Below are positions 1 to 64,000 of a stretch of DNA of 64,000 nt, piece after piece. The DNA comes from Hahella sp. KA22 (GTDB taxonomy: Bacteria; Pseudomonadota; Gammaproteobacteria; Pseudomonadales; Oleiphilaceae): assembly GCF_004135205.1 (NCBI RefSeq), contig NZ_CP035490.1:2373501-2437500 (forward strand). The letters are read 5' to 3'. The translations under genes and the position numbers were made by a program. Position 1 is the first letter of the stretch. The number at the start of each line of letters is the position of its first letter. Below the pieces are notes generated by a model that was not told the DNA's origin, did not search any database, and worked only from the letters and a program-made list of their open reading frames with translations.

Positions 1-54
1 GAGCAAGTCCAGGTCCCAGATCAGATCTGAGTTCACGTTGTTCGATATTTCCAT
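1..54 (-). CDS. hemN: Probable HemN (oxygen-independent coproporphyrinogen III oxidase), N-terminus only
   Basis: The minus strand reads an open frame from ATG at 54 off the window edge, giving 18 residues that contain SDLIWDLDLL. HemN proteins of gammaproteobacteria start with a similar Trp-Asp-x-Asp-Leu segment just before the conserved GPRYTSYPT motif, which would lie outside the window. HemN is a radical SAM enzyme that decarboxylates coproporphyrinogen III in anaerobic haem synthesis. Only 18 residues are visible, there is no clear Shine-Dalgarno sequence upstream, and the identification rests on similarity recalled from the family. It could be another gene. Confidence 0.42.
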   Translation of the reverse strand, partial: MEISNNVNSDLIWDLDLL

Positions 55-260
55 GTGGGCGCGTTTAATTGGCTGATACGTCTGATTAAAGCGTGAAGAC
101 ACTGGAAGTAATCTGCAGTCCAGTAAAAACTTAGCAGTGAAGCGAGTAACCAACAAGCCACAAAGGTTATCAGCAAGGTAATATATTGTTACTTAACCTC
201 CGGCGAGCTTCGGCTTCCGTTGAGCAAACCAATAAATTCAATAATAAAGGTGCAACTGAA

Positions 261-800
261 ATGAGTCAGGGAACTACCGGCAGTCTCTCCGCAGTCTCCA
301 AGTCGCAGGGGGCGGAGCTTATCCATCAGGATGGGGCGTTGATGCAGGCGCTGGGGCAGGCGTTTTTTGAGGTGCAGGCTCTGGAACATGTGCTGGCCTG
401 CTTATACGGCGCGAGCCCTCATGGACTGGGGGATACATGGAGTCGCGAATTGCGCAGGATGCTGTACACCGTAGAAAGCGGCGGTGTGGAAAAAACCGTG
501 GAAGAGCTGATATTTGATCTCGAGTTGCCGCAGGATCATTGGCTGCAATTGCAGCAGGCGTTGTATCTGCGCGAGTGGGTAATCAGCGGTTTCTTCAGCG
601 AGTTCGGCAGCCGTTTGCAGGTGCTGGAGGCGGAGGTCGGCGAAAAACTGGTGGAGCGTATGCGCGCCGCCTCGGAAGAGATTTCCAAAGCGGTGATGGA
701 CTTGCAGGAGCTGGTGTTTCAGCGCGAGATGGATTGCGATGAGCCGATGTCTGAGCAAGTACAGCGGGCGGCGCGGTTCTATTGGGTCGGGGCGGAGTAG
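261..800 (+). CDS. Uncharacterised helical protein, 179 aa
   Basis: I do not recognise this family. The frame is open from 186, but ATG at 261 is preferred because AAAGG lies about 10 bases upstream and the protein then starts with a normal polar N-terminus. No signal peptide or membrane segment is visible. The sequence is rich in Glu, Leu and Gln with heptad-like stretches (roughly residues 95-150), so it is probably an all-alpha cytosolic protein. It converges on the next gene with only 23 bases between the stop codons, which are filled by a GC-rich hairpin. No function is assigned. Confidence 0.75.
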   Translation: MSQGTTGSLSAVSKSQGAELIHQDGALMQALGQAFFEVQALEHVLACLYGASPHGLGDTWSRELRRMLYTVESGGVEKTVEELIFDLELPQDHWLQLQQALYLREWVISGFFSEFGSRLQVLEAEVGEKLVERMRAASEEISKAVMDLQELVFQREMDCDEPMSEQVQRAARFYWVGAE

Positions 801-816
801 GGCGGCTGCGCCGCCC
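800..816. terminator. GC-rich hairpin between convergent genes
   Basis: GGGCGGC / GCCGCCC with a TGC loop sits exactly between two convergent stop codons. There is no T-tract on either side, so it may be a weak bidirectional terminator or a 3'-end stabiliser. Confidence 0.4.
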
Positions 817-823
817 GGCGTAT

Positions 824-1318
824 TCAGCGCATGCGGCGGGTCAGTTCGGACATGACGAAAACGTTGTTCTCCGCATTGAAGCCGGAAAGGCCGTTTTCCA
901 GCAGAATTTCCTGGCGTCGTTCGAGAAAGGTTTCGAAGTCCAGTTCCGGCAGAAAATCTGTGATCCGCGCCAGTTCAAAAGGCATGTCGGCGTCGAAGGC
1001 TTCGAACAGGCGCTCCAGCAACTGGGAGTCAGGGTCGAGGCCATCGACGTAAACGGTGGCTTCCGCCAAGTCGCTGGACAGGGCGCGGATGACGTCTTTG
1101 CCGGTTTCGCCCTGTTCAAATAGATGCTCCCGGGATAAGCCGTGACTGTGCTGGTAACTGAAGTCCCAATCCTCCCAGTCGTCCTCTGGAATGATCAGCG
1201 CCTTTTGGATGGCTCCATCCGGGTCGGTCCAGGCGATACAGATAGGGTAGGCGTCATCGTCCGGGCTGCTGGCTTCGATGTCCAGGAACAGGGCGTCTTC
1301 CAGATGTTTGCTTTTCAT
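824..1318 (-). CDS. Exonuclease-like (DEDD fold) small protein, 164 aa
   Basis: The N-terminus ALFLDIEASSP resembles the Exo I motif (hydrophobic-D-x-E) of DEDD 3'-5' exonucleases, followed by YPICIAWTDPDG, which fits the next beta strands of that fold. VYVDGLDPDSQLL about residue 90 could be the Exo II Asp. A canonical Exo III motif (HxAxxD) is not seen, so the protein may be a reduced or inactive member. ATG at 1318 was chosen; an upstream in-frame ATG at 1357 would add 13 residues. It is transcribed divergently from the long membrane protein that follows. Identification as exonuclease-like is an inference from motif shape. Confidence 0.6.
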   Translation of the reverse strand: MKSKHLEDALFLDIEASSPDDDAYPICIAWTDPDGAIQKALIIPEDDWEDWDFSYQHSHGLSREHLFEQGETGKDVIRALSSDLAEATVYVDGLDPDSQLLERLFEAFDADMPFELARITDFLPELDFETFLERRQEILLENGLSGFNAENNVFVMSELTRRMR

Positions 1319-1489
1319 AATCAGACTATTTGGGCTCGGCAAGTTATTGACATTCAATTATATTTGCTCATCCTTATTTCACCAAACAGACTTTGCAGGC
1401 GCCCGGGAGTCTGAATACGAAAGACGGCGTTGGAATCGGTTGTCGAGAGATTCTGACGAGTTGAGTCGTATTTTGTCCGTTTTATAGCT

Positions 1490-4400
1490 ATGGATATATT
1501 AATGAAATCCTGTCTAGTCGCATGTTTTCTCTTTCTTTTTTGCATTTCTCCGGCCCAGGCCGCCCCTTCCGATATCCCGCAGCAGCTCGCCGATTGGTCC
1601 GGTTGGGTGTTGCACGACCATATTGATAAAGACTGTACCCCCGCTCATGACGGAACCGGTGCGAAAGTGTGCCTTTGGCTCAGTGCGCTGGAGCTGGAGC
1701 TGGACATGAAGCGGCTGGACTTCCGTTTTCAGGCGGAAAGTCAGTATGAGGGCTGGCTGTCGTTGCCGGGCTCCGCGCAATTCTGGCCTCATGAAGTGAA
1801 GCTGTCCGGTAATCGGGTGGCGGTGATTAATGTGGAAGGCGTGCCTTCTATCTGGCTGCAGCCCGGAAGTTACCGGGTCCAGGGGCGCATCAGTTGGGAG
1901 CAATTACCGCAAAGCGTGCCATTGCCCAAGGCGTTCGCCATGACCAGACTGAACGCCGTGGCTGCGCTGGAAGGCCGCGCTTATGTGGACAGCGGCTCCG
2001 CGCTCTGGCTGGTGCGTGATCAGCTGCAGGCGAATCTGCAGCCGGACTCTTTGAAAATCAACGTATTCCGCAAGTTGATCGATGATGAACCAAAACTGCT
2101 GGAGACGCGCTTACAGTTAGACGTTTCCGGTGGGGAGCGGGAAGAAGTGCTGGGTGGTTTTCGCTTGTCCGGCTGGGAGCAGGTTTCTTTGACCAGCAAC
2201 TTGCCCGCGCGAGTTGAGAAGGATGGTCGTTTGCGGATTCAGGTGCGCCCAGGCTCCTGGACGCTGGTGGCGCGCTTTCGGCAGATCAATCGTACGGACG
2301 CTTTCTCCATGGAGCCTGAGCCGGGAGGCGTCTGGCCGGAATCGGAATTATGGGTGGTGGAGACGCAGCCACAGTTACGTCGTGTGGAAATAGAAGGGCG
2401 CGCCGTTGATCCGCAGCAGACTCTGTTGCCTCAGGAATGGCGGACATTGCCGGCGTTTCGGGTGGCGGAAGGCTCCCCTCTGGACTTGAAAGAAATCGAG
2501 CGGGGGCTCACTTCTCTGGCGGGAAATCGTATTCGGCAGCGTTCCCAGGGCTGGCTGGCGTTTGATCAAAGTCGCTGGATCTGGCGCGATCGCCTGACGG
2601 GTGAAATGTCGCAGGGGTGGCGTCTGGAACAAGGCGCGCCTTATGAGTTAGGCAAGGTGGACTTGTCAGGGCAGGCGCAGTTAGTCACGCAGTCGCGTCA
2701 GGACTCCAGTCGCGGCGTGGAAGTGCGGCGCGCTGACCTCGACATGACGGCGGTAAGCAGCTCGCCGGTTGAGCGTGAGGCCGCTGCATTTGTGATTCCC
2801 GCCAGCGGCTGGCGTGACGACAGCGGCAGTCTGGATCTTGAGAATGTCTCCAGCGATGTCAACCTTCCACCGGGATGGTGGCCTTTGGCCGCTTCCGGCG
2901 TGGACCGCAGCGCGGGTACCTGGTTTGACCGCTGGTCTCTGTGGGATTTGTTCTTACTCCTGTTGATTACTGCGGCGGTGGCGCGTTTGGAGGGCGTCGT
3001 GTGGGGTGGCGTGACGGTGGTGGCGCTGGGATTCGCCTATCACGAAATCTATGCGCCGGTTGCGGTATGGCTGCTGTTGATTATCCCCAATGCGTTGCTG
3101 CGCGTGGTTCGTCCCGGCTGGATGCTGAAACTGGTGACCGGCTGGCGTTGGGGGGCGTTGCTGATTCTGGCGGGTATGCTGTTGAACTATGGTGTGGCCC
3201 AGGTGCGTATGGCGATATACCCGCAATTGGAGCGTGATTCCGGCGTAGTTTCCTTTGCAGATCATGCTGCGATGAGGCGCGAGATGGCGGTGGAAGAGGA
3301 TGTGGAGGCTGGCTATATGCTGGATGAGGCGATGGAGTCCGCGCCGCCTGCGCTGATGAGCGCGCCTATGTCTTTGCGGGAAAAACAGCCTGAGGACGTG
3401 GCGCCGGAGGCTCCCGCTCCCACGGGGCCTGGAGTGCCGGACTGGAGTTGGCGAATAGTGAATCTTACCTGGCAAGGGCCGCTTAGCGGGGACGAAAGCG
3501 CCAAACTGTATGTGTTGAGCCCCATGCAAACAGGATTTGCGCGTATTGTGCACTTTGCGCTGCTGGTGGTGCTGTTGGCTTGCCTGGTAGGGCGGCGTGG
3601 CGGGCGCAGCGACAAGGGTGGGGATGATTCGCCGCAACCCGGCGTCACCACGAAGCTGGCGGGATTGGCGCTGCTGGCCCCTCTGGCGTTGATGGCTCCG
3701 ACGGAGCGGGCGCACGCCGACACGGGCTACCCCAGTCCAGAAATGTTGCAGGCTCTGGAGCAGCGTTTGACTGCGCCGCCGGCCTGCACTCCGCGCTGTG
3801 TGGATGTTAATTCCGCCAACCTGATTCTGGATGGGTACAGTCTGACCTTGTCGCTGGAAGTCAGTTCGCTGCAGCCGATTGCTTTGCCGATTCCGGCGCG
3901 CGCTGGTTTCTGGCGGCCTGAGAATGTGTTTGTCAATGGGAAGCGTTGGGACCGCTGGAGCGCTGGCGAAGATGGCGTCTGGCGTATTCCGCTGGAAGCC
4001 GGCGTACAGGAGGTGGTGTTGGAAGGCGGCGTGCGGGAAGTGGATCAGTTTCAACTGGCGTTTCCTCTGCGGCCTCATCGTTTTTCGGCGAAAGTGGCGG
4101 ATTGGTCGATGTCCGGCGCGGGTAGCAATGAGCTGCTGAGTTCCAATATCAAGTTTGAGCGCACCAGCATCAGTCAGCGCAGCTCGGAGTCGCGGCAATC
4201 TCTGTTTCAGGAGCCTGCGCCCGCCTTCGTCAAGGTTTATCGGGAACTGGACCTGGGGCTGAAGTGGCGCGTGCGTACCCGGGTGGAAAGGGTGGCGCCG
4301 CTGCGGGGCTCTATTTCAGCCAGTATTCCACTGCTGATGGGAGAGTCGGTGACCTCGGGAGATATCGATGTCAGTAATCAGCGGGCGTTAGTGACTTTGG

Positions 4401-5641
4401 ATGATCGTCAGGACAGTATGGAATGGGTGTCCAACTTGAGCTTCCGTCAGCGTATCGAGTTGCTGGCGCCGACCAATAGCGCCTGGAGCGAGCACTGGTC
4501 GATTCTGGTGGGGCCACAGTGGAGCCTTGAATACACGGGGCCGGCGCCTTATGAAATTATTCGGTCCGGTTATTGGCGACCAAAGTGGCGGCCTCAACCG
4601 GGAGATTCGCTGTTCCTGTCCGTTTCGCCGAATAAGGCGGTTGAAGGCCGCATGCTGACGGTGGACAGCCTGAATGTGACTCAGAAAGTGGGCGGCAAGC
4701 AGTTGCAATATACGGCGGATATTCGTCTGCGCACCTCGCGCACTCAGCGCTACAGCTTTGATTTGCCGGATGGCGCAGTCCTGGATGCGGTGGAGCTGGA
4801 TGGAAGAAATGTCGCCCGCGGCGAAGAAACCAGTCGGGTGGATGTTGTGCTTGGTTATGGCGAGCAGTCCTTGGGCATACGCTGGCATGAAGAGGCGCAA
4901 GGAACGCAATGGCGTTATCAGACGCCGGCTCTGCAGTTGCCGGCTCCAGTCAGTAACGTGCAGCTCCAGATTCAGTTGCCGGATCGGCTATGGCCGTTAT
5001 GGGTGGGTGGTCCGCAAATGGGGCCGGCCATATTGTTCTGGGGCGTGCTGGCGGTGATGTTGCTGTTGGCGTCTGTGTTGGGTTGGCATAGCGGCAATCC
5101 GCTGGGCGTAGGGCGCTGGGCGGTGCTGGCGGCGGGAGCGGCATTGGGATGGGTGCAGGGTTTGCTGGTGCTGGCGGTGTGGTTTTACGCATTCAATTAC
5201 CGTTATGAGCTGGTCCATGCCTTGCCGCGCTGGGGGCGCAGATTGTATAGCACGCTGTTGGTGCTGCTGACGCTGGCTGTACTGGGATGGGTGATCGCCA
5301 GTATTCCCAAAGGCTTGATAGGGCAGCCGGCGGATTATGTCGCTGGCAATGGATCTTTTGCGGGTCAGTTGCGCTGGTATCAGGATGCGGCGGCGGGCGA
5401 ACTGCCGACGGCGTCAGTCTGGACTGTTCCCGTGTTGTTCTATCGGGTGGCGATGCTGGTTTGGTCGCTATGGCTGGCTTTCGCCATGATTAACTGGTTG
5501 CGCTGGGCCTGGGAAAAGTTCTCTGAACGTTTGCCGGAGCCGCCGGTCAAGCCTGGGCGTAAGGACAAGAGAGCGAATGCGGGGAAAGGAGATGAGAATT
5601 CTTCGCAAAACCAACTGGCCAAGCCGGAATCTCCCGTATAG
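1490..5641 (+). CDS. Very large membrane protein with two similar secreted modules, 1383 aa
   Basis: No named family is recognised. Residues 1-24 form a signal peptide ending AQA. A first extracytoplasmic, beta-rich region begins with a Cys pair (C49, C61). Hydrophobic segments lie near 484-537 and 554-572, with another near 683-701. Around residues 722-744 a second signal-peptide-like stretch ends in AHA, and is followed by a second region with a Cys pair (C766, C770) and the same pattern of beta-rich blocks. The C-terminus has several membrane segments (about 1180-1340) and a charged tail. This looks like a fusion of two homologous [signal-peptide, beta domain, membrane] units. The start could also be ATG at 1502. 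It is a single-gene unit ending in a hairpin at 5657-5690, likely in the inner membrane with large periplasmic parts. Function unknown. Confidence 0.85.
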   Translation: MDILMKSCLVACFLFLFCISPAQAAPSDIPQQLADWSGWVLHDHIDKDCTPAHDGTGAKVCLWLSALELELDMKRLDFRFQAESQYEGWLSLPGSAQFWPHEVKLSGNRVAVINVEGVPSIWLQPGSYRVQGRISWEQLPQSVPLPKAFAMTRLNAVAALEGRAYVDSGSALWLVRDQLQANLQPDSLKINVFRKLIDDEPKLLETRLQLDVSGGEREEVLGGFRLSGWEQVSLTSNLPARVEKDGRLRIQVRPGSWTLVARFRQINRTDAFSMEPEPGGVWPESELWVVETQPQLRRVEIEGRAVDPQQTLLPQEWRTLPAFRVAEGSPLDLKEIERGLTSLAGNRIRQRSQGWLAFDQSRWIWRDRLTGEMSQGWRLEQGAPYELGKVDLSGQAQLVTQSRQDSSRGVEVRRADLDMTAVSSSPVEREAAAFVIPASGWRDDSGSLDLENVSSDVNLPPGWWPLAASGVDRSAGTWFDRWSLWDLFLLLLITAAVARLEGVVWGGVTVVALGFAYHEIYAPVAVWLLLIIPNALLRVVRPGWMLKLVTGWRWGALLILAGMLLNYGVAQVRMAIYPQLERDSGVVSFADHAAMRREMAVEEDVEAGYMLDEAMESAPPALMSAPMSLREKQPEDVAPEAPAPTGPGVPDWSWRIVNLTWQGPLSGDESAKLYVLSPMQTGFARIVHFALLVVLLACLVGRRGGRSDKGGDDSPQPGVTTKLAGLALLAPLALMAPTERAHADTGYPSPEMLQALEQRLTAPPACTPRCVDVNSANLILDGYSLTLSLEVSSLQPIALPIPARAGFWRPENVFVNGKRWDRWSAGEDGVWRIPLEAGVQEVVLEGGVREVDQFQLAFPLRPHRFSAKVADWSMSGAGSNELLSSNIKFERTSISQRSSESRQSLFQEPAPAFVKVYRELDLGLKWRVRTRVERVAPLRGSISASIPLLMGESVTSGDIDVSNQRALVTLDDRQDSMEWVSNLSFRQRIELLAPTNSAWSEHWSILVGPQWSLEYTGPAPYEIIRSGYWRPKWRPQPGDSLFLSVSPNKAVEGRMLTVDSLNVTQKVGGKQLQYTADIRLRTSRTQRYSFDLPDGAVLDAVELDGRNVARGEETSRVDVVLGYGEQSLGIRWHEEAQGTQWRYQTPALQLPAPVSNVQLQIQLPDRLWPLWVGGPQMGPAILFWGVLAVMLLLASVLGWHSGNPLGVGRWAVLAAGAALGWVQGLLVLAVWFYAFNYRYELVHALPRWGRRLYSTLLVLLTLAVLGWVIASIPKGLIGQPADYVAGNGSFAGQLRWYQDAAAGELPTASVWTVPVLFYRVAMLVWSLWLAFAMINWLRWAWEKFSERLPEPPVKPGRKDKRANAGKGDENSSQNQLAKPESPV

Positions 5642-5656
5642 GCTATGTGCAGTGTC

Positions 5657-5690
5657 TACGGTCGCTGTCGGCTCTGTGCCGACAGCCGTA
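5657..5690 (+). terminator. Long hairpin after the large membrane protein gene
   Basis: Nine paired bases, GCTGTCGGC with GCCGACAGC around a TCTGT loop, are extended by TACG/CGTA after a two-base bulge. There is no U-tract, so it may be a weak terminator or an mRNA 3'-end structure. Confidence 0.45.
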
Positions 5691-5723
5691 TAGAATCGGA
5701 TAACGCGGTTACTTGAGTGAAGT

Positions 5724-7028
5724 ATGAAAAAAGAAGAGTTTAATGAAGGATTATTGGCGTTTCTGAACGCCTCGCCGACCCCTTTTCATGCGGTCGCCAA
5801 TATGGTGGAAGTGCTGGAGAAAGCTGGCTTCAAGCGTTTGCACGAAGAATATGAATGGTCGCTACAGGCCAATGAGCGTTACTTTATTACGCGTAACGGC
5901 TCTTCGCTGATCGCATTCAGCGGCGCGCAAGGACCGCTGGAGGTCAGCGGCGCCAGAATGTTCGGCGCGCACACCGACAGTCCTTGTCTGAAAATCAAAC
6001 CCAGCCCGGAATTGCTGCGCAAAGGCTATTATCAGCTGGGCGTTGAAGTGTACGGCGGCGTTTTGCTGAATCCCTGGTTTGACCGTGAGCTATCACTGGC
6101 GGGTCGGGTGACCTATCTGAGCAGCGCCGGGGAAGTGAAAAGCACGCTGATCAATTGGGAGCGCCCGATTGCAATGATCCCCAGTTTGGCGATTCACCTG
6201 GATCGGGAGGTCAACAACAGCCGCTCCATTAATCCCCAGAAAGATCTGCCGGCGGTATTGATGCAATGTCGCGCTGACAGTCCGCCAGAGTTCCGTGGCT
6301 TGTTGCTGGAGCAAATCAAGCAAGAGCATCCCGCGCTGGATGCGGAGCGCGTGCTGGATTATGAGTTGTGTCTGTATGACACCCAGCCCGCCAATATCCA
6401 TGGTCTGCAAAACGAATTCCTCAGCTCCGCGCGTCTGGATAACCTGCTGAGTTGCTATATCGGTCTGCAGGCCTTGTTGGATGCGGGCTCCAGTCAGCCT
6501 TGTTTCCTGGTTTTCAATGATCATGAAGAAGTGGGCAGCGTGTCCGCAGAAGGCGCGCAAGGGCCTTTCCTGCGTTCAGTGCTGCTGCGCATTACGGAAG
6601 ATGAAACGCGTTTGAGTCAGATGATCAGTCGATCCATGATGTTTTCCGCTGACAACGCTCACGGCGTGCATCCCAATTATGCGGATCGCCATGATGAAAA
6701 CCATGGGCCTTTGCTGAATAGCGGGCCGGTCATCAAGGTGAATTCGAATCAGCGTTACGCTACCAACAGCATCACCAGCTCATTCTACCGTCGTCTTAGT
6801 GAGGAGCTGAAACTGCCTTATCAGGTATTTGTGGTGCGGACGGATATGGCGTGCGGCAGCACCATCGGACCGCTCACGGCGGCCGAGTTGGGGGTGAAAA
6901 CCCTGGATATCGGCGTGCCGCAATTTGCGATGCATTCCATCAGGGAGACCTGTGGTAGCGCCGATCCGCTGACGCTATATGAAGTCAGCAAATTATTCTT
7001 CAATACGGCGACGCTTCCACAGGCATGA
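5724..7028 (+). CDS. apeB: M18 family aminopeptidase
   Basis: A 434-aa cytosolic metallo-aminopeptidase of the M18 (aspartyl aminopeptidase) family, which removes N-terminal residues using two metal ions and normally forms a dodecamer. Visible family motifs are GAHTDSP (His83, Asp85), SSARLDN near residue 240, the metal/catalytic FNDHEEVGS near 267, SADNAHGVHPNY near 312 and the C-terminal MHSIRE. Length matches the bacterial family (about 430 aa). The start at 5724 has a GAGTGAAG-like site just upstream. It stands alone between the large membrane protein and the tRNA genes. Confidence 0.95.
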   Translation: MKKEEFNEGLLAFLNASPTPFHAVANMVEVLEKAGFKRLHEEYEWSLQANERYFITRNGSSLIAFSGAQGPLEVSGARMFGAHTDSPCLKIKPSPELLRKGYYQLGVEVYGGVLLNPWFDRELSLAGRVTYLSSAGEVKSTLINWERPIAMIPSLAIHLDREVNNSRSINPQKDLPAVLMQCRADSPPEFRGLLLEQIKQEHPALDAERVLDYELCLYDTQPANIHGLQNEFLSSARLDNLLSCYIGLQALLDAGSSQPCFLVFNDHEEVGSVSAEGAQGPFLRSVLLRITEDETRLSQMISRSMMFSADNAHGVHPNYADRHDENHGPLLNSGPVIKVNSNQRYATNSITSSFYRRLSEELKLPYQVFVVRTDMACGSTIGPLTAAELGVKTLDIGVPQFAMHSIRETCGSADPLTLYEVSKLFFNTATLPQA

Positions 7029-7228
7029 CGTAGTCAAGGCCAGGGTAGGCGAGATAGTCCATGGATGGACTCTCTTGTACAAAGAGGATTGTGCTTAAGG
7101 GTTTGCATCAAGAAAGACAAAAGTCCGACGCAGATTTTGTGTCGAAAACACATGGAAAAGCGAGTGGCTAAAGACTAAATATGGATTTTAAATTTGAAAT
7201 AGGAAAAACAAGAAGAGAAGTGAAAAAG

Positions 7229-7305
7229 TGGTCGGGGTAGAGAGATTCGAACTCCCGACATCCTGCTCCCAAAGCAGGCGCGCTACCAGACTGCGCTATA
7301 CCCCG
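7229..7305 (-). tRNA. tRNA-Pro (anticodon TGG)
   Basis: On the minus strand a complete 77-nt cloverleaf starts CGGGGTA, pairs with TACCCCG, has an anticodon loop reading TTTGGGA (TGG) and a genomically encoded CCA. It lies 26 bases downstream of tRNA-Asn on the same strand, and both probably come from one transcript. Confidence 0.97.
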
Positions 7306-7331
7306 AATGATCTTGACGATCCGAAAAATAT

Positions 7332-7407
7332 TGGCTCCCCGAGCTGGACTCGAACCAGCGACCCAATGATTAACAGTCATTTGCTCTACCAACTGAGCTA
7401 TCGGGGA
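7332..7407 (-). tRNA. tRNA-Asn (anticodon GTT)
   Basis: A 76-nt cloverleaf on the minus strand starts TCCCCGA, with anticodon loop CTGTTAA (GTT), T-loop GGTTCGAGTCC and encoded CCA. It is the promoter-proximal gene of the Asn-Pro unit. Confidence 0.97.
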
Positions 7408-7427
7408 ACGTCATTTTCGAGGCCGCA

Positions 7428-7456
7428 ATAATAATGACATGGGACTATCTCGTCAA
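7428..7456 (-). promoter_or_regulatory. Sigma-70 promoter of the tRNA-Asn/tRNA-Pro unit
   Basis: On the minus strand TTGACG (7451-7456) is followed after exactly 17 bases by TATTAT (7428-7433), and then by TGCGGCC, a GC-rich discriminator of the kind found at stringently controlled stable-RNA promoters. The predicted start is about 15 bases before tRNA-Asn. Confidence 0.8.
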
Positions 7457-7517
7457 CCTTTTCTATTATTAAAAACGAAGGAAGTTGAAAAAAATTTTAA
7501 ATCGGTGGGGAGAGGCT

Positions 7518-8441
7518 ATGGAAATCAAGAAGCTGGCGGAGATTAAAAAGATATTGCTGGTTGTGGACCCGACCAAGGAAAGGCAGGAAGTCATTCCCCG
7601 AACGATTCGCCTCGCCAAGGCGCTGGGCGCGGAAGTGGAGCTGATGGTGGCGGAATATCAGCGGGCGTTGGAGTCCAGTTACCCCTTCGACGCCAAGGCG
7701 CTCAATTCGGCGAAAGAAAGCTGTCTGGCCAGTCGTGAGCGCTGGCTGGAGGTTTTTGCGGAGCAGATGCGCGCCCACGGCATCGCCGTCACTCAACATG
7801 TGCGCTGGGAGAAGCCTCTCTATAAAGCAGTGGTGGAGCGTTGCCGCGAGACGCAAGCGCAACTGATCATCAAGGCCACTCACCATCACTCAATTCTGCA
7901 ACGGGCGTTGTTCACCAATACGGACTGGCATTTGATACGGGATGCGGATGCGCCGATCTGGTTTGTGCGGGAAGAGCATCGCTGGGACGGCCATATTCAA
8001 GTGTTGGCGGCGGTTGACCCGATAGAGACGGAAGGCTCCGTCAATAATCTGAACCCGCGCATCCTGGATATCGCCCACGAAATTTCCTGCCGCTTGCCTG
8101 CGGAGTTGAATGTCGTGCACGCTTATGAGCCTATCCCTACCGGCATGCTGGTGGAGTTCGACGCTATCGTCGCCGATTACGAAGAGTATCGCGAGAAAGT
8201 GAAATCCAAGCACCAAAAGGCGCTGGACCGTTTATTGGAGAGCTATGTGGAGTCAAGCACGCACGTGTTTTTCGAAGAAGGTTCGCCGGAGAAAGTGCTG
8301 CCCGCCTGTGTCAATGAGCATGGACATGATCTGGTGGTGATGGGGGCGGTGTCCCGCAATGGCGTAGATCGCATTTTTATCGGCAGCACGGCTGAGCGCG
8401 TACTGGATAACCTGGAATGCGATGTTCTCGTCATCAAATAG
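7518..8441 (+). CDS. uspE: Tandem universal stress protein UspE
   Basis: A 307-aa cytosolic protein with two Usp domains (about residues 1-150 and 160-307), the UspE layout. The second domain ends with the nucleotide-loop pattern VMGAVSRNG...FIGSTAERVL; the first has the equivalent KATHHHS..RALFTNTDWHL, a degenerate loop as usual for UspE. ATG at 7518 is chosen because GGGGAGAGG lies just upstream; the longer frame from 7485 has no such site. UspE homologues act in stress survival, motility and adhesion. It converges on the chemoreceptor gene, with a shared hairpin between them. Confidence 0.92.
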   Translation: MEIKKLAEIKKILLVVDPTKERQEVIPRTIRLAKALGAEVELMVAEYQRALESSYPFDAKALNSAKESCLASRERWLEVFAEQMRAHGIAVTQHVRWEKPLYKAVVERCRETQAQLIIKATHHHSILQRALFTNTDWHLIRDADAPIWFVREEHRWDGHIQVLAAVDPIETEGSVNNLNPRILDIAHEISCRLPAELNVVHAYEPIPTGMLVEFDAIVADYEEYREKVKSKHQKALDRLLESYVESSTHVFFEEGSPEKVLPACVNEHGHDLVVMGAVSRNGVDRIFIGSTAERVLDNLECDVLVIK

Positions 8442-8455
8442 AGGCGTTCGCAGCG

Positions 8456-8473
8456 GGCGCAGTTCACTGCGCC
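8456..8473. terminator. Hairpin between uspE and the chemoreceptor gene
   Basis: GGCGCAG / CTGCGCC with a TTCA loop lies between convergent stops and overlaps the last base of the chemoreceptor stop codon. It has no clear T-tract on either strand. Confidence 0.5.
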
Positions 8474-10422
8474 TAACAGGTTTTGAAGCGGCCGACGTTT
8501 TCCTGCAACTGCGATGACAGTTGATTGATATTCTCGCTGTTGGATGAGGTGGTGTTCACCTGCCGCCAGCTTTCATCCAGCAACGCCTCCAGGGTATGCA
8601 TGCTTTGCGCAATGCCTTCCGCGTGCTTGGCCTGCTCCTCTGTGGTTTTGGCCACCTGGTCGATCAGATCGCTGGCCTCCGCAATGCCGCTGTTGGTTTG
8701 ATCCACGGTGACAGCCAATGTGCTCATCTGCGATACGCTGTTTTGCGTCATGCTGTTGCTCAGATTGATCATCTTTTCCGTTTCTTCGGCGTCTTTTTGC
8801 AGGCCTTCCATGATTTCACGAATTTCTTCGGTGGAATCCCGGGTGCGTAACGCCAGTTGTCTGACTTCATCCGCCACGACGGCGAAGCCGCGGCCATGCT
8901 CGCCGGCGCGGGCGGCTTCGATCGCCGCGTTCAGCGCAAGCAGGTTGGTTTGTTCAGCGATATTGTTGATGACCTGCAGCACTTCTGAGACTTTCTGGCT
9001 GCTGCTGGCCAGGCGCTGCATGGAGGCGTATGAGGTCTCCATTTGCTGGGCCAGTCGGGAAAGCGTGTCGGTATTGTTTTGCAGCAGGCGTTTCCCGTTG
9101 TCCGACTGTGAGGCGATGGATTGGGCGATTTCCAGCAGTTTGCCCGCCTGTTGCGCAATATCCCGGAAACTGTGGGAGATCAGTTGGGTGGATTCTGAGA
9201 CGGTGACGAATTCGGCTTTTTGTTGCTCCAGGCAGTTTTCGCCTTGATGAGCCACATCCTGTAAAGACTCTGCGGATTGACCCAGTTCCTGGGACTTGTC
9301 GTTGATACTGATGCATATCTGCTGAATGAGTTCGACGAAACGGTTGAATGCCCGTGCAAGCCGGCCAAGCTCATCCTGTCCCAGATAAGTCAGGCGCCGG
9401 GTGAGATCGCCGCCGCCCTGGGCGATGTCCTCCATAGTAGCGACCACATCTTTAATGGGTTTGCTGATCAGCCGTGACACCAGAGCAGTCAACACCGTGG
9501 AAATGACCAGCGTCACCACCAGGAACAACAGCATTTTCACAATATTGGAGTCCAGTGATTCCGCGATGTAGCCGCTGACGCTGCGCAAGTCGCTCCAGAT
9601 ACTGGCTTGCTCCTCCGCCACAATATTCAGAGTGTCGTTGACCAGGGGACGCAGCTCGCTGTCCAGCAAACTGTTTTGGCTGCGCGCCACATCGAAGATG
9701 GTTTTGGCTTTGCTTTCAAATTGTTTCACCAGCCCGTCGATCTCTCCGATCCATTTTTCATGTTCGGGCTTGCGCAGATGTTTCTTCAGATCAATCACGG
9801 CGTTTTGCGCCCCGTAGATCTCCATCAGGAAGGCGTCGGTCTCGGTGGGGGAGCCGGTGCGCAGGAATGCGTTCAGATTAATGAGGGCGGCTTGTATGTG
9901 ATTGCTGACCAGGATGGTCCACTGGATCAACACCTGGGCGCTGGAGGGGTCAAGCGTCACCCTGATATTGTTAGATAACTCCAGGGTTTTCGGCACAAGG
10001 GTTTCCTGCACCGTGGCGATGCCGCTGCGCAGCTCGCGGTTTTTCGGCAGCAGGTTGTTGCGAAACAGGTCGTCGATACGCAGGCTGGCGGTTTGCAGGG
10101 CGTCGGCGCTTTTCAGTTTGGTGAAATTGGCGTCGGAGAAATACTCTTGCGCCTGAGCGCTGGCCTGATTGTACTCTTCCAGTGTTTTATCAGTCGGCGT
10201 GCGCAGATATTGCTGTTGCAGACTGGCGCGGGTGGACAGATTGGCGCTGAGGTCGCTGGTCAAACGCGCAGTCGGCTCGATGACGGTCGAGAAGTGATTG
10301 GCGCGGGTGGTGATTTCCCGCAGCGACGCGATCACCATCAGCGCATAGGCCAGCAGCAGGAGCAGGATCAGCGCCGGAACCAGGCTCAACTTCAGCATCA
10401 ATGGAAGATTCTGCAGACGCAT
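8473..10422 (-). CDS. Methyl-accepting chemotaxis protein
   Basis: A 649-aa transmembrane chemoreceptor. One membrane helix lies near residues 11-33, followed by a roughly 260-residue periplasmic helical sensor region, a second helix near 297-320, a HAMP linker containing ISKPIKDVV and [11 protein letters not shown], and a cytoplasmic signalling hairpin whose tip reads [20 protein letters not shown]. The last residues (GRFKTC) lack the CheR/CheB-docking pentapeptide. The ligand is not predictable. GAGG lies 7 bases upstream of ATG. It is the second gene of a two-gene unit, 26 bases after a gene for a secreted protein, which suggests the two products work together. Confidence 0.95.
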
Positions 10423-10448
10423 TCCGCACCTCAGTTGTTACATCGCTA

Positions 10449-11369
10449 TTAACCCGCTGGAGTCATACCGCTCAGCAGGCTTATCAGCAAATCATGGATT
10501 TTTTTCGCCTGCGCATACAGACTGTTCAGGGAGGCGTTGGCCTCTCCCGATGGCGCCAGGCTGCGCTGCTCGATATTGAGGCTGGCTTTCATGCGATGGA
10601 TCTCCGCCAGCACGCTGCGTGCGCCGTCGTAAGCATCCAGCACGGTCAAGGCGCCGCTGGGGATGGCTTCCGGACTGGTGGGCTCCACCTCCAGATTACG
10701 TTGCAGCCTGCCAAGCAGATGGTAGTCCTGGTATAGCGCGAGCATCACATCACGGATGCTCTTATCGCTGTACTGATTCTTTTGCGGCTCGATGAATTTA
10801 AGATTCTGCGCCCGGGCCAGCAACCGAAGCTCATCTTCGATCAACTTGAATTGTTTTTGCGTATCGCCGATATCAGGCGGCGGCGCCAGCACGGACAGTA
10901 CATTGGTGAGTTTCCATAAGCTCTGGTAGACATCGGCGCCGGACTTGCCCAAGGGGCGTTCGAACTCCGCTTCCGTACTGATGGATTTGGCCTCCAGAAT
11001 GGCGTTGAGGCCCTGGTCCGCTTGCTCCAACAGATCGTATACGTCTTTAGGTCTGAAAATCTGGAAGGGGAGTTGCTTATCTTCGATGGGGGGCAGGTTG
11101 TTCAATGTCATCAACTGACGAATTTGCGCATAGGCGTCCAGCGCCTTCGCGTAAACCTGATTGGGCAATTTGTCCTGAAATACCGGCGCGTCAGATTCAT
11201 CAACAGATTTGTTCTGAGCGGCGATCAGGCGCTGGGCCTTGATCTGCATCTGTTCGCTGATCTGGAAGACGTTGTTGTTATTGATTATCGCTGCGCCGAC
11301 ATGGCCGCTGAACGCCCACGCCGCCAGCAGATACAACAACCATCCCGGTCGAATCCGCGGGATCACCAT
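10449..11369 (-). CDS. Secreted helical protein cotranscribed with a chemoreceptor, 306 aa
   Basis: I do not recognise a named family. The N-terminus (residues 1-27) has basic residues, a hydrophobic core and a plausible cleavage after HVGAA, so the product is probably periplasmic. The rest is Leu/Gln/Ala-rich and predicted to be helical, with no Cys and no membrane helix. GAGG lies 8 bases before ATG. The stop is only 26 bases from the chemoreceptor start downstream on the same strand. From this context it may be a ligand-binding partner or modulator of that receptor; this is inference. Confidence 0.8.
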   Translation of the reverse strand: MVIPRIRPGWLLYLLAAWAFSGHVGAAIINNNNVFQISEQMQIKAQRLIAAQNKSVDESDAPVFQDKLPNQVYAKALDAYAQIRQLMTLNNLPPIEDKQLPFQIFRPKDVYDLLEQADQGLNAILEAKSISTEAEFERPLGKSGADVYQSLWKLTNVLSVLAPPPDIGDTQKQFKLIEDELRLLARAQNLKFIEPQKNQYSDKSIRDVMLALYQDYHLLGRLQRNLEVEPTSPEAIPSGALTVLDAYDGARSVLAEIHRMKASLNIEQRSLAPSGEANASLNSLYAQAKKIHDLLISLLSGMTPAG

Positions 11370-11444
11370 ATAGCCGGCCTCAATAGTATGACTTACTTTA
11401 AGACTAGCAATAGCTATAAAGAGTGCAAATAAGCGTCGCTTGGA

Positions 11445-12119
11445 TCAATGACTTAGCAGAGAATTTAAATGCGGCAACACATTCTCCACCAATAGCGGCT
11501 GGCCCTTGGCGTTGGGGTGAATGCCGTCAGACTGCATCAAACTGGGATCAAGCGCGACGTTATCCAAAAGGAAGGGGACTAACGTGACTTTTTGTTCACT
11601 GGCCAGGTCTTGGTAGATCTGATGGAATCCTTCAGCATAGGCCGGTCCATAGTTGGGCGGAATGCGCATGCCGATCAGCATGGCCTTTGCGCCGGCGCCA
11701 GCGATGCTTTCCAGCATGGACGCCAGATTGTTTTTAATGATGTTGAGGGGAAAACCGCGCAGCCCGTCGTTGCCGCCCAGCTCCAGCAGCACGATATCCG
11801 GCTTGTGATCTTGCAATAACGCCGACAGGCGGGCGCGACCGCCGCCGGTGGTTTCGCCGGAAATGCTGGCGTTGATCAGGGTGAGGTTGGGGTAGGTGGC
11901 GCGCAGCTCGTTTTCCATCAGCGTGATCCAGCCGGATTCCAGCGGAATGCCATAAGCGGCGCTGAGACTGTCCCCTAACACGACGATTTTTACCGGTTGC
12001 GATTTATCTGTGACAGCCTGTGCGATAGGGCTTACCATCAGGCAGCAGAGCGCAAATAAAGTCCAGACGTACTTGATGACATGACGTTGAAACAGATTGA
12101 GGAATGAGGTTGCTAGCAT
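11445..12119 (-). CDS. tesA: Arylesterase / acyl-CoA thioesterase I (SGNH hydrolase)
   Basis: A periplasmic SGNH-family esterase of TesA type. The GDSLSAAYG block contains the nucleophile (Ser51 when started at 12119), GGND supplies the oxyanion residues and DGIHPNA carries the catalytic Asp-x-x-His. Residues 1-35 are a signal peptide ending AQA. The frame stays open upstream to 12284, but that part overlaps the divergent ABC gene and is not TesA-like; ATG at 12119 gives 224 aa. TesA hydrolyses thioesters and esters of long acyl chains. The gene is divergent from the ABC pair as in many proteobacteria, and its start codon overlaps that of the ABC gene. Confidence 0.92.
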   Translation of the reverse strand: MLATSFLNLFQRHVIKYVWTLFALCCLMVSPIAQAVTDKSQPVKIVVLGDSLSAAYGIPLESGWITLMENELRATYPNLTLINASISGETTGGGRARLSALLQDHKPDIVLLELGGNDGLRGFPLNIIKNNLASMLESIAGAGAKAMLIGMRIPPNYGPAYAEGFHQIYQDLASEQKVTLVPFLLDNVALDPSLMQSDGIHPNAKGQPLLVENVLPHLNSLLSH

Positions 12120-12795
12120 GACTTCGGTAGATGTACTTGAGGTTAAATCGCTGACGAAAAGTGTCTCCAATGGTAGCGGTCGTCTGGACATATTGAAAGG
12201 CGTCGATATACAAATCAAGGTGGGAGAGTCGCTGGCGATTATCGGGCGCTCCGGCTCAGGCAAGACCACTCTGCTGAGCATCATGGCGGGCCTTGACCTG
12301 CCGTCAGCGGGTCAGGTGCGTATGCTGGGCAAGGATCTGGCGCAACTGGACGAAGATGGCCGCGCGGCGATTCGCGCTCAACATGTCGGTTTTGTTTTTC
12401 AATCCTTTCAGCTTATTCCCACCATGACGGCTCTGGAAAATGTGATGTTGCCCCTGGATCTCGCTGGCGCCGCGGACAGCCGTGAGCGGGCGCGCCAGTG
12501 GTTGGACCGGGTTGGACTGTTGGAGCGGGAAGGGCATTACCCGCGCCAGTTGTCCGGAGGCGAGCAACAGCGGGTTGCTGTGGCCAGGGCCTTCGCCACG
12601 GAGCCTGATATTCTATTTGCGGATGAACCCACTGGAAATCTGGATCTGGAAACCGGGCAGCACATCATGGATCTGCTGTTCGACCTGAACAAGCAGCATT
12701 CAACGACGTTGATACTGGTCACCCATGACCGCGAACTGGCGGGCCGCTGCGGGCGTTCTCTGGCGCTGGATCAAGGCGTTCTGGAGGCCGCGTAA
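12118..12795 (+). CDS. ybbA: ABC transporter ATP-binding protein, YbbA/LolD type
   Basis: A 225-aa ATPase of the MacB/LolD class. It has Walker A GRSGSGKT (residues 43-50), Q-loop FQSFQL, signature LSGGEQQR, Walker B ILFADEP and an H-loop in VTHDRE. ATG at 12118 is chosen because GAGG lies 8 bases upstream; ATG at 12097 is less well placed. The stop codon overlaps the start of the permease gene by one base (TAATG), so the two are translationally coupled and form one transporter. The tesA-ybbA-ybbP arrangement is conserved in proteobacteria; the substrate is not established. Confidence 0.93.
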
Positions 12796-15314
12796 TGACA
12801 GGTTCTACGCGACCGCTGCAACTCTGGCTGAGAGAGTGGAGACAGCCTTCATTCCGTTTGTTGTGGCTTGCGCTGTTTGTCGCTGTGCTGACGGTGGCGT
12901 CGATCACGGCCTTTACCGGGCGATTGAAGGCGGTTTTCGATGACGGCGCCTCCCGGTTCCTCGGTGGCGATCAGGTAATCGAAAGCTCCGGCAATCTTTC
13001 CGACGCCTGGGTGAAAGAAGCGCAGAAATTGGGTTTGGAGACCGCGTTCACGCTGGAATTCTCCACCATGTTGAACCGTGGCGATCAGTTTCAATTGGTC
13101 GCAGTCAAAGCGGTGGATGAAGGGTATCCGCTGAAAGGCGAAGTGGGCGTGGTGACTCAGGCAGGCGCTCCCTCGCAGACGGTGAAGCAGGGGCCGGCGC
13201 AAGGCGAAGTCTGGCTGGCGCCAAGACTGTTCTCCCTGCTGGGCGTGCAGTTGGGGGACGCCGTTGGCGTTGGGCATAAGCAGTTAAAAGTGACCGGGTT
13301 ACTGACGAAGGAGCCTGACCCTTCTTTTTCTTTCATGAATGTGGCCCCCCGCGTTTTGATGAACTACGAGGATGTCGCCGCCACGGCGGTGGCGCAGCCT
13401 GGAAGCCGCTTGAAATATCGCCTGCTGCTGGCCGGCGACGAGCCGCGACTGGAGCAGTTCAATGCGGACATTGCGTCGTCACTGACCGCCTCCGAGCGCA
13501 TCGTCTCAGCGAAAGACGGTCGTCCGGCAGTCTCGCGGGCGATAGAGCGGGCCGAGCGTTATCTGTTATTAGGCGGCGTATTGGGCGTGCTGCTGGCGGC
13601 GGTGGCGCTCACCGTCACGGCGCAGTATTACGCTCAGCAGCAGAAAGACACGGTGGCTCTGCTGAAAACCCTGGGGTGTCGCAGTGGTCAGCTACGCATG
13701 CGTTTTGCGTCACTGTTGTTAATTTCCGCCGTAACCGCGTCGATATTGGGGCTGGGGTGCGGGCTGCTCTTTGAGCAATGGGCGGTGTGGGCCATGGGCG
13801 ATATGCTGCCGCCGCTGCATACATCCTTGCCTCTTAATTGGATCTGGTTGCCGCTGCTGACACTGGCGATTGTACTGGCGGCGTTCGCCTGGCCGGTGTT
13901 TCGGGCCCTGGCCAAGCAACCCCCCATGTTTATTCTGCGGCAGGCGGCGGCCAATGCGGACTTTCAGCGCATGCTTGGATTCTCCAAGTCGCGCATGCTG
14001 TCCGCCCTGATCGGCTTTGCGGCGTTGTTGATGGTCTACAGCGGTGAATTAACCATCGTCGCTGCTGTATTGGTCGGACTGGCGGTGATGATCGCCGTAG
14101 CGGCCTGGCTCATGAAAATGTGGGTGAAGCTGCGTCCGCCGCGTCGCACGGTCACCCCGGGGGCGCTGCGGGCCGGCGCCGATCAGTTGAAGCGTCGCCC
14201 CTGGTCGACGGTGCCGCACGTACTGGCGCTGGGCAGCGCCTGGGCTTTGCTGTTGACCCTGTTTCTGGTGCGAACGGAGCTGGTGGATAACTGGCGGGCG
14301 CAAATTCCGGAAAATGCGCCGAATCACTTCTTTATCAACATCGCTCCCTATGAAGTGGAGCCGATGCGAACCTTGTTCGAGCAGAATAATATCGCTGCGG
14401 CGCCATTGTATCCCATGGTGCGCGGCCGTCTGACCCATATCAACGGCGAACCTGTGCGGACGGTGGTCAGCAAGGAGCGAGAGGTCGGCGCTTTGAACCG
14501 GGAACTCAATCTAACCTGGATGGCGGATCTGCCGGAAGATAACCGAATCCTGAGCGGTACCTGGTGGGATGGGGCGTCGAGCGCGCAAGGCGGCGTTCCC
14601 GGCGTGTCGATTGAAAGCCAGTTGGCGCAGCGACTTGACGTGAAGCTGGGGGACGCTCTGACTTTCCAGATCGGCGGCGCTACATTGGAGTCGAAAGTAC
14701 AGAGCATTCGCAGCGTACAGTGGGACAGCCTTAAGCCTAACTTTTACATGGCTTTCGCGCCCGGCGCCCTGGATGGCTTCGCTGCGACCTATCTGACCAG
14801 CGCTTATCTGGGCGATAACAAAACTGAGATGGTGAACCAGATTAATCGCCAGTTTCCCACCGTGTCGGTGCTGGAGTTGGATCAATTTGTGGTGAAAGTG
14901 CGGGAAGTCATCGCGCAGGTGTCTTTGGCGATAGAAGCGTTATTGGCGCTGATTTTCGCGGCGGCGCTGTTGGTGGTGGCGTCGTTGCTGGCGCGCGAGG
15001 CGCCTTCGCGACGTGCGGAGACTGCGCTGTTTCGGGCGCTGGGCGCCCACCGGCGCGTTGTAATTGGCGCGACCGTAGGAGAGTTCAGCCTGATTGGCGC
15101 CTTTGCCGGCGTCATGGGCGTTATCGTGGCCGAGAGCGTGGCGGGATTTCTGCAATATCGACTGTTTGAGCTGCCTTTTAGCCTGCACTGGGAGTTGTGG
15201 TTGCTGGCGCCGCTAATCAGCGCCGCTGCGACGGCGGCTTATGCATACTGGCGTTTACGGGGCGCTCTGCTGGCTCCCCCTCATGCGACGTTGCAATCCG
15301 GCTTCGTTGAGTAG
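12795..15314 (+). CDS. ybbP: ABC transporter permease with FtsX domains, YbbP type
   Basis: An 839-aa inner-membrane protein: one membrane helix near residues 22-42, a periplasmic region (about 45-250), a block of FtsX-type helices (about 255-440), a second periplasmic region (about 485-700) and a C-terminal group of three helices (about 705-830). This duplicated MacB/FtsX architecture fits YbbP-like mechanotransmitting exporters that move lipids or lipoproteins rather than small solutes. It is coupled to the ATPase gene by a one-base overlap. Confidence 0.92.
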   Translation: MTGSTRPLQLWLREWRQPSFRLLWLALFVAVLTVASITAFTGRLKAVFDDGASRFLGGDQVIESSGNLSDAWVKEAQKLGLETAFTLEFSTMLNRGDQFQLVAVKAVDEGYPLKGEVGVVTQAGAPSQTVKQGPAQGEVWLAPRLFSLLGVQLGDAVGVGHKQLKVTGLLTKEPDPSFSFMNVAPRVLMNYEDVAATAVAQPGSRLKYRLLLAGDEPRLEQFNADIASSLTASERIVSAKDGRPAVSRAIERAERYLLLGGVLGVLLAAVALTVTAQYYAQQQKDTVALLKTLGCRSGQLRMRFASLLLISAVTASILGLGCGLLFEQWAVWAMGDMLPPLHTSLPLNWIWLPLLTLAIVLAAFAWPVFRALAKQPPMFILRQAAANADFQRMLGFSKSRMLSALIGFAALLMVYSGELTIVAAVLVGLAVMIAVAAWLMKMWVKLRPPRRTVTPGALRAGADQLKRRPWSTVPHVLALGSAWALLLTLFLVRTELVDNWRAQIPENAPNHFFINIAPYEVEPMRTLFEQNNIAAAPLYPMVRGRLTHINGEPVRTVVSKEREVGALNRELNLTWMADLPEDNRILSGTWWDGASSAQGGVPGVSIESQLAQRLDVKLGDALTFQIGGATLESKVQSIRSVQWDSLKPNFYMAFAPGALDGFAATYLTSAYLGDNKTEMVNQINRQFPTVSVLELDQFVVKVREVIAQVSLAIEALLALIFAAALLVVASLLAREAPSRRAETALFRALGAHRRVVIGATVGEFSLIGAFAGVMGVIVAESVAGFLQYRLFELPFSLHWELWLLAPLISAAATAAYAYWRLRGALLAPPHATLQSGFVE

Positions 15315-15324
15315 GCTGGCGTAA

Positions 15325-16605
15325 ATGGCGGAGGCGGTTACGCAGGCATGCAAGCCATGCAAGGCGGTGGTCAAGTATCTGCGGGAATACGCGGAAGCGG
15401 AAAGCCAGGCGCTTGCGGGCATAGAGGGACGCTGGCGCGGCGTTATTATCATTCCAGCCTTTGCTGAGGATTATGCAGGGCTTAAGCGCGTCGCGGCATC
15501 TTTAACTCACGCCGATTGCTTGCAAATCTGGGTGATCAACGCGCCGGTATCGGCGGATGCGGGTGCATTGGCGGCGACCCAGGCGTGTTTGCGGCGCGCG
15601 CAAAGCGAAGGCCGTATCCTGTGGCGCCACGCCAATGTGGAACTGTTGGAGATTGGTGGCGCAGCTGTCCTGCTGGTGGATCGGTGCGCTCAGGAAACCC
15701 TGATTCCCAAAGAGCAGGGGGTGGGGCTGGCCCGCAAAATCGGCGGCGATATGGCTTTGGCTTTGATCGCGAGCGGCTACCTGCAAACTACGTGGATTCA
15801 CTTCACCGACGCTGACGCGGAGCTTCCTGCGGATTATTTCGATCAAGCGGCCCAAGCTGACGGCGGCGTCGCGCTGGTTTACCCGTTTCGCCACCGTGGC
15901 GAAGGCGACGCGAGACAGCAACGTCTGATGCGAATTTATGACAACAAGTTACGCAGCTACGTGGTGGGTTTGCAGGCGGCGGGGTCTCCCTATGCGTATC
16001 ACACTATCGGCAGCACACTGGCTTGTCGCGCGGACGCCTACGCGATGGTGCGAGGAATGCCTTTGCGTGCGGCGGGGGAAGACTTTTACCTGCTTAACAA
16101 GCTCGCCAAGCTGGGTCCGGTATTGCAGCCGCAAGGCGAAGCAATCGTTTTAAGCGGGCGGCTGAGCAGCCGGGTTCCTTTTGGAACCGGGCCAGCGCTG
16201 CAAACGGCGCTGGAAGGTGAGGGTGCGATGGCCTTCTATCACCCGGCGACCTACCCGTGTTTACACATACTTTTGCAATCCGTGGCGATGCTGTGGCGTC
16301 TGCGGGAACAGCCGGAAGCGTCGATATCTAAGCTCGCCGAGGCGTTAAGCGCGTACACCGGGCGCGCGGATTTAGCCAATCAGGCTCTGGAGGCGTTCGC
16401 TGTCGCCGGAGCAGTGCGTCGTTTTGCTGCGCAATCCTCCACTGAGCAAGTCTTCCGTCGCCACTTTCACTGTTGGTTCGACGGATTTCAGACGCTTAAA
16501 TGGATACACTGGTGGCGGGACAACCTGTATCCCAGTATCTACTGTGAACAGGATGAACAAGTACGCGCTTTGATGAATGAAATAGAGGATAAGGACGAAG
16601 TATGA
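15325..16605 (+). CDS. Glycosyltransferase-like (GT-A) protein, 426 aa
   Basis: The N-terminal half has GT2/GT-A features: a VIIIPAFAED strand-loop near residue 37, FTDADAELP near 155 (a DxD-type metal/nucleotide motif), HTIGSTLACRADAY near 226, and AGEDFYLL near 252 resembling the ED catalytic motif. No membrane helix is obvious, so it is probably cytosolic. The C-terminal 130 residues are unfamiliar. It starts 10 bases after ybbP and overlaps the hydrolase gene by 4 bases, so it may belong to the same operon. Nucleotide-sugar transferase activity is inferred from motifs only. Confidence 0.78.
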   Translation: MAEAVTQACKPCKAVVKYLREYAEAESQALAGIEGRWRGVIIIPAFAEDYAGLKRVAASLTHADCLQIWVINAPVSADAGALAATQACLRRAQSEGRILWRHANVELLEIGGAAVLLVDRCAQETLIPKEQGVGLARKIGGDMALALIASGYLQTTWIHFTDADAELPADYFDQAAQADGGVALVYPFRHRGEGDARQQRLMRIYDNKLRSYVVGLQAAGSPYAYHTIGSTLACRADAYAMVRGMPLRAAGEDFYLLNKLAKLGPVLQPQGEAIVLSGRLSSRVPFGTGPALQTALEGEGAMAFYHPATYPCLHILLQSVAMLWRLREQPEASISKLAEALSAYTGRADLANQALEAFAVAGAVRRFAAQSSTEQVFRRHFHCWFDGFQTLKWIHWWRDNLYPSIYCEQDEQVRALMNEIEDKDEV

Positions 16606-17546
16606 GCCAAGCCTCACTCTCTGGTATGCCCGATGTGCATAAGGCCGCGCCGGAGTCGCTACTAGTGACGTTAACTCCCTGGGAGTATGCCGCGGAGCCG
16701 GGAATGATGATTCGAGGCTGGCGCAGCCGCCCCTCGGGCAAACCGATACTGCACTTTATGCATGGCAACGGTTTCTGTGGATTAACCTATGAGCCTTTGT
16801 TGCGCCTGCTCGCCGAGCATTACGACTTGTTTCTCAGCGACGCGCAGGGACATGGCGACAGCGACGCCGGTGGGTCGTTTCGCGGCTGGAATGCAACGGC
16901 GGAAACCGCCTACGCCGCCTGGCGGCATTTTCGTGCGGATTATGGCGCGGTTCCGGCGCTAGGCATGGGACACAGTTTCGGCGGCGTGTTGACGACGCTG
17001 ATCGCCGCGGCCCACCAGGATGCGTTCGATCAGGTGGTGGCGCTGGACCCGGTCTATTTCACTCCAACCATGTTGCGAGCGCTGACCGCCTATCGCTGGT
17101 TGCGATTGCGCGCCCCCAATCCCTTGGCGGCGCGGGCCGAAAACCGGCGCGATGGCTGGGACGACATAGCGGCGGCGCGTGAGTATTTTGAGGGACGCGG
17201 GATGCTCAAAGGCTGGCGCGCCGACGCATTGGACGCCTATATCCAGCATGCGCTGCAGGAATCCGAGCAGGGATTGACCCTGAAGTGTCCGCCACGTTTG
17301 GAGGCGGCGGTGTTCGCAACCTTTCCAGATAGACTGTGGCCTGCCATCAAACACGTGCGCCAACCCATGGCGATTATTTATGGGGAAAGCTCTTATCCAT
17401 TCGTTGTGAAGTCCGCGCAGCGGGCGGCGTCCGTCAATCGAAGGGTGCGATTACAATCGCTTCCGGGCGGACATTGTTTTATGCAGGAAGATCCAGACGC
17501 CGCCTTCGCACATATCCTGGCTTTGGCGGCGTCCGCTGAGGGTTAG
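16602..17546 (+). CDS. Alpha/beta hydrolase
   Basis: A 314-aa alpha/beta-hydrolase fold protein. The oxyanion-loop motif HGNGF is near residue 54, SDAQGHGDS near 79, the nucleophile elbow GHSFGG has Ser125, and the C-terminal PGGHCF provides the catalytic His. The substrate cannot be predicted. ATG overlaps the previous stop by four bases (ATGA), so it is translationally coupled to the glycosyltransferase-like gene. It converges with the M48 lipoprotein gene: the two stop codons overlap over 17543-17546. Confidence 0.88.
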   Translation: MSQASLSGMPDVHKAAPESLLVTLTPWEYAAEPGMMIRGWRSRPSGKPILHFMHGNGFCGLTYEPLLRLLAEHYDLFLSDAQGHGDSDAGGSFRGWNATAETAYAAWRHFRADYGAVPALGMGHSFGGVLTTLIAAAHQDAFDQVVALDPVYFTPTMLRALTAYRWLRLRAPNPLAARAENRRDGWDDIAAAREYFEGRGMLKGWRADALDAYIQHALQESEQGLTLKCPPRLEAAVFATFPDRLWPAIKHVRQPMAIIYGESSYPFVVKSAQRAASVNRRVRLQSLPGGHCFMQEDPDAAFAHILALAASAEG

Positions 17547-19093
17547 CGTAAACGGTAGCTATGCAGACGGGTGAGCAGCGATAAGTCCTTACGCTGCGCC
17601 GCCTCCGTCGCAATGGCGCTGAACACCGGTTTGGCCTGTTGACCGGGACTGGCGGGCCCCAAGGTGAGGGTGTCCTGCTTCATGACCCAGCCGCTCGCGT
17701 TTATCAAGGCCACTTCGACCACAATATTGTTCACTTCCAAAGCGCTTTGATTGATATAGGTAATGAAGGCGCGACCTTGCTTATCTTTCAGTGTCTGCAG
17801 TTGCAGATAACGCTCAGGATTCTTCGGCAAGTCCAGGCGCGATAGCTTCTGGCGGGCTTCCTGGCCGTAAGCTCCTGACGCCTCCGCCGCTGCGCTGTAG
17901 TGGCTGATCGCGGCGGCGGAATTATTGCTCTGCGCTTCAATATCGCCCAGCGCCAGATTGGCCACGGAAGTCGGCAGTAAATCGTTGGCGCGGCGCAGAT
18001 CCTGCGCGGCTTTGGCGCTGTCTCCCTTCTCTTTATAAGCCAGGCCGCGCTTGAGAGTGTGAGCGAAGTAATCAGGGTTCAGCGATACGGCTTTGTCATA
18101 CTCCTTCAAGGCGGCGGATTCTTTGTTCTGCTTTTTATAGATGTCGCCGCGCAGGGAGTAAAACATCGCTTCTTCCGGCTCCAGCTTGATGGCCTGATTG
18201 GCCCGTTGCAGCGCTTTGTCGGCATCGCCCGCCTTTAACGCCTGAACGCCCTCGTCGTAGGCGTCGTAAGCGGGAGCGGTTTTGAGCAGGCGCGCTGTCG
18301 CCTTCACGAAGGCGTCTTTACCGCGATAGTTAGACTTGGGTAGCGTCAGCGCGGTGCGTCGATTTTCTTCCACGCGTTCAGGAGAGGGCGGATGTGAAGC
18401 GAACAAGCCTTCCAGCCAATTCTGCGAATGTCCCTCGGAAAGCTTCACGAACAGTTGCTGCAGCTCCACCGCAGCCTGGGTGTCGTAACCGGCGGCGGCC
18501 ATGTATTGCATGCCGTAGTGATCGGACTCCAGCTCATGATCTCGACCGTACTTCGCTACCGCCATCGTGGCGCCCATGGCGGCTCCGCCTACTAATATGT
18601 CTCGATAGTCCTGATTGTCCAGCGCCAGTCCCAGGCCGGCCACGCCAGCTGAGATAAGCAAATTCGACTGCATGCGCTTGGCGCTGTGGCGGGCTGCGGC
18701 GTGAACGATTTCGTGGCCGAGCACGGCGGCCAGCTGCGCCTCATCATCCAGCTTCGCTAACAGGCCGCGGTTGATGGCGATCTTGCCTGAGGGCAGCGCC
18801 CAGGCATTGGGGATGGAATTATTCAGTACTACGAATTCATAGGGCAGGTCAGGGCGGTCGCTGACTTTGGCGAGCTTTTCCCCCACCTGGCGTACATAGA
18901 AGGTCAGCTCCGGATCAAGATAATACAGTCCGCCCTGGGATTGTTGCGCGGGGTGGTACTGTTCCTGTCCCAGGCTCATCTCTTGCTGCTCGCTGATGAT
19001 CATGATCTCGCGTTTACCGGTGACCGGGTTCACGCTGCACCCTTGCAGCAAGATCAGGATTAGGCACAGGCTACATGTAAAGAGGCGTAGCAT
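17543..19093 (-). CDS. M48 family metalloprotease lipoprotein with TPR repeats
   Basis: A 516-aa envelope protease. From ATG at 19093 (GGAGAAG just upstream) the N-terminus is a lipoprotein signal with lipobox LQGC at Cys19 followed by Ser, which predicts outer-membrane anchoring. The zinc motif HEIVH is at 127-131, and the third ligand Glu lies in the HELESDHYG segment. Residues about 265-400 hold TPR-like repeats (ALKAGDADKALQRANQAI and similar) and a C-terminal beta-rich domain follows. Family members (BepA/LoiP-like) degrade or assist outer-membrane proteins. A second M48/TPR protein (BepA) is encoded at 50227-51663, so this one is a paralogue. Confidence 0.93.
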   Translation of the reverse strand: MLRLFTCSLCLILILLQGCSVNPVTGKREIMIISEQQEMSLGQEQYHPAQQSQGGLYYLDPELTFYVRQVGEKLAKVSDRPDLPYEFVVLNNSIPNAWALPSGKIAINRGLLAKLDDEAQLAAVLGHEIVHAAARHSAKRMQSNLLISAGVAGLGLALDNQDYRDILVGGAAMGATMAVAKYGRDHELESDHYGMQYMAAAGYDTQAAVELQQLFVKLSEGHSQNWLEGLFASHPPSPERVEENRRTALTLPKSNYRGKDAFVKATARLLKTAPAYDAYDEGVQALKAGDADKALQRANQAIKLEPEEAMFYSLRGDIYKKQNKESAALKEYDKAVSLNPDYFAHTLKRGLAYKEKGDSAKAAQDLRRANDLLPTSVANLALGDIEAQSNNSAAAISHYSAAAEASGAYGQEARQKLSRLDLPKNPERYLQLQTLKDKQGRAFITYINQSALEVNNIVVEVALINASGWVMKQDTLTLGPASPGQQAKPVFSAIATEAAQRKDLSLLTRLHSYRLR

Positions 19094-19172
19094 TATCTTC
19101 TCCAAGCGTCTAAATGAATTTCTACAAAAAATGGTCAAAAATAATATCAAAGTATCTAACGATTATGGTGTT

Positions 19173-19886
19173 ATGAATCTACTGGATTATATTGCTCTCG
19201 TCTGGTTCTTATTGAATTGCGTCGGTTACACCTATTATTCGGAACACCGCGCGAAAACCCGGCCCTGTCTCTCCAATACGTTGGATTTGTACCGCGCCGA
19301 CTGGATGCGCCGTACGCTGATGCGCGACGCCCGTATCGCCGACGCTTCTGTAGTGGGCAGTCTGGAGCGCAACGGCGCTTTCTTCGCCTCAAGCAGCTTG
19401 CTGATCCTCGCGGGTTTGATCACTGCTATAGGGTATACGGACAAAGCCATGTCCGTCTTTAGTGATCTACCCTATATCGCCCAGACCGGCAAGTTCATGT
19501 GGGAACTCAAGCTGGTGGTGCTGTGCGCGGTGTTCGTGTATTCCTTTTTCAAATTCACCTGGTCTATGCGGCAATACAACTTCTGCGGTGTGCTCATCAG
19601 CAGCGCGCCCTTGACCTATGAGGACAAGGTCAGCTCCGGCGCGCGTGAGGCGCTGGCCCAGTCCGCCGCACGGGTGGCGAATCTGGCCGGGGATTCTTTT
19701 AACCTGGGTTTACGGTCATACTATTACGGACTCGCCGTACTGACCTGGTTTATCCATCCAATATTGTTTATGGCGATAACCAGCGCAGTGGTGGCCATCC
19801 TGTTTCAACGGGAGTTCCGGTCCCGCGCTCTGAAAGCGCTGCGCGCCGGTAAGACCTTTGAGGATGCGGCGGCGGGGAAAGAGTAA
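19173..19886 (+). CDS. DUF599 family membrane protein
   Basis: A 237-aa inner-membrane protein with four predicted helices (about residues 2-22, 70-90, 110-130 and 190-215), matching DUF599. The frame is open from 18996, but the upstream part overlaps the divergent lipoprotein gene; ATG at 19173 begins directly with the first membrane helix. No function is established for the family. A single gene, divergent from the M48 gene. Confidence 0.87.
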   Translation: MNLLDYIALVWFLLNCVGYTYYSEHRAKTRPCLSNTLDLYRADWMRRTLMRDARIADASVVGSLERNGAFFASSSLLILAGLITAIGYTDKAMSVFSDLPYIAQTGKFMWELKLVVLCAVFVYSFFKFTWSMRQYNFCGVLISSAPLTYEDKVSSGAREALAQSAARVANLAGDSFNLGLRSYYYGLAVLTWFIHPILFMAITSAVVAILFQREFRSRALKALRAGKTFEDAAAGKE

Positions 19887-20027
19887 TCGCGGAGCGTCGA
19901 CAATGTATCGCATGTGACGCCGCCGCGGTTGAATCACTTCTGCGTCTGGGGCGATTGAGATTGATGAAATCCAGTCGCCGCTGCGCAGGACGTTCATTCA
20001 ATTTATATAGCGACGGATAACTGAAAC

Positions 20028-20519
20028 ATGCAGCAGTACGAACCCTGGGAGAACGACGAAATTCGTTTTGGCCGGGTATCGAGGTTTCTGGATAGCCTTA
20101 ATCAATGTCGAGAACTTGGCATCAAAGTGACTTGCGCCAATGCGGATGGCCTGGAGCTGGAACTGCCTTACAGCGAACACATCGTTGGCGACACCGATAC
20201 GGGCGTCATTCATGGCGGCGCCATCACTACGTTGATGGATACCGCTTCCGGCGGCAGCGTATTGTGTTGTCTGCCCGAGCTGGAGTTGTGTCCTACCCTG
20301 GATCTGCGGGTGGACTACATGCGTCCGGCGCAGCCCGGCAAAACTGTCTTCGCCCGCGCCCGTTGCTATCGGGTGACCGGCACGATCGTCTTCACTCGCT
20401 GTGAAGCTTTTCAGCGGGGCCCGGACACCACGGTGGCCAACTGCGTCGCCACGTTCATGCGGATTGGGCGCGATGCGTCCCCCGACTGGTTCTGGGAAAA
20501 GATCGAGGGCAGGAAGTAA
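20028..20519 (+). CDS. PaaI-type hotdog thioesterase
   Basis: A 163-aa hotdog-fold protein. The segment VIHGGAITTLMDTASGG carries the HGG...D pattern of PaaI-like acyl-CoA thioesterases, and LDLRVDYMRPA the following strand. It probably hydrolyses acyl- or aryl-CoA esters in the cytosol. Its TAA overlaps the ATG of the next gene by one base, and that gene encodes a second hotdog protein, so the two could form a heteromeric thioesterase. Confidence 0.87.
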   Translation: MQQYEPWENDEIRFGRVSRFLDSLNQCRELGIKVTCANADGLELELPYSEHIVGDTDTGVIHGGAITTLMDTASGGSVLCCLPELELCPTLDLRVDYMRPAQPGKTVFARARCYRVTGTIVFTRCEAFQRGPDTTVANCVATFMRIGRDASPDWFWEKIEGRK

Positions 20520-20956
20520 TGATGGAGTCTTTACAGCAACACGTCGCCCAGGCGCACCGCAGCGGCGACTACAACAAGCTTCTGGAACTGATTCCCTACG
20601 CCAGCACCCTCGGCGTGCGCTGTGAGCGTTTCGGCAATGAAGTGGTGTTTATTCTGCCCAAGCGGGAGCAGAATTTGGGCAACCCCATCTTGCCGGCGAT
20701 TCACGGTGGCGTGATCGGCGGATTCATGGAGTTGGCCGCTGCGTTCCATCTTGCCATTTTCCTGGAGATTGACACTTTCCCCCGGATTGTCGACTTTTCT
20801 TTGGACTACCTGCGTGCGGGTCTGTATCAGGAGACCTATGCGGAGTGCAAGCTGACCCGTCGCGGCAACCGCGTCGCCAATGTCAGCGTCAGCGCATGGC
20901 AGAAAAAGCGCAAGGACCCGATTGCATTGGCGCGAGCACATTTTTTGCTCGGCTGA
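20519..20956 (+). CDS. PaaI-type hotdog thioesterase, second copy
   Basis: A 145-aa hotdog protein with AIHGGVIGGFMELAA and VDFSLDYLRAG, parallel to the motifs of the gene before it. The Asp of the HGG...D active-site pattern is replaced (MELAA, Glu instead), suggesting altered or lost catalysis. Two adjacent ATG codons (20519, 20522) are possible starts. It is coupled to the first copy by overlap and followed by a strong terminator. Confidence 0.87.
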   Translation: MMESLQQHVAQAHRSGDYNKLLELIPYASTLGVRCERFGNEVVFILPKREQNLGNPILPAIHGGVIGGFMELAAAFHLAIFLEIDTFPRIVDFSLDYLRAGLYQETYAECKLTRRGNRVANVSVSAWQKKRKDPIALARAHFLLG

Positions 20957-20968
20957 GTCGCTTCATCG

Positions 20969-21000
20969 AGCCGCGGGGCGTCCCCTGCGGCTTTTCCTTT
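20969..21000 (+). terminator. Intrinsic terminator after the thioesterase pair
   Basis: AGCCGC and GGGG pair with CCCC and GCGGCT around a CGT loop with a single-base bulge, followed by TTTTCCTTT. Confidence 0.8.
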
Positions 21001-21104
21001 ATATAGCTCTTCTAATACATCTCTTCTTATATATTCGTTCATAGTATTCGAAGCGCTTTGGCGGATTGTCACGGCAACGCGGAGATGGACCTGGGCCTGC
21101 TTAG

Positions 21105-22439
21105 CTAGGCGGGCGCGATCACTTCGCAATGAATTTCACCATCGCTGAGACGGGCTTTGACTTTTTGTCCCGTGCGCACCTCTTTCTCGCTGCGAATAAT
21201 CTGGCCGTTTTCGTCAGAAACAATGGCGTATCCTCTTGCGAGAGTGGCGATAGGGCTGACCGCTTCCATATGTCCACACAACTTGGCGAAGTGCTGAGAC
21301 TTGTGCCTTAGCACGGACAGGACGGCGGTTTGCAAGCGGTGATCAAGAGCGTCCACTGTAGCGTGGCGGTTTTTTAAGGACTGCCTGGGGCTGGACGCTA
21401 ACAGGCGCTCGTGTAGATGAGTCAACTGACTGCGACGAGCAGATAGCAGGTTTTGCGCTTGCCGATGCAGGCGCATCTCCAGGTCATCCAGGCGCTGCGC
21501 GGATTCCTGCAGGCGGCGGCCAGGATGCTTGAGGCGCTCGCGAAGCTGGTTGAGACGCATGCCTTCCTGTCTTAGCAGCCGCTGTGCAGCAGCGCTGAGC
21601 CTTTGTTCGTAAAGCAGAAAGCGGTGTTTCCACTCGGCTTGATCCGGGCTGACTTTTTCCGCAGCGGCGGACGGCGTGGGCGCGCGCAGGTCGGCGACCA
21701 GATCGGCGATGGTAATGTCGGTCTCGTGGCCGACGGCGCTGACGATAGGAATGGCGCTCGCTGCGATGGCGCGGGCCACGGGTTCTTCATTAAAGGCCCA
21801 CAGATCTTCCAGTGAGCCGCCGCCGCGACCGACAATTAATACGTCGCAACAATTCAGTCGGTTGGCGCTCGCTATCGCGGCGACAATTGCCGGTCCGGCT
21901 TCTTTGCCTTGAACCGGTACCGGAAACAATAAAACGGGAATGGCGGGGAAGCGTCTTTTCAATACCGTGAGAATATCGCGCACTGCTGCGCCTGTCGGCG
22001 AGGTGATCACGCCGACCTGTTTGGGCATGGCGGGCAATGGTCTTTTGCGGGCGTCATCAAACAGGCCCTCGCGGGACAGCTTCAGCTTTAATTCCTCGAA
22101 TGCGCGCCGCAGTTCGCCTTCTCCCGCCAGCTCCATACCTTCCGCAATCAACTGAAACTCGCCGCGTCCTTCATAAAGACTGACTTTGGCGCGCAAAGTA
22201 ACCGCCTCGCCATCTCGGGGGCGCTGTTTCACAAACATATTGCGATTGCGAAACATGGCGCAGCGCACCTGTGCTTTGTCGTCCTTTAGAGAGAAATACC
22301 AATGTCCTGAACTGGGGCAACTGAAGTTGGAGATTTCGCCCGTCACCCAGACTTGCATGAAGCTGACTTCCAAAAGTCGGCGCACTTGACGGTTTAATTC
22401 ACTGACGGAAAGGGGGGAATGGGGGCTGAGTTCGCTCAT
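21105..22439 (-). CDS. xseA: Exodeoxyribonuclease VII large subunit
   Basis: A 444-aa large subunit of exonuclease VII, which degrades single-stranded DNA in both directions together with XseB. The N-terminal OB-fold (residues 1-110, VWVTGEISNFSCPSSGHWYFSLKD) is followed by the catalytic domain with GVITSPTGAAVRDIL, VGRGGGSLEDLW and VGHETDITIADLVAD, then a long coiled-coil (about 270-390). Length is normal. It is divergent from guaB, as in E. coli and many relatives. Confidence 0.97.
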   Translation of the reverse strand: MSELSPHSPLSVSELNRQVRRLLEVSFMQVWVTGEISNFSCPSSGHWYFSLKDDKAQVRCAMFRNRNMFVKQRPRDGEAVTLRAKVSLYEGRGEFQLIAEGMELAGEGELRRAFEELKLKLSREGLFDDARKRPLPAMPKQVGVITSPTGAAVRDILTVLKRRFPAIPVLLFPVPVQGKEAGPAIVAAIASANRLNCCDVLIVGRGGGSLEDLWAFNEEPVARAIAASAIPIVSAVGHETDITIADLVADLRAPTPSAAAEKVSPDQAEWKHRFLLYEQRLSAAAQRLLRQEGMRLNQLRERLKHPGRRLQESAQRLDDLEMRLHRQAQNLLSARRSQLTHLHERLLASSPRQSLKNRHATVDALDHRLQTAVLSVLRHKSQHFAKLCGHMEAVSPIATLARGYAIVSDENGQIIRSEKEVRTGQKVKARLSDGEIHCEVIAPA

Positions 22440-22538
22440 TACGCTGTATTTTTATCCAACTCGGTGGCTTGTTTTGCCCATTTGCAGGCGAAATACGGAA
22501 TTTCTTAGAGAAAAGCGGGTATTAGGGAAGTCCGTAAG

Positions 22539-22567
22539 TTTACTGATTATGCCTTAAAATTTATAAT
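22539..22567 (+). promoter_or_regulatory. Sigma-70 promoter of guaB
   Basis: TTTACT (22539-22544), a 17-base spacer and a perfect TATAAT (22562-22567), about 40 bases before the guaB ATG. Confidence 0.65.
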
Positions 22568-22606
22568 AGTCCGATTAACTTATTTGCAAGCAAAAAGGCG
22601 ATTCAT

Positions 22607-24079
22607 ATGCTGCGCATAGCTCAAGAAGCGCTAACCTTCGACGACGTTCTCCTCATCCCCGGTTATTCTGAAGTCCTGCCCAAAGACGTCAGCCTGACCA
22701 CCCGACTTACCCGCGACATCACGATTAACCTCCCCCTTGTCTCCGCCGCCATGGATACCGTAACGGAAGCCCGTTTGGCTATCGCATTGGCGCAGGAAGG
22801 CGGTATCGGCATTATTCATAAGAATATGACGATCGAGCAACAAGCGGCGGAAGTGCGTACGGTGAAGAAATTTGAAAGTGGTGTGGTGAAAGACCCCATC
22901 ACTGTTTCGCCGAGCAACACGGTCAGTGAAGTCCGCGCCATCACCATGGCCAATAACATCTCTGGTCTGCCGGTGGTGGATGGTAAGGATCTGGTGGGCA
23001 TTATCACCGGTCGCGACATCCGTTTTGAAAACAATCTGAACAAGAAAGTTCAGGAACTGATGACGCCGAAAGAGAAGCTGGTCACCGTCACCGAAGGTTA
23101 CGACATGGAAACGGTGAAGAACCTGTTGCACCGCCACCGTATCGAAAAAGTGTTGGTGGTGAACAACGAGTTTGAGCTGAAGGGCTTGATCACGCTGAAA
23201 GATATTCAGAAGGCGCAGGACTACCCGCGCGCCTCCAAGGATGAGCAGGGGCGTTTGCGCGTCGGCGCTGCGGTCGGCACTGGCGAAGGCACTGATGAGC
23301 GTATCGCTGCATTGGCCGCCGCTGGCGTAGACGTCATCGTGGTCGATACTGCCCACGGTCACTCCCGCGGCGTGTTGAATCGCGTGCGCTGGGTGAAGAC
23401 TCATTTCCCTGAAGTACAGGTTATCGGCGGCAACATCGCCACGGGCGAAGCGGCTCTGGCGCTGGTGGAAGCCGGCGCAGACGGCGTCAAAGTAGGTATC
23501 GGCCCCGGTTCTATCTGTACTACGCGTATCGTCGCAGGTATCGGCGTACCGCAAATGTCAGCGATTGCGAATGTGGCGGCGGCGCTGAAAGACAGCGGTG
23601 TTCCTTTGGTCGCTGACGGCGGCATCCGTTTCTCCGGTGATATCGCCAAGGCGATCGCCGCTGGCGCCTCCAGTGTCATGGTGGGCGGTCTGTTGGCGGG
23701 TACGGATGAATCGCCAGGTGAAGTGGAGCTGTATCAGGGGCGTAGCTACAAAGCCTATCGCGGCATGGGGTCTCTGGGCGCTATGGCGCAAAGCCAGGGT
23801 TCCAGTGACCGTTACTTCCAGGACGCCAGTTCCGGTGTTGAGAAACTGGTGCCGGAAGGTATTGAAGGGCGCGTCGCCAGCAAAGGCCCACTGACTAATG
23901 TGGTGCATCAGCTGATGGGCGGTCTGCGTTCCTCCATGGGCTACACCGGCTGCGCAACCATTGAAGAAATGCGCACCAAGCCCCAGTTCACCCGCATTAC
24001 TAACGCCGGCATCCATGAGAGCCACGTCCACGACGTGACGATCACCAAGGAAGCGCCGAACTACCGTTCTGGCGGATAG
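22607..24079 (+). CDS. guaB: Inosine-5'-monophosphate dehydrogenase
   Basis: A 490-aa enzyme that oxidises IMP to XMP with NAD+, the committed step of GMP synthesis. The TIM barrel is interrupted by two CBS domains (about residues 93-205). The catalytic Cys304 lies in GPGSICTTR, the flap contains [10 protein letters not shown], and the C-terminus has [11 protein letters not shown]. Length is standard. It is followed by guaA after 182 bases that contain a terminator-like hairpin. Confidence 0.98.
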
Positions 24080-24212
24080 GGACGCTCGGGTTGATGATGG
24101 CGCTTATGCACTTCTCGTCGGGCGCGGCTCGTAAACCGGGCTGCGTTCCGAGAGTGGGCGCCACGGCGTGCGGCGATAGCGGCCGGCGCCGAAAAGATGT
24201 TTTTTAAACTAT

Positions 24213-24240
24213 GGCGGGGCTGAAAGGCCCCGCCCTTGTT
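24213..24240 (+). terminator. Terminator-like hairpin between guaB and guaA
   Basis: GGCGGGGC and GCCCCGCC form a perfect eight-base stem around TGAAAG, followed by CTTGTTT. It ends about 25 bases before the guaA ATG, so it could end or attenuate the guaB transcript, or sit in the guaA leader. Confidence 0.6.
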
Positions 24241-24261
24241 TCTGTCTGAGGAAGGCTTCGA

Positions 24262-25842
24262 ATGTCCGAAAATATTCATTCCCATCGTATTCTGATCCTG
24301 GATTTCGGTTCTCAATACACGCAGTTGATTGCTCGCCGGGTTCGCGAAATCGGCGTTTACTGCGAAATTTACCCCTTCGATATGAGCGAAGCGGATATTC
24401 GCGAGTTCAATCCTAAAGGCGTGATTCTGGCCGGCGGCCCCGAGTCTGTGACGGAAATGGGGTCTCCGCGTGCGCCTGAGTGCCTGTTTGGTATGGATCT
24501 GCCTCTGTTGGGTATTTGCTATGGCATGCAGACCATGGCGGAGCAGATGGGTGGCAAGGTTGCAGGCTCGAATGTGCGGGAGTTCGGCTATGCGCAGGTG
24601 AAGATCGAGCGCTCCGAAGACGGTTTATTTGAAAATATCAAAGATCATGTGGCTGACGACGGCAAGCCTCTGCTGGATGTCTGGATGAGCCATGGCGATA
24701 AAGTCGTGACTTTGCCGGAAAGCTTTGTAATCAGCGCTTCCACGCCCAGCGCGCCTATCGCCGCCATGCAGCATGAAAGCAAGCCCTGGTTTGGCGTGCA
24801 GTTCCACCCGGAAGTGACCCACACTCTACAGGGGCGCCGCATGCTGGAGCGCTTCCTGGTGAATATCTGCGGATGTAAGCAACTGTGGACGCCTGGACGC
24901 ATTATTGAAGACGCCATCACGCAGATTCGTAACCAAGTTGGGCAGGACAAAGTGTTGCTGGGCCTGTCCGGCGGCGTGGATTCCTCTGTGGTTGCTGCGC
25001 TGCTGCACCGCGCCATTGGCGACCAGCTGACCTGCGTGTTCGTGGACAATGGCCTTTTGCGTCTGCACGAAGGCGATCAGGTCATGGACATGTTCGCCAA
25101 GAACATGGGCATCAAAGTTGTGCGCGCCAATGCGCAGGAGCAGTTTCTGAGCAAGCTGGCTGGCGAAAACGATCCAGAGCGCAAGCGCAAGATCATCGGC
25201 CATACCTTCATTGAAGTGTTTGATGAAGAAGCCGCCAAGATTAAAGACGTGAAGTGGCTGGCGCAGGGCACTATTTATCCAGATGTCATCGAGTCCGCCG
25301 CCGCGAAAACCGGTAAAGCCCATGTCATAAAATCCCACCACAATGTTGGCGGATTGCCGGAAGACATGGAGATGCAACTGGTTGAGCCTTTACGTGAGCT
25401 GTTCAAGGACGAAGTCCGTAAGATCGGTCTGGAGCTGGGCCTTCCTTACGATATGGTATATCGCCACCCCTTCCCGGGACCGGGTCTGGGCGTGCGTATC
25501 CTTGGCGAAGTGAAGAAAGAATATGCGGATATTCTGCGCGAAGCGGACGCGATCTTCATCGAAGAGCTGCATCACGCGGAGCTGTATCACAAGGTGTCGC
25601 AGGCGTTTGCAGTATTCCTGCCGGTTAAGTCGGTCGGCGTAGTCGGCGACGCTCGTCGTTATGAATACGTCATTGCGCTGAGAGCGGTGGAGACCATCGA
25701 TTTTATGACGGCTCGCTGGGCGCATCTGCCTTATGAACTATTGGAAAAGATCTCCAATCGTATTATTAATGAGATTTCCGGCGTGTCACGGGTGGTTTAC
25801 GACGTTTCGTCCAAACCGCCTGCTACTATTGAGTGGGAATAA
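24262..25842 (+). CDS. guaA: GMP synthase (glutamine-hydrolysing)
   Basis: A 526-aa enzyme that aminates XMP to GMP. The N-terminal class I glutamine amidotransferase has its nucleophile Cys86 in LGICYGMQ and the His/Glu pair in FHPEVTHT. The ATP-pyrophosphatase domain starts with the P-loop [10 protein letters not shown], and the dimerisation domain at the C-terminus ends PPATIEWE. Follows guaB as in most gammaproteobacteria. Confidence 0.98.
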
Positions 25843-25900
25843 TCACACTGATAGTAATCTGTTAATCGGAATAGCCTTAAGGGATTTGTCCCCATCATCG

Positions 25901-25924
25901 AAGGAGCCTGAGGGCTCCTTTTTG
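25901..25924 (+). terminator. Intrinsic terminator after guaA
   Basis: AAGGAGCC pairs with GGCTCCTT around TGAG; the stem runs into a short T-tract. Confidence 0.85.
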
Positions 25925-25966
25925 TCGGAAGGTCCCTGGCGAAATTTGTAAAGTTGAAAGAGTAAT

Positions 25967-26491
25967 ATGCAGGACGGTTTTGATTCGTTTCCCGGGAAAC
26001 CGGATGAAGACGAATACTGGATGCGGCGGGCGCTTGGCCTGGCTGCGCAAGCGCTGGCTTATGATGAGGTGCCGGTGGGCGCTATTCTGGTGCGGGACGG
26101 TCAGGTGCTGGGGGAAGGGTGGAATCAGCCTATCCGCAGTCACGACCCCACCGCGCACGCGGAAATCAGTGCGATTCGTAAAGCCTCCGCGGTAGCGGGG
26201 AATTACCGGTTGCCGGGCTCCACGTTGTATGTGACGCTGGAGCCTTGCGTCATGTGTCTTGGCGCGCTGGTGCATGCGCGCGTGTCCAGACTGGTGTTCG
26301 GCGCCTATGAACCCAAAGCTGGCGCTGTATGCAGTAGCAGCCGCCTGCTTGATGAACATAACTTTAATTGGAAACTGGAATGGACCGGCGGCGTGCTGGA
26401 ACAACCTTGTTCGCAACTTCTCAGCGGTTTTTTTCAGCGTCGGCGTTCCGAAGCCAAAGACGAGCGACGGAAGCAACAGCCATCATCTTAA
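25967..26491 (+). CDS. tadA: tRNA-specific adenosine deaminase
   Basis: A 174-aa zinc deaminase that converts A34 to inosine in tRNA-Arg(ACG). The zinc/catalytic motif HAE has His64 and Glu66, and PCVMC carries Cys94 and Cys97. The DEVPVGA segment near residue 37 is typical. It follows the guaA terminator and so probably has its own promoter. Confidence 0.95.
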   Translation: MQDGFDSFPGKPDEDEYWMRRALGLAAQALAYDEVPVGAILVRDGQVLGEGWNQPIRSHDPTAHAEISAIRKASAVAGNYRLPGSTLYVTLEPCVMCLGALVHARVSRLVFGAYEPKAGAVCSSSRLLDEHNFNWKLEWTGGVLEQPCSQLLSGFFQRRRSEAKDERRKQQPSS

Positions 26492-26534
26492 GAATTCAGC
26501 TAACCTCAATGAAAATATTTAAGGATACGGATTA

Positions 26535-27524
<990 letters not shown>

Positions 27525-27549
27525 GATTAAGCAATAGGAACGTGCACTC

Positions 27550-28899
27550 ATGAAAATAGCCATCTTCGGCACCGGATACGTAGGTTTGGTGACGGGCGCC
27601 TGTCTGGCGGACGTCGGGCATCAAGTGCTCTGCGTCGACGTGGACGAAAAGAAAATCCAGAACCTGAAAAACGGTTTGATTCCAATCTATGAGCCAGGGC
27701 TTGAGCCCATTGTGAAGCTGAATGTGGAGGCGGGCCGCCTGTCATTCACGACCAATGCTGAAGAAGCCGTGGCGTTTGGCGACCTGCAGTTTATCGCTGT
27801 GGGTACGCCGCCGGACGAAGATGGTTCTGCGGATCTGCAATATGTTTTGACCGTGGCGCGTACAATCGGGCGTCACATGCAGGACTATAAAGTGGTCGTG
27901 GATAAATCAACGGTGCCGGTTGGTACTGGCGATAAGGTTGGCGCGGTTATCGGCGACGAGCTGGCGAGACGAGGCGTTGCGCTGGAGTTTGACGTCGTCT
28001 CCAACCCTGAGTTTTTGAAGGAAGGCGATGCGGTGGGCGACTTTATGAAGCCGGACCGCATTGTCGTGGGTGCGCAAAGTGAGCGCGCCGTCAGTCTGAT
28101 GCGAGAGGCTTACGAGCCGTTCAACCGTAATCACGACCGTATGGTGGTGATGGATGTGCGTTCGGCGGAGCTGACCAAGTACGCCGCCAACGCCATGTTG
28201 GCCACCAAGATCAGCTTTATGAATGAAATCGCCAACCTGGCGGAACTGCTCGGCGCGGATATTGAACAGGTGCGTAAAGGCATTGGCTCTGATCCTCGTA
28301 TCGGGTATCACTTCATTTATCCTGGTTGCGGTTATGGCGGCTCTTGCTTCCCGAAAGACGTCAAGGCGCTTGTACGCACGGCTAAAGATGTGGCTTACGA
28401 TGCGAAGTTGCTGTCTTCGGTGGAGTCTGTGAACGACTCCCAGAAGCACGTGCTGTTCCGTAAACTCAGTGAACATTTCAATGGCAAGCTGGCGGGGCGC
28501 ACTTTTGCGCTGTGGGGACTGGCGTTCAAGCCGAATACGGATGACATGCGGGAAGCGTCAAGTCGTGTTCTGATGGAGTCGTTGTGGGCCGCCGGCGCCA
28601 AGGTGCAGGCGTTTGACCCGAAAGCGATGGAGGAAACCCAGCGCATATACGCCGACAAAGACGAATTGATGTTGTGCGGCACCAAAGAGCAGGCGCTGAA
28701 AGGCGCGGACGCGCTGATTATCTGTACAGAGTGGAAGGAGTTCCGTTCCCCGGACTTCGGCTATATCGTCAGCGCTCTGAAAGAGCCGGTGATTTTCGAC
28801 GGCCGCAACCTGTATGACCCTGATCGCGTGCAGCGTAAAGGCGTACAGTATTACGGCATTGGTCGTGGGCTAAGTATCGGCAAGGGTGCGGAAGCCTGA
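27550..28899 (+). CDS. ugd: UDP-glucose 6-dehydrogenase
   Basis: A 449-aa enzyme that oxidises UDP-glucose to UDP-glucuronate in two NAD+-dependent steps. [10 protein letters not shown] is the N-terminal nucleotide motif and [12 protein letters not shown] carries the catalytic Cys266. The C-terminal domain contains [16 protein letters not shown]. It lies between galE and the HIT gene with short gaps, so an operon is likely. Confidence 0.97.
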
Positions 28900-28921
28900 G
28901 TGCAGATAAAGGAGAAACGCT

Positions 28922-29347
28922 GTGAGTTTTGAGCTGCATGCGCAGTTGGCGAAAGACACGATAGTGATCGGCGATTTGCCTCTGTGCCGCCTGTTGCTGA
29001 TGAATGACGCCCAGTACCCCTGGTGCATTCTGGTTCCAAGGGTGGAAGGCGCTCGCGAAGCTTATGAGCTGGACCCCGAGGCCCAGGGGCAGTTGATGCG
29101 CGAGTCGGCGATAGTCGGCAAGACGCTGATGACGCTGTTTGATGGACATAAGTTGAATGTGGCGGCTCTGGGCAACATGGTGCCGCAGCTGCATCTTCAT
29201 CATATCGTTCGCTTTCCTACGGACGCAGCCTGGCCGAAGCCGGTTTGGGGCGTGAGTCCGGCGCAGCCCTATTCAGAGCAGGATGCGCAGGCGCTCAAAC
29301 AGAAGATTCACGCGGCGCTTAGTCCGCTGATCGCTATCACTGGTTGA
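28922..29347 (+). CDS. HIT domain protein with a variant triad
   Basis: A 141-aa histidine-triad protein starting at GTG, with AAAGGAG about 8 bases upstream. The C-terminal motif reads QLHLHH, so the first His of the usual HxHxH triad is Gln, while the middle (nucleophilic) and third positions remain His. HIT proteins hydrolyse or transfer nucleotides; the exact substrate is unknown. It lies 22 bases after ugd and is probably the last gene of that operon. Confidence 0.88.
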   Translation: MSFELHAQLAKDTIVIGDLPLCRLLLMNDAQYPWCILVPRVEGAREAYELDPEAQGQLMRESAIVGKTLMTLFDGHKLNVAALGNMVPQLHLHHIVRFPTDAAWPKPVWGVSPAQPYSEQDAQALKQKIHAALSPLIAITG

Positions 29348-29374
29348 GCCGCTGATATCACTCGCCTGGGCCGC

Positions 29375-30001
29375 TTATCTCGGCGGCGCAGGCTTCTTTT
29401 CTTGCACAAGTCCGCCTCTCAACACCATGCGTAGCTGAGTGGACAATTTTAGTTTCAGTTGTTTTCTTTCCGCCGCGTCGGCGTCCAGGCCCTCTGAGCC
29501 GCAGTTAAATACCAGCACCACCAGCGCATCGGCGACCGCTTTGGGGTCCCGTAATGGCGCGCCGCCATTTTCTCCGAATCGACCCAGGTCCGCCGTCAGC
29601 TCAGTAATGAAATGGTCAGTTTCCGCTTTGATGGCTGTGCGAAAGCGCAATGAGACGCCGCTTTTCTCCCTTAGCAGTAAGCGAAACAGGTTGGCGTTGG
29701 AGTTCAGATACTCGAAAAAAGTATCGATGGAGGTTTCAACCAGTCCCCCTTTCTTGGCGACTCTTTTACGCGCCTGCCGCATTAGTCGGCGCAAGGTGAT
29801 GCCCGCTTCGTCCACGAGAGCCAGGCCGAGCTCTTCCAGGTCATTGAAATGGCGATAAAAAGAGGTGGGGGCGATGCCGGCTTCCCGCGCGACTTCTCTC
29901 AGGCTGAGGCTGGCGAAGTTGCGGTCTGGACCGAGTTGTTGCAGGGCGGCGTTCATTAGCGCCTGACGGGTGCGCTCTTTCTGTTGGGCTCTCGTGGTCA
30001 A
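29375..30001 (-). CDS. fabR: TetR-family repressor of FabR type
   Basis: A 208-aa TetR-fold DNA-binding protein very similar in its HTH region to FabR: RAQQKERT, FASLSLREVAREAGIAPTSF and YRHFNDLEELGLALVDE. FabR represses unsaturated fatty-acid synthesis genes in response to acyl-ACP/CoA composition. TTG at 30001 is chosen because AGGA lies 8 bases upstream and the product then begins like E. coli FabR; the frame extends to 30127, but that part has no family similarity. No fab gene is adjacent, so its targets must be elsewhere. Confidence 0.85.
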   Translation of the reverse strand: MTTRAQQKERTRQALMNAALQQLGPDRNFASLSLREVAREAGIAPTSFYRHFNDLEELGLALVDEAGITLRRLMRQARKRVAKKGGLVETSIDTFFEYLNSNANLFRLLLREKSGVSLRFRTAIKAETDHFITELTADLGRFGENGGAPLRDPKAVADALVVLVFNCGSEGLDADAAERKQLKLKLSTQLRMVLRGGLVQEKKPAPPR

Positions 30002-30032
30002 TAGCGAAATCCTGATTGGGCGATCGAGGTGC

Positions 30033-30058
30033 GCCGCACTCTCCGGTAGGAGTGCGGC
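30033..30058 (-). terminator. Hairpin between the HD-GYP gene and the fabR-like gene
   Basis: GCCGCACTC pairs perfectly with GAGTGCGGC over an eight-base loop, just after the HD-GYP stop codon. No T-tract on the minus strand. Confidence 0.5.
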
Positions 30059-30072
30059 TTGTTCAAGGCGGG

Positions 30073-31191
30073 CTAGTATAACTCGTATTTCAATGGTCGG
30101 ATGACGGCGTTGAACACATCGACCCACTTTTGTGAGAACTGGCTGCCAGAGCGGCTGTTGATTTCCAGCACAGCCCTGATAAAGGGACGTTTATAGCGGC
30201 TGGAGTAGATGCGTGGGTGAGAAATCGCTTCAAACGCGTCCGCAATGGCGATGATCTTGGCTCCTTCGCAAATCTCGCGATCCCGCAGCCCAATAGGGTA
30301 GCCCTTGCCGCTGACATGCTCATGGTGCTGATCAATAATGCGACGGGATTCCTGCCACTCCGGCATATTGATCAGCAAGGCGCTGCCTACGCTGGTGTGC
30401 TTGTGAATGCTGTGATCTTCTGACTTGGAAAGACTGCTGCTCTTATGCAGGATATCGAGGGGAAGAAAGGACATGCCGATATCATGCACCAGCGCGGCGG
30501 CGCTAAGCTGGGCTGGATCGACCGGCTCGCGCGCGTGCCGATTCATCGCCAGGGCAAGTAAGAGCACACGCCGGTTTTTACCCAGCCAAAAACGTGACCG
30601 TGCTTCAGCCGGCGTCGCGAGGCTGAGAAAAAACAGCAGGTCGGCGTTGGTATGGACATCGTACTTGCGCCATAGCGCCAGCAGCTCGGAATAAACGTCA
30701 TTCGCGTTGCGTCCCGCCGTTTGCGCGCTGACCTCCGGGGCGAGCAGCGCCAAAAGCTCCTGCATGGCCTCGTTGCGGCCGTTCGCGACTGTCTTGGGAA
30801 GCTGGCAGAGCAGGTCGCTGATCCTGGCGTTCTCCACCATTTGAATATTTTCGAAGCTGCCGTTATCGATGGCGACGGCGCAAACCTGAATGCGCTCCAT
30901 TGCCAGTAGCAGCAAATCACTGATTTCCGGACGGAAGTTCAATTGCTTGTCAGCAATTCCGGCCATGATGGTGTAAATGCCCTGCATCAATGACCCCAGT
31001 TCGATCTCCGCGAACTTTATTTCCTGTGCGATGGCTTCATAGTTTGCACAGAGACGGGCGATCAGTGTGGCGTCGTTGGGCGCGGCTTCCAGCTCTACCA
31101 GATTTTTTTCGAAACTTTCACGCAAGTCCGACAGTATGTCTGGCCTGAGAGTGGTTGCATGGAAATAGGGGAGAGGGGATGGTTGGGCCAT
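30073..31191 (-). CDS. HD-GYP domain protein (probable cyclic-di-GMP phosphodiesterase)
   Basis: A 372-aa cytosolic protein. The N-terminal 200 residues are helical and unfamiliar; the C-terminal half is an HD-GYP domain: LVHDIG (His236, Asp237), HKHTSVG, QHHEH (289-292), GKGYPIGL (GYP at 297-299) and IADAFEAIS. HD-GYP proteins cut cyclic di-GMP. The usual DGSGYP is SGKGYP here, and the RPYK segment is altered (RIYSSRYK), so activity should not be assumed. It has no receiver domain, but it follows the DUF2383 gene and two-component operon on the same strand. Confidence 0.9.
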   Translation of the reverse strand: MAQPSPLPYFHATTLRPDILSDLRESFEKNLVELEAAPNDATLIARLCANYEAIAQEIKFAEIELGSLMQGIYTIMAGIADKQLNFRPEISDLLLLAMERIQVCAVAIDNGSFENIQMVENARISDLLCQLPKTVANGRNEAMQELLALLAPEVSAQTAGRNANDVYSELLALWRKYDVHTNADLLFFLSLATPAEARSRFWLGKNRRVLLLALAMNRHAREPVDPAQLSAAALVHDIGMSFLPLDILHKSSSLSKSEDHSIHKHTSVGSALLINMPEWQESRRIIDQHHEHVSGKGYPIGLRDREICEGAKIIAIADAFEAISHPRIYSSRYKRPFIRAVLEINSRSGSQFSQKWVDVFNAVIRPLKYELY

Positions 31192-31239
31192 ATCTTATTA
31201 CCAGCATGGATACAGTCATACTTTGAAGTATAGCCAGAA

Positions 31240-31271
31240 AAATAGTTATTGCCCGACTTCGCCGCTCGGGC
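31240..31271 (-). terminator. Intrinsic terminator after the DUF2383 gene
   Basis: On the minus strand GCCCGA pairs with TCGGGC over nine bases, followed by AATAACTATTTTT. Confidence 0.55.
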
Positions 31272-31311
31272 GCCTTAGGCCTCCCGGCGGCGTGTAGGGG
31301 GGGGCGAGTGC

Positions 31312-31752
31312 TTACGCAGTCGCGCGCTGCAGGCGGCTCATCTCGTCGTGACAGCGCTTCAAAGTGGGATAGATATCCTGCAGAGTGGCTTGAACGCCGG
31401 GGGCCTTCACTTCCTCGATGGCGTCGCGGACTTTTTCCAGAGTCTTGTCTTCGACTTCCTCCAGCTGCTCGATATACACATGCTCTGAATTATCCTTGAT
31501 GGCGGCCAGGATTTTGGCGTAGTGCTCACGCAGAATGCCGCCGAGAGTGTGTCCGGTCTCTTTTTCGCCTTTTTCGAAGACAATATAGGGCTGCAGCCGG
31601 CCTACTGCGCCTTCGCGAATGGCTGACATGCGTTCGAACACCAAACGCACTGCATTGCTCTTCACCTTGTCTTTGGCTTCGGTATAGAAGTCGATGCCAT
31701 CGTTAAGCACCTTTACCAGATCTCTCAAGCTGTTTGTTTCTGAATTAGTCAT
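31312..31752 (-). CDS. PA2169-family four-helix-bundle protein (DUF2383)
   Basis: A 146-aa, soluble, all-helical protein of the PA2169/DUF2383 family: NSLRDLVKVLNDGIDFY at the start, a Glu-rich middle and ETGHTLGGILREHY. The family has a ferritin-like four-helix shape and no established activity. AGGAG stands 7 bases before ATG at 31752 and 4 before ATG at 31755, so the second is preferred. A near-perfect sigma-54 promoter lies 63 bases upstream, and the operon just upstream encodes a sigma-54 activator. Likely a target of that regulator; this is inference. Confidence 0.88.
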   Translation of the reverse strand: MTNSETNSLRDLVKVLNDGIDFYTEAKDKVKSNAVRLVFERMSAIREGAVGRLQPYIVFEKGEKETGHTLGGILREHYAKILAAIKDNSEHVYIEQLEEVEDKTLEKVRDAIEEVKAPGVQATLQDIYPTLKRCHDEMSRLQRATA

Positions 31753-31817
31753 CATTGATCTCCTCAGTATTCCTTGGATCTACTTCTTGCGGGTTGTCCG
31801 CGGTTCACTAGTAGTAG

Positions 31818-31833
31818 AGCAACAGCTGTGCCA
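31818..31833 (-). promoter_or_regulatory. Sigma-54 (RpoN) promoter upstream of the DUF2383 gene
   Basis: The minus strand reads TGGCAC, five bases, TTGCT, matching the -24/-12 consensus TGGCAC-N5-TTGCW completely, with GG and GC 10 bases apart. The predicted transcript starts some 50 bases before the ATG at 31752. No enhancer site for the adjacent regulator was identified by eye. Confidence 0.8.
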
Positions 31834-31924
31834 GATATGGGTTTATTTGTAATGCTTTGAAATGGCTGGTTTTTTTATGGTGTCTAGCGTTTTGAGGATA
31901 ATAACGGGAAGTGAGTCGTGTAAA

Positions 31925-31970
31925 TAAGAAAAAAGGAGGGCCGCTTTGTTGTGGCTTTTACAAGTCGGCC
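31925..31970 (-). terminator. Possible terminator of the two-component operon
   Basis: On the minus strand GGCCG pairs with CGGCC across a long loop (22 bases) and is followed by CTCCTTTTTT. The stem is short, so this is tentative. Confidence 0.35.
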
Positions 31971-31994
31971 TGGGAGTAGAGAGCGCAATAGGCG

Positions 31995-33953
31995 TCAGAG
32001 TGAGCTTTTGGCGGGGAGCACGGCTGTCAGCTCGCCCAGAGAAACCGGCTTCATTAAGTGGTGCTGAAACCCTGCCTCTGAAGAGCGACGTTTATCCTCT
32101 GCATAACCGCTTAATGCAATGAGGCGGGCGTCTGCAAGGCCTTGGTCGCGAATTTTTCGAGCCAGACTGTAGCCGTCAGTATCGGGAAGATTCAAATCCA
32201 GTACGACCGCAGAAGGCCTTATTCTCTCCGCCATTTCCAGCGCTTCGGCGCCGTTTGCGGCGCAGTGTACGCGCCAGCCCAGGTGCTCCAGCAGGGCCGC
32301 GGTGGCGGCGCTCGCGTCCGCATTATCTTCCACCAGCAATAAGGAGGGCGACCTGGTTTGTGTGCTCGGTAGATGGCGCTCAATCAATGTGAATAGCTGA
32401 TTGACGTTGACCGGCTTGCTCAAATGATCGGTACAGCCGCTGGCCAGACAGCGTTCCCGTTCACCGCGCATGGTGGCGGCGGTTAGCGCCAGGACAGGCG
32501 TTTCGTGGCCGCGGCGACGCAGTTCGCGGGTGGCGGAGTGTCCATCCAGCACCGGCATATGCATGTCCATGATCACCAGGTCGATAGGGTTATCCGATTG
32601 CGCAGCCTCAGATACAATACGAACCGCCTCCGCGCCATTTTGCGCGTAACTGACTTGCGCCCCGGCGCTTTCCACCAGATGGCCGATCAGGCGACGGATG
32701 TCCGGCAAGTCATCGGCGACCAGCAGGTGACCCTGCACTTGATGGGTCCGCGTGGCATGGGGCTCCATCGCATCACCTGCTTCCAGGTCAGGTTGAATAC
32801 GTTTAACGCCTTCCAGCGGGCCGGGTTTGACGATAGCGGTGAAATCACTGCCTTCTCCAGGTCTGCTGCTCAAGCGGATGTCGCCGCCCAGTCGGTGCGC
32901 CAGCTGACGGCTGATGGCCAGTCCCAGTCCCGCGCCTTCGCCACGACGCATGCTGTTGGCGTAAACCTGGGTGAACGGCTGAAAGAGGCGCTTTTGGTCC
33001 GGAAGGCTGATGCCGGGGCCGGTATCCAGCACTTTGAACTGGACTTTCTCCTGCTCCTCTTCCTTGACCATCTGTACGCGTACGGTGACTTCCCCTTGTT
33101 CGGTGAACTTGATGGCGTTGCCGATCAGGTTCAGCAATATCTGTCGCAGACGAATAGGGTCAGTTTCAATATTTTCCGGCAGTGGCGAGTCGGCGATAAA
33201 GCTCAGTTGCAGGTTTTTATCCTGTGCGGACACCGCCATGAGAGAGTAAAGGTCGGCCAGAAATGCCTGCAGGTTGACGCGCACAAACTCCATTTCGAGC
33301 TTGCCTGCCTCGATCTTGGAGATGTCCAGAATGTCGTTGAGCAGGCTTAATAAATGCTGCCCATTACGTTGGACGATCTGCAGGTAGGACAGGTTGTCGG
33401 GCGCATTGTCCTGCGCGATGAGCAGCTCGGTATAACCCAGAATGGCTGTCAATGGCGTGCGCAACTCATGACTGAGATGGGCCAGGAACTCACTTTTGGA
33501 ACGGTTTTCCGCTTCCGCTTTCAGTCTTTCCAGCCTCTCCGTTTCCATCTCTCGGCGCGCCAGCGCATAACGGATGGATCTGGCCAAATGGGCGGAGTTG
33601 AGATCGGATTTCACCAGATAATCGACGGCGCCTCCACGAAGCGCGTCGGCGTCAAGGCGGCTGTCATCCTGGCCGGTCAGCATGATTATCGGGCCGTGAA
33701 AGCCCAGCTTGGGAGCCTCCCGTAATAGCATCAGGCCGTCATCCGGGCCTAAGCGATAGTCCATAAGACAGACATGATGTTCGTCTCTGGCCAGGGCGGC
33801 GCGGGCTATTTCCGCGTTGCTGGCCCAATCCAGCTCGAATTGCGAGGGCGCTATCTGCTCCAGGAGATCTTTGGCGATGATATAGTCATCTTCGTCGTCC
33901 TCCACCAGTAACAATTTGATGGGTGTGGGGAAGTTGGTCTGGTTCTCCGTCAT
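31995..33953 (-). CDS. Hybrid histidine kinase, REC-HisKA-HATPase-REC-REC
   Basis: A 652-aa cytosolic hybrid kinase without a membrane segment. Receiver 1 (about 10-130) has Asp65 in LMDYRLG. A HisKA domain follows with His162 in HLSHELRTPL, and then the ATPase domain with LNLIGNAIKF, DTGPGIS and GEGAGLGLAI. Receiver 2 has the acceptor Asp in VIMDMHMP and receiver 3 in VVLDLNLP. No HPt domain is present, so phosphate would pass to a separate carrier. It is the last gene of a five-gene minus-strand operon, 18 bases after the Rcp1-like receiver. Confidence 0.95.
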   Translation of the reverse strand: MTENQTNFPTPIKLLLVEDDEDDYIIAKDLLEQIAPSQFELDWASNAEIARAALARDEHHVCLMDYRLGPDDGLMLLREAPKLGFHGPIIMLTGQDDSRLDADALRGGAVDYLVKSDLNSAHLARSIRYALARREMETERLERLKAEAENRSKSEFLAHLSHELRTPLTAILGYTELLIAQDNAPDNLSYLQIVQRNGQHLLSLLNDILDISKIEAGKLEMEFVRVNLQAFLADLYSLMAVSAQDKNLQLSFIADSPLPENIETDPIRLRQILLNLIGNAIKFTEQGEVTVRVQMVKEEEQEKVQFKVLDTGPGISLPDQKRLFQPFTQVYANSMRRGEGAGLGLAISRQLAHRLGGDIRLSSRPGEGSDFTAIVKPGPLEGVKRIQPDLEAGDAMEPHATRTHQVQGHLLVADDLPDIRRLIGHLVESAGAQVSYAQNGAEAVRIVSEAAQSDNPIDLVIMDMHMPVLDGHSATRELRRRGHETPVLALTAATMRGERERCLASGCTDHLSKPVNVNQLFTLIERHLPSTQTRSPSLLLVEDNADASAATAALLEHLGWRVHCAANGAEALEMAERIRPSAVVLDLNLPDTDGYSLARKIRDQGLADARLIALSGYAEDKRRSSEAGFQHHLMKPVSLGELTAVLPAKSSL

Positions 33954-33971
33954 CAGCGCCCTCCGTGATGA

Positions 33972-34427
33972 TTAATGACCGTGATTGGGCAATTCCACGA
34001 ATTCGACCCAGTAATGTCCCAGCGCGCGCATAAGGGCGACCAGTCCTTCAAAGGTCACCGGTTTGGTGATGTACGACGCGGCGCCCAGATCATAGCCGCG
34101 CAGCATATCCTGCTCCGCTTTTGATGTGGTGAGAATGACGACCGGCGTGCGTCGCAGCGCCGGGTCCGCTTTAATCTCCGCCAGCGCTTCGCGGCCGTCT
34201 TTGCGAGGCATGTTCAGGTCCAGCAGTATAATGCCGGGAGTCGGCGAGTTGGCGGGATCTTCAAATTCGCCTTCTCGACGCAGATACTGCATTAATTCAA
34301 ATCCATCTTTCACAAATCGCAGCTCGTTCAGCACGCGGCTCTCGCGCATGGCTTCCAGTGCGAGCTGTCTATCATCTTCGTCATCATCCGCCATTAAAAT
34401 GACCAGCGGTCTCTTGGTGTCAGGCAT
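33972..34427 (-). CDS. Stand-alone receiver protein, Rcp1-like
   Basis: A 151-aa single receiver domain of the Rcp1/CheY class: MADDDEDDR acidic pocket, phospho-acceptor Asp in LLDLNMPRKDG, Thr in ILTTS and Lys in ITKPV. No output domain. Rcp1-type receivers partner with phytochrome-like kinases, and this one overlaps the CHASE3 kinase gene by 8 bases, which suggests it receives phosphate from that kinase. Confidence 0.94.
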   Translation of the reverse strand: MPDTKRPLVILMADDDEDDRQLALEAMRESRVLNELRFVKDGFELMQYLRREGEFEDPANSPTPGIILLDLNMPRKDGREALAEIKADPALRRTPVVILTTSKAEQDMLRGYDLGAASYITKPVTFEGLVALMRALGHYWVEFVELPNHGH

Positions 34428-35922
34428 ATTGTTCAGGCTCCATTTCAGAAATAGGCGTATGCTGCAGCGGCAGGTTCACAATGAATGTGGCGCCTTCACC
34501 GGGGATACTTTCGGCGTTAATGGCGCCGCTATGGCGTTCAACGATGCGACGGCATACTGCTAGCCCTATGCCGGTTCCCTCGTATTCTCCGCGCTGGTGC
34601 AGGCGCTGGAAAGGGGTGAATATCCGGTCTTTGAATTTTTCGTCAAAGCCAATTCCGTTATCGGTGAAACGAAGCTCGCACCACTCCGTTTCCTCGCCTC
34701 CTTCCAGCAACGAATGTTGATAGCTCTTCACACTGATGGTGATTAGAGGCTTCTGATCAGGAGGAATAAACTTCAATGAGTTGCCAATCAGGTTTTGCAT
34801 CAGCTGGCGCATTTGCGTGGGGTCCGCGTCCAGGGTCGGTAACGATGAAGCCTTAATTTCGGCGCCGCTTTCATTGATGGGGATTTCCAGGTCATCCAGC
34901 ACTTCGTCGAGAATCTCGTTCAAATCCACTTGTGTGAATGGCTGCGCTTTGGTGGAAACCCGGGAAAATGAAAGCAGGTCGTTAATCAGGCGCGACATGC
35001 GTTCTGCAGCGGATTGCATGCGCCGAATATAATCTGCGCCGCTGTCTTCCAGTTTGTCGGCGTACTTTTGTTGCAGGCGGTCGCCAAACGCACGAATTTT
35101 TCTTAGCGGCTCTTGCAGATCATGGGATGCGACGAACGCGAAATCCTGCAACTCCCGATTGCTGCGCTCAAGCTCTTTGGAAAAGTGAGTCAGAACGGCG
35201 GTGCGTTCGGAGACTTTTTCCTCCAGCAGGTCATTCTCTGTCCGCAGAATTTCTGTAATGCGGGTGTGCTGGAGAAGATTTCTTTGCAGCAGGTAATAAA
35301 CGAAGCCGATCAACCCCAGGCTGGCCAGTGTGGCGGCCACCAGGGTGAAGATGGTTTCCCGCTGGTTCAAATAGGACTCGTGGCGTCGTTGCGCCAGCAG
35401 CGCATATTCTTCCGCCTCCATTTCCTCCACCAGCTTGCTGATGATGTCCATGAGGCGCTTGCCTTTGTCGGTATTCACGATTTCCGTGGCCGCCGCCACG
35501 TCGCTGTTTTTGCGCAGTTGGATCACTTCGCGCATTTCGCTGATCTTGCTTTGGGTGACCTGACGCAGGCGCAGGAAGCGTTCCTGCTGCCCTGGTATTT
35601 CCGAGTCAGTCGCCTGCAGCTGATTAAGGTAAATCTCCAGCGAATTCATGGCGTCATGGAAAGGTTCCAGATAGGCCTCGTCGCCGGTGATCAGGTAGCC
35701 CCGTTGACCGGTTTCAGCGCCTTGGATGGCCGAGAAGGTGTTCCTGATAATGCCGATCACTTGCAGAGTATGGGAGACGCTGCTCTCAATGCGCACCAAC
35801 TCGCGCATGGCGCGGTAGGAAGTGAGTCCATTGATGACCAGTAGCAACGCCACGGCGGCGAAGGCGAAACGCCAGCGCCGGCTCAGCAATATTGGACTGT
35901 GATCCAGAAGTCTGTTAGGCAT
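34420..35922 (-). CDS. CHASE3-domain histidine kinase, phytochrome-type catalytic core
   Basis: A 500-aa membrane sensor kinase when started at ATG 35922. Membrane helices near residues 16-36 and 193-213 flank a periplasmic CHASE3-like domain (GAETGQRGYLITGDE). A coiled linker leads to a HisKA domain with VASHDLQEPLRK and an HATPase domain with NLIGNSLKF, DNGIGFD and GTGIGLAVC. The start overlaps the stop of the HisKA mini-protein by 8 bases; the frame is open upstream to 36066, but that region is inside the mini-protein gene. Signal unknown. Confidence 0.93.
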   Translation of the reverse strand: MPNRLLDHSPILLSRRWRFAFAAVALLLVINGLTSYRAMRELVRIESSVSHTLQVIGIIRNTFSAIQGAETGQRGYLITGDEAYLEPFHDAMNSLEIYLNQLQATDSEIPGQQERFLRLRQVTQSKISEMREVIQLRKNSDVAAATEIVNTDKGKRLMDIISKLVEEMEAEEYALLAQRRHESYLNQRETIFTLVAATLASLGLIGFVYYLLQRNLLQHTRITEILRTENDLLEEKVSERTAVLTHFSKELERSNRELQDFAFVASHDLQEPLRKIRAFGDRLQQKYADKLEDSGADYIRRMQSAAERMSRLINDLLSFSRVSTKAQPFTQVDLNEILDEVLDDLEIPINESGAEIKASSLPTLDADPTQMRQLMQNLIGNSLKFIPPDQKPLITISVKSYQHSLLEGGEETEWCELRFTDNGIGFDEKFKDRIFTPFQRLHQRGEYEGTGIGLAVCRRIVERHSGAINAESIPGEGATFIVNLPLQHTPISEMEPEQYA

Positions 35923-36136
35923 TATCCGCATCCGTTGCGCTGGCGTTGACCAAGTCGTTGATGCGCGCGCTACAGCGTTTGCATTCTTCCAGTATGCGCT
36001 CCACGCACACCAGGATTTCTTCCTTGTCGCGATTGGTCTGAAGTTGGAGCTTGGCCAGCTCCGCATTCACTGAAATGCTGTTCAACGGATTGCGGAGGTC
36101 GTGCGCTAATTTGGCGATATCGGCTTCCTGGGTCAT
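35915..36136 (-). CDS. Stand-alone HisKA (dimerisation/phosphoacceptor) mini-protein, 73 aa
   Basis: A 73-aa protein consisting of little more than a HisKA helical hairpin: KLAHDLRNPLNSIS gives a full H-box with His12 in HDLRNP, and the second helix runs to residue 64. There is no ATPase domain, no receiver and no membrane helix. AGGA lies about 8 bases upstream of ATG at 36136. It begins 34 bases after the NtrC-type regulator gene and overlaps the next kinase gene by 8 bases, so it is clearly part of the operon. It could be a phosphotransfer carrier, a dimerisation partner or an inhibitor. The function is not known; it could also be a truncated kinase. Confidence 0.8.
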   Translation of the reverse strand: MTQEADIAKLAHDLRNPLNSISVNAELAKLQLQTNRDKEEILVCVERILEECKRCSARINDLVNASATDADNA

Positions 36137-36170
36137 AGGGGCATCCTGTCTCTTTTTTTGGGGAAATGAC

Positions 36171-37508
36171 TTATACGGGCGTTTCCGTGTTTTCATTCTC
36201 TCCATAGCTGTTCAGGCGGTTATAGAGGGTTTTCAAGCTGATGCCGAGCATGTCCGCCGCGCGGCGCTTGTCGCCATCCAATTGGGCGAGGGTGAGGGTG
36301 ATAAGCTCGCGCTCCATCTCCTCTATGGTCTTGCCCACCTGCAGTCCGGGGGAGCCTTGTCGCTCGCGGGCGAAAGGCGAGGCGAGATTGTCCGGCAGGC
36401 TCAGTTCGGATTGAGCTGGATCAGTCATAATGAACGCGCGATGAATAGCGTGACGCAGCTCGCGCACATTGCCTGGCCAGTCGTAATCCTGCAGTCGTTT
36501 AAGGTTGTTCTCCCCCAGCCCGAAAGCGGAGCCATTCTCTTCGTTCAGCTCCTGCAGGAAGCGTCTGGCCAATAGTGGAATATCTTCCCGGCGCTGCCGC
36601 AAAGGCGGAATCTGAATGGGGAATACGGCCAGACGGAAGTAGATGTCCTCACGCAGGCATTCGTCTTCCGCCAGCTGTTGTTGGGTGCGGTTGGTGGCTG
36701 AAACCACTCGGCAATCCACAGGAATTTCTTCGGCGCCGCCGACTCGGATGACTTTGTTGGTTTCCAGTACTCTCAGCAAAGTTGGCTGCATGTCGATTGG
36801 CATCTCAGTGACTTCGTCGAGAAACAGCACGCCGCCTTTGGCTTGTTCGAATAGACCGATTTTTCTGCTGACTGCGCCGGTAAAGGCGCCTTTTTCATGT
36901 CCAAACAGTTCGCTGCCGATTAGCTCTCGGGAAAGCGCGCCGCAGTTGGCCGCCACGAATGGCCCTTGAGAGCCCCCGGCGGCATGGATTGCGCGGGCGA
37001 CCAGTTCTTTGCCGACGCCGCTTTCGCCCTGCAGCAATACGTTGGCTCTGGTTTGGGCGACGCGCTCAATCATCTGGTAAAGCTCGCGCATGGCCGGCGA
37101 TTCACCGATCAAACTATTGAAGTGGCGGGGCGCGTCGATTTCCGCCTGTTCCGGGCTGGTCTTTTCGATCAGCGCTTTTATCTGCTCAATATCAATGGGT
37201 TTGATCAGATAGCTGATGTTGGGGCCGCAGACCGTTTTCACCAGTGATTTTACAGTCGGGTGGCCTGTGACGATGGCGATGTGGCCGGGTTGCTTGCGGG
37301 AGCCATTCAGAGCGTCCAGCACATGTAGACCGCTTCCATCAGGAAGCATCAGGTCAAGTAATACAATATCGAACTGATCAGCCTGCAGAATCGCGTTGGC
37401 TTCAGCGACGCTGGCGGCGGAGCGGGCGTCATGCCCCAGCATTTCTAGGAGTGTCCGCGTGGCTTGTACGAAACCTTCATCGTCGTCCACGAGCAATATA
37501 CTTGCCAA
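36171..37508 (-). CDS. NtrC-family sigma-54-dependent response regulator
   Basis: A 445-aa activator: receiver (1-115) with Asp52 in LLDLMLP, AAA+ domain with Walker A GESGVGKE (161-168) and the sigma-54 contact loop GAFTGA (207-212), and a Fis-type HTH at the C-terminus (DKRRAADMLGISLKTLYNRL). The start is TTG at 37508 with GAGGGA about 8 bases upstream. First gene of the five-gene operon. A sigma-54 promoter lies downstream of the operon before the DUF2383 gene. Confidence 0.95.
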   Translation of the reverse strand: MASILLVDDDEGFVQATRTLLEMLGHDARSAASVAEANAILQADQFDIVLLDLMLPDGSGLHVLDALNGSRKQPGHIAIVTGHPTVKSLVKTVCGPNISYLIKPIDIEQIKALIEKTSPEQAEIDAPRHFNSLIGESPAMRELYQMIERVAQTRANVLLQGESGVGKELVARAIHAAGGSQGPFVAANCGALSRELIGSELFGHEKGAFTGAVSRKIGLFEQAKGGVLFLDEVTEMPIDMQPTLLRVLETNKVIRVGGAEEIPVDCRVVSATNRTQQQLAEDECLREDIYFRLAVFPIQIPPLRQRREDIPLLARRFLQELNEENGSAFGLGENNLKRLQDYDWPGNVRELRHAIHRAFIMTDPAQSELSLPDNLASPFARERQGSPGLQVGKTIEEMERELITLTLAQLDGDKRRAADMLGISLKTLYNRLNSYGENENTETPV

Positions 37509-37648
37509 GGTGTGTTCCCTCGTGTGATTTTGAGTTCCCGCCGGTTAATATACCAACCGGCCGAATTGGGCGCTACCTGATAGTTGGGGCGAAAGTCGCT
37601 AGTATCAAGGGTTTACAGGTTAGGACTGATTTTGCGGGAAATAATGTT

Positions 37649-37702
37649 TATAATACAGCGCTTTTTTTGTCCGTCTGCGGTCGCTCCCTCTGTGGAGTGA
37701 CC
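37649..37702 (+). promoter_or_regulatory. Possible promoter and leader hairpin before the FmdB-like gene
   Basis: TATAAT at 37649-37654 lacks a good -35 hexamer. It would give a leader of about 115 bases that contains GGTCGCTCC / GGAGTGACC (37679-37702), a nine-pair hairpin with one G-U pair. Confidence 0.35.
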
Positions 37703-37776
37703 CGTCCAAGGGCGTCTAGAAGCCTTCTAACTTAATATGATTTTTTGGTTTTTTCTGGAAAAGAGGTCAGAGAAAA

Positions 37777-38043
37777 ATGCCGATTTACGAATACGTTTGT
37801 AAATCCTGCGGGTTTGAGAAAGACATTCTACAAAGCTTGAGTGAAGCGCCGTTAACCGATTGCCCAAGCTGCGAGAAACCCGAGTTTAAGAAGAAGATTT
37901 CAGCGGCGGGTTTTCGTCTGAAGGGCGGCGGCTGGTATGAGACAGATTTTAAAACCGGCAAGAAGAAAAACTTGGCGGGCGATAGCGGCTCTTCGTCCTC
38001 TAGCGCGGGTTCCAGCTCTAAAAGCAGCAGTTCCGCGGACTGA
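37777..38043 (+). CDS. FmdB-type zinc-ribbon protein
   Basis: An 88-aa protein with an FmdB zinc ribbon: MPIYEYVCKSCG and CPSCEK supply two CxxC pairs. The last 25 residues are a low-complexity Ser-rich tail. It lies upstream of aspS as in many proteobacteria. The family's role is not established; regulation of nearby genes has been proposed. Confidence 0.9.
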   Translation: MPIYEYVCKSCGFEKDILQSLSEAPLTDCPSCEKPEFKKKISAAGFRLKGGGWYETDFKTGKKKNLAGDSGSSSSSAGSSSKSSSSAD

Positions 38044-38071
38044 TCGGCGCGGCCCTTTTATACATATCATG

Positions 38072-38095
38072 CAGCCGGAGCGCGGTCTCCGGCTG
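38072..38095 (+). terminator. Hairpin between the FmdB-like gene and aspS
   Basis: CAGCCGGAG pairs perfectly with CTCCGGCTG around CGCGGT, followed by AAAA rather than Ts. A weak terminator or leader structure of aspS. Confidence 0.4.
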
Positions 38096-38139
38096 AAAAT
38101 TAACAGACAGTAATCAGAATTTAAGACAGGATCAGGATT

Positions 38140-39912
38140 ATGCGCAGTCATTATTGCGGTGAGGTCAACGAATCTCTTGTAGATCAAGAAGTTACGCTGT
38201 GCGGTTGGGTTCATCGCCGTCGCGATCACGGAGGCGTCATCTTTTTGGATCTGCGAGATCGGGATGGTGTTGCGCAAGTAGTGTATGACCCTGATACAAA
38301 TGAAGTTTTCCAGCTGGCAGAGCAGATCCGCGATGAGTTCGTGGTGAAAGTCACGGGTCGCGTGCGCTTGAGACCGGATGGTAAAGCCAACGCCGATATG
38401 TCCACCGGCAAGGTGGAAGTGCTGGGCAAACAGCTGGAGATTCTGAGTACGGCGAAAACGCCTCCCTTCCAGTTGGACGAATTCGTTCAGGTGGGCGAGG
38501 ACGTGCGTCTGCGTTATCGCTACATGGACTTGCGCCGTCCGGAAATGCTCAACAAGCTGCGCTTTCGCTCCAAGGTCACCAGCTATATCCGTAACTTCCT
38601 TGACAGCAATGGCTTCATGGATGTGGAAACGCCGATTCTGACCCGGGCGACTCCGGAAGGCGCACGGGATTATCTGGTGCCCAGCCGTACGCATGAGGGC
38701 AGCTTTTTCGCTCTGCCACAGTCTCCACAGTTGTTCAAGCAATTGCTGATGATGTCCGGTGTTGATCGTTACTACCAAATCGCCAAGTGCTTCCGCGATG
38801 AAGACTTGCGCGCAGACCGTCAGCCTGAATTCACACAGGTGGATATTGAAACCTCCTTCTTAAGCGAAGACGAGATTATGTCCATCACCGAGCGTTTGGT
38901 GCGGGATATGTTCCGTGATCTGCTTGAGGTGGAATTGCCCGAGTTTCCGCGTATGCCGTTCTCCGAGGCGATGAACCGTTATGGTAGCGACAAGCCTGAC
39001 CTGCGTATTCCTTTGGAATTGGTGGATGTGGGCGACCTGCTGACCAACGTGAGCTTCAACGTTTTCAGTGGTCCGGCTAATGATCCGAAGAGCCGTGTGG
39101 CGGCATTGCGTCTTCCAAAGGGTGGCGAACTGCTGTCCCGTAAACAGATCGATGACTATACCAAGTTTGTTGGCATCTACGGCGCCAAAGGCCTGCCTTA
39201 TATTAAGGTTAACGAAAAAGCCAAAGGTCTGGAGGGCTTGCAGTCTCCGATCGTTAAGCACATCGCTGACGTTATCGATCAGTTGTTGGAGCGCGTGGGC
39301 GCGGAAGATGGCGACATTATCTTCTTCGGTACTGACAAGACCCGCGTCGTTAACGAAGCGCTGGGGGCTCTGCGCGTGAAGCTGGGTCATGACCTCAACC
39401 TGCTTGAGAAACAATGGGCGCCGCTGTGGGTTGTCGACTTCCCGATGTTCGAGGAAGATGGCGAAGGCGGCTGGACCGCTATTCACCACCCGTTCACTGC
39501 GCCTTCCTGTGCGGTTGAAATGCTGGAATCCGATCCTGAAAACGCGTTGTCCCGCGCTTATGACATGGTGTTAAACGGCACCGAATTGGGCGGAGGCTCC
39601 GTTCGTATTCACGATTCCGACATGCAGGAGACCGTGCTGCGCATTCTGGGTATCGGTCAGGAAGAAGCGCAAGAGAAATTCGGCTTCCTGTTGGATGCGC
39701 TGAAGTTTGGCTGTCCACCTCATGGCGGTCTGGCGTTTGGTCTGGATCGTCTGGTTATGTTGATGACAGGCGCTCAGTCTATTCGTGAGGTGATTGCGTT
39801 CCCGAAAACCCAGAGCGCGATGTGCATGATGACGCAAGCGCCAGGCAAGGTGGACCCGAGACAACTGCGTGAGCTTAATATCCGTCTGCGTAAAACCGAG
39901 CAGCCTGAATAA
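38140..39912 (+). CDS. aspS: Aspartyl-tRNA synthetase
   Basis: A 590-aa class II synthetase that charges tRNA-Asp. An N-terminal OB-fold anticodon-binding domain (about 1-110), class II core with motif 2 [16 protein letters not shown], the bacterial GAD insertion (about 290-420) and motif 3 GLAFGLDR. Length matches the bacterial form. AGGATT precedes ATG. It is followed by yebC, as is common. Confidence 0.98.
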
Positions 39913-39920
39913 GTTTAAGT

Positions 39921-39946
39921 GACGCCAAAGCATTGTCTTTGGCGTC
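39921..39946 (+). terminator. Hairpin after aspS
   Basis: GACGCCAAAG and CTTTGGCGTC form a perfect ten-base stem around CATTGT with no T-tract. Confidence 0.5.
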
Positions 39947-39996
39947 GGCATGGCAAATCTATTTGTTGAAAGTAAAAGTATTTAGCGGAGAGTAAC

Positions 39997-40743
39997 ATGG
40001 CGGGGCACAGTAAGTGGGCCAATATCAAGCACCGTAAGGCGTCTCAAGACGCCAAGCGCGGAAAGATATTCACCAAGCTGATCCGGGAAATTACCGTGGC
40101 GGCGAAAAATGGAGCATTGCCTGAAGACAACCCAAGGTTGCGCGCGGTCATGGATAAAGCCCTGACCGTGAATATGAAAAAGGACACCATTGAGAAAGCA
40201 ATTCAGCGTGGGGCCGGCGGCGGCGATGACTCCAACTTTGATGAGCTGACCTACGAAGGTTATGGTCCTGGCGGCGTTGCTGTATATGTTGAAGTCATGA
40301 CCGACAACCGTAATCGCACGGTCGCTGAAGTGCGTCATGCGTTCAGTAAGCATGGCGGCAACCTGGGAACAGATGGTTCTGTTGCATACTTGTTCAGCAA
40401 GACCGGCGTAATTTTATTTGCGCCGGGCGTCGATGAAGATGCTGTGATGGAAGCCGCCCTGGAAGCGGGCGCCCAGGATGTTATCGCCAATGATGACGGT
40501 TCTGTGGAAGTGCAAACCGCCGCAGAAGATTTCATGTCTGTCAAAGACGCGCTGATGGCGGCGGGTCTGACGCCGGAGTCGGCGGACGTCTCTATGGTGC
40601 CGGCGACTATGGCGCCTTTGGATGTGGAAAACGGCGAGAGGGTCATGAAGTTGATTGAAATGCTGGAAGATCTGGATGATGTGCAGAATGTCTACAGTAA
40701 TGCGGACATTCCTGATGAAGTGCTGGAGAGCATGGGCGGCTAA
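39997..40743 (+). CDS. yebC: YebC/PmpR family regulator or translation factor
   Basis: A 248-aa protein with the typical [14 protein letters not shown] start, three-domain layout and [19 protein letters not shown] core. Family members have been described as DNA-binding regulators and as ribosome-associated factors. GGAG precedes ATG. It lies between aspS and ruvC, as in many gammaproteobacteria, and ends in a strong terminator. Confidence 0.95.
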
Positions 40744-40774
40744 TGCGCGACATGCTTTACATGAGCTTCTCCTG

Positions 40775-40799
40775 AAAGGCGGCCTTAGCCGCCTTTTTT
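40775..40799 (+). terminator. Intrinsic terminator after yebC
   Basis: AAAGGCGGC pairs with GCCGCCTTT around CTTA, followed by a T-tract. Confidence 0.9.
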
Positions 40800-40888
40800 G
40801 TTGGCGCTGGCGCAGATATTGTAAGCTTGCGTCATCCGGGCGGCTCATATAGAAATGAAACGATTCTGACGGGCTGAGTGGCCAATTT

Positions 40889-41407
40889 ATGTTGAAAGTG
40901 TTAGGTATAGACCCCGGTTCACGGTTCACGGGTTACGGCGTGGTGGAGTGGGGCGGCGGCAAACCTCGTTATGTCGCCAGCGGTTGTATTCGCGTTACCG
41001 GGGAGACATTGGCGGAGCGCCTGCGATGTATTTATCTGGGAGTAACTCAGGTCGTCAGCATGTATGCGCCTCACGAGGCGGCGATTGAGCAGGTTTTTAT
41101 GGCCCGCAACGCGGATTCCGCTCTGAAGCTGGGGCAGGCGCGAGGCGTGGCGATTCTGGCTATGGCGGAACAGGGACTGCAGGTGGCGGAATACTCCGCC
41201 AAAAAGGTAAAGCAGTCTGTCGTAGGTAAAGGGAATGCGGAAAAGTGGCAGGTGCAACATATGATGCAGGCGATGCTGGGTCTGGAGGCCAAGCCGCAGG
41301 CGGACGCGGCGGATGCGCTGGCGATCGCGGTCTGTCATCTGCATACCCAGCAAAGTTTGATGCGCATCGGGTCGGTGTCAGGCAGTCGTCGTGGTCGCAT
41401 GCGATAA
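40889..41407 (+). CDS. ruvC: Holliday junction endonuclease RuvC
   Basis: A 172-aa RNase-H-fold resolvase that cleaves Holliday junctions. The acidic residues are visible: Asp8 in GIDPGS, the Glu in AAIEQVF and the Asp pair in ADAADALAIA. It has its own unit start after the yebC terminator, and is followed by ruvA and ruvB. Confidence 0.97.
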   Translation: MLKVLGIDPGSRFTGYGVVEWGGGKPRYVASGCIRVTGETLAERLRCIYLGVTQVVSMYAPHEAAIEQVFMARNADSALKLGQARGVAILAMAEQGLQVAEYSAKKVKQSVVGKGNAEKWQVQHMMQAMLGLEAKPQADAADALAIAVCHLHTQQSLMRIGSVSGSRRGRMR

Positions 41408-41521
41408 GTGCTTTTAGGTAAGGGCTGGTTAATTATCGGCCGCTTATGGCTGCATGTTAGGACTTTTGAGTGACGTCGCTCCTGAAATTATTGGCTGATA
41501 TATAAAAGAAGAGGTTTCCCC

Positions 41522-42136
41522 TTGATCGGAAGACTGGTTGGTAAATTGGCGGAAAACCATCCGCCTTTCGTGTTGTTGGATGTGAATGGCGTTGGCTACG
41601 AGGTGGAGGTGCCTTTGTCAGCGTTGGGTTATTTACCCAAGCTGGGCGAATCCTGCTCTTTATTCACGCACTTCGTGGTGCGTGAAGACGCGCAACTGTT
41701 GTACGGATTTATCCGTCGCGAAGATCGCGAACTGTTTCGCTTGCTGCTGAAGGTCAATGGCGTGGGCCCGAAAATGGCGGTTGCGATTCTGTCTCACATG
41801 TCCCCGAATGAGTTTGTCGAGTGCGTTCGCGGCGATAATCTGACTCGCCTGACCAAGATGCCGGGCGTGGGTAAAAAAACCGCTGAAAGGCTACTGATTG
41901 AAATGCGTGACCGGATCAAAGATTGGGGCGCAGGAGATCGTGAATCGGCGACGCCGGAGCTGCTGAATCAGTCTGCTGGCGGGCATTCCCATCTTGAAGA
42001 AGCGGAAGCCGCTTTACTGGCTTTGGGCTACAAGCCGCAGGAAGCCAGTCGCGCGATTAACGCGGTCTATAAGGACGGCATGGGGCGCGATGAGCTGATC
42101 CGCCTGTCCCTGAAGGGGATGGTAAAAACCAAGTAG
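41522..42136 (+). CDS. ruvA: Holliday junction helicase subunit RuvA
   Basis: A 204-aa protein that binds four-way junctions and loads RuvB. It has the MIGRL start, two helix-hairpin-helix motifs ([12 protein letters not shown] and [13 protein letters not shown]) and a C-terminal RuvB-binding domain (about 155-204). The start is TTG at 41522 with AAGAGG upstream; the alignment of the MIGRL start supports it. Confidence 0.96.
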
Positions 42137-42190
42137 CCACGCTATGATGCCCCGAACGTTTGACGCCAATAAAGACCTCAAAAACACCCC

Positions 42191-43195
42191 ATGATCGAAG
42201 CAGATCGCATTATCTCGCCAAGCGCCACTCTGCAGGAAGATTCTCAAGATCGAGCCATACGCCCCAAAAGGTTGGAAGACTATGTCGGCCAGCCTCAGGT
42301 GCGTGAGCAAATGGAGATCTTCATCAATGCTGCGCGTGGACGCCAGGAAGCCTTAGACCACACTCTGATATTCGGTCCTCCCGGGCTGGGTAAAACCACG
42401 TTAGCGAATATCATCGCCAACGAGATGGACGTCTCCATCAAAACCACCTCTGGCCCCGTACTGGAAAAAGCCGGCGATCTTGCTGCGCTATTGACCAATC
42501 TGGAGCCGAAGGACGTGCTGTTCATCGATGAAATTCATCGGCTCAGCGCGGCGGTTGAGGAGGTGTTATACCCGGCGATGGAAGACTACCAGCTGGATAT
42601 CATGATCGGGGAAGGGCCGGCGGCGCGCTCCATCAAACTGGATCTGCCTCCGTTTACCCTGGTGGGCGCCACCACCCGGGCGGGACTGCTGACGTCGCCG
42701 CTGCGAGACCGTTTTGGAATCGTGCAGCGCTTGGAGTTTTACTCGGTTGAGGATTTGCGCCATATCGTTTCCCGTTCGGCCAGCTTGCTCGGCGTCTCTA
42801 TTGATGACGGCGGCGCCCATGAAATCGCCAGACGCTCAAGAGGAACGCCCCGTATCGCCAACCGCTTACTGCGTCGCGTGCGCGATTATGCGGAAGTAAA
42901 AGCGGACGGCGCCATTACCAATGATGTGGCGGACAAGGCTCTCAACATGCTGAACGTGGATTTGCACGGCTTCGATCATATGGATCGCCGTCTGTTGCTG
43001 GCCGTCATGGAAAAGTTTGATGGCGGTCCGGTGGGCGTGGAGAGTTTGGCTGCGGCTATCGGTGAAGAAAAGGGCACTATCGAGGATGTGGTGGAGCCAT
43101 ATCTGATTCAACAGGGTTTCCTAATGCGCACGCCGCGCGGCAGGGTGGCGACTCAGGCGGCGTACGATCACTTCGGATTAACCATGCCGGAGTAG
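42191..43195 (+). CDS. ruvB: Holliday junction ATP-dependent helicase RuvB
   Basis: A 334-aa AAA+ motor that drives branch migration with RuvA. Walker [11 protein letters not shown], Walker B LFIDEIHR, sensor GATTRAGLL, arginine-finger region and C-terminal winged helix. No strong Shine-Dalgarno sequence is visible before ATG. 54 bases after ruvA. Confidence 0.98.
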
Positions 43196-43236
43196 AGATG
43201 ACAAGGCTTTTGGCGAAATTTTATTAAGGGAATTTA

Positions 43237-43656
43237 ATGACTTCCGGCTCGTTTGTGTGGCCCGTTCGAGTATATATTGAAGACACTGACGCTGGCGGTA
43301 TCGTTTTCTACGCCAACTATCTGCGTTTTATGGAAAGAGCTCGCACCGAGTTCATCCGGTCTCTTGGGTTCTCCAGACTGGAGACGGTGGATCTTGACGC
43401 CCAGTTCGTCGTGCATAGTTTAGCCTTGCAATATCACAGCCCGGCGCGACTTGATGACGAAGTGGCGGTAAGCGCCCACATTGTTAAATTGGGGCGCACC
43501 TACATGGAGTTTGAGCAGAACATCACTCGAGGCGCTAAGGCGGAACTGCTGGTCTCGGGTAGAGTCAAAGTCGCCTGCATCGACAAAGTCAGCTTTAAGC
43601 CCAGGCCGATTCCGGGAAATTTGGCCTCGGCGCTGCAAAAAGGTATAAACGTTTAG
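43237..43656 (+). CDS. ybgC: Tol-Pal-associated acyl-CoA thioesterase YbgC
   Basis: A 139-aa hotdog thioesterase with YIEDTDAGGIVFYANYL, the Asp/Tyr catalytic segment, and FMERARTEF. YbgC starts the tol-pal cluster and hydrolyses short acyl-CoA or acyl-ACP at the membrane. AAGGGA precedes ATG. Confidence 0.95.
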   Translation: MTSGSFVWPVRVYIEDTDAGGIVFYANYLRFMERARTEFIRSLGFSRLETVDLDAQFVVHSLALQYHSPARLDDEVAVSAHIVKLGRTYMEFEQNITRGAKAELLVSGRVKVACIDKVSFKPRPIPGNLASALQKGINV

Positions 43657-43723
43657 TTTTTGCGGCTCCGCTATGAAAGGCGGCGGCCCGCCAACGATAA
43701 AAACAGCAATAGGAGTCCTATAA

Positions 43724-44407
43724 GTGGAGGATAAACTTTCAATTTGGGCGCTGATTAGCAACGCCAGCTTTTTGGTGCAGATTGTCATGCTGATCCTGCT
43801 CGCAGCCTCGATTGTCTCCTGGATGATTATCTTCCAGCGCGCCAGAATATTCGGCTTGGCGCGCAGGGCGACCACCAAATTTGAGGAGCGCTTCTGGTCC
43901 GGTATGGATCTTAATCAGCTCTACCGCGAGTCCAGCGCCGCGCCGAACCCTAATAGCGGCATGGAGCAAATCTTCCGTTCCGGTTTCAAAGAATTCTCCC
44001 GTTTGCGTCAGCAAACCGGCGTCGACCCTGATGCGGTGATGGAGGGTACGCAGCGTTCAATGCGCGTCGCCATGTCCAGAGAGATGGATCGGTTGGAGGC
44101 TCATTTGCCGTTTCTGGCGACAGTCGGCTCCACTAGCCCTTATATCGGACTGTTCGGTACGGTATGGGGGATCATGAACTCCTTCCGTGGGCTCGCGCAA
44201 ATTCAGCAGGCCACTATCTCTACCGTGGCGCCGGGTATTTCTGAAGCCTTGATTGCAACGGCCATGGGGCTTTTCGCCGCAATTCCGGCGGTAATCGCAT
44301 ACAACCGTTATTCGGCCAGAAGCGAGAGTCTCGCCAATTCCTTTCAGACTTTTGCGGAAGAGTTTTCCAGCATCCTGCATCGCAGAGTTCACGCAAAGTC
44401 CTCTTAA
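43724..44407 (+). CDS. tolQ: TolQ proton-channel subunit
   Basis: A 227-aa inner-membrane protein with three helices (about 15-37, 135-157, 170-192). It forms the proton-driven motor with TolR. SPYIGLFGTVWGIM is a family hallmark. The start is GTG at 43724 with AGGAG 8 bases upstream. Second gene of ybgC-tolQRAB-pal-cpoB. Confidence 0.96.
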   Translation: MEDKLSIWALISNASFLVQIVMLILLAASIVSWMIIFQRARIFGLARRATTKFEERFWSGMDLNQLYRESSAAPNPNSGMEQIFRSGFKEFSRLRQQTGVDPDAVMEGTQRSMRVAMSREMDRLEAHLPFLATVGSTSPYIGLFGTVWGIMNSFRGLAQIQQATISTVAPGISEALIATAMGLFAAIPAVIAYNRYSARSESLANSFQTFAEEFSSILHRRVHAKSS

Positions 44408-44421
44408 AAGGAGAACCATCC

Positions 44422-44844
44422 TTGGATTTTACTCGCGTAAAGAAAAAGCAGATGGCGGAAATCAACGTCGTCCCCTACATCGACGTCATGTTGGTGTTGC
44501 TGGTCATTTTTATGATTACGGCGCCCATGTTGATGCAGGGCGTGGACGTGGATTTGCCGCAAACAGAGTCGGAAGCGTTACAGATTTCTCCCGATACGCC
44601 GCCTCTAGTGGTGTCGGTTGACGCGTTCGGCGCTTACTTCGTGGAAGTGGGCGACGACCGTTCCAAGCCCATGCCTCTGGAAGATGTAGTGAAGCGGGTG
44701 AGCACCGTGCGGGAGACCAACAAGTCTGTGATGGTCCTGGTGCGAGGCGACCGTAATGTGCCGTACGGAACGATAGTGGGGCTGATGGCGGCGTTGAAGG
44801 ACGCTGGCGTGGCGAATGTCGGGCTGATTACAGAGAAGCCTTAA
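44422..44844 (+). CDS. tolR: TolR motor subunit
   Basis: A 140-aa protein with one N-terminal helix and a periplasmic domain. The helix contains DVMLVLLVIFMITAP, including the proton-conducting Asp. TTG start at 44422 with AAAAGGAG 8 bases upstream; 14 bases after tolQ. Confidence 0.95.
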   Translation: MDFTRVKKKQMAEINVVPYIDVMLVLLVIFMITAPMLMQGVDVDLPQTESEALQISPDTPPLVVSVDAFGAYFVEVGDDRSKPMPLEDVVKRVSTVRETNKSVMVLVRGDRNVPYGTIVGLMAALKDAGVANVGLITEKP

Positions 44845-44868
44845 GCTGTTATGGGTGAAAGATAAGCT

Positions 44869-45864
44869 GTGATGGATAGCCCCGGTAATCAACCAAAAAG
44901 CGGATACATCGGTCCGGCGCTGTTTTCCGTTATCTTGCACTTGGGTATTGCGGGTCTGGCGTTTCTGGGCTGGTCCGCGCATACGCCCCCGACTCCTGTT
45001 GTCCCTCACATGCAGGCGATGGTGATTGACGCCGAAACGTTGAAGCAAATGACCAAGCCTCAGCCTAAACCTGCGGTCAAGAAAGAAGAACCAAAGCGGG
45101 AAGAAGAGCAAAAGAAGCAGCAAGATCAGGAAAAGCAGCGCCAGGAAGAATTGAAGCGCCAAGAACAGGCGAAGCAGGAAGCTGAGCGTAAGGCTGCGGC
45201 GGAAAAAAAGCGTGAACAAGAAGCCATTGCGTTGAAGAAAAAGCAGGAAGAGGAACGCAAGAAGAAAGAGGAAGAAAAACGTCAGGAAGACGAAAAGCGT
45301 AAAGCCGAAGAAAAGAAACAGGCTGAAGAAAAACGCAAGGCGGAAGAAGAGCGTAAAAAGAAAGAAGCTGAGCGAAAGAAAAAAGAGGAAGAGAAGCGCC
45401 TGGCCGAGCAAAAGCAAAAAGAGCTTGAGCGTCAGATGAAAGAGGCGCGTGAGAAGAAGCGCCAGGAAGAACTGAAGAAAGCGGAAGAGCTGAAAATGGC
45501 TCAGGAAGCGGCCGAGTATGAGCGTCGCTTGCAAGAGCAGCTTGAAGCGGAGAGTTCTGCTCAGCGGCAACAGCGTGAACTGACTGAAGTTGAGAAGTAC
45601 AAAGCGCTGATTTATTCCTCTTTGGTTCAGGCTTGGCTGCAGCCTCCGGGGGAGATCAAAGGCTTGAAGGCGGAGCTACAGCTTCAGTTGTTGCCAACTG
45701 GAGAACTTTTGTCCGTCAAGGTTGTTAAATCTAGCGGCAATAGCGCTTTCGATCAGTCTGCGATTGGCGCCGCGAATGCGGTAAGAAAATATTCCGTACC
45801 CTCTGATCCCAGTTTGTTTAATCGGGAATTCAGAAACGTAACCATTATTTTTAGTCCCAAATAA
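44869..45864 (+). CDS. tolA: TolA periplasmic linker protein
   Basis: A 331-aa protein that bridges the Tol motor to Pal/TolB. One membrane anchor (about 18-38), a long Lys/Glu/Arg/Ala-rich helical domain (about 65-235) and a C-terminal globular domain (about 240-331, [16 protein letters not shown]). The low-complexity middle of the gene gives misleading long frames on the other strand. Start GTG at 44869 or ATG at 44872. Confidence 0.95.
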
Positions 45865-45892
45865 AAATCACTGCCTATTTGTAAATGTTCCA

Positions 45893-47185
45893 ATGAAAAA
45901 ACATATTTTTTTTACACTGGTGTTATTGATAAGCGGGTTGGCGAGAGCTGATCTGGTCATTGAAATTGATAAAGGGAGTCGGGCCGCTATACCTGTGGCG
46001 GTGGTTCCATTCGCCAACGAGTCAGGGCAACCTTTGGCGGAAGATATCGGGCAAATTGTCACTGAGGATTTAAAGCGCTCTGGCGATATCGAGCCTTTGG
46101 ATCGAACCAAAATGCTAAGTATTCCCAGCAAGGCTGAGGAAATTTATTTTCGCGATTGGGGATTGCTGGGACAGCGTTACCTGTTGGTTGGTGGGGTTCA
46201 ATACGATGCGCCATCGCAGGTCTATAAGGTGCGCTATGAACTCTACAACGTTCAATCGCAGCAACGAGTAATCGGAAAGATCATCAGTGGAAAAAGTGAG
46301 CAGCTGAGAGATTTGGGGCACGCTATTGCGGATGCCGTATACGAAGCGGTGACAGGAATTCGCGGAGTTTTTTCCACGCGTATCGCCTACGTCACTTTAG
46401 AGAAAAGCGGTTCCAAAAATATCTATAAGCTGGAAGTGGCGGATGCAGATGGGCGTCGCTCAAAGCTGGTTTACAAGTCGGCAATGCCTATTATTTCTCC
46501 TGCCTGGTCTCCCGATGGTAAAAAGTTGGCGTATGTCTCTTTTGAATCTCAGCGCCCAGCTATTTATGTGCAGGACGTCGCCAGCGGTGTGCGGACGCAG
46601 GTAACGTCTTATAAAGGTCTGAATAGCGCTCCAACCTGGTCTCCAGACGGAAGCAAACTGGCGGTGACTTTGTCGAAAGACGGCAATGCCGAACTTTATG
46701 TGCTGGACCTGCGTAATAATTCCCTGAAGCGATTGACCAATCACTGGGCGATCGATACTGAAGCATCCTGGTCTCCTGACGGCAGAACTATTGCCTTTAC
46801 TTCGGATCGCGGCGGCGGCCCGCAAATTTACTTGATGGATGCTTCTGGCGGCTCTCCCCGCAGATTGACCTTCGAAGGTCGCTATAATTCACGTCCTCGT
46901 TTTAGCGTTGACGGCAAGAAGGTCTATTATGTTCATCAACGTGACGGTTCATTCAATGTGGCGTCACTGGATTTGGAGTCAGGACAGGATCAGATTTTGA
47001 CGCAAACCGAAATGGATGAATCTCCAAGTGTCGCGCCCAATGGAAGTATGATAATTTATGCAACCCAGAAAAACGGTAAGGGCGTATTGGCGGTTGTAGG
47101 AGTGAATTCCGGATCGAAGTATACCCTGCCGGCCCAGTTTGGCGACGTGCGGGAACCGGCCTGGTCCCCGTATATTTCAAGATAA
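45893..47185 (+). CDS. tolB: TolB periplasmic beta-propeller protein
   Basis: A 430-aa protein: signal peptide (1-19, LARA), an N-terminal domain (about 22-160) and a six-blade propeller made of repeats such as [15 protein letters not shown] and [13 protein letters not shown]. TolB shuttles between TolA and Pal. Confidence 0.97.
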
Positions 47186-47212
47186 AACAAGCTAAGTATG
47201 TAAGGAAAAGCT

Positions 47213-47776
47213 ATGAATGTACTGAGTATTCGTAATATTTTCGCGCTGGTGTTGGTCTCTTTTATTGCAGCAGGTTGTACTTCAACCGATACCAAACCAG
47301 ACGAAACTGTTGGCGTAGTTGATCAAGACGGCGCTGACGCAGGCGGCGTTGGCCTGGGCAACGGTTCTGGTTTGTCTGAAGAAGAATTGGCTGAGCAGCA
47401 GCGTCTGGCTGAGCAAAACGCAATGACTGCAGAGCAAGACGCTCTGCGTGAAGTGCGCGTATTCTACTTCGATTTCGACAAAACTATCGTGAAGCCTGAG
47501 TCTCACATGTCTCTGCGCGCTCACGCAGCGTTGCTGGCGGCGAACCCTGCTGTAAAAGTAGTTCTGAACGGCTATGCGGATGAGCGTGGCACTAAAGAAT
47601 ACAACCTTGCGTTGGGCGAGCGTCGCGCGCAGGCGATTGAGCGTTTTCTGGTGGTCAATGGCGCCAGCGATAGCCAAATCGAAACTGTTAGCTACGGCGA
47701 AGAGTTCCCGGTTGATCCTTCTCACAACGAAGCAGCCTGGAACAAAAACCGTCGCGTAGTAATCGAGTACAAGTAA
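47213..47776 (+). CDS. pal: Peptidoglycan-associated lipoprotein Pal
   Basis: A 187-aa outer-membrane lipoprotein. Lipobox AAGC at Cys22 and an OmpA-like peptidoglycan-binding domain (about 80-187) with FDFDKTIV, NGYADERGTKEYN and NRRVVIEY. GGAAAAG precedes ATG. Confidence 0.97.
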   Translation: MNVLSIRNIFALVLVSFIAAGCTSTDTKPDETVGVVDQDGADAGGVGLGNGSGLSEEELAEQQRLAEQNAMTAEQDALREVRVFYFDFDKTIVKPESHMSLRAHAALLAANPAVKVVLNGYADERGTKEYNLALGERRAQAIERFLVVNGASDSQIETVSYGEEFPVDPSHNEAAWNKNRRVVIEYK

Positions 47777-47812
47777 TCTTATTTGAACTATTAAGGACGG
47801 ATAGCTGAACTG

Positions 47813-48646
47813 ATGTCTAAGAAAACTATTCGGAAGGTAACTCTCCTTGGCGTATTGGCGTGTGGAGTCTTGTCTCCATTGGCGTTGGCGGCTTCGTCAA
47901 CGACAACGCCAGTGCTGCAAGTGCGCCCGGCGCAACAACCAGCCCCTTCTGCGGGCGGTTCTGCGGCGGAAATGCTCTACATGTTTGAGCAGATGCAACA
48001 GGAGGTGAGGGAGCTCAGAGGGCAAGTGGAAGAGCTCAGGCATCAGGTTGACCAGATGAAAAAGCAAGAGCGTGAGCGCTACATTGATCTGGATCGGCGA
48101 ATATTGGAGTTGCAGCGTCAGGGGACTCAGGCGCGGGAAACCCGTCCCCCTGTCGCTGTTGACGGCCCTGCGCCAACGACAGGCGTGGATGCGTCGGTTA
48201 CGCCGACGCCAGGTCCTGCGAGCAGTTCTGATGAGTCGCTGGAGTTGACTCCAAATAAAGCGCCTCCATCCGCTGCAGAGCAGCAGGAGTACGATCAGGC
48301 GTTTGATTTGATCAAGCGTCGAGAGTACGACAAAGCGGTGGAAGCCTTGCATGCTTTCATTAAAAAATATCCGGAATCGGAGCTCTCCGCCAATGCATAT
48401 TATTGGTTGGGAGAAGTGTATTTGGTAATTCCCAAGCTTGAACAGGCGCGTCAGGCGTTTGTGGTCGTTGTGGGAAAGTATCCTGAGCACAGGAAGGCGC
48501 CGGATGCTATGTATAAGCTTGGCGTCACCTATCATCGTTTGGGTGATAATGCCGAAGCGAAGAAATATTTGAGTCAAACCGTAAGTCGTTTTCCAGGTAC
48601 TTCTTCAGCAAATCTGGCGAAAGATTATTTAAGACAGGTGCAGTGA
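47813..48646 (+). CDS. cpoB: CpoB/YbgF, Tol-associated cell-division coordinator
   Basis: A 277-aa periplasmic protein. Signal peptide (1-27), coiled coil (about 50-105), a Pro/Thr-rich linker and C-terminal TPR repeats (about 155-277). CpoB coordinates peptidoglycan synthesis with outer-membrane constriction through TolA. Last gene of the tol-pal operon; weak AT-rich hairpin after the stop. Confidence 0.95.
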   Translation: MSKKTIRKVTLLGVLACGVLSPLALAASSTTTPVLQVRPAQQPAPSAGGSAAEMLYMFEQMQQEVRELRGQVEELRHQVDQMKKQERERYIDLDRRILELQRQGTQARETRPPVAVDGPAPTTGVDASVTPTPGPASSSDESLELTPNKAPPSAAEQQEYDQAFDLIKRREYDKAVEALHAFIKKYPESELSANAYYWLGEVYLVIPKLEQARQAFVVVVGKYPEHRKAPDAMYKLGVTYHRLGDNAEAKKYLSQTVSRFPGTSSANLAKDYLRQVQ

Positions 48647-48654
48647 GGGCGCCT

Positions 48655-48675
48655 GAAAAAAAGATGCGTTTTTTC
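48655..48675 (+). terminator. AT-rich hairpin after cpoB
   Basis: GAAAAAA pairs with TTTTTTC around a short loop, 9 bases after the cpoB stop. Weak. Confidence 0.3.
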
Positions 48676-48698
48676 TGAAAAAAATTTGAAAAAACCTC

Positions 48699-48726
48699 TT
48701 GTCATTTCCCTCAGAATCAGTAGTAT
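48699..48726 (+). promoter_or_regulatory. Promoter of the tRNA-Lys genes
   Basis: TTGTCA (48699-48704), a 16-base spacer and TAGTAT (48721-48726), followed by GC-rich TGCGCC, 13 bases before the first tRNA-Lys. Confidence 0.65.
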
Positions 48727-48739
48727 ATGCGCCTCGCTT

Positions 48740-48815
48740 GGGTCGTTAGCTCAGTCGGTAGAGCAGTTGGCTTTTAACCAATTGGTCGATGGTTCGAATC
48801 CATCACGACCCACCA
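48740..48815 (+). tRNA. tRNA-Lys (anticodon TTT), copy 1
   Basis: A 76-nt cloverleaf starting GGGTCGT with anticodon loop CTTTTAA and encoded CCA. Confidence 0.97.
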
Positions 48816-48867
48816 TTAAATTCCAGATTGTCGCCATAAAGGCGATAATCATCCAAGAAAGTTTCTT

Positions 48868-48943
48868 GGGTCGTTAGCTCAGTCGGTAGAGCAGTTGGCT
48901 TTTAACCAATTGGTCGATGGTTCGAATCCATCACGACCCACCA
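48868..48943 (+). tRNA. tRNA-Lys (anticodon TTT), copy 2
   Basis: Base-for-base identical to copy 1, separated from it by 52 bases that hold a small CGCC/GGCG hairpin. Confidence 0.97.
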
Positions 48944-48955
48944 TTCTTCACAAAG

Positions 48956-48984
48956 CGGGGCCTTCAAGGCCCCGTTTTTGTTTC
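48956..48984 (+). terminator. Intrinsic terminator after the tRNA-Lys pair
   Basis: CGGGGCC pairs with GGCCCCG around TTCAA, followed by TTTTTG and TTTCTC. Confidence 0.9.
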
Positions 48985-49056
48985 TCCTGCTCCCCAGTGT
49001 TCCTTACGCTCTTATCTGTATGTCAATGAAAGGCTTAATCGGCGTTCATCATGTCG

Positions 49057-49062
49057 TATAAT
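49057..49062 (+). promoter_or_regulatory. Possible -10 element of nadA
   Basis: A perfect TATAAT; the -35 region 17 bases upstream (CTTAAT) is poor. Confidence 0.4.
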
Positions 49063-49121
49063 GTCGCTATGGCGGTAAAATGCTGTGGATACAAAAAACT
49101 ATTAAATACGGGTCAAAATTG

Positions 49122-50183
49122 ATGAGTGCTATAAGCGACCGAATTTTTGTTCAGGAGCATCTCGCTCGAGAGCACGAAGCCAGTGAATTAAGTCCGGAAG
49201 AAGCGGAGCGCCTGAAGGCGGAGATAAAAGAGTTGTTGGTGCAGGAAGATGCTGTGCTGGTGGCTCATTATTACACTGATCCTTTGCTGCAGGCGTTGGC
49301 GGAAGAGACCGGGGGTTGCGTTGCGGATTCTCTTGAGATGGCCCGTTTTGGCAATCAGCATCCAGCGTCCACTCTGATGGTGTGTGGCGTTCGTTTCATG
49401 GGGGAAACGGCGAAGATCCTTAACCCTGAAAAAACGGTTCTGATGCCCACTCTGGAGGCGACATGCTCGCTGGATATTGGTTGCCCCGTAGAAGAGTTCT
49501 CTGCGTTCTGTGATGAGCACAAGGACCGTACGGTAGTGGTGTACGCGAATACGTCCGCTGCGGTGAAGGCGCGCGCAGACTGGGTGGTCACATCCAGCAT
49601 CGCCCTGGATATCGTCGAATATTTGCATGAGCGGGGCGAGAAGATCATATGGGCCCCTGACAAACATCTGGGCGGCTATGTGAAAAACAAGACTGGGGCG
49701 GATATCTTGCTGTGGGATGGCTCCTGTATCGTGCATGAGGAGTTCAAATCGAAAGGTTTGTCCGATCTCAAACAGCTCTATCCTGATGCTGCGGTATTGG
49801 TGCATCCTGAATCGCCGGAGGCTGTCGTGGATATGGCGGACGTTGTAGGTTCTACGTCGCAGTTGATCAATGCGGTCAAGAACATGTCGAACGAGCAATT
49901 CATCGTCGCTACCGATGCCGGCATTTTTTATAAGATGCAGCAAATGGCTCCGGAGAAAACGCTTATCGAGGCGCCGACGGCAGGCAATGGCGCCACATGT
50001 CGAAGCTGTGCGCACTGTCCCTGGATGGCGATGAACGGACTGGAGAATTTGCGTGACGTTCTGATCAGTAAGCGTCAGGAAATTATTGTGGAAGCGGATT
50101 TGCGGGAGAAGGCGCTTATCCCGCTGCAGCGGATGCTTAACTTCTCCAAAGAGCGCCAGATGGCCGTAAAAGGCAACGCGTAA
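49122..50183 (+). CDS. nadA: Quinolinate synthase A
   Basis: A 353-aa iron-sulfur enzyme that condenses iminoaspartate with dihydroxyacetone phosphate to quinolinate in NAD synthesis. Cluster cysteines are in [20 protein letters not shown] and the C-terminal [12 protein letters not shown] at 49122 is preferred because the product then begins like other NadA proteins; an in-frame ATG at 49080 is possible. Confidence 0.95.
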
Positions 50184-50196
50184 TCATGTGGCTATG

Positions 50197-50224
50197 AAGG
50201 CGCTTCGATGTGGAGCGCCTTTAA
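50197..50224. terminator. Bidirectional terminator between nadA and bepA
   Basis: AAGGCGCT pairs with AGCGCCTT around a nine-base loop, between convergent stops, with AT-rich flanks. Confidence 0.7.
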
Positions 50225-50226
50225 TA

Positions 50227-51663
50227 TTAAAACTTAAATTCCTTTCCTGCCTCGGCAAAGTCCTTCATCCGTTTTTGGATGACCGCCATTCTTTGATAGT
50301 TCCCTTCACTTTTGCTAAGCGCCTGGCGTAACTGTTGCGTCGCTTTGGTGATATTTCCGGTCAGATAGAAGTATTCCGCCCGCGCTTGATGCAGCTCGGC
50401 GATTGAGCCTGCCAGTCCATGGGTTTCCGCCAGTTCATACCAGAGGCTGGGCTCGGCGCTGTAACTTGAGGTTAATCCGCGCAGCAAGCGTTCCGCCTCT
50501 TTGTGATCCCCCTGCTGATTCAGAAGGCGAGCCAGATCCATGCTGAGCGGATAGTTGCCAGGATTGCGTTGCAGGTGCTTTTTAAGCACCTGAATGGCTT
50601 CATCGTTTCTTTTGCTCGCCGCCAGCCAGTCCGCATAGGCGATGACAATGGATATCCGGTTGCTGTCTACTTTCAGCAGTTGTTCCATCGCTTCTTTGGC
50701 GTCCTGCGGGCGTTCCACTTTGTTAGCGCTGATGACCTGTCCATACAGCGCCGCCAGGCGTGAATTTTCTGTGCCGCCGGTGGCTTGCGCCTTGAAAAGA
50801 TTAAAGGCGTCCTCGGCGTTCTTGGCGTAATGCAGAAGCACGCGGCTTTGCATGATGTAGTAGTCAGGGTCCTCTTTGTAAACACCGGCGGGGTAATTGG
50901 CGGCTCTGGCGGCGGTGTCCGACACGCGACTCTCTGTGAGAGGGTGAGTGCGCAGGTATTCGGGAAATTGCTGGGCGTAGCGATTGTTGCGGAGCATCTT
51001 TTCAAACATGGTGGACATGGCGCGAGGCTCCATGCCGCTGGCTGCCAGCGTCTCCAGGCCGAGTCGGTCCGCCTCCTGCTCGTTCTGTCTGCTATAGCTC
51101 AATTGTTCCTGTATCGAATAGGCCTGTGTTGAGGCTAAGGCTGCGACGCCAGCATCTGAACCGGCGGTGGCGGCGATAATCACGCTCGCCAGAATGCCCG
51201 CCATATTGAGGGCGGTGTGCATCTTGCTTTCTTCCAGGCGACGTGCGAAATGGCGTTGGCTTAAGTGGGCGATTTCGTGAGCGAGTACGCCGGCCATTTC
51301 CTGTTCGCTCTGGGCATATAAAAACAAGCCGGCGTTGACGCCTATAACGCCGCCAGGAACGGCGAATGCGTTCAGGATGTTGGAGTCGACCACTACGGTG
51401 GTCAGGTTGTGGTCTTGCAGCTCGCTGTTGGGCGCCAGCTTATAAATCAGGTCTCGCACGTAAACTGTTAGCAACGGGTCTGCGTACGTAGGAAGCTGTG
51501 AGCGCAGAGAGCGCAACCAGGCTTGTCCCAACGCTTGCTCTTGGGCGGGCGTAATGATTGCGCCGCTGCTATCTCCCAGCTCCGGTAGCGTGGATTCGTC
51601 GGCGTAAGTGACGGGGGGAAGAGCTAGGCTGAACAGTAATGGGATAAGGTATTTTTTGCGCAT
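50227..51663 (-). CDS. bepA: BepA, outer-membrane-assembly M48 protease with TPR domain
   Basis: A 478-aa periplasmic metalloprotease and chaperone for outer-membrane proteins such as LptD. Signal peptide (1-21), M48 domain with HEIAHLSQRH (zinc ligands; about residues 128-137) and EQEADRLG (third ligand), and C-terminal TPR repeats (about 300-470). In E. coli it is also near perM and bcp. A second M48/TPR protein is at 17543-19093. Confidence 0.95.
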   Translation of the reverse strand: MRKKYLIPLLFSLALPPVTYADESTLPELGDSSGAIITPAQEQALGQAWLRSLRSQLPTYADPLLTVYVRDLIYKLAPNSELQDHNLTTVVVDSNILNAFAVPGGVIGVNAGLFLYAQSEQEMAGVLAHEIAHLSQRHFARRLEESKMHTALNMAGILASVIIAATAGSDAGVAALASTQAYSIQEQLSYSRQNEQEADRLGLETLAASGMEPRAMSTMFEKMLRNNRYAQQFPEYLRTHPLTESRVSDTAARAANYPAGVYKEDPDYYIMQSRVLLHYAKNAEDAFNLFKAQATGGTENSRLAALYGQVISANKVERPQDAKEAMEQLLKVDSNRISIVIAYADWLAASKRNDEAIQVLKKHLQRNPGNYPLSMDLARLLNQQGDHKEAERLLRGLTSSYSAEPSLWYELAETHGLAGSIAELHQARAEYFYLTGNITKATQQLRQALSKSEGNYQRMAVIQKRMKDFAEAGKEFKF

Positions 51664-51873
51664 GGGACCAGGTTTCGGCAGCAGAATCCGTCAAATGGCG
51701 GAATGCGTGATTTACACGACTTTAAGCTGTTTTGAGGAAATCTTCTAATACTTTAACGCCTGAGATTGTACGTCAATCGGCGGAAAGAAGTGACGTCTTA
51801 TCAATTACAATATAGCAATATGTAGTTGATATCCCTATCATGCGGGGCGAATCAACCGGTATTTGGAGGGGTG

Positions 51874-52113
51874 ATGTCTAATCAGGAGGCGGCGGTCAGC
51901 ACGCTTGATTTGAGGGGCTTGAAATGCCCGATGCCGTTGTTGAAGACCAAGCAGAAACTGAATGCGATGGCCGCTGGCGAGCAATTGCTGGTGTTGACGA
52001 CAGATCCGGGGTCGCAAAGGGATTTTTCTTCCTATTTGCAACTTAGCGCGCACACTCTGGTGGAGAGCAGGGTGGAAGAGGGCGAGTTTCATTTCCTGAT
52101 CTTACGCGGCTGA
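51874..52113 (+). CDS. TusA-family sulfurtransferase
   Basis: A 79-aa protein with LDLRGLKCPMPLLK, the CPxP active-site motif of TusA-like sulfur carriers. TTTGGAGGG precedes ATG at 51874; the frame is open from 51826. TusA itself carries sulfur for tRNA thiolation; paralogues have other roles. 35 bases before perM. Confidence 0.9.
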   Translation: MSNQEAAVSTLDLRGLKCPMPLLKTKQKLNAMAAGEQLLVLTTDPGSQRDFSSYLQLSAHTLVESRVEEGEFHFLILRG

Positions 52114-52148
52114 TTCTCTCCGGTGACATTAGATGTGAGCGCATTTCG

Positions 52149-53210
52149 ATGTTAAAAGTATTTAAGAGCTGGTTTGACAAGTACTTCTCTGACGAGGAGG
52201 CCGTCATTCTGTTTATCCTGCTGGTAGCGGGCGTTCTGGTGATGGCGTTTTTCGGCGCCATGCTGGCGCCGGTAATCGGCAGTATTGTCATTGCTTATAT
52301 TCTGCAGGGGCTGGTGATCAAGCTACAGCGTCTGGGAATGGGGCATATTTATGCAGTGCTTTCCGTGTTTGCGATATTCGTGGGCGTGACGCTGGCGAGC
52401 GTGCTGCTGATCCTTCCGTTGATGGTGCGTCAGGTCACCTCCTTATTTCAGGAGCTGCCCACTATGATGACCAATCTGCAAACCTTGATAAAACTCCTGC
52501 CTGAGCAATACCCCCAATTTTTTACAGAAGAGAGTGTGGTGGGACTGTCTCGTCAATTAACGACGGAAGTGAGCAAGATCACGCAGTGGGTTTTCTCTTT
52601 CTCCTTATCCAGTATTCCCACTTTGCTGGCGATCATGATCTATGCGGTGCTGGTGCCGATCATGGTGTTCTTCTTCCTGAAAGACCGGGGCGTCATTTTG
52701 AACTCGCTGTCGACGCTACTGCCTACAGAGCGTCGCTTGATGACCAATATCTGGGCGGAGGCCAACATGCAGTTCGCCAACTACATCCGCGGCAAAGTGT
52801 TGGAGATTCTGATCGTGGGTGTGGCCACCTATGTCGCATTCGTACTGATGGGGCTCAACTATTCCCTGTTGCTGGCGGTTCTGGTTGGGCTGTCGGTGGT
52901 GATTCCCTACATTGGCGCGGCGATTGTGACCATTCCTGTGGCGTTGATTGCGCTGTTTCAGTGGGGGTGGGGGCCTGATTTCATCTGGTTGATGGTGGCT
53001 TACGGCGTTATTCAGGCGCTGGATGGTAATGTGCTGGTGCCATTGCTGTTCTCCGAAGTGGTGAACCTGCATCCAGTGGTGATTATCGTCAGCGTATTGG
53101 TATTTGGCGGGTTATGGGGTATCTGGGGCGTGTTTTTCGCGATTCCATTGGCGACCTTATTGAAGGCGATCTTTTCAGCCTGGCCAACCGTCAAAGCGGC
53201 GGGAGTATAA
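52149..53210 (+). CDS. perM: PerM/AI-2E family transporter
   Basis: A 353-aa inner-membrane protein with about eight hydrophobic helices, including VILFILLVAGVLVMAFFGAM at the start and VVIPYIGAAIVTIP. The AI-2E exporter family includes permeases of uncertain substrate. Located next to bcp as in E. coli. Confidence 0.9.
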   Translation: MLKVFKSWFDKYFSDEEAVILFILLVAGVLVMAFFGAMLAPVIGSIVIAYILQGLVIKLQRLGMGHIYAVLSVFAIFVGVTLASVLLILPLMVRQVTSLFQELPTMMTNLQTLIKLLPEQYPQFFTEESVVGLSRQLTTEVSKITQWVFSFSLSSIPTLLAIMIYAVLVPIMVFFFLKDRGVILNSLSTLLPTERRLMTNIWAEANMQFANYIRGKVLEILIVGVATYVAFVLMGLNYSLLLAVLVGLSVVIPYIGAAIVTIPVALIALFQWGWGPDFIWLMVAYGVIQALDGNVLVPLLFSEVVNLHPVVIIVSVLVFGGLWGIWGVFFAIPLATLLKAIFSAWPTVKAAGV

Positions 53211-53213
53211 TGT

Positions 53214-53247
53214 AAGGACGAGCCCGGCGGTCCGGGCTCGTCCTTAA
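53214..53247. terminator. Strong bidirectional terminator between perM and bcp
   Basis: A perfect 15-base stem, TAAGGACGAGCCCGG with its complement, around CGGT, followed by AAA on the plus strand. It separates convergent genes. Confidence 0.85.
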
Positions 53248-53272
53248 AATCAAGAAACTTCTTCAACTGCGT

Positions 53273-53734
53273 TTACAACGCTTTAGCGGCTTCCAGTACT
53301 TCCGCTACGTGTCCTTTCACCTTTACTTTGCGCCACTCATTACGCAGCATGCCTTTGGCGTCAATGAGAAAGGTTGAGCGCTCAATTCCCATATATTCCT
53401 TGCCGTAAAGCTTCTTTAGCTTGATGACGTCGAAAACCTTGCATACAACCTCATCCGGGTCCGTGATGAGTTCGAATGGAAAGTCGTGTTTGGCTTTGAA
53501 GTTCTGGTGGGTTTTCAGGCTGTCTTTAGAGACGCCGAATACTACAGTGTTCAGCTTTTCGAATTCAGTGTAGTTATCTCTGAAGTCCTGGCCTTCTGTG
53601 GTGCACCCCGGGGTATGATCCTTAGGGTAGAAATAAATGACGACATTTTTGCCTTTCAGGTCGCTCAGTCGAACGGTTTGATCCGGGGTGGCCTGGGCCT
53701 CGAAATCGGTAACGGTTTGTCCTGGTTGCGCCAT
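53273..53734 (-). CDS. bcp: Peroxiredoxin of the Bcp/PrxQ family
   Basis: A 153-aa thiol peroxidase that reduces hydroperoxides using thioredoxin. The peroxidatic Cys44 is in TPGCTTEGQDFRDN. The resolving Cys that often lies five residues later (Cys50 in E. coli Bcp) is Gln49 here; Cys98 remains and could serve instead. It lies next to gcvR on the same strand, as in E. coli. Confidence 0.96.
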   Translation of the reverse strand: MAQPGQTVTDFEAQATPDQTVRLSDLKGKNVVIYFYPKDHTPGCTTEGQDFRDNYTEFEKLNTVVFGVSKDSLKTHQNFKAKHDFPFELITDPDEVVCKVFDVIKLKKLYGKEYMGIERSTFLIDAKGMLRNEWRKVKVKGHVAEVLEAAKAL

Positions 53735-53847
53735 GGTGGCTCCTTATTTCTGTTTCGGTCGAATTGATTAGGATTAATATGTGCGCGGAGCGCCTAGCTG
53801 TGTGTTTTTACGTTGGCGCTCTGATGACGGATGGATGTCGCGCTAAG

Positions 53848-54396
53848 TTAAATTGAGCGCATTGGTTCGAGTACGGCGTCCAGATTAAGGTCGTCGCAGA
53901 ACAGCATGAACTCTTCGCGCAAACTCGCCAAATGCATGTCCGCAGGAATGTTTACGGTCATGTTGATATTAAACATTTGCGTGCCGGAATGCGGGGCGCT
54001 GTAGGTGTTGGTCTGCAGTTCATCGATATTGATTTTGCGGGAATAAAAGAACTGCGCAATCCGGTAAACGATGCCAGGCTGATCCAGCGCCACTACATTG
54101 ACGTTATAAGTAAGCGCGCGCACAGGGCGTCGGGCCTGGGTTTGCTTAATGATCAGATTCAGATCAAGCTTGCGGGCCAAAGGGGGGATTATATTTTCCA
54201 GTTTGGCGATGGCGTCCCAGCTGCCGGACACCATCATAACCAGGGCGAACTCAGCGCCCAGCACCGTCATGCGGCTGTCGACAATATTGCACTGGTAGTC
54301 TGAGCAGGCTTTGGCCAGTTCGTTAACGATTCCCGGGCGGTCTCCGCCAATAGCGGAAATGACCAGATAATTTTCTCTAGGCAATGTATTTCCCAT
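53848..54396 (-). CDS. gcvR: Glycine-cleavage regulatory protein GcvR-like (two ACT domains)
   Basis: A 182-aa protein with two ACT domains: NYLVISAIGGDRPGIVNEL at the start and NVVALDQPGIVYRIAQ near residue 100. GcvR binds glycine and inhibits GcvA in E. coli. ATG at 54396 fits the E. coli start; an upstream TTG (54426) is less likely. The neighbours bcp and dapA match the E. coli order. A gcvA gene is not in the window. Confidence 0.88.
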   Translation of the reverse strand: MGNTLPRENYLVISAIGGDRPGIVNELAKACSDYQCNIVDSRMTVLGAEFALVMMVSGSWDAIAKLENIIPPLARKLDLNLIIKQTQARRPVRALTYNVNVVALDQPGIVYRIAQFFYSRKINIDELQTNTYSAPHSGTQMFNINMTVNIPADMHLASLREEFMLFCDDLNLDAVLEPMRSI

Positions 54397-54738
54397 TCTT
54401 AATGTATATGTGTAGATGGATTGCAACGCACATACTCCTCCGGGCCCCCGCCACTGTCAAGTGTCCCCGGGCGGGGCGTTGCGGGTCCTTTTATCCGCGC
54501 CAGTCTTGTTAATATTAAGGGTGGGAAGTACCATACCCGGGTTAGTAGAGGAAGGGCTCTCGGCGCCGTTCAAGCGCTGTTGTGAAATCGCTTTACAGCA
54601 TATTCCGGAATTATTCATGGCATTCCTATTCCGCATGGATGGCGAGCGTTGTCCATAGGCGGCGCGTTTTATTCCACAAGCGTCCTGCGACGCCGGTTTA
54701 GTGCGTAAAGAACTAGTTGTTAATACGTGGAGAACAAG
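54397..54738. other. 342-base gcvR/dapA intergenic region
   Basis: A divergent control region. It contains a GC-rich inverted repeat (CCCCGCC 54446-54452, GGCGGGG 54470-54476), flanked by GCAACGC (54423-54429) and its complement GCGTTGC (54476-54482), so the leader of gcvR can fold strongly. No clear sigma-70 promoter was found by eye for dapA. A weak 80-aa frame at 54416-54658 has no family features and is not called. Confidence 0.5.
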
Positions 54739-55620
54739 ATGATAAAAGGTAGCTTGGTTGCATTGGTGACTCCCATGCTTGAGGATGGCGCCATTGACTG
54801 GCCAAACCTTGACCGATTGCTCGATTTTCATATTGATAACGGCACTCACGGCATTGTCGCCGTAGGCACAACAGGGGAGTCCGCGACCCTGGATTTTGAA
54901 GAGCACGAAGCGGTTATCAAGCGAGTGGTGGATTACGTCAATGGACGCATCCCCGTTATTGCAGGCACAGGCGCCAACTCCACGACCGAAGCTCTGCATC
55001 TTACGGCGCAGGCGAAAAAAGCCGGCGCTGACGCCTGTCTTCTGGTGACTCCCTACTACAACAAGCCCACCCAGGAAGGTCTTTTCCAGCACTTCAAAAA
55101 GCTGGCGGAAGCCGTCGATATTCCACAGATTCTTTACAACGTACCTGGGCGCACCGCTTGCGATATGTCCAATGAAACCGCACTGCGGCTGGCGCAGATC
55201 CCAAACATAGTGGGGATTAAGGACGCTACCGGCAATTTGGATAGAGGGCGTCAGCTTATTAACGCTTCTCCTGAGGGGTTTGCGGTTTATTCTGGTGACG
55301 ACGGCACGGCGGTTGAGTTGATGCTCGCCGGCGGCAAGGGCAACATCTCCGTCACCGCCAACGTGGCGCCTAAATTATTGTCCAGTCTGTGTGAATTCGC
55401 TTTGAAAGGCGATGCGGACGCTGCTCGCGCCTTACAGGAGAAACTGCAACCCCTGCATAGCGCCATGTTCGTTGAATCCAACCCTATCCCGGTGAAGTGG
55501 GCGATGACTGAAATGGGGCTGATCAGTTCCGGAATTCGTCTCCCACTGACGGAGTTGAGCCCTGAACGCAGACCTCAAGTGCGCGACGCTCTATTGGCGT
55601 TGGATCTGATTAGCGAATAA
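54739..55620 (+). CDS. dapA: 4-hydroxy-tetrahydrodipicolinate synthase
   Basis: A 293-aa TIM-barrel aldolase that makes the first lysine/diaminopimelate intermediate from pyruvate and aspartate semialdehyde. GTTGES and YNVPGRT are substrate motifs and the Schiff-base Lys lies in VGIKDATG. ATG at 54739 has GGAG six bases upstream; GTG at 54727 would add four residues. Followed by bamC and purC as in E. coli. Confidence 0.97.
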   Translation: MIKGSLVALVTPMLEDGAIDWPNLDRLLDFHIDNGTHGIVAVGTTGESATLDFEEHEAVIKRVVDYVNGRIPVIAGTGANSTTEALHLTAQAKKAGADACLLVTPYYNKPTQEGLFQHFKKLAEAVDIPQILYNVPGRTACDMSNETALRLAQIPNIVGIKDATGNLDRGRQLINASPEGFAVYSGDDGTAVELMLAGGKGNISVTANVAPKLLSSLCEFALKGDADAARALQEKLQPLHSAMFVESNPIPVKWAMTEMGLISSGIRLPLTELSPERRPQVRDALLALDLISE

Positions 55621-55638
55621 CGGACGGCCTCTGTTTTG

Positions 55639-56667
55639 ATGAAACGTTTATTGAGTAGTGTTCTTATTGCGGCGGGGCTGTCGGGATGCAGTCTCATGAC
55701 TGACCGTTCCAATCAATATATGCAGGCTGAGCGCGGCGATCCTTTGGTCGTGCCGGAGTGGTATTCCACCCGTCGCCTGCAGGACCGTTTCCCTGTGCCG
55801 CATGCGGAAAAGGCGTTTGTCGCCAGCAAAGACTTCGTGGTTCCGCCTCCGCCAGCGCCTGGCTCTGATCTGTTACAAGAGCATTTCGCCATCAAGAAAA
55901 CGGCTGACGATATCTGGTTGCTGGCCAGTGAGCCGCCAGGGAAAGTCTGGCCTGCGCTGAAACGCTATTGGGAGTCTATCGGCGGCAGTGTGGCGGAAGT
56001 GGATACCGCGGAAGGGCGTATGCAGGTGAGCCTGCCGATGAACTCGCTGAAAGCGTCTGAGTTTGTCGGAAAAATGCAGTTGCAGCCCTATGTCAGGAAT
56101 GAGCAACTGCAACTGCAAGTGCGAGTGCAGCAAGGTTTGAAAAGACTGAGCTCAGAAGTTCGAGTGACGGTCCAGGGTATGTCATTGGCGGGTCCAACGC
56201 CTCAGCAGGAAAGCCTGTTGACGGATATGCGTCAGTATATGAGCGATCAGGGCGAGAGTCTGGGTAGTTACTCACTGGTGGCTCAGAATATTGGCGGCGA
56301 GTCTCGTGTATCGTTGGTGGAGAATGCTGATCAGCCCTATCTGCGGGTGGATCTCAATTATGATCGCGCCTGGTTTGCGCTGGGACAGGCGTTGAATGAC
56401 AGCCGCATTCCCGTGATTGATATCAACCGGAGCGAGGGTGTGTACTTCGTGCGCTTCGTCGAGAAAGAGCATGAGAAAAACACAAGCTGGTGGTCTGGCT
56501 GGTTTGGCGGCGAAGAGGAAGAGAAACTGTCCGACAGATTCAACTTCCGTGTTTTGCTGTCTCCGGCAGACGATGGCGTACACATATCCTCCGAACCAAC
56601 GTCGTCGGGCGTTGGCCGGCAAGAGCAGTTGATCCTGCTGAACAAGATTCTGGATAACATGTCTTAA
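55639..56667 (+). CDS. bamC: Outer-membrane assembly lipoprotein BamC
   Basis: A 342-aa lipoprotein of the BAM complex. Signal with lipobox LSGC (Cys17) and then Ser, implying outer-membrane sorting. The N-terminal unstructured stretch and two helix-grip domains fit BamC. Position between dapA and purC is the conserved gammaproteobacterial context. Confidence 0.92.
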
Positions 56668-56693
56668 TTCAACTAACTGCGGAGACGCCCTCA

Positions 56694-57404
56694 ATGCAAA
56701 AGCTCGAAGAGCTGTATTCTGGAAAAGCCAAGTCGATCTTTAAAACGGATGACGCGGACCTGTTTGTAATGGAGTTCCGTGACGATACTTCCGCTTTCGA
56801 CGGTGTAAAGAAAGCGAAGCTGAGCCGCAAGGGTGAAGTAAACAATAAATTCAATGCTTTCATTATGAGCAAGCTGGCGGAAGCTGGCGTGCCCGTACAT
56901 TTTGTTCGCCTGCTTTCTGAGCGTGAGTCCCTGGTTAAGCGTTTGCAGATGATTCCTGTGGAATGCGTTGTGCGTAACGTGGCCGCCGGCAGCCTGTGTC
57001 GCCGGCTTGGAATTCGGGAAGGCGTGGAGCTGACTCCTCCAACTTACGAACTGTTCCTGAAGAATGATGAGCTGCATGATCCAATGATTAATGAGCATCA
57101 TGCGCGGGCTTTCGGTTGGGCGACGGATGAGCAGTTGGAGGAAATGAAAGCGCTGACTTTCAAAGTGAACGAGATTCTGAAGTCTTTGTTCGACGTCGCC
57201 GGCATGACTCTGGTGGATTACAAGCTGGAGTTCGGTCTGGTTGACGGCAAGGTCACGCTGGGCGATGAATTCAGCCCTGACGGCTGCCGTATCTGGGACA
57301 AGGCTACTGGAGAAAAAATGGACAAGGACCGTTTCCGTCAGGATCTGGGCGACGTCATCGAATATTACGAAGAAGTCGGCCGCAGGTTGGGCGTCCAGTT
57401 CTAA
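56694..57404 (+). CDS. purC: SAICAR synthetase
   Basis: A 236-aa enzyme that joins CAIR and aspartate in purine synthesis. [25 protein letters not shown] and VDYKLEFG are family motifs. GGAG precedes ATG; strong terminator follows. Confidence 0.97.
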
Positions 57405-57418
57405 TCACTCTCCTAATC

Positions 57419-57443
57419 GGGTCGGCTATCGCCGGCCCTTTTT
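57419..57443 (+). terminator. Intrinsic terminator after purC
   Basis: GGGTCGGC pairs with GCCGGCCC (one G-U pair) around TATC, then TTTTT. Confidence 0.85.
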
Positions 57444-57601
57444 GTAAATAAAGTTGGTTCAGCAAGCGTTCATAATCAATAATTAAGCTGTGCCCGGGAG
57501 CCTTCGCACGACGCCCGGCCTTACGCAGGCTCCTCTCATTACTTTAAGCCCATCTGGTAAAGCAGGGCGGGCTATTCGCCAATGAAATAGAGGAATAATT
57601 A

Positions 57602-58333
57602 ATGAAAAGAGCAACGATGACGTTATTGGCGGCGATTGCCTGTAACGGCGCTTATGCTGATACGATTGGGCTGTTCGCCGGCGTAAGCGGCTGGAACGCG
57701 GATTTTACCGGCGACGTGCAGTCGGGTTCAGAATCCGTGGATCTGGAAAATGATCTGGGATTGGGCGACGACACATTCATTCAGGGCTATGTGGCGTTTG
57801 AGCACTTTGTTCCCGGGCTGCCCAATTTGCGTCTGCAATACACTGAGCTGAGCCAGAACGGCCAAGGCACGTTGACCAAAACATTCGATGGCGTGACCTT
57901 TACTGGCGATGTCGACACCGACGTGGATCTGACTCATACCGACCTTATAGCCTATTGGCGTCTTTTAGATAATGTCGTATCACTTGACCTTGGTCTGCAG
58001 GCCCGTATTTTTGACGGTGAGATCACTATTAAACAAAAAGGCGCATCTACAAACGAAAGCACCACAGCCATCGACGAAGTCGTGCCGATGCTGTATGGCG
58101 CAGTGGGTGTGGACCTTCCTCTTACCGGCTTAAGTGTCGGCGCATCTCTTGCAGGCCTGAAATACAGCGACAACCGTATGCTCGACGTCGCCGCCCGCAT
58201 CAACTATGAAATTGAGGTGGTGGGCGTTGAGCTTGGTTGGCGTGAAATGCAACTGGAGCTGGACGATGTCAGCGATGTGGACGCTGATGTGGATATCGGC
58301 GGACCATATCTCGGAGTAAGCGTTCATTTCTGA
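57602..58333 (+). CDS. Outer-membrane beta-barrel protein (TIGR04219-like)
   Basis: A 243-aa protein with a signal peptide ending AYA (residue 19) and alternating beta strands, starting DTIGLFAGVSGWNADFTGDV and ending in the outer-membrane-type YLGVSVHF. It resembles the TIGR04219 family; function unknown. AGAGGAATA precedes ATG. The 197-base upstream region has an inverted repeat GGAGCCT/AGGCTCC. Confidence 0.82.
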   Translation: MKRATMTLLAAIACNGAYADTIGLFAGVSGWNADFTGDVQSGSESVDLENDLGLGDDTFIQGYVAFEHFVPGLPNLRLQYTELSQNGQGTLTKTFDGVTFTGDVDTDVDLTHTDLIAYWRLLDNVVSLDLGLQARIFDGEITIKQKGASTNESTTAIDEVVPMLYGAVGVDLPLTGLSVGASLAGLKYSDNRMLDVAARINYEIEVVGVELGWREMQLELDDVSDVDADVDIGGPYLGVSVHF

Positions 58334-58341
58334 TGTGACTG

Positions 58342-58376
58342 CGCCCTGATTGTTTACAGGGCGTTTGAGTTGTTTT
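58342..58376 (+). terminator. Terminator after the outer-membrane protein gene
   Basis: CGCCCTG pairs with CAGGGCG over eight bases, followed by TTTGAGTTGTTTTT. Confidence 0.7.
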
Positions 58377-58443
58377 TGAGCGCCTGGCGCACTGTTTTTC
58401 GCCGGGCGCGCTTCGAGACTGAATTCGTATAGGGGGATGTAAA

Positions 58444-59451
58444 ATGAAAGTATTGGTAACAGGTACGGCCGGCTTTATCGGCTCTCATGTCGCATTGAGG
58501 CTGCTGGATCGTGGGGATGAGGTCATCGGTGTCGATAACCTCAATGATTATTATGAAGTTTCCCTGAAAGAAGCCCGTCTCGCACGCTTGACGCCATACA
58601 AAGGCTTTACTGATGTACGCCTGGATGTCGCGGATCGCGAGGGCATTGAGGCGCTATTCGCCAAACACAAGCCTGATCGCGTGGTTCACCTTGCCGCTCA
58701 GGCCGGCGTTCGTTACTCCATCGAAAACCCGCATGCCTATGTGTCCGCCAACCTGGTGGGGCACATGAATATTCTTGAAGGCTGCCGTCATAACAAGGTT
58801 GATCATCTGGTATACGCTTCCAGCAGCTCTGTATACGGCGCTAACGAATCCATGCCTTTCTCCGTGCATGACAATGTGGATCACCCACTGAGCCTGTACG
58901 CGGCAACCAAAAAGTCCAATGAGCTGATGTCTCATACTTATAGCTCGCTATATGGAATTCCGACGACTGGTTTGCGCTTCTTTACCGTTTACGGTCCTTG
59001 GGGGCGTCCAGATATGGCGTTGTTTATCTTTACGCGCAAGATTATCGCTGGCGAGCCGATCGACGTATTCAACTATGGCAAGCATAAGCGCGACTTCACA
59101 TATATCGACGATATCGTGGAAGGCATTATCCGTACGCTGGATCATGTTGCGCCGAGTAACCTTGAATGGGACGGCATGCAGCCCGATCCCGGCACGAGCA
59201 AAGCGCCGTACCGCATTTACAATATCGGCAGCAACAACCCGGTTGAGCTGTCCCGCTATATAGAAATTCTGGAAGAGTGCCTGGGCAAGAAGGCGGAAAG
59301 AAATCTGCTGCCCATGCAGCCTGGCGATGTGCCCGCCACCTATGCGGATGTGCAGGCGCTGATCGACGACGTGGGTTATCGTCCGTCCACGACAGTGGAA
59401 GAGGGCGTTAAGAAATTTGTTGAATGGTATCGTGACTATTATCGTGTGTGA
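58444..59451 (+). CDS. NAD-dependent epimerase, UDP-glucuronate 4-epimerase type
   Basis: A 335-aa extended short-chain dehydrogenase. [11 protein letters not shown] is the nucleotide motif, YASSSSVYG the active-site Ser/Thr, and YAATKKSNE the YxxxK pair. Internal features ([25 protein letters not shown]) are typical of UDP-glucuronate 4-epimerases. With ugd elsewhere in the window it could make UDP-galacturonate. Three bases before the carbonic anhydrase gene. Confidence 0.92.
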
Positions 59452-59454
59452 TAG

Positions 59455-60090
59455 ATGGACGAAATTAATCAGCTTCTTTTAAATAACAAAAAGTGGTCGG
59501 AGAAAGTCCGTAAGGCTGACCCCGACTTTTTCCCAACTCTGGAGCGCCAGCAGGCGCCCACTTATATGTGGATCGGCTGTTCTGACAGCCGCGTGCCGGC
59601 GAATGAAATCGTCGGCATGCTGCCTGGAGAGGTCTTTGTGCACCGTAACGTCGCCAACGTGGTCGTCAACTCAGATCTCAATTGCCTTTCCTCCATCCAG
59701 TTTGCGGTGGAAGTCCTGAAGGTGCGGCACATTATCGTCACCGGCCATTATGGCTGCGGCGGCGTGCGTGCTGCGTTGGGCGCGGATCAGTTTGGCTTGA
59801 TCGACAACTGGTTGCGGCATATCAAGGATATTTACGCCCAGCATCAGGATGAAGTGGACGCCATCAAAAATATGAATGAGCGGGTTAACCGTATGTGTGA
59901 GCTGAATGTAATGCATCAGGTGCGTCACGTTTGCCACACAGGGATCGTTCAGAACGCCTGGGGCAGAGGGCAACCGTTGTCGGTGCATGGATGGTGCTAT
60001 GGGCTTAGCGACGGGTTGCTCAAAGACCTTCAGGTGACCCAGTCCGGCCCTGAGCAACTGGGTTCCGTGTATACCTATATTGGGAAATAG
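59455..60090 (+). CDS. can: Beta-carbonic anhydrase
   Basis: A 211-aa zinc enzyme that hydrates CO2. Zinc ligands Cys42, His98 and Cys101 lie in GCSDSRVPANE and GHYGCGG, with Asp44 and Arg46 forming the catalytic dyad. It begins three bases after the epimerase stop, so translation is likely coupled. Confidence 0.96.
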   Translation: MDEINQLLLNNKKWSEKVRKADPDFFPTLERQQAPTYMWIGCSDSRVPANEIVGMLPGEVFVHRNVANVVVNSDLNCLSSIQFAVEVLKVRHIIVTGHYGCGGVRAALGADQFGLIDNWLRHIKDIYAQHQDEVDAIKNMNERVNRMCELNVMHQVRHVCHTGIVQNAWGRGQPLSVHGWCYGLSDGLLKDLQVTQSGPEQLGSVYTYIGK

Positions 60091-60144
60091 TAATTTCTGC
60101 CTGCTCCCGGCAGAATCCGACACAAATGGTCAAGGTGTAAAATC

Positions 60145-60711
60145 ATGGGACAGCATATCGTAGCCGAGTTCATGCCCCTCAATGTGGCGGTATTGACCGT
60201 TTCCGATACTCGCACGCAGGAGACGGATACCTCCGGACAGGCTCTTGTGGACGGCGCGCGGGGAGCGGGACACGAAATTATCGATCGGACGTTGATTCCG
60301 GATGACGTCTATCTGATGAGGGCGGTGGTTTCCGCCTGGATTGCGGACCCGCAGGTGCAGGTGGTGTTGATCACTGGCGGTACAGGCTTTACCGGCAGAG
60401 ACAGTACCCCGGAGGCGATCAAGCCACTGTTCGATAAAGAAGTGGAAGGATTTGGAGAGCTGTTTCGCGCCATTTCCTACCAGGAGATCGGCACCTCCAC
60501 GGTGCAGTCCAGAGCCATCGCCGGGCTGGCTAATGGCACGGTGGTATTCTGCATGCCGGGCTCTACCAACGCCTGTAAAACCGCCTGGCATAAAATCATC
60601 GCCGAACAACTGGATGCGCGACATAAGCCTTGTAACTTTGTTGGCTTGTTGAAACAGCCGGGAAAGTCTGCTGAAGGTATTGAGAAGCCCGGCTGCGGAC
60701 CTCGCGGATGA
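60145..60711 (+). CDS. moaB: Molybdenum cofactor protein MoaB
   Basis: A 188-aa molybdopterin-adenylyltransferase-like protein with [29 protein letters not shown] and [12 protein letters not shown]. Its stop overlaps moeA by four bases. Confidence 0.95.
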
Positions 60712-61979
60712 GTGCTTCCAATACTCCGGCGCATAGCCGCCACAGTTGTGACGCGCCGTCTTCCGGGCTGCGGCCTGTCTCGGACGCCAAGCGTATTCTG
60801 CAGGCGGCTGCGCAGCCTATCGTAGGGGATGAAGTTGTCCCCCTGCTTGAGGCGGCTGGCAGAGTGTTGGCGGAGGATGTGGTATCGACCATTATGGTCC
60901 CTCCGGCGGATAACAGCGCTGTGGATGGTTACGCCATTCCCAGAGAGGCCTGCGAGGCGGAACTGGAAATAACGTTGCCAATTTCTCAGCGTATTCCTGC
61001 GGGAGAAAGTCCTGCCCCTTTGAAGGCGGGCTCTGCGGCGCGCATTTTTACGGGAGCGGCTATTCCTGAGAACGCAGCCGCTGTCGTCATGCAGGAGCAC
61101 TGTCGGCTGGAAGGCGAGGCAGTGGTTGTTCCCGCTGGGGTGCGGCAAGGCAATAATCTGCGTCAGGCCGGTCAGGATATCCAGACAGGGCAGATCGTTG
61201 TTGGCGCAGGTAAAAAGCTGCTTCCGCAAGACCTGGGTCTGATCGCCTCCGTTGGCGTTGCGCAGGTTAAAGTGCGTCGCAAACTTCGGGTGGCGGTGCT
61301 GTCCACGGGGGATGAGTTGGTTGAGCCCGGTGCGACTCTGCCGGCGGGAAAAATTTATAACTCGAACCGTTACACCCTGTGTGGCCTGTTATCTCGCTTT
61401 CAGTGCGAGATTATCGATCTTGGTGTAATAGCCGACACCTACGAGGCGACGGAGCAGGCGTTATTGCAGGCGGCTGCGGGTGCGGATTTGATTGTTTCCA
61501 GCGGCGGCGTTTCGGTGGGAGAAGAGGATCATGTCAAGGCCGCGGTGGAAGCGAACGGAGAGCTGAATATGTGGCGGTTGGCCATAAAGCCCGGTAAACC
61601 CCTTGCTTTTGGACAGGTTGGCGAGACCCCATTTCTTGGTCTTCCCGGTAACCCTGCCGCCGTCTTCGTGACTTTTTGCATACTGGCGCGTCCCTACATT
61701 TTGAAGATGCAGGGCGCTGGTGAGAGTGGAGCGTCCGCGGTGGCGCGTCTACCTGCTTTGTTTGATATCCCTAAGCCGGGCGGGCGTGAGGAATATCTGC
61801 GCGTGAGAGTCTCTGTGGACGATGAGGGAAGGGCGGGGCTGGAAATGCACCCCAATCAAAGCTCAGGCGTGCTGTCTTCCGCGAGCTGGGCGGATGGCTT
61901 TGCCGTAGCGCCAGCGAATACGACGATTCAGCGTGGAGATCTGGTGGAGTATATTTCCTTTATCTCCATGGGGTTGTAA
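60708..61979 (+). CDS. moeA: Molybdopterin molybdenumtransferase MoeA
   Basis: A 423-aa protein that inserts molybdate into adenylylated molybdopterin. PADNSAVDGYAI, FTGAAIPENA, STGDELVEPG and GLPGNPAA are MoeA motifs. ATG at 60708 overlaps the moaB stop (ATGA). Confidence 0.96.
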   Translation: MSASNTPAHSRHSCDAPSSGLRPVSDAKRILQAAAQPIVGDEVVPLLEAAGRVLAEDVVSTIMVPPADNSAVDGYAIPREACEAELEITLPISQRIPAGESPAPLKAGSAARIFTGAAIPENAAAVVMQEHCRLEGEAVVVPAGVRQGNNLRQAGQDIQTGQIVVGAGKKLLPQDLGLIASVGVAQVKVRRKLRVAVLSTGDELVEPGATLPAGKIYNSNRYTLCGLLSRFQCEIIDLGVIADTYEATEQALLQAAAGADLIVSSGGVSVGEEDHVKAAVEANGELNMWRLAIKPGKPLAFGQVGETPFLGLPGNPAAVFVTFCILARPYILKMQGAGESGASAVARLPALFDIPKPGGREEYLRVRVSVDDEGRAGLEMHPNQSSGVLSSASWADGFAVAPANTTIQRGDLVEYISFISMGL

Positions 61980-62051
61980 GGACGTTTTTTAGTCGAATTT
62001 CATAGAAGGAATCAAATATTTAACGGATGTGCGTAATATGAATAAAAGTGC

Positions 62052-62080
62052 TTGCTCAGGTCAGGCTTCTTTGTTATCTT
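62052..62080 (+). promoter_or_regulatory. Promoter of tRNA-Val
   Basis: TTGCTC (62052-62057), 17 bases, TATCTT (62075-62080), then a GC-rich discriminator ACGCCCCC. Confidence 0.65.
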
Positions 62081-62097
62081 ACGCCCCCGCTGACAGC

Positions 62098-62174
62098 AGG
62101 ACCGTAGCTCAGTTGGTTAGAGCGCCACGTTGACATCGTGGAGGTCACCAGTTCGAATCTGGTCGGTCCTACCA
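62098..62174 (+). tRNA. tRNA-Val (anticodon GAC)
   Basis: A 77-nt cloverleaf starting AGGACCG and ending CGGTCCTACCA, anticodon loop TTGACAT (GAC). Confidence 0.97.
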
Positions 62175-62319
62175 ATTCCCTTCTTTGTCAGTGATCTTTT
62201 TAGTTTCTTAAGTCATTCAAAAATAGTTTGCCATATTCAGGCCATTGTGGCGTCTGAATGGCTGGTTTGTATTGACTTTTTAGTGATACGATTGCCGAAA
62301 ACCAGTCACGGAGCGGGGC

Positions 62320-62745
62320 ATGAAGTATCTTCGAACCTTCTATCAGCGCCTTCGGGATTTTCGGCACAAGAAAAAGCTTACCCTTGAGGACATCGCTACC
62401 TTTTGTCAGGTGGATGTCACGGTTGTGGCTGGTTGGGAAAATCCCATTGAATCCCAGCGTTGTTACCCTTCTATTGATAACCTGTTTGATCTTTGCGTAA
62501 AGACGGGCGTTGCCCTGGATGCGCTGCTGGATTTTGATCAGAACGAGAAAGCCAATTCTCAGTTGGACTTGCCTGGTTTTGAGGTGGGCGAGGATGGAGA
62601 TTTGGATACGGTCATTGAGCGTCTGACCAAGGTGATGGAAGAGGCGCTGCCTGATTCAACGGAGCGATTGTTACTGAAACGCTTTCGCGCCAGTGATGAA
62701 GATAAAAAGCGTTTTATCCTGCAGTTAATGACTAACGGAGAGTGA
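62320..62745 (+). CDS. Small XRE-type helix-turn-helix protein
   Basis: A 141-aa protein with an N-terminal HTH (about residues 8-60: KKLTLEDIATFCQVDVTVVAGWE) and an acidic C-terminus ending in EDKKRFILQL. Probably a DNA-binding regulator; targets unknown. GGAGCGGGGC precedes ATG. It lies 145 bases after tRNA-Val and shows no integrase nearby. Confidence 0.85.
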   Translation: MKYLRTFYQRLRDFRHKKKLTLEDIATFCQVDVTVVAGWENPIESQRCYPSIDNLFDLCVKTGVALDALLDFDQNEKANSQLDLPGFEVGEDGDLDTVIERLTKVMEEALPDSTERLLLKRFRASDEDKKRFILQLMTNGE

Positions 62746-62817
62746 CCCTCTCTAGTTCGCGCCTATTTTCTTTTGCGTTGTCAGTATGTCTTATTCTAGA
62801 AAGTGGGGCGCTCCAAT

Positions 62818-62845
62818 AAAAAAGCGCCCTCTTGGGCGCTTTTTT
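62818..62845. terminator. Bidirectional terminator between the XRE gene and galU
   Basis: AAAAAAGCGCCC and its complement form a stem around TCTT with A- and T-runs on both flanks. Confidence 0.9.
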
Positions 62846-62867
62846 GGTGCATGAAAAAGCTGAAGAT

Positions 62868-63707
62868 TTACATCAGGCCTTTTTTGTACACATTTTCGTA
62901 GACGTAGTTAGTAGCTTCGACGAAACCGTCGATGCTGCCGCAGTCAAAGCGACGTCCCTTGAATTTGTACGCCAGCACGCAGCCGTCTTTAGCTTGCTTC
63001 AGCAGTGCGTCGGTCACTTGAACTTCGCCGTTCTTACCGGGCTCTGTGTCGCGGATGATGTCGAAAATATCCGGCGTCAGAATATAGCGGCCGATAATGG
63101 CGTAGTTAGACGGGGCCTGGTCGACGGGCGGCTTCTCTACCATGTCTGTGACGCGGAACAGGCCTTCTTTCATTGGGTCGCCGGCGATGACGCCATACTT
63201 GTGAACTTCGTCGTGTGGAACTTCCTGGATGGCCACAATGCTGCAACGGAATTGGTTGTACAGCTTGGTCATCTGGGCCAGCACGCTGTCCTCGCCTTCT
63301 TCCACCATGCAGAGGTCGTCTGCAAGCACGACTGCGAACGGCTCGTCGCCGATCAGAGTCTGTCCGGAAAGAATGGCGTGTCCTAAACCTTTCATTTCAT
63401 TTTGGCGGGTGAATGAGAATTTATTGTTATTTATCAGGCTGCGAATGCTGGATAGAAGCTCTTCCTTACCGGTTCCCTTGATCTGTTGTTCCAGCTCATA
63501 AGAAATATCAAAGTGGTCCGCAATGGCCCGCTTACCCCGGCCGGTAACAAAACCGAAAGAGTTCATGCCGGCGGCGACTGCTTCTTCAACGCCGTACTGA
63601 ACCAGTGGTTTGCTCACGACAGGCAGCATTTCTTTAGGCATGGCTTTGGTGGCGGGCAGGAATCGGGTTCCATAACCAGCTACCGGAAACAGGCACTTTT
63701 TAATCAT
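62868..63707 (-). CDS. galU: UTP-glucose-1-phosphate uridylyltransferase
   Basis: A 279-aa nucleotidyltransferase that makes UDP-glucose. The FPVAGYGTRFLPATKAMPKEMLP start is the signature motif, and VEKPPVDQAPSNYAIIGRY a later one. AAGGAG precedes ATG. It supplies the substrate used by galE and ugd. Confidence 0.97.
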   Translation of the reverse strand: MIKKCLFPVAGYGTRFLPATKAMPKEMLPVVSKPLVQYGVEEAVAAGMNSFGFVTGRGKRAIADHFDISYELEQQIKGTGKEELLSSIRSLINNNKFSFTRQNEMKGLGHAILSGQTLIGDEPFAVVLADDLCMVEEGEDSVLAQMTKLYNQFRCSIVAIQEVPHDEVHKYGVIAGDPMKEGLFRVTDMVEKPPVDQAPSNYAIIGRYILTPDIFDIIRDTEPGKNGEVQVTDALLKQAKDGCVLAYKFKGRRFDCGSIDGFVEATNYVYENVYKKGLM

Positions 63708-63790
63708 ATATTCTCCTTGAAGTTGTGTAGGGCGTTAGTCTACTTGGATTTAGTTATCTTGCAAATCTCGGTCCACCGTTTCCAAAAACG

Positions 63791-63814
63791 AAAAAAGGAG
63801 GGACTTACCCTCCT
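63791..63814 (-). terminator. Terminator of the ribonucleotide reductase gene
   Basis: On the minus strand AGGAGGG pairs with CCCTCCT over five bases, followed by TTTTTT. Confidence 0.8.
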
Positions 63815-63854
63815 ATTTTGACATTGATTTCATAACAACTTTATTAACAGTTGT

Positions 63855-64000
63855 TCAGCCGCACTTGCTGTCGCCACAATTGAGACATGTTTGGCATCCA
63901 TCCATCAAGATCACGGATTTTTGGCTGCATTTCTTACACATTGTCGCGTTTGCAGGGAAGGCGGAGCCATCTGCATTCGCTTCATTTTTCTGCCGCGCCT
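63855..64000 (-). CDS. Probable cobalamin-dependent ribonucleotide reductase, C-terminal end
   Basis: The last 48 codons of a minus-strand gene cut by the window edge. The C-terminus has a Cys-rich zinc-ribbon-like tail with CKKC, DGCQTCLNCG and SKCG. Class II (vitamin B12-dependent) ribonucleoside-diphosphate reductases end in such a redox-active tail. The call rests on this tail alone. Confidence 0.65.
   Translation of the reverse strand, partial: ARQKNEANADGSAFPANATMCKKCSQKSVILMDGCQTCLNCGDSKCG

Follow-up and report, generated by a model that had tools for sequence, protein, structure and literature searches.

Mini-HisKA gene and operon

The window, a 64,000-nucleotide stretch of the Hahella sp. 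KA22 genome (6.96 Mb, one contig), carries a small gene, referred to below as mini-HisKA, between the genes of an NtrC-type regulator and a CHASE3 sensor histidine kinase (Table 1). Its frame runs from ATG to TAA and its product carries His12 within the sequence HDLRNP; a second possible start, an ATG at 36205, lies upstream in the same frame. Residues 7-66 match the Pfam HisKA family (PF00512) with an E-value of 4e-12 and 46.4 bits (gathering cut-off 26.9), and no other Pfam family was detected in the protein at E up to 0.1. The first-pass annotation had described a 73-aa gene encoding an H-box and one more helix only, with its own ribosome-binding site, and this description holds: HisKA is the sole Pfam match, the AlphaFold2 model consists of two helices (see below), and AGGA stands 7 bases before the ATG, as read from the sequence only. 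The spacing given there is also correct. The NtrC-type gene ends at 36171, leaving a gap of 34 bases, and mini-HisKA overlaps the CHASE3 kinase gene by 8 bases if the kinase starts at the ATG at 35922 (the kinase has other in-frame starts).

A PF00512 search of the source genome returned 76 matches at E up to 0.001, and all of them except mini-HisKA, whose open frame is 98 aa, lay in frames of 362 aa or more. The HATPase_c domain by which a histidine kinase is recognised was found by Pfam neither in the window protein nor in 13 aligned members of its family (A3).

Table 1. Features of the mini-HisKA locus, given as positions in the window.
Feature	Position	Strand	Description	Basis
NtrC-type regulator	36171..37508	-	REC, sigma-54 AAA+ and Fis-type HTH; presumed phosphate acceptor	Pfam, alignment
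AGGA, probable Shine-Dalgarno	36144..36147	-	7 bases 5' of the mini-HisKA ATG	Sequence only
Mini-HisKA gene	35915..36136	-	73 aa; ATPase-less DHp domain, phosphoacceptor His12	ORF, Pfam, AlphaFold2
CHASE3 sensor histidine kinase	34420..35922	-	HisKA and HATPase_c	Pfam, alignment
Single-domain receiver	33972..34427	-	Possible Spo0F/SdrG-like intermediate	Pfam, alignment
Hybrid kinase	31995..33953	-	REC-HisKA-HATPase_c-REC-REC	Pfam, alignment
Sigma-54-like site TGGCACAGCTGTTGCT	31818..31833	-	Before the DUF2383 gene (31312-31755)	Pattern scan

The operon encodes two intact-looking kinases and five intact-looking receivers (Pfam, alignments), and the presumed phosphorylated Asp and the conserved Lys were kept in all five receivers across the aligned copies. 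The invariant residues were as follows: D8-D10, D52, T81 and K103 of the NtrC-type regulator (22 aligned copies, window included); H267, N377, N381, D421, G423 and G425 of the CHASE3 kinase (21 copies, window included); D70, T100 and K122 of the single-domain receiver, which we label Rcp-like (22 copies); and the presumed phosphorylated Asp65, Asp463 and Asp586 of the hybrid kinase (22 copies), which were placed by eye. No HPt match was found by Pfam in the hybrid kinase or in the other proteins of this operon. The operon is also devoid of an ATPase-only partner, both kinases having their own HisKA and HATPase domains (Pfam).

The whole window was scanned for the sigma-54 pattern with up to 2 mismatches, and five sites were found against a mean of 14.4, i.e. 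fewer than by chance. Of the five, the one before the DUF2383 gene was alone in being backed by a comparison, with a single congener: TGGCACAGCTGTTGCT is identical at L136, where the flanks keep 39 of 67 bases before the site and 49 of 62 after it. This site is a plausible target of the NtrC-type regulator, outside the core finding. Some genes near related operons resemble, by eye, those of small lipoproteins of the envelope, an outer-membrane barrel and an OsmY-like protein (L025 11810-12016, L026 12792-13307, L211 2845-3042 and 1967-2620), both L211 genes lying behind or at sigma-54-like sites. These neighbours hint at an envelope or general stress regulon.

Family membership and selection

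Protein searches with mini-HisKA gave closely similar copies within the genus and, in the family, one copy at 52%. Matches were obtained in 18 of 151 genomes: 5 held small-frame members (own genome included) and the other 13 long frames. When the NtrC-type protein was used as query, Gilvimarinus agarilyticus (family f198 includes Gilvimarinus) and Paraglaciecola marina headed the best 80 of at least 591 loci, both with the identical five-gene order and with mini-HisKA genes of 79 and 71 aa, respectively. Within these best 80, small members were present only at L025 and L026, and three other loci gave weak matches (E 0.0025-0.0048) in frames of 179-240 aa.

Profile searches were carried out on overlapping genome sets, all sampled inside one class. 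Small-frame members were present in 2 of 369 genomes of the class sample (9 with any match) and in 9 of 293 genomes of the order (13 with any match), the own genome being counted in both, in 10 of 197 genomes of a second order (11 places), and in 4 of 15 and 38 of 120 genomes of two families. With the window's own copy, the small-frame family comprises 59 places, 58 distinct ORFs and 55 distinct cores, and ORF lengths, counted from the first start codon, are 62-96 aa. The congener copy L004 is identical to L003, which shares its core with the window. Five divergent members scanned singly scored 17.9-26.5 bits, under the HisKA cut-off. The mini-HisKA profile gave similar scores to a 296-aa protein at L156 (31.5 bits) and to the full-length kinases L106 (39.0 bits) and L137 (37.9 bits), which belong to another family, and for this reason none of them is claimed as the ancestor of mini-HisKA.

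Values of dN/dS were 0.047-0.134 in the 11 informative pairs of 17, and are imprecise in five of the 11 because dS was above 1; the uninformative pairs comprised one without differences, two without amino-acid changes and three that were saturated. The low dN/dS, together with the equal size and position of members from other families, excludes a chance ORF, which the survey of HisKA matches in the genome also rejects. The idea of a functionless remnant of a broken or truncated kinase gene, suggested by a HisKA domain without its usual partner domain, is refuted by the low dN/dS, the conservation and constant size and place of the gene across families, and the lack of any HATPase_c match in the proteins scanned. 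The mini-HisKA gene is genuine and conserved, and its operon is one for signalling.

Genomic linkage and exceptions

The first-pass annotation had proposed a search for homologues of conserved length and context, and such homologues exist: besides the narrow size range, an NtrC-type gene precedes mini-HisKA at 58 of the 59 places, the two being separated by -35 to 282 bases. A CHASE3 kinase homologue follows at 54 of 59 (by BLASTP; the CHASE3 domain was scanned in the window protein only), and the two genes overlap shortly at many loci. Mini-HisKA usually lies inside one five-gene operon, the receiver and the hybrid being present in the 21 loci read at full length (L218 counted, L208 of genus g497 set aside).

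Five places are without an adjacent CHASE3 kinase (L192, L201, L203, L218 and L173), and four of them are NtrC-linked. In genus g497 (L192, L201, L203) the NtrC-type gene is followed by mini-HisKA with no adjacent kinase genes, as read in 14 kb around L192 (as L208) and in ~1.5 kb each at L201 and L203. No kinase homologue was found directly after mini-HisKA in the 14 kb around L192, and the three g497 genomes yielded no hybrid orthologue, with partial matches only (best 39%, E 3.9e-86). In a search of 25 genomes, no hybrid was found at E <1e-100 in the 21 genomes without mini-HisKA; G1032, which has mini-HisKA, gave a hybrid match at E 5.9e-151. At L218 the gene order is NtrC, mini-HisKA and then directly the hybrid, with a 40% receiver homologue before the NtrC gene.

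L173 is a second copy in genome G917 and lies 33 bases after a REC-GGDEF gene, beside a divergent PAS-GAF-PAS-HisKA-HATPase-REC hybrid. By analogy, this copy may again occupy an HPt slot next to a hybrid, and the preceding REC-GGDEF gene (observed at L209 4667-5920) suggests that the module may also feed cyclic-di-GMP signalling.

The linkage was also followed from the regulator. In the order, 10 of 293 genomes had an NtrC match at E up to 1e-120, and nine of these (own included) also have mini-HisKA. The tenth, G521 (NtrC 49%), encodes in place of mini-HisKA a 296-aa protein whose middle part resembles it (RHDLNNRLNALQMNAEL); the ~140 residues after this part gave no Pfam match, and the gene adjoins the NtrC gene and a divergent hybrid with two terminal receivers. 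This protein may be a degenerate kinase. At L156 (5763-6653), an NtrC homologue and a CheB-CheR-PAS hybrid adjoin a 296-aa protein whose H-box is like that of mini-HisKA and whose C-terminal part is unannotated; this is possibly a ChpT/Spo0B-like protein. In the class sample, 3 of 369 genomes had an NtrC match at 1e-110: the own genome, G498 (with mini-HisKA) and G517 (44%), in which no mini-HisKA was found within 14 kb. Genome G005 has a further NtrC paralogue (54% identical) without a nearby mini-HisKA, which counts against full linkage. In three congeners without mini-HisKA, NtrC matches did not exceed 47% identity and a hybrid at E <1e-96 was absent.

Two kinds of irregular NtrC gene were noted. 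At L193 (G1097) and L200 (G1081), the NtrC gene before mini-HisKA appears as two separate frames, through either a real break or a sequencing error. In G005, a 65% identical NtrC gene is represented by one part on each of two contigs (L135, L162), both covering residues 228-397, an overlap that would fit either an assembly break or two genes.

Structural model

The AlphaFold2 monomer, built from a three-row alignment, consists of two helices (residues 3-34 and 38-72) with a mean pLDDT of 90.5. In a Foldseek comparison with the PDB, the first six matches were HK853 DHp domains solved with their regulator, and the ChpT-type phosphotransferases 4qpk, 4qpj and 4fmt were found at ranks 17, 32 and 38; the E-values were weak (best 0.081) and unrelated helical proteins were among the matches. 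A 13-member profile found nothing significant among the sequences of solved structures (best E 0.057). Mini-HisKA probably forms a homodimeric four-helix bundle.

Residue pattern

H12, R15, N19 and E26 are invariant in 58 of 58 ORFs, the count for His being biased because the family was gathered by similarity to His-containing members. An absence of homologues with the His, or relatives in which the gene is clearly a broken full-length kinase gene, had been named at the outset as evidence against the annotation; what was found is a constant His, low dN/dS and constant size, and the annotation is not refuted. Other kept positions are L18 (56 of 58), I21, K29 and C55 (55 each), A25 and L27 (54 each), C52 (52) and P17 (44).

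The acid at H+1 (Asp13 in the window protein) is present in 44/58 ORFs and 41/55 distinct cores, and is replaced in the other 14 by Asn, Gly, Thr, Gln, His, Ala, Lys or Arg. Asn at H+4 is present in 47/58 ORFs and 45/55 distinct cores, the remaining 11 having Lys, Ala, Ser or Gly. No member of the 58 lacks both, and the full H-E/D-x-x-N/T motif is kept in 33. Pro at H+5 is absent from 14 members. The kinases of the same operons carry Asp (21/21, CHASE3) or Glu (22/22, hybrid) at H+1, each with Pro at H+5. Changes were mapped on a tree of 52 NtrC partners, drawn when the family had 53 members (L173, having no NtrC gene, and the last five members were left out). The H+1 state changed at least seven times, counted irrespective of direction; H+4 changed once, all 11 non-Asn members forming one clade.

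Willett and Kirby found, for the HisKA kinases that they tested, that kinase activity alone requires the H+1 acid and phosphatase activity alone the T/N at H+4, with phosphatase mutants keeping phosphotransfer (PMC3510030). The same study reports that His is not required for EnvZ phosphatase activity and yet enhances this activity in EnvZ and CrdS, a CrdS His mutant being reduced in it (PMC3510030). Taken with the residue counts, these results indicate that the function shared across the family needs His, and neither H+1 nor H+4. A need for His beyond autokinase or phosphatase activity alone points, from natural variants, to phosphotransfer. Given the behaviour of the CrdS mutant, a phosphatase is not entirely at odds with an invariant His, and the 33 members with the full motif may yet act as substrates of a kinase or as phosphatases.

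Helix 2 carries a near-invariant C-x-x-C at codons 52 and 55, with Ala, Ser, Thr or Gly as replacements. By the geometry of such hairpins, the pair would lie close to where helix 1 bears the His, and may represent simple core packing. To our knowledge, a C-x-x-C in helix 2 is unusual for HisKA domains.

Comparison with known phosphotransferases

Spo0B, ChpT and PhyT resemble mini-HisKA in carrying the His in a two-helix DHp hairpin and in their linkage to response regulators. They stand between receivers in His-Asp-His-Asp relays (Spo0F-Spo0B, CckA-ChpT-CtrA and SdrG-PhyT-PhyR), the role that we infer for mini-HisKA. All three are described as degenerated or pseudo histidine kinases, the ATPase domain of PhyT being degenerated. 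Spo0B and ChpT have a C-terminal ATPase-like domain, for which the mini-HisKA family, ending after the second helix, has no room. With HMMER filters on and E-values up to 10 allowed, Pfam models of known phosphotransferases found no match in 13 members. HPt proteins such as YPD1 share a presumed role in multi-step relays with hybrid kinases and belong to a different domain family; a canonical HPt was rejected, as PF01627 matched none of the 13 members.

Genome surveys count stand-alone HisKA proteins that, like mini-HisKA, have neither REC nor HATPase; PMC4618731 defines these as phosphotransfer proteins, and the definition in PMC9953108 is similar. In the surveys this is a counting category, whereas mini-HisKA has a defined family, operon and residue pattern. 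Searches of the open PMC literature on DHp-type phosphotransferases, stand-alone HisKA function, the operon and the genera brought up no recognised study of the mini-HisKA family or its operon. ATPase-less HisKA proteins are a known, little-studied category, and the defined family, operon and residue signature appear to be new.

Proposed relay and alternatives

We consider it probable, with some room for doubt, that mini-HisKA descends from a HisKA (DHp) domain and works as a minimal histidine phosphotransferase, relaying phosphate from the receivers of the operon to the NtrC-type regulator. The CHASE3 kinase and the hybrid kinase would load the receivers (the single receiver and the C-terminal receivers of the hybrid), a phosphorylated receiver Asp would pass its phosphate to His12, and His12 would pass it to Asp52 of the regulator. 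The reaction may also reverse, in which case mini-HisKA would act as a phosphate sink. The phosphotransfer, its direction and its partners are put forward on comparative evidence.

The first-pass annotation had suggested that mini-HisKA may act like a HisKA-derived histidine phosphotransfer protein and receive its phosphate from a kinase encoded nearby. The first part is supported by the invariant His, the loss of the acid in several lineages, the linkage to the regulator and the adjoining hybrids without HPt (Pfam). The second has given way to loading from a receiver (Asp to His), which is likelier than direct loading by a kinase because the H+1 acid is absent in 14/58 and the CHASE3 kinase is not adjacent at four NtrC-linked places.

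The same tight linkage to the regulator gene would suit a phosphatase or phosphate sink that binds the phosphorylated NtrC-type protein and removes its phosphate; so would the Asn at H+4 in 47/58, the enhancement of this activity by His in EnvZ and CrdS (PMC3510030) and the first interpretation of PhyT as a phosphatase (PMC5898713). We regard this as unlikely, since one clade, in each of its 11 sampled members, has Lys, Ala, Ser or Gly at H+4 and since the His is invariant though, in EnvZ, not strictly required for phosphatase activity. A sink working by reverse phosphotransfer merges with the relay explanation.

Slightly less likely still is that mini-HisKA forms the acceptor half of a split kinase, in which His12 would be phosphorylated in trans by the ATPase domain of either operon kinase (CHASE3 or hybrid) before transfer to the NtrC-type regulator. 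Two HATPase domains are encoded in adjoining genes and 33/58 members keep H-E/D-x-x-N/T. In the SMART data, 1556 of 42417 HisKA proteins have no HATPase, and the same source interprets some as possible split kinases and reports a split EnvZ functional in vitro (PMC3591291). CheA3/CheA4 and the proposed HisKA/HATPase splits likewise place the phosphoacceptor on a separate polypeptide. Mini-HisKA differs in having no ATPase-only partner in its operon and in lacking the H+1 acid and the H+5 Pro in 14/58 each, both of which the neighbours' HisKA domains keep throughout; in addition, g497 has NtrC and mini-HisKA without an adjacent kinase gene (~1.5 kb read for two of the three genomes).

A non-catalytic binder, which would dimerise with or block a kinase in the manner of the inhibitor Sda, or act as an NtrC decoy, is very improbable. 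The protein is modelled as a small helical hairpin, and the short overlaps with the CHASE3 gene suggest coupled translation; such a binder, including the inhibitory dimer with the CHASE3 kinase first offered as an option, leaves unexplained why His, R15, N19 and E26 are all invariant on one helix, and the CHASE3 kinase gene is not adjacent at 5/59 places.

Beyond the relay itself, it is a long shot that no self-contained phosphotransferase derived from a kinase is smaller than mini-HisKA, and that it serves as a mobile module by which one-step regulators (NtrC-type, REC-GGDEF) become outputs of a relay, with the Cys pair making transfer sensitive to redox state or a metal. If this reading of the Cys pair were true, the relay would read redox besides the signals of its kinases.

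Implications

As a probable phosphotransferase of very small size, mini-HisKA offers a clear case that can be tested rather than a surprise of principle. If the proposed relay is right, a complete His-Asp-His-Asp relay would be encoded in one operon with a transfer protein of ~65-75 residues, and a DHp hairpin alone, without an ATPase-like domain, would be a natural phosphotransferase. The natural variants set the universal residues (H, R at H+3, N at H+7 and E at H+14) against those needed for autokinase or phosphatase activity only, and the protein is small enough to serve structural and rewiring work. The stand-alone HisKA class, merely counted in surveys, would then gain a concrete, testable role.
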